Positions 1 through 36,951 of a stretch of 36,951 nucleotides of DNA are shown here, piece by piece. The notes below the pieces were generated by a model, which saw only the letters and a list, made by a program, of their open reading frames with translations, did not search any database and was not told where the DNA came from. The position numbers and the translations under genes were made by a program. The first letter of the stretch is position 1. Each line of letters begins with the position of its first letter. Origin of the DNA: Hyella patelloides LEGE 07179 (GTDB lineage: Bacteria > Cyanobacteriota > Cyanobacteriia > Cyanobacteriales > Xenococcaceae); the NCBI RefSeq assembly GCF_900659865.1, contig NZ_LR213801.1, positions 1 to 36,951 of the forward strand, written 5' to 3'.

Positions 1-2189
1 ACTTGGGCTGTACCTGATTCCATTGCTTGAGAGACTTCTAGGGTTGCTGATTGGATTGTGGAGACAATGTTGGCAATTTCTTTAGTTGCTGCTGCCGATT
101 GTTCTGCCAATGCACCGACTTGTTCTGCAACAATGGTGAAACCTTCCCCATATTCTCCCGATCGCCCCGCTTCAACGGTGGCGTTAATGGCTAAGATATT
201 AGTTTTTAGGGCTATTTCTTCAATAAAAGAAACTGCTTGGGAGATTTTCTGCGAAGATTCTGCTAAACGCTTCATTTTTATAGCTGTTTCATCTGCTGTA
301 GTCCGCAGAGTTAAAATACTGTCTACAGTTAAATCCATATCACTGGCACTGTGCAAAACAGTATCATAAGTATCATCCGCAATCTTTTCTGCTTGACTGG
401 CATTTTCTGCTACTACCTGAATTGATTGAGACATCTTTTCTATAGAAGTTAGGGTATTACGAGTTTCTCTAGCCTCACCAGTAGCTCGATCTGCTAGAAG
501 ACGAATAGCTGCTTCGTTTTTCCTTAAAGAAGAACCTACTTGTCTAGCTGAGTGTTTGGTTTCAACGGCAATTTCTCGTAAGCTACTGACAATCGCATTA
601 AACAAGTCAGCAACCACACTTAGTTCCAGCGAATCCAAGCTCGCTCTCACTGTTAAATCCCCTTCTGTGGCATCGAAGATTTCATCTATTAGTTTATAAA
701 TTGCTGCTTCTAGCTGTTCTTTTTGTTGGCGTTGCTGTTCTGCAATATTTTTTTGTTCCTGTAGTAAGATTTGAACTCGATCTACTAGCTGGTTAAAGTT
801 ATCTGCCAAGGTTCTAGTTTCTCTAGTTCCTTCTATCCTAGCTATAGTATCCAGATTTCCTGCTGCTACCTGTTGTGTTGTTTCTGCTAGATTAGTCAAA
901 GGTTGGGACAATTGCTGCGCTAGAAGAATAATTAAACCAACTGAAGCACTACCAAGAACAATAGCTGTTAAAGCAAATACTATTAGCAATTTCCTGGCTT
1001 CTGCTGCTACCACCTTATAATCTACTCTGCTGATTGATACGTAGTCAGTATCGGGAACAGTGGACAAAATATAGATTTTGTTTTGATATTTGAATGAGAC
1101 AAGAGTACTGATTTTAGATAATATTTCTTCTTGATGAAGAATGACATCGGAAAATCCAGATTGTTGGGCAATTAATTGTTGTGCTTCTTTTAAAGTTAAA
1201 GAATTTTCAAGACCTTCCTGTTCCTCTAACTCTAACTCAAGAGCCAAGGAATTCCCCTCAACCCTGATCATAGTTTCAATGACTTCTACAATAGCTTCTC
1301 CACCAATTACTCGGCTGCCTTCTTCATTGTCGTCATCATCTTGATTGTTAGTGTCTTCGAGAGTATTAACTGTAGATTTTTCGTGTTCGATGGTGTAAAG
1401 AACAAAACTATCGTCAGGGTCAACAATTTGTAATTGGGAAGATTGCTGGTTTCTGGTATTGATATAGACACTAAGTTGGGAAATCAATCTCGTTACTGGA
1501 ATACTAGCTTTAATTACCCCAAGAAATTCTCCAGTTTGGGGTTCTTTTATTGCTTGAGAGAAAGAAATTACATTGGTATTTGCCGACTCATCAAACTCAG
1601 GTTCATTCATTGCTAGTCCTTTTTGTTGAGTGATTTTCCACCAATCTTCATCACTGTGGACAAAATCGGCGGTGGAGTTACTAAAAGCAACATTCAAGCC
1701 AGTACTCTCAGTCACCAAGATTGCCACAATTCGATCGGATTTAACTATCTGTTGTAAATATTTATTCAGGCTATCATTGGCTGTTAATCGTTGGGTGTTA
1801 GCAAAGTTTTTCTCTGGAACGGTAACGGGTTGTTTTGCTAATTTTTGCTCCTGAGCATCTTCGCTGCCTGTTTTCATCGCTTGAATTACTTCAGGATTAG
1901 CAGCAACCCAATCAATCTTTTTAAAAGAGTCTTCTACAAAAGCTACAATTGTTTTACTGGCTAAAAGAGATTCATTTTCAAGCTGCTCTACAAATTCAGT
2001 TTTGGCTCGACGTTCTGTAATAATATATCCGAGCGCACTAGCTATAGCTAAAGGAAATAATACTGCTGGTAAAATTCTCAACAGCAAACGACGACGGAGA
2101 GTACCAATTCTGTTAAACTTGCTTGTTAAAGACTTGATTGAGAAAGTTGCTTCTAATTCTGAGTCGGTAGATTTTTCTTCAGTAATCAT
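1..2189 (-). CDS. Methyl-accepting chemotaxis protein, membrane-bound (C-terminus cut by window edge)
   Basis: I translated this from the minus strand, where the frame stays open from ATG at 2189 to the window edge (about 729 codons). After a basic stretch, TM1 lies near residues 35-58. A large extracytoplasmic sensory region (about 60-395) follows, with an acidic DDDD-containing insert near 281-291. TM2 is near 401-423, then HAMP (QPLTNLAE...) and a second HAMP-like segment. The MCP signalling helices contain the tip NATVEAGRSGEYGEGF near residue 676. The arrangement fits a cyanobacterial transducer that senses a periplasmic signal and controls a CheA kinase. There is no GAF domain, unlike the other MCP in the window. 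No cheA or cheW sits upstream; partners may lie beyond the left edge. No Shine-Dalgarno sequence is evident at the start. Confidence 0.9.
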   Translation of the reverse strand, partial: MITEEKSTDSELEATFSIKSLTSKFNRIGTLRRRLLLRILPAVLFPLAIASALGYIITERRAKTEFVEQLENESLLASKTIVAFVEDSFKKIDWVAANPEVIQAMKTGSEDAQEQKLAKQPVTVPEKNFANTQRLTANDSLNKYLQQIVKSDRIVAILVTESTGLNVAFSNSTADFVHSDEDWWKITQQKGLAMNEPEFDESANTNVISFSQAIKEPQTGEFLGVIKASIPVTRLISQLSVYINTRNQQSSQLQIVDPDDSFVLYTIEHEKSTVNTLEDTNNQDDDDNEEGSRVIGGEAIVEVIETMIRVEGNSLALELELEEQEGLENSLTLKEAQQLIAQQSGFSDVILHQEEILSKISTLVSFKYQNKIYILSTVPDTDYVSISRVDYKVVAAEARKLLIVFALTAIVLGSASVGLIILLAQQLSQPLTNLAETTQQVAAGNLDTIARIEGTRETRTLADNFNQLVDRVQILLQEQKNIAEQQRQQKEQLEAAIYKLIDEIFDATEGDLTVRASLDSLELSVVADLFNAIVSSLREIAVETKHSARQVGSSLRKNEAAIRLLADRATGEARETRNTLTSIEKMSQSIQVVAENASQAEKIADDTYDTVLHSASDMDLTVDSILTLRTTADETAIKMKRLAESSQKISQAVSFIEEIALKTNILAINATVEAGRSGEYGEGFTIVAEQVGALAEQSAAATKEIANIVSTIQSATLEVSQAMESGTAQ

Positions 2190-2454
2190 AGCAATCGCAA
2201 ATTATGTATTTGTGTTTATCCGACGAGAAACCTTGCCATAGCTCAGTTACTGCAGATTGCGATCAAAGCTTCTAAGATGCGGTCAAAATCGAATACAGAA
2301 ATATGGCTTATTGTCTTGCACTACACCACATGGATAAAGTAAATTAAGGCTTCTAGAACATTATTAATTTTCAGTCTATTTACAGAGTTTAGCTCGAACT
2401 TGGTGAAGAAGTTGATACTAAGGCTTTTTGGCAAATACGAACAAAACAAAGTAG

Positions 2455-3942
2455 TTATTGCGCTAGTTGTGGAACAAAAGGAGATTGAAAGCTATCTAGT
2501 ACTCGTTCGATTTCGTTGGCAACAGCTAATAAGTTCATGTCTTGCCATCTTTTGCCCACAATTTGCACTCCTATGGGTAGTCCTGTTTGGCTTTTTCCGA
2601 TGGGGATTACAACCACGGGATTACCCAGCAAGTTAAAAGGCATAGTGTAACCGCCAGAAGCTAGAAGATAAGGCAACTTAACCCCATCAACAGCTATAAA
2701 TCGATTAGGCGCACAATGAGGAAATGCAGGAGTTATTGCTACAGGACAGATCCAAGCATCCCATCTTTCTAAAAAATGCTCCATTTGGCTAATTTGGCGA
2801 TCGCGTTCGGCGAGTAAAGTGTTGTACTTTGCCACACTGGGGGGAAAAGTCAGATTTCCTTTTTTGGTTAAGGGAGTACCTGATTTAAAAGTGGTTTGGG
2901 TACGGGCATAAAACTCAGTAACAACACCTAGCCACATTCCCTGTAAAATACTCCATTGAGAAGCAGAGATAAATAATTCATAACCAGCACAAACACTGTA
3001 ATTGGCTAAAGCTTCTTCCCAATCAAAATCTGGAGGCTGGCATTCTTCTAATTGACAACCAGCATCTGATAGACGGTTGACAAGGTTTTTAATTGCACTG
3101 CGGGTATCTTGGCTGACAGGTAAAAAATCATAGCCATAAGTCCAGGCAATTTTAAGATCGGTAAGTTTTTTGTTTGTTGGTCGATTTAATGCTAAAGGAG
3201 GAATTTCTGGCTGTTTGCTATCTGCTCCTGTAATGATAGTAAAGCAGAGTTGTAAATCTTTTACCGAGCGGGCTAAAGGCCCAACTCTAAGCATACGGCG
3301 AATGTGCTTGGTTTTTCCTGGTAATTCGGGAATGTGTCCTGTAGTAGGGACTCTGCGATCTGTCGGCATAAATCCAAAAACACCACAAAAATGCGCTGGT
3401 TGACGAATTGAACCACCAATATCACTGCCAATATCTAATGCAGAAAAACTAGCAGCGATCGCACTTGCCGATCCGCCGCTACTACCCCCTACTGTATAGT
3501 CTGTGTTCCAAGAGTTATTAGTCTGTCCGAAAACAGGATTATTGGTTTGATAATCTCCTGCAAGCTCTGCGGAGTTGGTTTTCCCTAAAATGATTGCTCC
3601 TGCTGCTTTTAAACGAGCTACAGTGGTGGCATCTTCCGAGGGAACATAATCTTTCAATGGTGGATAACCCGCAGTGGTTTTAAGCCCCGCCGTTGCCAAA
3701 GTATCTTTAATTGTAACGGGAACACCATGTAACACTCCCCAGTTTTCACCTTTAGCTAGAGCTTCATCGGCTGTTTTAGCTCTTTGCATGGCTTTTTCAG
3801 CATCTAAGGTGACAATGGCATTTATCTGGCTGTTATATCGCTCTATTTGTTGCAAATAAGCCTCTAAAACTTCCACCGCAGAAATTTCTTGCTGACGAAT
3901 CATCCGAGCCAGTTCCGAAGCAGAGGTCAAAATAATCTTCAT
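2455..3942 (-). CDS. Amidase-signature family hydrolase
   Basis: This 495-residue protein belongs to the amidase signature family, which hydrolyses amide bonds with a Ser-cisSer-Lys triad. All three residues are visible: K79 in VTIKD, S154 in GGSSGGSAS, and S178 in DIGGSIRQPAHFCG. The positions match those of GatA. The C-terminal part (LPIGVQIVGKRWQDMNLL) is also typical of the family. It is probably not the GatA subunit of the tRNA amidotransferase: the substrate-binding half looks closer to stand-alone amidases, and no gatB or gatC is nearby. The substrate cannot be deduced. It is divergent from a TetR-type gene across a 78-bp gap with dyads, so local control by that regulator is likely. 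No signal peptide, so it should be cytoplasmic. Confidence 0.93.
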   Translation of the reverse strand: MKIILTSASELARMIRQQEISAVEVLEAYLQQIERYNSQINAIVTLDAEKAMQRAKTADEALAKGENWGVLHGVPVTIKDTLATAGLKTTAGYPPLKDYVPSEDATTVARLKAAGAIILGKTNSAELAGDYQTNNPVFGQTNNSWNTDYTVGGSSGGSASAIAASFSALDIGSDIGGSIRQPAHFCGVFGFMPTDRRVPTTGHIPELPGKTKHIRRMLRVGPLARSVKDLQLCFTIITGADSKQPEIPPLALNRPTNKKLTDLKIAWTYGYDFLPVSQDTRSAIKNLVNRLSDAGCQLEECQPPDFDWEEALANYSVCAGYELFISASQWSILQGMWLGVVTEFYARTQTTFKSGTPLTKKGNLTFPPSVAKYNTLLAERDRQISQMEHFLERWDAWICPVAITPAFPHCAPNRFIAVDGVKLPYLLASGGYTMPFNLLGNPVVVIPIGKSQTGLPIGVQIVGKRWQDMNLLAVANEIERVLDSFQSPFVPQLAQ

Positions 3943-3968
3943 TTCTCACGATCTAATACAATAAATTC

Positions 3969-3981
3969 AATTAAGTTAATT
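3969..3981. promoter_or_regulatory. Small dyad in the amidase/tetR gap
   Basis: A perfect inverted repeat, AATTAA and TTAATT around a central G, shares the GTTAA core with the larger dyad 10 bp away. It lies closer to the amidase start at 3942. It could be a second operator half or simply part of an AT-rich promoter. Confidence 0.4.
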
Positions 3982-3990
3982 ATATTCACT

Positions 3991-4013
3991 TTTAGTTAAC
4001 AGTATTAACTAAA
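3991..4013. promoter_or_regulatory. Candidate TetR operator (9-bp perfect inverted repeat)
   Basis: The arms TTTAGTTAA (3991-3999) and TTAACTAAA (4005-4013) are perfect reverse complements separated by CAGTA. The dyad ends 7 bp before the tetR ATG and lies 48 bp upstream of the divergent amidase start. TetR-family proteins usually bind such dyads between their own gene and a divergent target, so this is the best operator candidate. Binding is inferred from position and symmetry only. Confidence 0.6.
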
Positions 4014-4020
4014 TTGGTTT

Positions 4021-4608
4021 ATGGGTCGTCCAAAAAAAGAAAACTCTTTAACGCAACAAGATATCGTCGAAGCAGCGATCGCTTGTATTGAGAAAGAAGG
4101 AGAATCTGCCCTTGGTGTTAATCGGGTAGCGCGAGAATTAGGGATTAAACCTCCTGCAATTTATAAGCATCTCAACGGCAATGCAGGATTAAAAAAAGCC
4201 GTAGTTTTAGCTATTTATCGACGTTTTTTCAACTATTTTAGCCAGAAAACTTTTGGTTTGAACGATCCCCGCGCTTTTTTACAAGCAGGAGGTCAAGCGA
4301 CTCGTGATTTTGCAAGGTTACATCCTGGTCTTTATCGTGTGATGACGCAATTTCAATTACAACCAGAAGATCCTGAATCAGCTTTAATAATCAAGGAATC
4401 TCAAACTTTTTTTAAAGCTTTTTTATGGTCTGAAGATATTAACGAAGCCCAATTAATCGACATTATGAGAATGACAAATTCAGCAATTGTGGGTTTTATT
4501 ACTTTGGAACAATCAGGACTATTAACTTTACCCCGCTCTACTAATGATAGTTTTGAGGTCATGCTCGATGCTTTATTCGTAGCAATTGAACACCTGAGAA
4601 AAAATTGA
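4021..4608 (+). CDS. TetR/AcrR-family transcriptional regulator
   Basis: This 195-residue protein has a TetR-type helix-turn-helix near residues 12-56 (DIVEAAIACIEKEG, then GVNRVARELGIKPPAIYKHL). Its all-helical ligand-binding part contains HPGLYRVMTQF, which resembles the TetR_C_33/WHG type of C-terminal domain. Such proteins normally repress a neighbouring gene until a small molecule binds. The divergent amidase gene and the palindrome just upstream of this ATG suggest that it controls the amidase and itself. The inducer is unknown; an amide substrate or product is a reasonable guess. The ATG directly follows the dyad and no strong ribosome-binding site is visible. Confidence 0.92.
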   Translation: MGRPKKENSLTQQDIVEAAIACIEKEGESALGVNRVARELGIKPPAIYKHLNGNAGLKKAVVLAIYRRFFNYFSQKTFGLNDPRAFLQAGGQATRDFARLHPGLYRVMTQFQLQPEDPESALIIKESQTFFKAFLWSEDINEAQLIDIMRMTNSAIVGFITLEQSGLLTLPRSTNDSFEVMLDALFVAIEHLRKN

Positions 4609-4670
4609 TCTTTACCTCTGAGGGTAGGAGATGTCAGTCAGTTTAAAACTGCAATTTCTGTTTGAGCCTC

Positions 4671-4700
4671 GAATCCCCGCCATTTTAAGATGGGGAGTAG
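4671..4700. repeat. Possible IS200/IS605-type end remnant
   Basis: A GAATCCCC motif at 4671-4678 is followed after a short spacer by GGGGAG at 4692-4697. The C and G runs can pair as a small imperfect hairpin. Cyanobacterial IS200/IS605 right ends, which also form the 3' part of the TnpB guide RNA, often look like this. No tnpA or tnpB is present, so at most it is a solo remnant. The hairpin is weak and the call tentative. Confidence 0.25.
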
Positions 4701-4780
4701 GTCGATAATCTAATCTTGTATAGCTATAACTAATGTTGAGACTACAATTTGAATCAGGGTTAATGCCATTGCCTCTACAA

Positions 4781-5266
4781 TTAGTGAACATAAGGTGCTA
4801 ATTCTGTCCATAAATCGGGAAATTGTTTTTGAAAATAACTCTCTGTCGCAATTTCCATATCTCGGTAATCAAAACCAGGAGTAACTGCTTCGCCGATCAA
4901 GCCAAATTCGCCTTCTTCCAATACCGCAGCTTTCCAAAACCCCCCAGGGACTAATAACTGTGCAACTTCTCCTTGAGCAAAATTAAGTCCCAACTTAACT
5001 TTTGTCAACTTTCCTGATGGCTCAATAATTAAATAGGTGATAGCAGAGCCAAAATGGAAATAATGCATGATATCCGACTGATTGCGATGAAAATGATCGA
5101 TAGATCGATCGTCTGTTAGTAAATAATAAATGGAAGTTAATAAAGCTCTGTCTTTACCTTCTCTATTAGTAGATAAAGTTTCTTCCGAACGATGAGTTTC
5201 TCTAAAATACCCCCCTTCAACGTGTTCTACAAGAGATAATTGCTGAATTAAATCGTGTTTGTTCAT
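4781..5266 (-). CDS. DUF985 (Cupin_5) family protein
   Basis: This 161-residue protein fits the DUF985/Cupin_5 family of small beta-barrel proteins. Family blocks appear in order: VEGGYFRETHRS near the N-terminus, TSIYYLL, a SDxMHYFHFG block, and QLLVPGGFWKAAVL followed by FGLIGEAVTPGFDYRDMEIA. Length is normal for the family. Some relatives have been structurally studied, but no general enzymatic role is established, so none is assigned. It is the 3'-most gene of a minus-strand series, separated from ycf45 by about 300 bp containing a tandem duplication, so it probably has its own promoter. No signal peptide. Confidence 0.9.
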   Translation of the reverse strand: MNKHDLIQQLSLVEHVEGGYFRETHRSEETLSTNREGKDRALLTSIYYLLTDDRSIDHFHRNQSDIMHYFHFGSAITYLIIEPSGKLTKVKLGLNFAQGEVAQLLVPGGFWKAAVLEEGEFGLIGEAVTPGFDYRDMEIATESYFQKQFPDLWTELAPYVH

Positions 5267-5370
5267 AAGAAATAAAATAATGTCAGACTGTTTTATTCAG
5301 ATGAATTATGAAGGATAAATTATGAAGAACTAAGAAATCACAAACAATTACAAGGAATGTACTATATCAA

Positions 5371-5589
5371 CTACTAATAATTAACTACTAAATAATAGAT
5401 AAAAATACCTGTTTTTTGATACCTGATCCTTCATCCCTTATCCTTCATCCTTTACTTATGCTGGATAGATTCGTAAACGACTACTAATGATTAACTACTA
5501 ATAATAGATAAAAATACCTGTTTTTTGATACTTCATCCTTCATCCCTTATCCTTCATACTTTACTTATGCTGGATAGATTCGTAAACGA
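5371..5589. repeat. 110-bp tandem duplication covering the 3' end of ycf45
   Basis: Copy 1 is 5371-5480 (110 bp) and copy 2 is 5481-5589 (109 bp). They differ at about four positions plus one 1-bp indel, so they are roughly 95% identical and directly adjacent. Copy 2 includes the last seven codons and stop of the ycf45-type gene (LRIYPA then TAA). Copy 1 carries the same codons as a detached remnant near 5456-5480. Each copy also contains degenerate heptads of the TTCATCC type. The pattern indicates a fairly recent tandem duplication. Confidence 0.93.
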
Positions 5590-7313
5590 CGGTTGGGTTC
5601 CTCGCCGAAGCTATCAGACTGTAAGCGATAATGCTCCACTAACTCATGTTGCATTTTTCTAACCTTTGCCGATCGCGGAAGTAATTCTACTGGTTGTCCT
5701 TGAGGAATCACTATTTGCTCTACAGCGAGTCTTGCTTCTTCTAACGCTTCGATTTCATCATCATTACCTGCTTTGGTAAAAAGACGCATATCGGTGGCTT
5801 CTGGTACATTAGGGTCATCTAAGTTAAGTAACTGCCGTAAAACCCTGGTTATTTGAGGAATAGTATTAGATTTAACTGCATGAATCGGCAAATGGTGATT
5901 TTTAGCTAACTGTCGCAAACGAGAATGGTGTTTAATCTGCGATCGCAAAGCAATGACGGCATCCGCACCATCCAAGTCTTTGGTTAACATTATAGGTAAA
6001 TCTAACACCCCAATTACCTGCTCTAACTGAGAGCGACCGATACCATAAGGATAGATATAAACGGGCCAATCTTCCCCATTAGGCCCTGGTGTCCGCAGCT
6101 TGTTACTATGAGGTTCTTGAGTTTGCCAAGAACTTTCTAGCATTTGCTCAAACTGAGGATTTTGCTTTTTTTTGCGCTTACTACCAAAACTGGCAACAGG
6201 GTTCATTTTACCCGATGCTCGCCAACCTCCAGGACCCAAAGAAGGAGTCATACTTCGATTTACTAGAGTGTTGGCATCAAGTTGAGCTTCTTCGTGGATG
6301 ACCGATACTTCCCCATTATCATTCACTGTACGAATCTGAGTTGCAGGTTCAATACCTCGTAATAAGGTATCGATAGTTTCTGCGGTGTCTTCATGAACTA
6401 CCCAGCGTTGTCTTTCCAGCATTTCTACAGCGATCGCAAAAGTAGGCGGTGCTTTGCGCTCTAGAACGGTTTTTTGCGATCTTCTACGTCTGGCTTCATC
6501 ATCTCCCAAGGTAACTGCTTGAACACCTCCTACCAAATCAGAAAGAGTAGGATTTTTCACTAAGTTAGCCAGGCTATTACCATGTGCCGTTCCTACTAAT
6601 TGGACACCTCGTTCGGCAATTGTACGGGCTGCGAGGGCTTCTAACTCGGTACTAATTTCATCAATTACAATCACTTCAGGCATATGGTTTTCCACCGCTT
6701 CGATCATTACCTGATGTTGCAACTCAGGACGAGCTACCTGCATCCGACGAGCGCGACCAATAGCAGGGTGAGGAATATCTCCATCTCCTGCAATTTCATT
6801 AGAAGTATCGATGATGACAACACGTTTATTCAAATCGTCTGCCAAAACTCTGGCAATTTCCCGCAAAGCAGTGGTTTTACCCACTCCAGGACGACCTAAA
6901 AGCAGTATTGATTGACCAGTTTCCACTAAGTCACGAATCATGACAATAGTGCCAAATACCGCCCGACCAATACGACAAGTCAGACCGATAATTTCTCCTG
7001 CGCGATTGCGAATTGCACTAATGCGATGGAGTGTTCTTTCAATACCAGCACGGTTATCAGCACCAAACATTCCTACTCGCTCAACGCAGTGTTGGATGTC
7101 TTCTTTGGTGATGGTTGATTCTCCTAAATATGTGACCTCATTATGAAAACGAGCTTCTGGTAATCGCCCCAAATCCATCACGATTTCAATTAGATTATCT
7201 TTTTGAGAATGACTATTAACTTGGGTGAGTATTGTCTCTGGTAATATTGCCAATAACTTTTCTAGGTTATCGGTAATTTGCATACGATGGGATGCTATTT
7301 TCTCTTGTGTCAT
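5565..7313 (-). CDS. ycf45: Ycf45-type AAA ATPase with C-terminal R3H domain
   Basis: This 582-residue protein resembles the Ycf45 family of cyanobacteria and some plastids, whose ATPase part is related to SpoIIIAA. The P-loop GRPGVGKTT is at 140-148 (K146), with Walker B VIVIDEI near 215. An arginine-rich block (DDEARRRRSQKTVLERK) follows. The C-terminus has an R3H nucleic-acid-binding segment (PRSAKVRKMQHELVEHY) and ends RRLRIYPA. The role is thought to involve nucleic-acid binding but is not settled. Its last codons are part of a tandem duplication extending downstream. ldpA lies immediately upstream on the same strand with a gap of about 270 bp. Confidence 0.92.
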   Translation of the reverse strand: MTQEKIASHRMQITDNLEKLLAILPETILTQVNSHSQKDNLIEIVMDLGRLPEARFHNEVTYLGESTITKEDIQHCVERVGMFGADNRAGIERTLHRISAIRNRAGEIIGLTCRIGRAVFGTIVMIRDLVETGQSILLLGRPGVGKTTALREIARVLADDLNKRVVIIDTSNEIAGDGDIPHPAIGRARRMQVARPELQHQVMIEAVENHMPEVIVIDEISTELEALAARTIAERGVQLVGTAHGNSLANLVKNPTLSDLVGGVQAVTLGDDEARRRRSQKTVLERKAPPTFAIAVEMLERQRWVVHEDTAETIDTLLRGIEPATQIRTVNDNGEVSVIHEEAQLDANTLVNRSMTPSLGPGGWRASGKMNPVASFGSKRKKKQNPQFEQMLESSWQTQEPHSNKLRTPGPNGEDWPVYIYPYGIGRSQLEQVIGVLDLPIMLTKDLDGADAVIALRSQIKHHSRLRQLAKNHHLPIHAVKSNTIPQITRVLRQLLNLDDPNVPEATDMRLFTKAGNDDEIEALEEARLAVEQIVIPQGQPVELLPRSAKVRKMQHELVEHYRLQSDSFGEEPNRRLRIYPA

Positions 7314-7582
7314 TCAGATTAATTTGATTTATCAAGTAAGCTAGTTTTAATGACAAGGGATGCTGGGTAATTCCAGCTTTTCCAATCGCCATGTTGATAT
7401 TTTGCCTCTGCCAAACAAATACCAGGAATTAAGGTTATGATGCAAAAATATTTTCTTAATTAGGTATTAACTTAACTAAATAAAAAAGTATTTTCCGATC
7501 GATTTACATTCTTCATTAAACAATCGTTGATTGATAATTTTGTAAATCAATAACTCAAAAACAGTTATGGCTATTCCCTGGT

Positions 7583-8692
7583 TTAGCGAGAGATTGTTTG
7601 AGGAACTTGAGTTTTTATTTGGGTAACTAAACTATGTGCCTGCTTCACTGCTTGCTGCAATAATTGAGGGTTGTTTTCCAATATCTTGGTTGGAGAATTT
7701 ACCTCATGACCTAACATTTCTAGCTGTTCTAAAGTTGGTAGAATTAAAGAGCGAGCATAGCTGCCATAAGCAACCCCAGAAACTTTTTTGTTATTAATAC
7801 CATCACTATTTATCTTATTTTGCGGTTTTTTGAGCATTCCTGCGGACTTGAGCTTAGTTATAGTGTAACCATTTGTCCCTCCTGCAAGCTGCACATATCC
7901 TGGTAAATTAGCACCAATTATTTTTTTAGCAAATTTCACCGCAGCGTGGGTTGTTCCCGCACCGATATCGCCACTCATGGGACGACCATCGGTTTGCCAA
8001 ATCAAAGGACAAGGCAAAGGAGCGATCAATGCATACAGCGATCGCATATACTGAATTACATCAGGTGCATCAGAACAACTAATGGCTAGCACCTTTAACT
8101 GCTTAACCACAGGATAAATTGTTTGCCATAGCCTATGGAACTGCTCAAAATGCCCTGCTTGAGTATGAATTTCAATGGCATCAATCCCCATTTCCTCAAT
8201 CCAAGGAATCACAGTCTGGGGAGTAGACACATAAGAACGAGTTAAAATTAAATTTTCAGGACAGATTGGCAAACAGCGTCCGCAACCATAGCAAAGACTA
8301 TCAATTACCCCAAAATCATTAATTGCTTGGGCAGGACAAATCTTTACACAAGGACGAGGGCAATCTGCGGGACATTGGATGCTCTCAAATTCTGCTTTCC
8401 GAAAATGGGGGTCTTCATCATCATTTAAACTCACCATTAATAAAGGTTGTTTGCTCTTTATCGAGCCTTCTTGCTGCTGAGTGTCACTTAGTTTAGCTGC
8501 AACAGAAATTCCCTCTTGGGCTGCGGAAATAACTGCTTTATCGGCTGCAACGTCAATACAATCTGCACCAGCAAGACTGTATGCCAATGCTAAAGAGCGA
8601 ATCGCAGGAAGATGTTGATAACTAGCTCCACAAATTAACTTGAACCAGTTACCCTCGGTCAATGATTTTAATCGGTATGCTTGATTATTCAC
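7583..8692 (-). CDS. ldpA: LdpA, iron-sulfur protein of circadian light input
   Basis: This 369-residue protein matches LdpA (light-dependent period), a redox-active Fe-S protein that tunes circadian period to light intensity in Synechococcus elongatus by sensing cellular redox state. Two ferredoxin-like cysteine clusters are visible: C107, C111, C115, C119 and C134, C137, C140, C144. The N-terminal LICGASYQHLPAIRSLALAY and later LPGYVQLAGGTNGYT also fit the family. No kai genes are in the window. The minus-strand neighbour downstream is ycf45. AT-rich inverted repeats lie just after the stop (7529-7567) and may help end transcription. Confidence 0.9.
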   Translation of the reverse strand: MNNQAYRLKSLTEGNWFKLICGASYQHLPAIRSLALAYSLAGADCIDVAADKAVISAAQEGISVAAKLSDTQQQEGSIKSKQPLLMVSLNDDEDPHFRKAEFESIQCPADCPRPCVKICPAQAINDFGVIDSLCYGCGRCLPICPENLILTRSYVSTPQTVIPWIEEMGIDAIEIHTQAGHFEQFHRLWQTIYPVVKQLKVLAISCSDAPDVIQYMRSLYALIAPLPCPLIWQTDGRPMSGDIGAGTTHAAVKFAKKIIGANLPGYVQLAGGTNGYTITKLKSAGMLKKPQNKINSDGINNKKVSGVAYGSYARSLILPTLEQLEMLGHEVNSPTKILENNPQLLQQAVKQAHSLVTQIKTQVPQTISR

Positions 8693-8869
8693 ACCTTAAA
8701 TCATATCAGTAGTTTAGTTTGTTAATAGGTAGCTATCGATCATTACTTAAATAAATTTACTACTGGAATCTAGTATATAACATTTTATACTACAAAAACA
8801 TTCATAAATACAAAACTTAATCGTGATTTTTAGGCTCGGCATTAATTAATATTTGACGGGGATAAAGTA

Positions 8870-8907
8870 AATCCCGACAATACAATCAAATAAGTATCAT
8901 CGGGATT
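8870..8907 (-). terminator. Hairpin terminator downstream of the clpC-type gene
   Basis: Arms AATCCCGA (8870-8877) and TCGGGATT (8900-8907) are perfectly complementary. A 2x2 internal loop is followed by a further ATAC/GTAT stem and a 10-base loop. Read on the minus strand it lies 33 bp after the clpC-type stop codon and runs into a T-rich stretch, so it probably terminates that gene. Confidence 0.65.
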
Positions 8908-8939
8908 CTATTTTCAAGATTTAAGGGAAATCTCTAAAA

Positions 8940-11303
8940 TTATTGAACGGCTTTTACTAGCGTAGGCTGTTCTGTTGCAGAGATAATAGTTTGATTTTCC
9001 TCATCAATATCTACCAAAGCGCGATCGCCTTCACTAACTCTTCCTGATAAAATAGCTTCTGCTAGACTATCTTCTAATAGTCTCATAATGGCACGACGTA
9101 AGGGTCTTGCACCATAGCTAGGATCGAAACCTTCTGTGACTACTTTCTTGGTAAAAGCTTCTGTAACTTCTAAAGTGATATCTCTTTGTTCTTGGAGTCT
9201 GTCAGAAACTTCTTGCAGTAAAATATCAGAGATAGCTGCGACTTCTGTTTGAGTAAGCTGACGAAAGACAATCACCTCATCAAGACGGTTGAGGAATTCA
9301 GGACGGAAATAGTTTTTCAACTCATCATTGACTCGTTCTTTGATTTTTTGATAAGCTGCTTCGCCAGTGTCATCTGCTAAACCAAAACCAAGTCCTGTAC
9401 CTCCCTTTTCAATAGCTTTAGCACCGATATTAGAGGTCATAATGATCGCAGTGTTTTTGAAGTTTACCACACGACCTTGAGCATCAGTTAAACGACCATC
9501 ATCAAGAAGTTGTAAGAAAAGATTGAATACATCAGGATGGGCTTTTTCAATTTCATCAAACAAAATTACAGAATAGGGTTTACGACGTACTGCTTCGGTT
9601 AATTGTCCCCCTTCGTCATAACCAACAAACCCTGGAGGTGAACCAATTAGTTTAGAAACAGTGTGAGATTCCATATATTCGGACATATCAATGCGAATCA
9701 TGGCATCTTCCTTACCAAACATCAACGTAGCTAATGCCTTAGCAAGTTCGGTTTTTCCTACTCCAGTAGGACCAGAGAAAATCATACTTGCAATGGGACG
9801 ATTGCGATCGCCTAAACCAGAACGAGAACGACGTAAAGCACGGGAAACTGCTTTGACTGCTACATCTTGACCGATTACTCTTTCGTGTAAATTAGCTTCG
9901 AGATTGATTAAGACTTCTGATTCAGTTTCATCGGTTTTGCTTACAGGTACTCCCGTCCAAGCGGAAACGATTTCAGCAATTTCTGTTTCGTCTACTACAG
10001 GGGTTAAAGCTTGAGGATCGATAGGGGTATTTTCTGGTTCGGAAACTCCTTTACTCGTGGAATGTCTTAAGTGTATCCGCGAACCAGCTTCATCAATTAA
10101 ATCGATCGCCTTATCGGGTAAAAAGCGGTCTGTAATGTATCTTTCTGCTAAAGTAACAGCAGATTCGATTGCCTTGTCCGTAAACTTAATTTGGTGAAAG
10201 TCTTCGTAGGTTTTGCGTAAGCCTTGAAGAATCGTAATCGCATCCTCTACAGAAGGTTCGCCCACTAATACTTTTTGGAAACGACGTTCTAAAGCTGCAT
10301 CTGTTTCAATGTGTTGGCGATATTCATTCAGGGTAGTGCTACCGAGACACTGCAATTCACCTCTAGCTAAAGCAGGTTTAAGCATATTAGCAGCATCCAT
10401 CGCGCCACCCATCGCACCAGCACCAACTATGGTATGAATTTCATCGATAACTAAGATGATGTTTCCTGCTTTTCTTACTTCATCAACAATGCTTTTAAGA
10501 CGTTCTTCAAATTCACCACGGAATTTAGTGCCAGCAAGCAATGAACCCATGTCGAGGCTAATTACTTCTTTTTCTTGAATGAGATCGGGTACTTCACCAT
10601 CAACAATACGTTGCGCCAAACCTTCAGCGATCGCTGTTTTACCAACTCCTGGTTCTCCCACCAATACGGGGTTGTTTTTGGTTCTACGTCCTAAAATCTG
10701 GATAGTACGTTCGATTTCCGCTTGTCTTCCCACTACAGGATCGAGTTTTCCTTCTTTTGCCAAAGCACTTAGGTTAGTACTAAATTCTTCCAAACGGGGT
10801 TTTGCAGAACGCTCATCACCTAAACCGAAGGGATTAAAGCGTTTTTTTTCTCCTGCTGCGACCGCTTCTTTCTCACCTAATCTTTTGAGGATTTCGATTC
10901 GTAATTGATTGAGATCGATCTCTCGACTCGTTAACACTTTACCTGCGACAGTATCAGATTCTTTGGCGAGTGCTAGTAAGATATGTTCGGGACTGATATA
11001 GTTAACTCCCAATTGGCGAGATTCTTCAAAAGCCGATTCAAAAATCTGTTTCACTCTGGGAGTAAAGGGTATGTTCGCAGGACTAAAGCCACCACCACGT
11101 CCTACTATTTGTTCGATAATTGCTCTGGTTTGCTTAAGATTAATCCCTTTATCTGCTAATATTTTAGCTGCTATAGATGACCCCTCCCCAATAACCCCCA
11201 ACAATAGATGTTCGCTACCGACTAGATTGTAACCACTACGTCGAGCTTCTTCTTGGGAGAGAACGACACTTTTTATGGCTTTTTCATTGAAATATTCAAA
11301 CAT
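8940..11303 (-). CDS. clpC: ClpC-type AAA+ unfoldase lacking the UVR middle domain
   Basis: This 787-residue Clp/Hsp100 protein has two Clp-N repeats (about 1-145), AAA-1 with GEPGVGKTA near 216-223 and VIDEIHT, and AAA-2 with GPTGVGKTE near 511-518 and [10 protein letters not shown]. The GLGFG loop in AAA-2 resembles the ClpP-contacting loop, so it should unfold substrates for a ClpP/ClpR protease. Between DEAGSRI (to 410) and VSAWTGVPV (from 446) there are only about 35 residues. Canonical cyanobacterial ClpC has roughly 90 there, including the UVR/M coiled coil. It is therefore probably a paralog of the housekeeping ClpC, without the domain that binds adaptors and controls assembly. It appears to be a single-gene unit with its own terminator. 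Confidence 0.92.
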
Positions 11304-11436
11304 AGGTCAGATTTAAATATTGTTAACATTTCTTTACTGTCTGACCCTAATGTATCTTTTTTCGTCCTACTTAGGCAGTGATAAAAACCGTAATTAATTT
11401 AAGGAACATTTAAAGAACAAGGAGGTAAGAGTTAGT

Positions 11437-11464
11437 GAGTAATAAGTAATGGACGATGGGTGAT
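11437..11464. repeat. Degenerate heptanucleotide repeat
   Basis: Four consecutive 7-base units (GAGTAAT, AAGTAAT, GGACGAT, GGGTGAT) lie between the cheW hairpins and the clpC promoter region. They resemble the short tandemly repeated sequences common in cyanobacteria. The periodicity is real but the units have diverged. Confidence 0.5.
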
Positions 11465-11532
11465 TAACTAATGAATAAGTCACTAACAAAGAACAAATAA
11501 GCAACCAACAACAAACCATATTATTTTGTTTA

Positions 11533-11576
11533 TACCCCAATGCGATGGGTACAAGTCCCGTTTAGTTTGGGACTTG
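11533..11576 (-). terminator. Paired hairpins downstream of cheW
   Basis: Two hairpins sit directly after the cheW stop on the minus strand. The stronger has arms CAAGTCCC (11552-11559) and GGGACTTG (11569-11576) with a 9-base loop. The second has TACCC (11533-11537) and GGGTA (11547-11551). No uninterrupted T run follows, so a terminator or 3'-end stabiliser is inferred from position and stem strength. It would mark the end of the chemosensory cluster. Confidence 0.5.
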
Positions 11577-11596
11577 ACGGGACTAACCACCAACCA

Positions 11597-12160
11597 TCAA
11601 GAAGCAGGAAATTGGAATGGGGTTGAAGCATAGGGAGCTAAACCTTGAGAGAAACCAGTAGCCATGAGAGCTTGCTGTACGTCTAATAACATTACTGTGA
11701 GATGGGAGGTTTGATGAGGTACGATCGCAATATGACTGGCTATGTTACCCAAATTTTGCTGTTGAGAATGTGGTAAAGCGTAAATATGGGAAAGGGGTAA
11801 ATCCATTAATGTAGGTGGTTCATCTACAATGATGGCGACTAGCTTACCTGTATCAGATTTGGCTAAAACTAGAAATTTCTCTTCTTCTGGAGTTAAACTT
11901 AAAGATTTATCTGGTTCATTATTCGGTTTTACACCTACTAGTAAGTGATAAAGATCGATTAAAGGAAGGGTTTGCTCCTCAATGTGTATTAGCCTATTTT
12001 CTCCCAAGTTACTACTGTAAACAAAGGAAGAACGAATTACTTTAAAAACCGCAGTTACAGGAAGTGCTAATAGATGTTCTGCGATACTGACAACAATTGC
12101 CTTACAAGTTTCAGTATTAGCAGTAGGAGTTACGGAGGAAGTGGTGGTGATTTGGTTCAT
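11597..12160 (-). CDS. CheW-like adaptor, last gene of the chemosensory cluster
   Basis: This is a small single-domain CheW-like protein, about 187 residues from the ATG at 12160. It contains KAIVVSIAEHLLALPVTAVFKVI, HIEEQTLPLIDLYHLL, and VAIIVDEPPTLMDLPLSHIYALP, which match CheW strands. CheW proteins couple MCPs to CheA. The frame can be extended 11 codons upstream to 12193, but that stretch is read from a heptanucleotide repeat (12168-12216), so the inner ATG is preferred. It lies downstream of the cheA hybrid gene and is probably cotranscribed. It differs from the longer CheW-like protein at 22242-23201, suggesting distinct positions in the array. Confidence 0.85.
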   Translation of the reverse strand: MNQITTTSSVTPTANTETCKAIVVSIAEHLLALPVTAVFKVIRSSFVYSSNLGENRLIHIEEQTLPLIDLYHLLVGVKPNNEPDKSLSLTPEEEKFLVLAKSDTGKLVAIIVDEPPTLMDLPLSHIYALPHSQQQNLGNIASHIAIVPHQTSHLTVMLLDVQQALMATGFSQGLAPYASTPFQFPAS

Positions 12161-12167
12161 GGTCAAG

Positions 12168-12216
12168 AATAAGGAGTCAGGAGTCAGAAGCAAGGAATAA
12201 GAAGCAAGGAATAAGA
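12168..12216. repeat. Heptanucleotide tandem repeat between cheA and cheW
   Basis: Seven consecutive 7-base units occur: AATAAGG, AGTCAGG, AGTCAGA, AGCAAGG, AATAAGA, AGCAAGG, AATAAGA. They fill the gap immediately upstream of the preferred cheW start and would otherwise be read as a spurious N-terminal extension. They look like cyanobacterial short tandemly repeated sequences. Confidence 0.8.
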
Positions 12217-12261
12217 AAAATATTAATTACTTTGTTCTTCTTCCTTTGTTCTTGTTAATTA

Positions 12262-15200
12262 TTAATGATTTATCATTGATTTTGCTGTTAACAACTCATC
12301 AATAGTAGATAACAATTCTTGTTCGATAAATGGTTTGGTAAGATAAGCAGATGCACCTAATTCTTGGGCAATTTTGCGATATTTTTCGGCACTGCGGGAA
12401 GTTAACATTACTATGGGTTTTTGTCCTAAATTGCGGTCTTGACTCACAATACTGAGAAACTCAAAACCATTAAGGTGAGGCATTTCTACATCACAAACTA
12501 CTAGGTTAATGTTAGGAATTTGTTGTAATTTTGCGATCGCTTCTTTGCCGTTTTCTGCTTGAATTACTTGATAGCCAAACTTATTTAAGGCTTTGGTTAG
12601 AGTTTGTCTTAAGGTTAAAGAATCATCTACTACTAAAAGTAAATTACCTTTAGGCAAATTAGCATTAGGAGAAACGTCAATTACATCTCCATCCGTTTGT
12701 TCAACACTTCCTGGTAGTAAGGGGGTAGCGGTGGCTTTTTCTGTTAATTTGTGGGTGGAATATCTGCTATTGGTAGGTTGACGATCGATTAATTTTTCGA
12801 TATCTAGTACTAAGGCGAGGTCACTATTACTGAGAATACAAGAACCATAAACATAAGCTGGAGGATTAACCGCCGAACCTAGGGTACGAATAACTAATTC
12901 TTTTTCTCCTAAAAGTTGTTCTACTTGTAAGCCAATTAAACCGTGAGTAGTACGTAGTAAGATTACGGGAGCATGGTTAGCTAATAAGCCTTCAGTAGCA
13001 ATTAGAGCAGAATTAGAACAGTAGGGTAAAAATCGCGAGCTAATAGTAGAATATTCAGTCAACTCTGATAATTTATACAAAGGGACAAGAACTTCTTCAT
13101 TACCTTGCTGCCAATGTAAAACTGGTTGTTGGGATAGTCTTTGATCTAAAACAGGGTCTTCATAGCGATTGCCATCAGCTAATTCTGTTAATTGAGAGTG
13201 ATTTCTACCCAAAACTTTTAACTGTTCTGCACCAGGGATTAAAATCTGCTCTACAGTGTTAACTGGAATAGCATATACTACTTCTTTTGCCTGACACACT
13301 AACAATTCAGTAATAGTGAGAGATAAAGGAATTTCTAAAGTAAAGGTAGTTCCGCGACCACTTATAGTCTGCACATTTACCGAACCATTAAGTGACTGTA
13401 GCTGAGAGCGTACTACATCTAAACCAACACCTCGACCTGAAAGATCGGTGACAGCGTTAGCGGTGGAAAATCCTGGCTCAAATAATAAGTCTAATAATTC
13501 TTCTTTAGTGGATTCCTGCGCCTGTGCAGGGGTAATTAATCCTGATTCAATCGCTTTATTAGCAATTTTCTCGATATTAATCCCTCTACCATCGTCTTTG
13601 ACTTCAATAATGGTACGGTTTCCTTGATTGTAAGCTTGGATTTTAATGTAGCCTACTTCTGGTTTATTGCTAGCTAAGCGTGCTTCGGGTAAATCAATTC
13701 CATGATCGTAAGCATTACGAATTAGATGTAATAGAGGATCGTATAGTTTTTCCACAATCGCTTTATCAATAAGTACTTCTTTACCTTTTAAGACTAATTC
13801 GGCGGGTTTTTTCTGGACTCCGACTAACTGTTTGAGTACGCGAGGGAAACGATTAAATAAATCCCCTAAAGGTTGCATCCTGGCGGTGGTTAAGTCATCC
13901 CGTACATTGGTTAAGAGACGTTGTTGGGCTTCTCTAGAAAGGCGAGACTGTTTGTTAGATAGAGAAACTAACTCAGTGAGGTTTTCTAGTTGAATAGCTT
14001 CATCTGCTGCTTTTTGAATTAATAGTTGCAGATTATCATAGCGATCCATTTCTAGAGGATCGAAAATTTGCTCGAAAGGTAAATTAGAAGTAGACTGATT
14101 TTCTCCTGAAAATATCTTTGTATTGAGCCATTTACGATCTGACCAGTCTCTTAGTTCATTGAGGGTTTGCTTGTGTTGTTGTAGTTGCGCTAGAAGTCCT
14201 TGGATGATTCCTCTTAGATGTTTGTCTTGGTTTGTTTGTTGATTTTGCTCGATTAACAATTCTCCTGCTAAATGATTTAATCTTTCTAATTGTTCTAATT
14301 CAACGCGAACACTTGCTGCTTTCTGATTATTTTTGGATTGGTTGTTAATGGTGGATGAGGATTTTTTAGTTGAATTGTAATTGTTATTTGTTGGAGAAAT
14401 CGATTTAGGTGCAGTGTCAACTACAGTGGGTAATTTGGTAGGAGAGGTGGTAATTGTAGTTTGACTTAGTAAACTATCCAGACTGAAGGGAATATCTGCT
14501 TGATGCGGATTATTTTCTGATTTGGAATTGGTTTCAGGTTCAACAACGACCTTAACTTCTTCTGCTTCAGGACAATCCGCTTCGACGGTTGATTCTGGGA
14601 CAGTTTCGTTTTGGATTTCGGTGGGAATTTCCTCTTCAACGAAAGCTTGAGCGAATAAATCATCTAAATTCAGAGTTTCATTGGTTTTGTTTTGAACATC
14701 TTGTTCCTTCTCTATGGGAGTGGTGTCTTCAGTAATTAATTCAGCATTGCTATCAATAACCGCATCAGCTAATACAGAATCAAGATTTAAAGCATCATCT
14801 TCTGGATTAACAATACTGGAGCTTTCTTCAACGTGGGTAATTGCAGTTATGGGGAATTCTGATTGAGTGGTTTTTGAGGTGACAATTTCCTCTTGTGCTA
14901 GGGAAAGTAACTCTTCAGAAGGTTCACCTCCAATAGCGCGATCGCCATTTAAGACGGCTTGTTGTGCGCACCTAAAATCGGCTAAAGCTAATTGAGCAAT
15001 GATTTCTACTTCATCAGGATAGTTTTCTAACGCCTTTAATGTGGCTTCAGCGATCGCTCCATATCCAGGTAAATTAAGGGATTCCCCTAAACCAAGAAAC
15101 ACTTCTGCTTTCTGTTGCAAAGTAGTAGCTAAATCTGCGCTGGAAGCATTTTCAATATCTGTCAGCTTTTCTTCTACGCCTGTTTCAAAGATGGACTTAA

Positions 15201-15654
15201 CAACATCAAAGCCTAATTCTTCGGAGGTGGGTAAAGGAGGATCGGTATCAAACTTATCCCCTAGCTTTTCTTGTAGTTGGCTGATAACTCCCGCAGCACG
15301 GTCTAACATCGAAGACTCATCGACACTACCACCGTTAAAATGAGCCATCAAGGGAAGACGTAAACATTCATAACCTTGAAACAATAGAGATTCAATTTCT
15401 TCATCTACTACAACTTCGGGGTTATAGAGAGTTTTAAAAGCATCTTCTAAAACATGGGAAATTTCTTTAATTACTTCTAAGCCTACAGAAGCTGCTGAAC
15501 CTTTGAGGGTATGAGCAGAGCGCATCATGTTATGTACCCTAGCGGTGGTTGGGTCTTCTTTAAAAGAGAGAAGCTCTTGTTCGATGTCTTGGAGTAAGTC
15601 TTGAGCTTCCTGAAGAAAATAATTGTAACTTTCGCGATCTATATCAGCATTCAT
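12262..15654 (-). CDS. CheA-type hybrid histidine kinase with C-terminal receiver domain (PixL/TaxAY/HmpE-like)
   Basis: This 1130-residue kinase has domains in order. Hpt has phospho-accepting H48 in AHTLKGSAA. A long acidic, low-complexity linker spans about 270-430. The dimerisation helices follow (RVELEQLERLNHLAGELL), then the HATPase domain with N box LIRNAYDHGI, G1 DDGRGIN and G2 GRGVGLDVV. A CheW-like coupling domain precedes a REC domain with acceptor D1055 in VVCDVEMPHLNGFE. It should phosphorylate from its own Hpt to its REC and to partner receivers. The architecture matches PixL, TaxAY and HmpE in cyanobacterial phototaxis and motility clusters. It sits directly downstream of the GAF-MCP and upstream of cheW. 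Because the cluster lacks a free CheY, the attached REC may act as output or phosphate sink. Confidence 0.93.
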   Translation of the reverse strand: MNADIDRESYNYFLQEAQDLLQDIEQELLSFKEDPTTARVHNMMRSAHTLKGSAASVGLEVIKEISHVLEDAFKTLYNPEVVVDEEIESLLFQGYECLRLPLMAHFNGGSVDESSMLDRAAGVISQLQEKLGDKFDTDPPLPTSEELGFDVVKSIFETGVEEKLTDIENASSADLATTLQQKAEVFLGLGESLNLPGYGAIAEATLKALENYPDEVEIIAQLALADFRCAQQAVLNGDRAIGGEPSEELLSLAQEEIVTSKTTQSEFPITAITHVEESSSIVNPEDDALNLDSVLADAVIDSNAELITEDTTPIEKEQDVQNKTNETLNLDDLFAQAFVEEEIPTEIQNETVPESTVEADCPEAEEVKVVVEPETNSKSENNPHQADIPFSLDSLLSQTTITTSPTKLPTVVDTAPKSISPTNNNYNSTKKSSSTINNQSKNNQKAASVRVELEQLERLNHLAGELLIEQNQQTNQDKHLRGIIQGLLAQLQQHKQTLNELRDWSDRKWLNTKIFSGENQSTSNLPFEQIFDPLEMDRYDNLQLLIQKAADEAIQLENLTELVSLSNKQSRLSREAQQRLLTNVRDDLTTARMQPLGDLFNRFPRVLKQLVGVQKKPAELVLKGKEVLIDKAIVEKLYDPLLHLIRNAYDHGIDLPEARLASNKPEVGYIKIQAYNQGNRTIIEVKDDGRGINIEKIANKAIESGLITPAQAQESTKEELLDLLFEPGFSTANAVTDLSGRGVGLDVVRSQLQSLNGSVNVQTISGRGTTFTLEIPLSLTITELLVCQAKEVVYAIPVNTVEQILIPGAEQLKVLGRNHSQLTELADGNRYEDPVLDQRLSQQPVLHWQQGNEEVLVPLYKLSELTEYSTISSRFLPYCSNSALIATEGLLANHAPVILLRTTHGLIGLQVEQLLGEKELVIRTLGSAVNPPAYVYGSCILSNSDLALVLDIEKLIDRQPTNSRYSTHKLTEKATATPLLPGSVEQTDGDVIDVSPNANLPKGNLLLVVDDSLTLRQTLTKALNKFGYQVIQAENGKEAIAKLQQIPNINLVVCDVEMPHLNGFEFLSIVSQDRNLGQKPIVMLTSRSAEKYRKIAQELGASAYLTKPFIEQELLSTIDELLTAKSMINH

Positions 15655-15739
15655 GGTTGTTTATTCAGTATTAACTTTTTGCATAAGCCCAATAAACTCT
15701 GGTTAAGTGAAGTCAAAAATCAAAAGTCACCGCGAGAGT

Positions 15740-15770
15740 GGAATATGCTCTTCTTTCCAAGAGCATTTCC
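15740..15770 (-). other. Strong hairpin in the cheA leader region
   Basis: Arms ATGCTCTT (15745-15752) and AAGAGCAT (15759-15766) pair perfectly around a 6-base loop. The stem extends by GGAA/TTCC across one bulged base. It lies about 86 bp upstream of the cheA ATG. No T run follows on the minus strand, so it looks more like a leader or processing structure than a terminator. Confidence 0.45.
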
Positions 15771-15894
15771 TATCGCAAAAAGTCAAAAGTGCAAGAACTT
15801 CAGTGGGTTTTCCCGACAAGTGCAAATGTAGACTAAATAAAGTTAAAAGTTTTGATTTGAAATTTACTTTTGCAAAAGGTCTATTTATTGGGAT

Positions 15895-15926
15895 TGTAGA
15901 GACGCATTATTTATTACGTCCCCACA
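15895..15926 (-). repeat. Dispersed-repeat-like hairpin (GACG...CGTC)
   Basis: TGTAGAGACG (15895-15904) and CGTCCCCACA (15917-15926) flank a 12-base AT-rich loop. In minus-strand RNA all ten positions pair, two as G-U wobbles, whereas the plus-strand RNA has two mismatches. That suggests the functional copy is transcribed from the minus strand, downstream of the GAF-MCP. Similar GTAGAGACG palindromes are common in cyanobacterial intergenic DNA. Confidence 0.5.
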
Positions 15927-15943
15927 TGATTTATCAATGATTG

Positions 15944-16006
15944 CTGGTAACTGGTAACTGGTAACTGATTACTGATTACTGATTACTGATTACTAGTCAC
16001 TGATAA
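15944..16006. repeat. Nine-unit heptanucleotide array at the GAF-MCP stop
   Basis: Nine consecutive 7-base units read on the plus strand as three CTGGTAA, four CTGATTA, then CTAGTCA and CTGATAA. The array ends 7 bp from the stop codon of the MCP gene (16014-16016). In the gene's sense direction the units are of the AGTNNNN class seen after other genes in this window. Confidence 0.92.
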
Positions 16007-16013
16007 CTGAAAA

Positions 16014-19000
16014 TTAGCTAACTTTGAACTGACCTACACTAGCTTCTAACTCTTGAGCAGTGGTTAATAGCTCTTGGAAAGAAGTGGATATTTCTACCGA
16101 ATCGGCGGAAGTTTTATTAGCTACCGCAGCTAAATCGGTCATGGTTTTGGTTACTGCTTCGGATTGTTCGGTTTGTACTTGAGTTGCTTGGGTAATACCC
16201 TGAACTAACTCACTAATTTGGTCTGTCGCAGCCACAATTGCGGTTAAGTCTTGGCGAGTTTCGTTAACTAAGTTTGTACCACCGACTACCTGCTCGATAC
16301 CTGTATCCATTGCTGCTGATACTGCACTGGTTTCCGTTTGAATTTCCTGTACCAGTTTTTCAATTTCTTTAGTTGCTTCGGCTGATTGTTGCGCTAGAGA
16401 GCGTACTTCGTCTGCAACTACTGCGAAACCTCTACCATATTCCCCTGCGCGGGTTGCTTCAATGGCTGCGTTCAGGGATAGTAGCTGGGTTTGAGTAGTG
16501 AAGTTACTAATGAGACTGACAACTTTAGAAATCTTTTGAGAAGATTCCGCCAGACGCTTAATTTTCTTACTGGTTTCGGATACTGTTTCGCGGATGGCTA
16601 ATATACCGTCTACGGTACGGTTCATCGCTGTGTCACCTTTGCGGACGGTTTCGTTAGCTTGTTGGACGGCTACTTCTACCTGTTGGGCATTAGTGGCTAC
16701 TGCTTGGGTAGTAGCAACCATTTCTTGAATGCGGTCGAGTGCTTTGGTGACTTCTTCTACCTCTTGGTGAGCTTGTTCGGAGAGAACAGAGATTGCCTCT
16801 TCACTACCTTTGGAAGTTTCGCCTACTTTAGACGCTGCTGCTTGTACCTGAACGACAATTTTTCTCAGAGATTGTAAGGTATTGTTATAAGCCTCGGCGA
16901 TTGTTCCTACTTCATCTTCACTAATGGGAGCGCGGACGGTTAAATCTCCTTGGAATGCTGGTTTAACAGATTCCAACATTTGTACTGCTCGTTGTTGTAG
17001 CTGCTCTTTAGCTGCTTTTTCACGCTGCGCTGCGTCTTCTAACTGTTCCGATTTCATCTGTAACTGCTCTAGATATTCTGCTTGTTGCAGTACGATCCCT
17101 AACTGAGTAGCAATCTGAACTAAGAGGTTAATCTCTCCTTCTTCCCATTGACGAGCTTCGGTGTTTTGATAAGTAGCGAGTAAACCCCAGAGTTTTTCTC
17201 CTTTGAATAGAGGAGCAATCGCATAAGCTTTGACACCCCATTGCTGTAATAAGTCGCGGTCAAAGGTTAATTCTGGTGCTTCTTCGATGTTATTAACTGC
17301 ACTGGTTTCTTTATTGCGGTACTTACCCCCTCTGGTTTCTTGTAAGGAAGCATCTTCGACATAGGAAGCGTCGGTACCTGCTAAACGCAAATAACCACTA
17401 CCCACATCTTCAATGGTAAATTTACCACTCCAATCGGCATTAAATTGATAAACTGCTACCCTGTCTGCTTTTAGGAGTTGACGTAGTTCTTGAGTTACAG
17501 AACGGAATAAAGTATCGGGATTGAGAGTTTTCTGTTGCAGTCTTTCAATGATTCTTTGTCCAATTTTGTAGATAAGACGAATGAAGTTGGTTTCCCTCTC
17601 GGCAATCTTGGTTAACTGATCTGACTGTGCTTTTACTTGATCGAGGTAGTTTACCTGACGCAGAGCTAAACCTAACTGTACCCCTACCTGAACAAAGGAA
17701 TCTACTTCAGCTTGTTCCCAATCTCTAGGTGCGTCGTTTTGGTATGCACCAAGTAAACCCCATAGTTGGCGATCTACAAATACAGGCACAATTATATAAG
17801 ACCTTGCTTGCATCTGTTCTAATAGCTCTACGTGACAATCAGAATGACCTACGGTATAGATATCTTGAACTACTAGATGGTCATTGTCTTTATAACGACC
17901 TCCCTGGGTATCTTGGAGGTGAGAATCTTCAATTACAGGAATAACATCCAAAAGACTCATATAACCTGCTACGGCTGAATCAGCTACAAAGTAACCACTC
18001 CAGTCAGGATTAAATTTGTAGAGCGACACACGATCGCATTTGAGCATATTTCGGACATCTTGAGTGGAAATACGGAAAATAGTTTTTCTGTCACTGGAGC
18101 GCAACAAACGGCTAGTGAGACGAGCAAAGTTTTTCTCTCTTTCTGCTTGTAGAGATAGTTTCTTAGACTGCTTTTGCATCGCCGTGATGGTTTCTGCTTT
18201 TTGAATTGCGATCGCTAAAGGATTGGCAATTTTGAGCAGTACATTAATTTCGCTGTCTTCCCAAACACGAGTACTGTCATTTTGATAAACACACAGCAGA
18301 CCCCATAGTGTATCACCTTGGAAAATTGGCACATTAATATATGCTTTACACTGGAATTTTTCCAAAGAAGCCAAATAGCACGAAGAGAAGTTCATGGCAT
18401 AGATATCATCTACACGACGATAGTTATCTCCTTGGTTATACATTCCTCCTTGAGTTTCTTGGAGATAAGTATCTGCATCAAGGTTTTTGGGAGAGCCAAG
18501 ACGTTTCACACTACAGCGATCGCTGGACATGAGATCGGTTTTCAGGCTGGTATCTTTCTCTTGTTCTTGCATCAAAGATATCCAACCAGTGGCTACAGAT
18601 TCGGCTAGGATTTCGCCACTCCAGTCGGGATAGAAGTGATAGATTACTGTACGATCTGCTTTGAGTAACTGGCGAATTTCTGTAACCGCAGTACGGAAAA
18701 TCTGATTAGTTTCTGTAGAGTCTCGTAAGTCGTTGATAATGCGGTCTACTACCTGATCTCTTTCGGCTGATTGAGCGATCGCATCGGACTGTTCTTTAAG
18801 TTGAGATACAAATTCTGCTTGCTGTAGTGCTACTCCTAGAGGATTTGCCAAACGAACTAAGACATCTGTCTCTTCTGGTTGCCATTTTCGAGGAGCATCG
18901 TTTTGATAAACGCAGAGTAAGCCCCATAGTTTATTACCTTGGAAGATGGGGACGTTAATGTATGCTTTACACTGGAATTTCTCTAAAGAAGCCAAGTAAC

Positions 19001-21680
19001 AAGCAGTAAAGTCCATAGCGTAGATATCATCTACCTGACGAAATTTCTCACCCTGGTTATACATTCCCCCTTTGGTATCTTGGAAATAGGTATCGGGGTC
19101 AAGATTTGCAGGGGAATCTTTTTTCTTTACCGAACAGCGATCGCTAGACATTAAGTCAGTTTTGAGACTGCTATCTTTTTCTTGCAGAGTCATCAAGGAT
19201 ATCCAACCAGAAGCAACGGATTCAGCAACTATCTCGCCACTCCAGTCAGGATAGAAGCGATACACTACTGCACGGTCAGCATTGAATAATTGACGAATTT
19301 CTTGGGTTGCAGTGCGGAAAATAGTATCAACATCCAAAGATTCGCGAATTTGGTCGGTAATGCGAGCCAGAGTTTTCTCTCTTTGCACAGATTTAGCAAC
19401 TTTGTCAGCTTCACGCTTCATTTGATCGACAAATTCTGCTTGACGCAACGCTACACCTAAAGGACTGCTGACACGCATCATGAAGTCAACATCAGATTCT
19501 TGCCATTGTCTCGGTGCATCGTTTTGATAAACACAGAGTAAGCCCCAAAGTCTATTTTCTTGGAAGATGGGAACGTTAATATAAGCGCGACATTCAAACT
19601 TCTCTAAAGTTGCAATATAACAACCAGAGAAGCCCATTGCATAGATATCATTTACCTGACGGAATTTCTGACCTTGATTGTATGTACCACCTTGAGTTTC
19701 TTGGAAGTAGGTATCGGGGTCTAATTGTGCGGGCGAGCCATACTGTTTGACAATACAGCGATCGCTAGTCATTAATTCTTCTTTGAGACTACTATCTTTA
19801 TTCTGCATCTCCATTAGTGCAGCCCAACCAGAAGCGACAGACTCAGCAACTATCTCGCCACTCCAGTCGGGATAGAAACGATAGACTACAGAGCGATCTG
19901 CGCTTAAGAATTTACGAATCTCATCAACTGCGGTACGGAATACCACATCTAAGTCTAAAGACTCACGAATGCGATCGTTAATTCTGGTTAAAGTACGTTC
20001 TCTCTCAACTGATTGAGCTACTTTTGCTGATTCTGCTGTTAGCTGATCGATAATGTCTGCTTGATTTAATACAGTAGCTAAAGGTGCGCTAAATCTGAGT
20101 AAAGTGTTAATCTCTGACTCTTTCCATTCTCTAGGCGCATTGTTTTGATAAACGCAGAATAAGCCCCAAAGTTTCTCCCCTTGGAATAAAGGAATATTAA
20201 TATATGCCTTGCACTGGAATTTTTCTAAACTATCTAAATAGCAAGGAGAAAAATCCATCTGATAGATATCATCAACACGACGATAGTGAACACCTTGGGT
20301 ATATAGTCCGCCTTTAGTATTTTTAAAGTAAGTGTCTGTATCCACATTAGGAGGAGTATCCATACTCTTAACAGAACACACATCAGAAGACATTAAATCT
20401 TGACGAATACTAGGATCGCGGTCTTGTTCTTGAATTAGAGATATCCAGCCTCCAGCGACAGATTCAGCCACAACTTCGCCACTCCAATCAGGATAGAAGC
20501 GATAGACTACAGCGCGATCTGCTTTCAGAATTTGTCTGATTTCTTGAGTAGCTGTTTTGAAGATACCTTTAATATCTCTAGTACGTTGAATTTTACGAAT
20601 TACTTTATTAACCGCTTCTTCTTGACGAGCCATTGCGTGCAGTTGCTCTTGGAATTCTGCGGGCTGCATTCTCAAGCCTAACTCGTTCACAATTTGATAC
20701 AGCAGAGTAATTTCGGTTTCTGACCAAGTACGAGATTTACTACACTGTTGAGCTACTAATAGACCCCAAATTTTTTCGTTAAAGCAAATAGGGAAAGCAA
20801 CACTAGCCTTAACTTGATATTTATCGAGAATTTGTAGCTGATAAGGAGATAGCCCACCTTTTTTAACATCTTCAATGGCTATATACTGCTGTTTTTGGTA
20901 CTCCTTAGCTTTGTTAGTCCCAAAAGTTAAAGCAGGAACAGTTTCTCCTAACATGGGAGTCCAACCAGTTACCATCGACTCCATGATGACTGTACCAGTG
21001 TTAATACCATCAAAATGATAGATGACTACACGGTCAGCTTGTAAGACTTTTTGCAGTTGAGCAGCTACGATACGGAATAAATCTTCTGCATCTTCTGCTT
21101 GAGCCATTTGTTTAGCTATAGCTAAAGCCACCTGACGGGCTGCTTTAATTTTACTTTCTACTGCACTAGATAACTGTCCGTTAAACTCTTGTGCGTTTTG
21201 GGTTAATTTTTCAATTTGTTCTAGCTGTTCTTGTAAACCAGAGTTTTCTAAATTATCAATTTTGGCTAGTTCTGTTTTGATAGCTGCAATGGTTTGTTGC
21301 AGTTCAGAATTTGCTGTGTTATTCGTTTTGTCAATTACTGAAGAGCGATCGTTATTATGACTATTCATTTTACCTTGTATTACTTCTACTAAGTGTTGTA
21401 TTTCTGATTTAATTGGCTCTAAATTAGCAAGATTATTTATTAGTAAATCTTCTTTTTCTATCCGATCGATAATGTTTGCTTGAAGCTCTATTTGTTCTGA
21501 ATTATTCTGAGAGCCTAAAACGCTGTAATCACCATTTTCAGAGCTTTTCCCACGGGGGGGGGGGGTATTAATACTTAGTTCTTTTTTTGTTTGATTTTTT
21601 AACTCTAACTCGGACTCTTTTTGCTGTTTTTTAGAATATTCAATCTCGATGTTTTCTTGAGGATAACTAGAATTACTCAT
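16014..21680 (-). CDS. Soluble methyl-accepting chemotaxis protein with seven GAF domains (PixJ-like photoreceptor candidate)
   Basis: From the ATG at 21680 (AAGGA at 21691-21695) this is about 1888 residues; a TTG 13 codons earlier is possible but less likely. There is no transmembrane segment. Seven GAF domains run from about 198 to 1530, then HAMP near 1565-1615 and MCP helices with the tip [17 protein letters not shown] near 1745. GAF2-GAF5 carry Cys-Tyr at the canonical cyanobacteriochrome cysteine position (C480, C687, C894, C1101), exactly 207 residues apart. GAF6 carries Cys-His (C1282). GAF1 has Tyr there, and GAF7 has no cysteine. It probably senses light or another small-molecule cue and controls the downstream CheA. 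A C12 run at codons 39-42 may cause frameshift switching. Confidence 0.92.
21554..21565. repeat. Homopolymer of 12 G (C12 in the coding strand) inside the GAF-MCP gene
   Basis: Twelve consecutive G occur on the plus strand within codons 39-42 of the MCP gene, encoding prolines. In an AT-rich genome this is striking. Translating by hand, one extra C gives a TGA within about ten codons and one fewer C gives a TAG within about twenty. The gene is therefore on only at certain tract lengths. An assembly error in the run is possible. Confidence 0.9.
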
Positions 21681-21719
21681 TAAATTAAAATCCTTGAAAA
21701 ATTCAATACTTTTTGACAA

Positions 21720-22241
21720 AATTTTCTAAGAAAACACACAATATAATTACACTTGTATATTTTTCTTTTCTTGAGAATATTTAACATTATAATCAATAAA
21801 AAATACATTGTAAATAATTAAATAAATTTCTAAAAATAAAGTAATAAATTAATATTATTTACTAAGTATTGACGGTTTTATAGATTATTGTTAAATATAG
21901 TATTTCTTAAATACATGAGGTGTAAATTAGCTTGTTTAAGGAATAGGAAATAGGGATTAAAGATAATGAGCGAAATTCTTTTGAAAAATCGCTACAATAT
22001 TACTAAGAATTGAACGATTGAACTTTGCTTCACAAATAAAATATAGCAAATGCTATATTTTTTGATAATAATATGATATGTAGCTAATAAATATTATTTC
22101 AAAGTAAAAAAACTAGAGCTTCTTTTTTTTATAATGTCTGCCTAAAAATAATTTTTTATCTGCTTTCGTAAAAAATAATTACTAATAAAATTTATCTAAA
22201 GATTTATCGCTAATATAATTCGACAATGATTCTAGTAAAAA
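21720..22241. other. 522-bp AT-rich gap between the CheW-like gene and the GAF-MCP
   Basis: No gene is seen in this very AT-rich stretch. It contains an 11-bp perfect dyad at 22038-22061 and several short A/T runs. It probably holds the promoter of the MCP-cheA-cheW part of the cluster, which would then be a separate transcription unit from the PatA-type and CheW-like genes. Confidence 0.6.
22038..22061. promoter_or_regulatory. Perfect 11-bp AT-rich dyad
   Basis: Arms AAAATATAGCA (22038-22048) and TGCTATATTTT (22051-22061) flank two A, and T or A runs lie on both sides. It is 180 bp after the CheW-like stop on the minus strand. It could be a two-way terminator or an operator for the MCP promoter; the sequence does not decide between them. 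Confidence 0.45.
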
Positions 22242-23201
22242 TTAATTATGACAGTATAATTTTAACTTAGAATCTTCAATTAAAGAGTTAATATCCAGTA
22301 CTGGGCTACTAGAACGGATTAAATATCCTTTTAAAAAAGGTAAAATATTTGGAGAAAATAATTCTTCTGAAGGATATTGCATTTCCTGTAAATCATGCAT
22401 TTCAATATCTACAACTTTCGGGACAACAATACCTAAATGTTTATCTTCATTTTGAACAATAATTACAGTGAGAGTAGGAAGATCGTTATTTAAAGTAATA
22501 CCAGTTTTACCTGTAAGAGCAGTAGTAGTTTTAATAGCCAATTCCGCAGGAGAATTAATACCTTGAATAAATTCTGTGCTGGAAATAAAACCTAATTGCG
22601 CTCCTAAATCGACCAACCAAAGTATTTCTCCTCGATAGTTATAAATACCAATTAAGCAATCAGCCATATGAGGTACAGGAAGAATTCCCATTAAAGGAAT
22701 ATTTAGTACTTCTTTAACATTTTTGAGAGGTAAAAGTGCAGTGTCTTCTGGGCTAAAGTAAAAACGTAAAAATTTAGATAGTTCGCTTTGTTTGTTTGAA
22801 GAAGTCGTAATTGCTGGTGATGAACCTGTTTTCAAACCTTGACTCAACCAATCTGCAACAGAGAGACTATGATTATCTGATGGTGGAGATTGAGTAATTG
22901 TTATTTCTTCACACCATGCAGGAGTAACCTGACCTACTTGTCTACCATACAGTCTTACTGCTTTGACTGACTCTGAAGCACAATCACTAAATTCTTGACG
23001 AATGATTTCTACCATCTCTTCTTGGTTTGGGCTTTGTGCTGCTTCCAGTAAAATACCCAAATAAGCATTTTTCCAGGCTACTTTAGCTCTGATTCCTTGG
23101 GGTGCAAAATAACGATTCAAAGAATCTGCGATATTTTCAGGGTTTCCTTGTTTAATTGATGTGGAAATCTCATGTGTTTGATTTTTGAAATTAGAATTCA
23201 T
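22242..23201 (-). CDS. CheW-like adaptor with N-terminal extension (PixI/HmpC position)
   Basis: This 319-residue protein has a C-terminal CheW domain from about 140 (FLRFYFSPEDTALLPLKNVKEVLNIP, then YRGEILWLVDLGAQLG and LGIVVPKVVDIEM). An extra N-terminal domain (about 20-105) contains RYFAPQGIRAKVAWKNAYLGILLEAA and VRLYGRQVGQVTPAW, a pattern seen in other cyanobacterial signalling proteins. I do not know the function of that domain. The gene lies between the PatA-type regulator and the GAF-MCP, as pixI and hmpC do in related clusters. The gap to the regulator gene is 228 bp, too small for a CheY gene. It likely bridges the GAF-MCP to the CheA hybrid. Confidence 0.87.
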   Translation of the reverse strand: MNSNFKNQTHEISTSIKQGNPENIADSLNRYFAPQGIRAKVAWKNAYLGILLEAAQSPNQEEMVEIIRQEFSDCASESVKAVRLYGRQVGQVTPAWCEEITITQSPPSDNHSLSVADWLSQGLKTGSSPAITTSSNKQSELSKFLRFYFSPEDTALLPLKNVKEVLNIPLMGILPVPHMADCLIGIYNYRGEILWLVDLGAQLGFISSTEFIQGINSPAELAIKTTTALTGKTGITLNNDLPTLTVIIVQNEDKHLGIVVPKVVDIEMHDLQEMQYPSEELFSPNILPFLKGYLIRSSSPVLDINSLIEDSKLKLYCHN

Positions 23202-23429
23202 GTCATTTTGCTGAGATAGAAGTTTATTGAAAAATTTAGAGAGTTTGCTATTTTTATAGATAAAAAACGAAGAGCTAGCAAAGAAGATTGAAGTGTAGTT
23301 AGCAGATGTGATAACTATCTACTGAGTCATGCAACATTAAATTCAAAGTATGAAACAAAGCATAAATAAGAACAACGATGTGACCATCAGTTTCTACTTT
23401 TATTGGTAACTTTAATTATCTTTACTTAC

Positions 23430-24707
23430 TTAAGCTTGTTTTCCTACTAAAGAAGTAGTACTCGGATTATTGATTGCTGATTTTTGATAATTATTGATAT
23501 ATTTATTAATAGTGCTAACAATTTTGTCTTTTTCAATGGGTTTACTCATAAAATCGGATGCTCCTGCCATTTTTGCCCTTACTCGGTCAATTACACCGTC
23601 ATTTCCTGTAAGAATTACCACTGGCGTTTCTTGAAACAAAGATACTCTTCTAATCTGAGAACATAATTCATAACCATTAGTAATTGGCATTACTAAATCA
23701 AGAAAAATTAAGTCTGGTTTTTGCTCTAATAGCACTGGTAAAGCTTGAATTGATTCTCGGATACTGACAAAACGATAACTCGTAGAATTAATGATTTTAC
23801 ACATTTCCTGACAGACTATAGGGCTATCATCAATACAAACTATGAGGGGTTGTTTTTCACGAATAACTTCTCTTTTACTCTCACTTTTTGGACTTGGAGT
23901 ATTAACAGTTTTAACTTTAGAAGATACCGAATTTACAATTGCCAAATATTCGTCTTTAACTTCTTTTAATTCTAAATAGCCATTGTCAATATAGCTACTG
24001 AAAGAACGTAGCAAAGTTAATGCTTCTTGTTTGGTAGAAACAGCTAAGTCTCGGATAGTTTTCTTCCCATCTACTAAAAAAGAAAGTTTGAGATAAGTAT
24101 TACTATTAGTTGCATTTTCAAGACTTTCATCATCTATAATATTCAGAGCCATATTAGGAGAATAGGCTGTTAAATCAGCTTTTAACCAGGAATTCCAATT
24201 TGCTTCGCTGTTGCGGTAAATATTCTCTGAGTTTAAACTGACAATTGGTTTTTTTAAAAGAACACTTTTGAGAATAGCTCTCATGGGGTGTTGAGAACTT
24301 TCACTAATGTATTCGATTTTTTTTATTTCTGATAAGTATTGAAAGAGATCGAATAAAACTTCTTCTGCTATTTCTCTAATAATTGCTTCAAGATTTTCTA
24401 CTGTAACTTGATTGCGTTTATGCAGTACAACCAAAATTAAATAGCCCCATAATTCAGAAATCTCTTTTTCTCTAAGTTGAATTTGCTGACAGTTAACTTT
24501 AGGGCAGTGCTTATTGATAATACGGTACAATCGCCTCAAGCGATGTTTGCTAGAAGTAGCCCAAATCAAAGAGCCAGATTGAAAATAAAAGTTCCAATAT
24601 TCTTCGCTAGCTATTTCTACATAAATTTTAGAGTTTTCTTGAGATTGGAGAGCTAAGTCAAATTTTGATTTGAGGCTTGTCGCATTAGACAGATTATAAG
24701 AGTCCAC
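23430..24707 (-). CDS. PatA-type response regulator (PATAN/DUF4388 domain plus REC), PixG/HmpA-like
   Basis: This 425-residue protein starts with GTG at 24707. Its N-terminal part (about 10-165) has the PATAN/DUF4388 pattern (VEIASEEYWNFYFQSGSLIWATSS...LRRLYR). A middle helical part (SFLVDGKKTIRDLAV) follows, then a C-terminal REC domain with acidic pair DDS, acceptor D337 in LIFLDLVMPITNGYE, and K in FMSKPIEKDK. PatA-type regulators act in heterocyst patterning, phototaxis (PixG) and motility (HmpA); the PATAN domain is thought to bind partner proteins. It heads the chemosensory cluster. No Shine-Dalgarno sequence is visible and the start is uncertain. With no separate CheY gene, this REC is a likely output of the CheA hybrid. 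Confidence 0.9.
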   Translation of the reverse strand: MDSYNLSNATSLKSKFDLALQSQENSKIYVEIASEEYWNFYFQSGSLIWATSSKHRLRRLYRIINKHCPKVNCQQIQLREKEISELWGYLILVVLHKRNQVTVENLEAIIREIAEEVLFDLFQYLSEIKKIEYISESSQHPMRAILKSVLLKKPIVSLNSENIYRNSEANWNSWLKADLTAYSPNMALNIIDDESLENATNSNTYLKLSFLVDGKKTIRDLAVSTKQEALTLLRSFSSYIDNGYLELKEVKDEYLAIVNSVSSKVKTVNTPSPKSESKREVIREKQPLIVCIDDSPIVCQEMCKIINSTSYRFVSIRESIQALPVLLEQKPDLIFLDLVMPITNGYELCSQIRRVSLFQETPVVILTGNDGVIDRVRAKMAGASDFMSKPIEKDKIVSTINKYINNYQKSAINNPSTTSLVGKQA

Positions 24708-25433
24708 TATTTTTCGAGCTTGGCTAATTGTAATAATTAAATCAATAATTACAGTTTAGTCAGTAATCATGGAAAACAACTCAGTATATATCTTGATTTA
24801 TTTTGACGTAAACTTAGCTTTTTTTGGATTAGAAGCTATTTTGATTCAATACTATAAGTATTATTTAATAATTAATCAGTGTATACTTTGAAACATTATG
24901 CGATCGCCATAACTAAATACATTAACTTAATGCAACTTAGTGTAAATTTGTTTAACCACTAACTTCGCAAAATTCTGTTTAAATAGTAATTGAAGCTGTT
25001 TTTTTAGCGTTTTTTGGAATACTCGTAAAATTGCTTAAGTAAAAATAATTAATCCAAAGTATTAAGTGTGCTTGAAATCGATAAGACTAATATTTTTGCG
25101 ATCTAAGATACAAACAAACCAAAGCAGAAACAACCATTTTTAAAGTATTTCAGCTTAATATAAACTCAAGTATATTTTCATAAATAAAATTGAAGTATGG
25201 CTTGTTTAACAGGGCTTTTTTAGTGCAAATAGCAAGCATAATGATGCAGATGAAGAAGTGTGATCGAATTTAATTTTGCTAGAAATTAACCTTGTTTATC
25301 TTTGATTTTGGGTTTAAAATCCTTAGCTTAATTTTGCGATCTCAGTCTGTGACTAGTGGTAAGCTGCAATCTCTCACTAATTACTAATCCTGGCTCGTTG
25401 ACTTGGTGATTTCTGAAACTAGCTGTTCATCAA
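24708..25433. other. 726-bp gap upstream of the chemosensory cluster
   Basis: No gene of useful length is seen. The region is AT-rich and must hold the promoter of the PatA-type gene and the 3' region of crtH. A 15-bp dyad (AATACT, ATA, AGTATT) at 24848-24862 lies about 140 bp before the regulator's start and could be a control site. No convincing hairpin plus T run follows the crtH stop. Confidence 0.6.
24848..24862. promoter_or_regulatory. Dyad upstream of the PatA-type gene
   Basis: AATACT (24848-24853) and AGTATT (24857-24862) are perfect reverse complements around ATA. Placement upstream of the first gene of the chemosensory cluster makes it a possible operator, but AT-rich palindromes arise by chance in this region. 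Confidence 0.3.
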
Positions 25434-26945
25434 TTAATGAGCTATGCCTAAATCAACAGCTATTCTATGGCTACAACTTATGCCAGAAAATGCCACAGCA
25501 TTTAAACCCTGACCGGGAAATGTGCTATCTCCCACACAGTATAATCCAGAAATTGCAGTACGGTTAAAAGGCATTCCCAGTAACCCTCGTAACTGACGAC
25601 TGGGAATAGCACCATAAGTGCCATCTACTCGATTTAAAAAACGGCGATGGGTGCGGGGTGTACCTACTTCTTGAAAATCTAAACCCTGAGCTAATCCTGG
25701 GAAAATAGTTTCTAGACGATTAATAATGTTAGCAGCAGCAGACTCTTTTTGTGCTTCATACTGTTGGGGGGTTAACTTTTGCCAGTCTGCTATCCAACTG
25801 GGGGTAAAAGTATGAATAATATGATAGCCTTCTGGAGCTAAAGAAGGATCGAGCAGAGTCGGGATAGAAACAAAAATTGTACCCGTTGGTTGTTCCATTT
25901 GCTCCCAACTTTCTAACAAGACATGGTGACACTCTGCATTAGGGGGTAAGACTTCTGCGGAGACTCCTAAATGAAGACTGAGAAAACTGGGAGATTTTTG
26001 ATATCTGTGTTGCCATTTTACTTCTTTGGTGGGCATCGCTTCCGATGGAAGAAGTTTATTAAAGGTATCCCAACGAGTTGCATTAGAGACAATACGTCGA
26101 GCGAAATATTCTTTTCCGTTTGTTAGCTTGACTCCTACTGCTTGCTTACCTTCAAGCACAATTTTAGATACTCTGGCTTTATACTGTATCTCGCCACCAA
26201 ATTTAGTTAATCCTGCAACCAGTTTTTGAGCAATTTGCCCTACTCCCCCTTGAGGATAACGAACTCCTCCATAATGGCGATCGCTAAAAACCATCCCTGC
26301 ATTAATAGCAGGAGTACCAGATGCGGGCATTACCGACCAGCAATAGCATTCTAAATCAATAAATCTTAATAAAACGGGGTCTTTGAGATGGCGACGTGCT
26401 ATATCCCCGACATTTTGCGGTAAATATTTTGCTAAACCCAAACAAGCGAAAGGATTCTGAAAAAAGACACGAGCTATATAGCGGGGTTCTTCGAGAGATA
26501 ATAACTCAATTTTGTTAAGACAGTTAAAAATACTCCAACATTCGTCATAAAAAGCAGGAATTCCTTTGGCTTCATGGGGAAATAAAACAATCAACTCTTG
26601 CAAAAACTTCTCATAATTGTAGTGTACTTTGAGTTGTAAATTGTTGGGCAGATGGTAATGGATTTGTACGGGATCGGCAATAGTGTTAAGGCTCATATCT
26701 ACTGCTGCTAAAGCTTTAGTTAAAAGATTAGTTGTCCCTTTACTCCCAAAACCAAAGATCATGGAAGCTCCCACATCAAAGCGATAGCCTTCTCTTTCAA
26801 AGTAACCCGCGCTACCCCCAGGGATGATGTAACTTTCTAAAACTAAAACTTTTGCGCCTTTGGCTGCTAGCTGAGTTGCGGTTACTAATCCTCCAATACC
26901 AGAGCCAATTACAATCACATCGTAATCAGAAGAATTCACACTCAT
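25434..26945 (-). CDS. crtH: Carotenoid isomerase CrtH (CRTISO-type)
   Basis: This 503-residue FAD-dependent protein matches cyanobacterial CrtH, which converts poly-cis lycopene precursors to all-trans lycopene. The dinucleotide-binding motif GSGIGG is at 14-19, followed by the acidic end of strand 2 in VLVLES and by [19 protein letters not shown]. The C-terminal FAD contact [22 protein letters not shown] is intact. Length is typical. CrtI-type desaturases share the fold, but the overall sequence fits CrtH better. It acts at the membrane. It is divergent from a small membrane protein gene, and a GTCTTTA/TAAAGAC dyad at 27018-27038 lies in the shared upstream region. Confidence 0.9.
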
Positions 26946-27250
26946 AAACTTAAAATTTGCTCGAATATAAAAGCTAACCAGTATTTAAGTGTACCGCCAA
27001 AAAAAAACAGGAGAGTTGTCTTTACTTAAATTAAAGACCTCACCTGCCGATTCCTTGAGAGGAGAACACTAAAGACTAATATACAGATTATTAGCAATTT
27101 TTGTCAATAGCTAATGATTATATTTAGCAATAAAACCTATTGAGTCTAAATTAGAAGTAAGGTATTTTATTGATCTAAGACTAACTGTGGTAAAAGCAGA
27201 TAGATAACTACAAGAGCGATCTAGACAAAATTCAATGGGGAAAAATAGAA
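26946..27250. other. Divergent promoter region between crtH and a small membrane protein gene
   Basis: This 305-bp region contains no gene. A 7-bp perfect dyad, GTCTTTA (27018-27024) and TAAAGAC (27032-27038), lies about 75 bp upstream of the crtH start and could be an operator or leader hairpin. The right part is AT-rich and ends with a GGGGA ribosome-binding site for the small gene. Confidence 0.55.
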
Positions 27251-27442
27251 ATGAAATCAAATAGTACAACAACAAAGCTTTCTTTGATAGGTTTGAGCTT
27301 AGCTACTAGCCCTTTCATGATGGCTATTTTAGTATTGCATTTTTTAGGAGAATGGTTAGAGGGTATGGGCAAAATGAGTGAAGAAGTATTTCGTGCCGAT
27401 CAACTACCTTTACTGCATTTTTCGGAAAAAAAGTCTTTTTAG
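27251..27442 (+). CDS. Small single-span membrane protein, function unknown
   Basis: This 63-residue protein has one hydrophobic segment (about residues 10-32, LSLIGLSLATSPFMMAILVL) and a soluble tail that ends near RADQLPLLHFSEKKSF. A purine-rich ribosome-binding site (GGGGA, about 10 bases before ATG) supports translation. The tail resembles short conserved proteins that I recall from other cyanobacteria, but I cannot name the family. It is divergent from crtH and followed by ppc after 319 bp. It may act in the thylakoid or plasma membrane. The reading frame is short, but composition, ribosome-binding site and membrane segment make it credible. Confidence 0.72.
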   Translation: MKSNSTTTKLSLIGLSLATSPFMMAILVLHFLGEWLEGMGKMSEEVFRADQLPLLHFSEKKSF

Positions 27443-27761
27443 AAAAAATCTTAAAAGATAATGATGAATAGCGTATTGTAGTAGCTTTTACGATTCAAAA
27501 CAGCCAACATACAGTATATTACTTCTGAGAGCAATTGCTAAAAGTCTTAATTGAGGTCATTGATAGGTGCTTATTGCGATCGCTCTTAGGGAAAGCTGTT
27601 TGTATCGTATTTTGCTACTGCTTAAATTACCAAAATCTTTTTAGGTAATTGTCTTGTTTGTTTTCAGTTTGTTGATAAAGTTGCTGAATTGGCGACTTTA
27701 CAAATTAGAATAATTATTTTCTAATAAATAAAGCATAAGATTCTTCATAGTTGGGGTATTT
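27443..27761. other. ppc upstream region
   Basis: No gene is seen in this 319-bp stretch. A near-perfect palindrome with arms TTAGAA and TTCTAA lies about 45 bp before the ppc ATG. I looked for a GTA-N8-TAC NtcA site and did not find a convincing one. A HIP1-like GCGATCGC occurs near 27576. Confidence 0.5.
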
Positions 27762-30700
27762 ATGAGTTCGCTGCTTCAAGTTTCTTCTTCAGAGGTTAAT
27801 AAGCTTTCTAAAGCTCACCTATTATTGCGTCATCGATTGAAGTTGATCGAAGAATTATGGGAGTCGGTGTTGCGCTCCGAATATGGGCAAGAAATGGTAG
27901 ATTTGCTCCAGAAAATGCGTAAAGTATCTTCTCCTGAAGGTCAAGTTCAAGATTTACCCCAATCCTCTGTACCCGAGTTAATTGAGAGTTTACCGATTGA
28001 AGATGCGATTCAAGCTGCTCGTGCTTTCGCTCTTTATTTTCAGTTAATCAATATCGTAGAACAACACTATGAGCAGAACGAACAAAAGATATTTCGTAGA
28101 GAAAATGGCAGCAATGGAGCATCAAGTCAGATATCTTCAGAATATGGAAATTTAAGCAGCATTGAAAATGGTAAAGAATCGGCTTTTGGCGTACCTGGTG
28201 CTGATGGTTTAGAAGAAATTTGGGTAGAACAGAGTAACAGTTGGAATAAAGCAGGAACTTTTCAATGGCTATTTCCCCATTTGAAAAAGATCAATATGCC
28301 ACCACGAATGTTGCAAAGACTTCTAACTGAGTTAGACATTCGCTTAGTGTTTACTGCACATCCGACAGAAATTGTACGTCATACCATCAGGAAAAAACAA
28401 CGACGAATTTCTAATATTTTGAGAAGAATGGACTCTGCCGAAGATCAGAATGCCGATCGTGGGATGAGTAGCTCTTGGGAAACTGAGGAAGCTGTTGCCG
28501 AATTAACTGAAGAAATTCGTTTATGGTGGCGTACTGATGAGTTGCATCAATTTAAGCCTAAAGTACTGGACGAAGTAGACTATGCATTACACTATTTCCA
28601 AGAAGTGCTATTTGATGTCGTTCCCCAGTTAGCTCATCGTTTACGGCAATCTTTGAAAAGTACTTTTCCTCACTTAACTCCGCCAAACCACAAATTTTGT
28701 TATTTTGGTTCTTGGGTAGGATCGGATCGTGATGGCAATCCTTTTGTAACTCCAACAGTGACATGGGAAACTGCTTGTTATCAAAGAGGAATTGTTTTAA
28801 ACAAATATCTGCAATCAGTAGAACAATTACGAGAATTGCTCAGTTTATCTCTTCACTGGAGTAAAGTTTTACCAGAGTTATTAGATTCTTTAGAGCGAGA
28901 TCGCCAAAGAATGCCAGAAATTTATGAAAACCTGGCAATGCGTTATCGTCAAGAACCTTATCGCCTAAAACTAGCTTACATTTCTCAAAAACTCCAAAAA
29001 ACTTGCGATCGCAATAAAATTTTAGCCAACCAAGAAGGCAAACCTCAACAAGAAAATATTTACCATACGGAAACCGACTTTTTAACAGATTTAAAACTGA
29101 TTCAAAACAGTCTGGCACAAACATCCCTTCATTGTCGCGAATTAGATAGTTTGATTAGTCAGGTAGAAATTTTTGGTTTTACTCTAACTCAACTAGATTT
29201 TCGCCAGGAATCATCGGTTCATTCTGATGCAATCACAGAGCTTGTTGCATATTTAGGAATTTTAGACCAACCCTACAATGAACTAACCGAAACGGAGAAA
29301 GTTGCTTGGTTAGTCGAAGAATTACCCACTCGTCGTCCTCTAATTCCCAGAGAAATGCCTTTCTCTGAAAGAACCAAAGAAGTTGTAGATACCTTTCAGA
29401 TGCTGAAAAAGCTACAGCGAGAATTCGGCTTAGGTATCTGTCATACTTACATTATCAGTATGACCAATGATGTCAGTGACGTTTTAGAAGTCATGCTATT
29501 AGCACAGGAAGCAGGTTTATACGATCCTGGTAGTGGTCGGATTAACATACGGATTGTACCTCTATTTGAAACTGTAGATGACTTAAAACACGCTCCTTCG
29601 GTAATGAAGGACTTATTTGAGCTTGAACTATATCGAGCAGCTTTAGCTGGCGGTTATAACCAATTAGCAACGGCTTCTAAGGAAACAACAGAAGATATTG
29701 GACTACCACCTCTAGAACCTACCCATTTACAAGAGGTAATGTTGGGCTACTCTGACAGTAATAAAGATTCTGGCTTTTTAAGTAGTAACTGGGAAATCCA
29801 TAAAGCGCAGAAAGCACTAGAAAAAGTAGCTACTCAATACGGTGTTTCTTTGCGACTATTCCACGGTAGAGGCGGTTCAGTTGGCAGAGGTGGGGGACCA
29901 GCTTATGCAGCTATTTTGGCGCAACCCACGGATACAATTAAAGGGCGCATCAAAATTACCGAACAGGGAGAAGTTCTAGCTTCTAAGTATTCTTTGCCAG
30001 AGTTAGCACTCTATCACCTAGAAACTATAACCACAGCAGTCATTCAATCTAGCTTATTAGGTAGTGGTTTCGATCGAGTTAAACCTTGGCATCAAATCAT
30101 GGAAGAATTGGCAACACGCTCTCGGAAAGCCTATCGTTCTCTTATTGAACAGCCAGATTTTGTTGATTTCTTTCTTTCTGTAACTCCCATAGATGTTATT
30201 AGTCAATTACAAATTGGCTCTCGTCCTTCTAAACGTCCAGGAAAAAAAGGTAGTAATCAAAAAAAAGATATCAGTAGTTTAAGAGCAATTCCTTGGGTAT
30301 TTAGCTGGACGCAAAGCCGTTTTCTCTTACCTGCTTGGTATGGTATTGGTTCTGCTTTACAAGAGTTTTTAGGACAAGAACCTACTAAAAATTTAAATCT
30401 GTTGCGCTATTTTTATGTTAAATGGCCCTTCTTCCGCATGGTAATTTCTAAGGTAGAAATGACTCTTGCCAAAGCAGATTTACAAATAGCAGAACATTAC
30501 GTCAATAAACTATCTTCTAAGGAAGACCAAGAGCGTTTTCAGAAGTTGTTTGCTCAAATTACCGATGAATATAACTTAACCAAAGAAATAATTCTCAAAA
30601 TTAACGGTCAGAACAAACTACTTGATAGCGATCCTGAACTACAACGTTCTGTCCAATTAAGAAACGGAACAATTGTTCCTTTAGGTTTTTTACAAGTAGC

Positions 30701-30836
30701 ACTAATTGAACGTTTGCGTCAATATAGTAAAGACGATGAATTGGTTCATTTTCGTCCTTTTAGTAAGGAAGAATTGCTTAGGGGTGCAATGCTAACCATT
30801 AATGGTATTGCTGCGGGAATGAGAAATACAGGCTGA
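27762..30836 (+). CDS. ppc: Phosphoenolpyruvate carboxylase
   Basis: This 1024-residue enzyme carboxylates PEP with bicarbonate to oxaloacetate, the anaplerotic entry of carbon into the TCA pathway and amino-acid synthesis. Catalytic motifs are intact: FTAHPTE with H200, [11 protein letters not shown], and the glycine-rich loop [14 protein letters not shown] beginning near H701. The C-terminus ends GMRNTG, as expected for this family. Length is normal for cyanobacterial PEPC, which lacks the plant N-terminal phosphorylation serine. It is cytoplasmic. It appears to be a single-gene unit, with an imperfect hairpin (30851-30869) and T-rich tail shortly after the stop. Confidence 0.97.
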
Positions 30837-30850
30837 TTCGTTGAGAAATG

Positions 30851-30873
30851 AAATTCAGATTTTTCTGATTTTA
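30851..30873 (+). terminator. Weak hairpin after ppc
   Basis: AAATTCAGA pairs with TCTGATTT apart from one mismatch, around a T loop, and TTTT follows. It lies 15 bp after the ppc stop, in the right place for a terminator, but the stem is AT-rich. Confidence 0.4.
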
Positions 30874-31099
30874 AGAAATGTTGTAATTTGTTGACATTAG
30901 ATGCCTAAATTTTGTGCAGAGGTGTATAGTGATATGTCTCTGCATTATTTTTATGAGTAATTAAATGAGCTTGTACCAATTTTTTTGAGAGTTGGAGACT
31001 AATAATATAGTAGAGTGCCTAGTTTAATTTATTGGGTAGTTTAAATTGAAGAGGAAAATTTTAGAATGTGTAGAGCCAACTCGTGCCTTTTTTCGCGCC

Positions 31100-31212
31100 A
31101 TCAAGGTCTGACCGCTTTTTTTATCCTGTAGGTTAGCTTGTCAACACCTTGATTGGAGATGCTCATCACGCCGAGAGCATCCCTCGCAGTCAATTCATGA
31201 ATTGACCCTACA
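31100..31212. repeat. MITE-like or structured element with nested inverted repeats
   Basis: Four complementary pairs are present. ATCAAGGT (31100-31107) matches ACCTTGAT (31146-31153). TGTAGG (31127-31132) matches CCTACA (31207-31212). GATGCTC (31158-31164) matches GAGCATC (31175-31181). A perfect 16-bp palindrome TCAATTCATGAATTGA lies at 31190-31205. The last, next to CCTAC, resembles palindromes scattered through cyanobacterial genomes. No transposase is nearby. It may be a miniature non-autonomous element or a structured transcript. Confidence 0.5.
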
Positions 31213-31495
31213 ATTACAACCCAGTATTCTAGTCCAGACACGCTACTATAATTTATTATTAATCTATCCAGCAAATGCATGATAAATGGGATTAATACGA
31301 ACCAAAAAAACTTTAAATAAATTGAGAAAATACTTTACTTAAAAACTCTGCAACATACATCTGAATTGTTAAAATTTTTTATTCAATAAAGTCAAGCTAT
31401 ACAAAAGCTTTCTTAAGATAGATTATTGATTAATTTGAATAACATAAAATAGATCAAAAGATAAAATTCACGTCACTATAAGCAATAACTTTAAT

Positions 31496-32902
31496 ATGGC
31501 ACGTGGCTCTTTACAACTAAATAGCGAATGGAAAACCAAAGTAGAAGAATCCTTGGCGATTAAGCAACTAACTCAAAAATTGATTGCTGAACAATTAAAT
31601 ATTTCTAAATCATCAGTTTCTAAATTTATTAATGGAAAACCCATTGCAGCTAATAATTTTATTCGGATTTGTCAAGAAATTGGATTAGATTGGGGACTTG
31701 CTTCTCAAGAAGAACCTCAGAAAAATGATTTTGAAAATTTTAAATTTAAAACTACTAATTTTAAGTCTAATCCAGGGGGAGAAATTGCTCCTCAAGAAAT
31801 TATCGGTAGAGAAAGATTAATTCGGCAAATTTGGGAAATATTAGAGCAACAAAGCTTAATTTTTGTTGGAGAAAGAAGAATTGGTAAAAGTAGTACTCTT
31901 AAGAAAATGGCATCGGAAGATAATGATAAAATGCTGCCAATATATAGAGATTTAGAAGGTATTAGAACTCCCATAGAATTTGTGGAAAAAGTGTGGCAAG
32001 ATATTGAACTTCATCTTCCAGAAGAAGGTAAAGCCACAAAAGTCAGAAACTTTTTAAGCCAATTACAAGCAACTCAATTTACAGGATTTCACTTTACCGA
32101 AATAGCAGAATCGCATTGGAAGAGTTTATTAACCTTTGCTATTGAAGACTTAGTAAAGATGCAGAATAAACAAATAGTTTTTATTTGGGATGAAATACCC
32201 CATATGCTGGAAAACTTTGCCGATCGCTCTGCAATGGAAATGCTCGATACCTTGCGATCTTTAAGACAAACTTATCCTGATATTAGAATGGTTTTTTCTG
32301 GCTCTATTGGCTTACATCACATCTTTAAAAACTTACAAAAAGCTGGCTATCGTAACGATCCTACTAATGATATGTATACTATTGATGGTCAACCGTTAAC
32401 TTTAGAAGATGCTATGAAGTTAACTATTCATTTAATCGAGGGAGAAAATATAGCAACTTTTAATGTTGAGAAATCTGCCAGAGATATTGCAGAAGCAGTA
32501 GACTGTATTCCTTTTTATATTCATCATTTAGTTAATCAGTTAAAAACGCTAAAAGAAGAAGTAACCCATAGCGTAATTATTAACACTATTGAAGAATGTT
32601 TACACAACCCTCTTAATCCTTGGAAAATGGATCACTATCGAGAAAGAATTGATAATTATTACACTGAAGATCAAAAGCCCTATGTGTTAAATATTTTAGA
32701 CTTATTAGCTATTAATCCGCCCACTACTTTTACCAAGTTATGGCAAGTTCTCTATAACGATCCAGAAACTAATAATAAAGAAATGGCACGTACTATTATT
32801 AGATTACTGATGAAAGATTACTATCTAATTCAAACAGGAAGTATCTATAGTTTTCGCTATCAGTTAGTGCAGCAATATTGGAAACTTTCTAGAGGAATAT
32901 AA
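31496..32902 (+). CDS. HTH-domain STAND/archaeal-type NTPase of unknown function
   Basis: This 468-residue protein has an N-terminal helix-turn-helix (about 24-65, KLIAEQLNISKSSVSKFINGKPI) like those at the start of many cyanobacterial NTPase proteins. An ATPase core follows: IIGRERLIRQIW, P-loop GERRIGKS (125-132, K131), Walker B VFIWDEIP (D232, E233), and a sensor-like VFSGSIGLHH (266-275). The C-terminal part looks like a winged helix. This fits STAND or archaeal-type ATPases used as switches, some in conflict systems; the role here is unknown. No partner gene is adjacent. It is flanked by a repeat-rich 659-bp gap and by heptads, is more AT-rich than ppc and pnp, and may be an accessory insertion. 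Confidence 0.82.
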   Translation: MARGSLQLNSEWKTKVEESLAIKQLTQKLIAEQLNISKSSVSKFINGKPIAANNFIRICQEIGLDWGLASQEEPQKNDFENFKFKTTNFKSNPGGEIAPQEIIGRERLIRQIWEILEQQSLIFVGERRIGKSSTLKKMASEDNDKMLPIYRDLEGIRTPIEFVEKVWQDIELHLPEEGKATKVRNFLSQLQATQFTGFHFTEIAESHWKSLLTFAIEDLVKMQNKQIVFIWDEIPHMLENFADRSAMEMLDTLRSLRQTYPDIRMVFSGSIGLHHIFKNLQKAGYRNDPTNDMYTIDGQPLTLEDAMKLTIHLIEGENIATFNVEKSARDIAEAVDCIPFYIHHLVNQLKTLKEEVTHSVIINTIEECLHNPLNPWKMDHYRERIDNYYTEDQKPYVLNILDLLAINPPTTFTKLWQVLYNDPETNNKEMARTIIRLLMKDYYLIQTGSIYSFRYQLVQQYWKLSRGI

Positions 32903-32924
32903 TCAATTAACAGCTATTAGTTTT

Positions 32925-32952
32925 AGTTATCAGTTATCAGTCATTAGTCAAA
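32925..32952. repeat. Heptanucleotide repeat after the HTH-NTPase stop
   Basis: Four units, AGTTATC, AGTTATC, AGTCATT and AGTCAAA, begin 23 bp after the TAA stop. They read in the sense direction of the upstream gene and belong to the AGTNNNN class. Confidence 0.85.
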
Positions 32953-33170
32953 TGATGAATTATTAAGGATTAGATAATAAATATTTGTATTATTTTCTCA
33001 TCCCTGATAATTCATCTCTTAACTCACTATTGCAAAAATTAAGATAACTAAATAAATATACATAAAACTACGGCACAAATTAAGATGAAAAAATAGCAAC
33101 TTGGAATTCAGATAATGTTAGGATCGCGGAGAGACCAAGAAATAGAGAAAGAATAAGGAAAATAAACTGA

Positions 33171-35321
33171 ATGCAAGAAATTGATAAATCCATACCCTTT
33201 GATGGTAGGGATATTAGTCTGAAAGTAGGCTTGCTCGCACCACAAGCAGGCGGTTCAGTATTAATCCAAGCGGGAGACACAGCAGTTTTAGTCAACGCCA
33301 CCCGAGCCCAAGGAAGAGAAGGAATAGATTTTTTACCATTAATTGTTGATTATGAAGAAAAATTATATGCAGTAGGAAAAATACCAGGGGGGTTTTTACG
33401 TAGAGAAGGTAGACCTCCAGAAAGAGCAACCCTAACCAGTCGCTTGATAGATCGCCCACTGCGTCCTTTGCTTCCTTCTTGGTTAAGAGATGATATTCAA
33501 ATTGTAGCAACTACTTTATCTTTAGATGAAGATGTACCACCAGATGTCTTAGCGGTCACGGGTGCTTCGGTGGCGGTGCTGTTGGCGCAAATTCCTTTTT
33601 ATGGTCCAATGGCAGCAGTGAGAGTAGGCTTAATTGGAGATGATTTTATTCTCAATCCTTCCTATCGGGAAGTCGAGCAAGGAGAACTAGATTTAGTGGT
33701 CGCTGGTAGTCCTGATGGCGTAATCATGGTAGAAGCAGGAGCTAACCAACTACCAGAAGAAGATATTATCGAAGCGATTGATTTTGGTTACGAAGCAGTC
33801 CAAGAATTAATTCAGGCTCAAAGAGACTTAATTAAAGAGCTAGGGATTGAGATTGTCAAAGCTGAACTCCCTGAAGAAAATGAAGCTTTAAAACAGTTTA
33901 TCAGCGATCGCGTAACTGACGATATTAAGCAAATTCTTTCTAAGTATGACTTGGATAAAAAAGGTCGTGACACTGCCTTAGATGTTATTAAAGCAGAGAA
34001 AATTGAATCAGAGATCGCCGAATTGCCAGAAGAAGACCCCATCAAAACTGCTACTATAGAAGATTCTAAAGCGATCGGCAAATACTTTAAAGCTCTTACC
34101 AAAAAGCTGATGCGAAGTCAGATTGTTGAAGACGGAATTAGGGTAGATGGACGAAAACTAGATGAAGTACGCCCCATTTCCTGTCAAGTAGGATTGCTCC
34201 CCCGTAGGGTTCATGGTTGCGGACTCTTTAAAAGAGGACTGACCCAAGTTCTTTCTCTGGCAACTTTAGGTACTTCAGGAGATGCCCAAGACTTAGGAGA
34301 CGATCTCCATCCCACATCAGAAAAACGCTATCTGCATCACTATAACTTTCCTCCTTTTTCTGTAGGAGAAACTAAACCTTTACGTTCTCCTGGTCGTCGC
34401 GAAATTGGTCATGGTGCATTAGCAGAACGTTCTTTGATGCCAGTGTTACCCTCTCAAGAAGAATTCCCCTATGTATTGCGGGTAGTCTCCGAAGTCTTAT
34501 CTTCCAACGGCTCTACCTCGATGGGTTCGGTATGTGGTTCGACTCTCTCTTTGATGGATGCAGGTGTTCCCATTACTAAACCTGTTAGTGGAGCAGCAAT
34601 GGGGTTAATTAAAGAAGAAGATGAGGTGCGTATCCTGACTGATATTCAAGGAATTGAAGACTTTCTAGGCGATATGGACTTTAAAGTTGCAGGGACAGAT
34701 AGCGGTATTACTGCTTTGCAAATGGATATGAAGATTACGGGATTGTCAATGGACATCATAGCCAAAGCAATTCATCAGGCATTACCCGCAAGAATGCATA
34801 TCCTAGAGAAAATGCTCGAAGCGATTGATAAACCTCGTGAAGAACTTTCTCCCTTTGCACCAAGATTATTAACCCTCAAAATCGATCCCGATCTGATTGG
34901 CATGGTTATTGGCCCTTCTGGTAAAACCATTAAAGCTATTGTGGAACAAACCGATTCTAAAATTGATATTGAAGATGATGGTACGGTAATTATTGCAGCA
35001 GTAGAAGCAGAAAAAGCTGAAAGAGCGAAAAAACTGATCTACAATATGACTCGCAAACTAAATGAAGGAGATGTTTATCTGGGAAAAGTAACCAGAATCA
35101 TCGATATCGGTGCATTTGTGGAAGTGTTACCAGGCAAAGAAGGCATGATCCATATTTCTCAACTAGCAGAAGGCAGAGTGGGTAAAGTGGAAGATGAAGT
35201 GGCTGTAGGGGATGAAATTGTGGTGAAAGTTCGCAACTTTGACAACAAAGGTCGCCTTAACTTGACTCGCTTGGGTATCCATCCTGATGAAGCAGCCAAA
35301 GCTAGAGCGGAAGCAGAATAA
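33171..35321 (+). CDS. pnp: Polyribonucleotide nucleotidyltransferase (PNPase)
   Basis: This 716-residue enzyme degrades RNA 3' to 5' using phosphate and can also add tails. Two RNase PH domains are present: the first near 10-140 ([33 protein letters not shown]), the second near 325-540 ([31 protein letters not shown]). A KH domain ([16 protein letters not shown]) and an S1 domain ([21 protein letters not shown]) follow. Length is normal. The ATG is preceded by AAGGA at 33155-33159. The gene stands alone, convergent with the MoaB-type gene. Heptads and a hairpin follow its stop. In cyanobacteria PNPase is a main RNA-turnover and polyadenylation enzyme. Confidence 0.97.
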
Positions 35322-35324
35322 TCA

Positions 35325-35366
35325 GCGAACAGTGACCAGTTATTAGTCATCAGTGAATAGTGAACA
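35325..35366. repeat. Heptanucleotide array directly after the pnp stop
   Basis: Six consecutive units (AGCGAAC, AGTGACC, AGTTATT, AGTCATC, AGTGAAT, AGTGAAC) begin 3 bp after the pnp stop codon, in the sense direction of pnp. Confidence 0.9.
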
Positions 35367-35368
35367 GT

Positions 35369-35398
35369 GCAATTCAATAAACAGTTTCATTGAACTGC
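35369..35398 (+). terminator. Hairpin between convergent pnp and moaB
   Basis: GCAATTCAAT (35369-35378) pairs with ATTGAACTGC (35389-35398) at nine of ten positions around a 10-base loop. A T-rich stretch follows about 15 bases later on the plus strand. It probably helps terminate pnp and may act in both directions. Confidence 0.45.
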
Positions 35399-35452
35399 TA
35401 TCTTAAAAATACTTCCTTTTTTATCAAGCGAGTATTTAAACCTAAAAGTTGG

Positions 35453-35480
35453 TGATAACTGATAACTGATAACCGATCAC
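35453..35480. repeat. Heptanucleotide repeat at the moaB stop
   Basis: Three TGATAAC units and one CGATCAC on the plus strand overlap the TGA stop of the MoaB-type gene. In that gene's sense direction they contain the same AGTTATC core seen elsewhere. Confidence 0.85.
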
Positions 35481-35983
35481 TGTTGTAACTGTTTAACTAA
35501 GTGAACTACTTCTGGCAAAATAAGCTCTGTCATACCTAGCTTGACTGCATTAGAAGAGCCTGGAAGAGAAAAAATTAGTTTATCTTGGTAGACACCTGCG
35601 ATCGCTCTTAAAGCGATCGCTCTTGAACCAATATCGTGAAAACTAAGATGGCGGAAAATTTCCCCGAATCCTGGTAAAGTTTTATCTAGTAAACTAGCGA
35701 TCGCATCATAAGTAGTGTCTCTCGGTGCAATTCCCGTACCACCATTAAAAATAAACACATCTGAAGGAGTATCCTTAGATAACTGTTTTATTTGGTCTTT
35801 AATTGCCTTTGGTTCGTCCTCTACAATGCCATAAGCAGCTATCTCATGACCAGCATCAGTCAATAATTGCTGAATGATTTGACCACTTTTATCAGTTTCT
35901 TCTGTACGAGTATCGCTCACTGTAATAACGACACATTGAAGAGTAACTCCTTCTTTATCTGGGTGAGGTTTGTAATTCATCAA
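35477..35983 (-). CDS. moaB: MoaB/Mog-type molybdopterin biosynthesis protein
   Basis: This 168-residue protein belongs to the MoaB/MogA family, which activates molybdopterin by adenylylation for molybdenum insertion. The family motif FNGGTGIAPRDTT is at 79-91, preceded by VVITVSDTRTEE. The LPGFGEIFRHLSF and LIFSLPGSSNAV blocks are also typical. MoaB and Mog cannot be firmly separated here; the length fits MoaB. The second Met is an equally likely start. Three HIP1 octamers lie within 107 bp of the gene, two of them in a short direct repeat encoding RAIALRAIAG. It is convergent with pnp and followed (upstream on the same strand) by psb28. Confidence 0.93.
   Translation of the reverse strand: MMNYKPHPDKEGVTLQCVVITVSDTRTEETDKSGQIIQQLLTDAGHEIAAYGIVEDEPKAIKDQIKQLSKDTPSDVFIFNGGTGIAPRDTTYDAIASLLDKTLPGFGEIFRHLSFHDIGSRAIALRAIAGVYQDKLIFSLPGSSNAVKLGMTELILPEVVHLVKQLQQ
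35598..35620. repeat. Two HIP1 octamers in a short direct repeat
   Basis: GCGATCGC occurs at 35598-35605 and 35613-35620, in a 15-bp direct repeat inside moaB; a third copy is at 35697-35704. HIP1 is an over-represented octamer in many cyanobacteria and supports the taxonomic call. Confidence 0.9.
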
Positions 35984-36060
35984 CCAAATTAAATTACTAA
36001 ATATCTACAATTTTCTTGGTAAGCAGCAACCAGTAAGAGGATTTAATAACCGATTGATTG

Positions 36061-36089
36061 CTGGTCACTCGTAACTGATTACTGAATTA
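36061..36089. repeat. Heptanucleotide repeat at the psb28 stop
   Basis: CTGGTCA, CTCGTAA and CTGATTA are followed by a partial unit that runs into the psb28 stop codon. In psb28 sense the units read AGTAATC, AGTTACG, AGTGACC. Confidence 0.85.
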
Positions 36090-36422
36090 GGATTTTTCTA
36101 AACCCAAACCATTTTCTTCTGCATATCGTTCCATAAAACGTAGGAAACGTTCCCACTCAGCAGCAGAAGTCATAATTAATTTTGATTCGATAGCGGAAGG
36201 TTTACCGTTAATAAATTTTCCTTTAACGTCGCGACTAACAATTTCCCCTTCACTATCCACCAGATATAAACCCGTGATTTCTACCGTGCTAGTATCAGCA
36301 AGAGCATCAGGGGCATCGAAATAGAAAGTAGCTGTACCACCATCTTTATTACGGGAGCGTGTAACTTTAATATTAGGGACTACGCTTTCTTTTGTCCCTT
36401 TAGAAAATTGGATTTCTGCCAT
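36087..36422 (-). CDS. psb28: Photosystem II assembly factor Psb28
   Basis: This 111-residue protein matches Psb28 (Psb13/Ycf79), which binds PSII assembly intermediates containing CP47 on the cytoplasmic side and protects them during assembly and repair. Family blocks are present: [33 protein letters not shown], then [27 protein letters not shown], and [18 protein letters not shown] near the C-terminus. Length is typical and no signal peptide is expected. It lies upstream of moaB on the minus strand; the gap of about 100 bp contains heptads at its own stop. A TATCTC/GAGATA hairpin lies 45-60 bp before the ATG. Confidence 0.96.
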
Positions 36423-36553
36423 AATTTTTCTTTAAATTCATTTAATATGTTTTTAACTATCTTCTCATATCTCTGCTACCGAGATACGTAAGCGAGATTT
36501 TTTTACATTGATGAGAGTTTAACCGTGTCCAGTTTGAAGATGAGGGATGCTAA

Positions 36554-36662
36554 GGTTTCCTTTGCTTATGAGGGGTTACAAGAGGTTGTCATTCATCTGA
36601 AACGGTCGTTACGAGGAGACTACTAAACTCTGTTCGCCTCGTCCAATAACCTTGTTGAAACC
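36554..36662. ncRNA. Candidate structured RNA (strand unknown)
   Basis: Three nested complementary pairs occur. GGTTTC (36554-36559) matches GAAACC (36657-36662). ACAAGAGGTT (36578-36587) matches AACCTTGT (36648-36655) apart from a 2-base bulge. ACGAGG (36611-36616) matches CCTCGT (36637-36642). The nesting and locally higher GC content suggest a folded RNA of roughly 110 bases, possibly extended. I did not recognise a tRNA, RNase P RNA, SRP RNA or tmRNA. A 6S-like rod is conceivable but unproved. Confidence 0.3.
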
Positions 36663-36838
36663 CGTAGTTTTCAAAATCACTATTCGAGGGATTGCGGTGC
36701 GCGTTCTTTTGCCTACCAATCAACCATCAAGTTGTTTGGGCGATCGCCAATAATTAGATTCAATAAATTTACGGATATAATCTCAATAATTTTGCATATA
36801 ATACCAATTATCGAAAGTAATAAGAGACTTAGTACAGT

Positions 36839-36912
36839 GGGGAAAAGGGGAAAGGGAAAAGGTTAAAGCTTTATATAACGAGCCTTTCTCCCTTTACCTT
36901 TAACCTTTAACC
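36839..36912. repeat. Purine/pyrimidine inverted repeat with heptads
   Basis: GGTTAAAG (36861-36868) matches CTTTAACC at 36898-36905 and 36905-36912. The left side is a G-rich run with three blocks of three or four G and one GG. The right side repeats a 7-base CTTTAAC unit. It may form a large imperfect hairpin. Confidence 0.5.
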
Positions 36913-36951
36913 ATCCCAACTATCTATCTGACTATTTTTGATAAATGGTAT

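What the first reader, a model, noticed from the sequence alone, without database searches (positions are those of the whole stretch)
35325..35480. Stop-codon-anchored heptads always in the sense orientation of the upstream gene
Arrays of AGTNNNN start within about 25 bp of the stops of pnp, the HTH-NTPase (32925-32952), the GAF-MCP (15944-16006), moaB (35453-35480) and psb28 (36061-36089). On both strands they read the same way relative to the gene, even for convergent pnp and moaB. Many units contain TAA or TGA, and because 7 is not a multiple of 3, an array places stops in all frames. They may be 3'-UTR elements or read-through barriers rather than random satellites.
Basis: partly seen in the sequence, partly recalled or inferred. 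Interest (0 to 1): 0.65.

Follow-up and report, generated by a model that had tools for sequence, protein, structure and literature searches.

The report
Seven-base repeats pointing away from genes
Short seven-base tandem repeats common in cyanobacteria sit against gene ends and almost always point away from the gene, at gene starts as well as gene stops, so they are a known kind of repeat with an odd placement rule and not stop-codon read-through barriers.

Summary
The five AGTNNNN arrays are real. All lie within 22 bp of a stop codon and read in the sense of the gene that ends there. They are cyanobacterial heptameric STRRs: AGTTATC is the reverse complement of the described TAACTGA repeat.

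A scan of 2.4 Mb of this genome, 280 kb of another family and 34 named cyanobacterial loci confirms the bias near stops: 40 sense to 7 antisense within 30 bp in co-directional gene pairs, window excluded. That is half of a two-sided rule: within 30 bp upstream of starts the arrays are antisense, 36 to 1. The AGT strand points away from the coding sequence, and array 5' ends pile up within 15 bp of coding edges. In region interiors there is no bias.

So the arrays are not always sense, and a read-through barrier is not supported: the other strand carries as many stops. Rehm et al. 2015 reported the same two-sided placement for G-quadruplex heptads. Here it holds without G-tracts and for GC-balanced arrays, so neither G-quadruplexes nor GC skew can be the general cause. 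Hairpin co-adaptation, 5'-3' UTR pairing and UTR composition alone also fail. Directional array growth plus selection at coding edges fits best, but is weakly supported.

The parts
35331..35372 (+). AGTNNNN array (6 units) after the pnp stop (35321), sense to pnp, pointing away from pnp
35454..35481 (-). AGTNNNN array (TAACTGA type, 4 units, 3 exact AGT) overlapping the moaB stop, sense to moaB
36063..36083 (-). AGTNNNN array (3 units) 3 bp after the psb28 stop, sense to psb28
32925..32952 (+). AGTNNNN array (4 units) 22 bp after the stop of the HTH/AAA gene, sense to it; degenerate units lie closer
15946..16008 (-). AGTNNNN array (9 units) 5 bp after the GAF-MCP stop, sense to it
33171..35321 (+). 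pnp (polyribonucleotide nucleotidyltransferase)
   Evidence: Pfam RNase_PH, PNPase, KH_1, S1
35477..35983 (-). moaB-like (MoCF_biosynth); its stop codon TGA is inside the first heptad
36087..36422 (-). psb28
   Evidence: Pfam Psb28

Best explanation
The arrays are heptameric short tandem repeats (STRRs) of the kind known from cyanobacteria: fast-turnover, lineage-specific intergenic satellites with no gene-specific role. Shown: their placement follows a two-sided rule. The 5' end of the AGT strand abuts a coding edge, either after a stop or just before a start, so the array points into the intergenic region; in region interiors orientation is random. Inferred: arrays arise by slippage in intergenic DNA and gain or extend units preferentially at the AGT-strand 5' end until a coding sequence blocks them, because growth into it is purged. 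Selection for an unstructured leader additionally removes AGT-sense arrays just upstream of starts. The orientation is therefore a by-product of array growth and of selection at coding edges, not a stop-codon signal.
For: Period 7 is unique in intergenic DNA. The two-sided bias is 40:7 at stops and 36:1 at starts, window excluded, and appears in a second family (8:0 and 5:0). In co-directional regions, arrays within 15 bp of a stop and more than 30 bp from a start are 36 AGT-sense to 1; those within 30 bp of a start and more than 15 bp from a stop are 1 to 36; in long-region interiors 18:21. Array 5' ends within 15 bp of an edge number 52 against 12.7 expected (stop) and 32 against 11.8 (start), with no excess at 16-30 bp. 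Pure arrays are 18:0 away, so the bias is present in young arrays; single heptamers in heptad-free regions show none (40:38, 28:24). Arrays not G-rich on the AGT strand also obey (own 24:3, G103 7:0). In arrays with room on both sides the 3' flank keeps more degenerate periodicity than the 5' flank (0.503 vs 0.446, p=0.049). Leader RNA with the array in ACT sense is more open than with it reversed (P unpaired 0.66 vs 0.49, p=6e-5). After pnp, other lineages have different heptads or none.
Against: There is no gradient of unit identity inside arrays (first pair 3.33 of 4, last pair 3.37), and the flank asymmetry is marginal. Near starts 3' ends are depleted even after allowing for the 5' pile-up (6 against about 16 expected within 60 bp), so growth alone does not suffice. 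Convergent stops show a weaker bias (12:6, window excluded; not significant). Growth direction was not observed in any pair of close strains.
Confidence: 0.45

Rival explanations
1. Pure selection on UTR function. Arrays arise in both orientations anywhere, and those in the wrong orientation near starts (structured, G- or AGT-bearing leader) or near stops are removed because they harm translation initiation or mRNA processing.
For: ACT-sense arrays keep the start region open and the reversed orientation closes it; array-bearing leaders are more open than other leaders (0.647 vs 0.516). Heptad-free UTRs have a weak GC skew of the same sign. 3' ends are depleted near starts.
Against: It gives no reason for the equally sharp bias within 15 bp of stops when the next start is more than 100 bp away (22:1). 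Base composition predicts only 21.0 of 35 and 17.4 of 27, against 30 and 26 observed. The pile-up exceeds uniform expectation fourfold at stops, which removal of wrong arrays alone does not produce.
Confidence: 0.3
2. Intercistronic or bidirectional RNA hairpins. Inward-facing arrays pair in the transcript and act as processing, stabilising or terminating structures.
For: Two arrays in one co-directional region always face inward (15:0) and co-occur more than expected (18 against 3.3). The pnp-moaB region folds with z -3.31, with the two arrays as the long stem. Such hairpins have been proposed for cyanobacterial STRRs (PMC2670836).
Against: Paired arrays are no more complementary than swapped partners (-9.0 vs -9.25 kcal/mol, p=0.58). 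Single arrays without a partner show the same bias (stop 21:5, start 20:0). No terminator-like site lies in the pnp-moaB region.
Confidence: 0.12
3. 3'-UTR element or read-through barrier tied to the stop codon.
For: Sense orientation within 30 bp of stops, 40:7 without the window. Some units hold TAA, TAG or TGA.
Against: Mirror-image bias at starts (36:1). Stop content is no higher on the chosen strand (10 of 30 against 12 of 30). Not conserved after pnp.
Confidence: 0.05
4. Remnants of mobile elements with inverted heptad ends inserted in intergenic regions.
For: Inward-facing pairs; array-bearing regions hold multi-copy dispersed repeats somewhat more often than length-matched ones (0.34 vs 0.24).
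Against: No common body links the arrays; units and spacers differ between loci. Rehm et al. found no association with mobile elements for G-rich heptads (PMC4692102).
Confidence: 0.08

Closest known systems
Cyanobacterial heptameric short tandemly repeated repetitive sequences (STRRs)
   Same: 7-bp tandem units, intergenic, lineage-specific, proposed to form hairpins
   Different: The two-sided orientation rule is quantified here for AGTNNNN units; I found no such statistic for STRRs in the open papers searched
GGGAATC / GGGGA(C/T)T G-rich heptads of Xanthomonas and Nostoc PCC 7120 (Rehm et al. 2015, PMC4692102)
   Same: Within 50 bp before ORFs on the antisense strand or within 50 bp after stops on the sense strand; closer to the ORF on their 5' side whatever the ORF orientation
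   Different: Those form G-quadruplexes; AGTNNNN arrays mostly have no G-tracts, so the rule does not need them
TAACTGA direct repeats of Beggiatoaceae, cyanobacteria and Bacteroidetes (MacGregor 2015, PMC4679880)
   Same: TAACTGA is the reverse complement, in another register, of AGTTATC; found just upstream of starts, which is the start half of the rule
   Different: There read as a translation-control site; the stop-side half was noted only in single cases

Membership tests
Cyanobacterial heptameric STRR | Tandem direct repeats with a 7-bp period | tested here: met
   220 period-7 intergenic arrays against at most 13 at other non-multiple periods
Cyanobacterial heptameric STRR | Intergenic, dispersed, many copies | tested here: met
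   Strict arrays: 9 of 120 inside genes; 137 intergenic arrays (gap allowed) against 17-29 in shuffles
Cyanobacterial heptameric STRR | Lineage-specific and poorly conserved in position | tested here: met
   Array after pnp absent or of a different unit in relatives
TAACTGA repeats | Unit TAACTGA in tandem | tested here: met
   The moaB array reads TGATAACTGATAACTGATAAC on the + strand; the other arrays mix variants
TAACTGA repeats | TAACTGA strand oriented towards a nearby start codon | tested here: inconclusive
   True for start-proximal AGT/ACT arrays genome-wide (36:1); the window arrays are the stop-side kind, which MacGregor reports as rare
G-rich G4 heptads (Rehm 2015) | G-tracts of 3 or more in each unit | tested here: not met
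   Units AGTTATC, AGTAATC, AGTGAAC and AGTCATT have no G-tract
G-rich G4 heptads (Rehm 2015) | Antisense before starts, sense after stops, close to the ORF on the 5' side | tested here: met
Intrinsic terminator | G+C-rich stem followed by a T-run | tested here: not met
   No terminator-like site in the pnp-moaB intergenic region

The most novel reading that the evidence does not exclude
Heptad arrays are built by a strand-polar process that adds seven-base units at the 5' side of the AGT (or G) strand until a coding sequence stops it. The same rule in cyanobacteria and, per Rehm et al., in Xanthomonas, for unrelated units, would then reflect a general and undescribed mode of short-repeat synthesis in bacteria.
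Probability: 0.2. Interest if true: 0.75.

Novelty: new member of a known kind. Interest (0 to 1): 0.4.

Why it matters
The placement rule reported for G-quadruplex heptads turns out to hold for ordinary AGT heptads in two cyanobacterial families and in pooled named loci. That removes G-quadruplexes and GC skew as general causes and moves the question to how heptad arrays grow or are filtered at gene edges, which can be tested with closely related genomes. It also warns against reading such arrays as stop-codon or start-codon signals one gene at a time.

Tried and rejected
Read-through barrier: stop content equal on both strands. Hairpin co-adaptation of paired arrays: no better than swapped partners. 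5'-3' UTR pairing across one gene: 2 genes with both arrays, 1.0 expected. UTR base composition as sole cause: too weak. Single heptamers as binding sites: no orientation bias outside arrays. Array seeded by the stop codon: no sharp 7-bp register and ordinary stop-codon use. Mobile-element origin: array-bearing regions hold multi-copy dispersed repeats somewhat more often than length-matched regions (0.34 vs 0.24), with no shared element at the arrays; left open. Unit-identity gradient as proof of directional growth: none. An early impression that the bias was absent at convergent and divergent edges came partly from spurious short ORFs and weakened with stricter gene calls. My reversal test of the array with untouched flanks overstated the structure change, because neighbouring unreversed heptads pair with it; the trimmed version is the one to use.

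Full report
What was checked. The window is the whole contig C36 (36,951 bp) of an 8.06 Mb, 675-contig cyanobacterial genome. By its pnp gene the closest named relative is a Xenococcaceae MAG (92% identity). The five arrays exist at the stated places and orientation, and the gene names hold. Two small corrections: the moaB stop codon lies inside the first unit of its array (AGTGATC), and the HTH/AAA gene's array starts 22 bp after the stop, although degenerate units begin sooner.

Genome-wide test. I sampled 72 contigs (2.40 Mb) of the genome and called genes with a dicodon-based caller. I added 280 kb of genome G103, of another family in the same order, and 585 kb of pnp-centred loci from 34 named cyanobacterial records. 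Period 7 stands alone in intergenic DNA. Intergenic AGT arrays of three or more contiguous units number 105 against 3-9 in shuffles. Related genomes across the order have the pattern too: 109 of 120 genomes have at least one four-unit match, with very uneven numbers.

The real rule. Within 30 bp of a coding edge, between co-directional genes, arrays are sense after stops (43:7; 40:7 without the window) and antisense before starts (36:1). Both are the same statement: the AGT strand points away from the coding sequence. The table shows how sharp it is: within 15 bp of the stop and more than 30 bp from the next start, 36 to 1; within 30 bp of the start and more than 15 bp from the stop, 1 to 36; interior, 18 to 21. 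Against uniform placement, 5' ends pile up within 15 bp of stops (52 against 12.7) and starts (32 against 11.8), with nothing extra at 16-30 bp. Two arrays in the same co-directional region always face inward (15:0). Convergent stops give 12:6 without the window, in the same direction but not significant alone.

What it is not. It is not a stop barrier: stops in all frames occur in 10 of 30 stop-proximal arrays on the sense strand and 12 of 30 on the other. It is not a G-quadruplex or GC-skew effect in general: arrays that are not G-rich on the AGT strand obey (own 24:3, G103 7:0). Heptad-free UTR composition predicts 21.0 of 35 and 17.4 of 27 away, against 30 and 26 observed. It is not a property of the heptamer as a single site (40:38 and 28:24 outside arrays). 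It is not driven by hairpin pairing of the two arrays (real -9.0, swapped -9.25 kcal/mol), although the pnp-moaB region itself folds unusually well (z -3.31). Pairing of 5' and 3' UTRs of one gene is not enriched (2 against 1.0).

Mechanism. Young, pure arrays are fully biased (18:0), so the bias is not the slow result of decay. The sharp abutment of 5' ends, at both kinds of edge, is what one would expect if arrays extend at the AGT 5' side until a coding sequence makes further growth harmful. The supporting asymmetry is weak: flanks 0.503 vs 0.446, p=0.049, and no gradient of unit identity. At starts there is a clear added reason: ACT-sense arrays leave the start region open, AGT-sense arrays would close it (0.66 vs 0.49, p=6e-5), and 3' ends are depleted there. 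I therefore commit, at 0.45, to known STRR satellites whose orientation reflects directional growth plus selection at coding edges. Growth direction is inferred, not shown. Selection on UTR function alone is the strongest rival (0.3).

Relation to known work. STRR heptads are long known in cyanobacteria (PMC2670836 and references therein). TAACTGA repeats, the reverse complement of AGTTATC in another register, were described by MacGregor 2015 (PMC4679880), mostly just upstream of start codons in Beggiatoaceae, with mixed placement in cyanobacteria. Rehm et al. 2015 (PMC4692102) reported for G-rich heptads in two Xanthomonas and in Nostoc PCC 7120 the very rule found here: antisense within 50 bp before ORFs, sense within 50 bp after stops, and closer to the ORF on the repeat's 5' side whatever the ORF orientation. 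The finding is thus a new member of a known kind. What it adds is that the rule also holds for arrays without the G-tracts needed for G-quadruplexes and for arrays without GC skew, with a sharp 15-bp pile-up of 5' ends.

Limits. Gene calls are my own, not official annotation; short spurious ORFs blur convergent and divergent classes, and stricter calls were used for the totals. Named loci are centred on one gene, and on their own they are too few to prove the stop half (3:2 within 30 bp). The sample is about 30% of the genome and favours large contigs, and part of the first batch was chosen because it held arrays, which affects counts but should not affect orientation. Many tests were run on the same arrays; p-values near 0.05 should be read as suggestive only.

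Noticed in passing
own genome, AGC-anchored arrays: AGCNNNN heptads (many with the palindromic core AGCT, e.g. AAGCTAT, AAGCTCT) are enriched between convergent genes: 45 of 162 intergenic arrays against 9 of 110 for AGT arrays (Fisher p=5e-5). They show no clear orientation bias and may work as terminator-like hairpins.
   Followed up: partly
window 36840-36912: Inward-facing G-rich (GGGAAAA) and C-rich (CCTTTAA) heptads upstream of psb28 near the contig end, the same layout in another heptad family.
   Followed up: no
window 5370-5590: A 109-bp unit in two tandem copies (95% matches) holding CCTTATCCTTCATC heptads, between two genes on the - strand.
   Followed up: no
own genome, e.g. C5:13611-13714, C5:14117-14236, C30:28721-28826: A small dispersed hairpin TCCCGCTTGACGGGA (12 copies in 2.4 Mb) lies beside or inside ACT heptads; 9 copies carry AGT/ACT directly at the end.
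   Followed up: partly
L139, L141, L144, L145, L147, L182, L189 after the pnp stop: Nostocales share a conserved stem-loop (ATTTTAGATT..AATCTAAAAT followed by GCGATGCC..GGCATCGC) after pnp, where the window genome has heptads.
   Followed up: no
L143, L146, L137, L131 after the pnp stop: Different lineages carry unrelated G-bearing heptads or similar short repeats after the pnp stop (GGGGAYT, AGTCAAA, AGTCAGG, TTTGGGTAG), some directly at the stop and some tens of bp downstream, which suggests repeated independent origin at the same gene end.
   Followed up: partly
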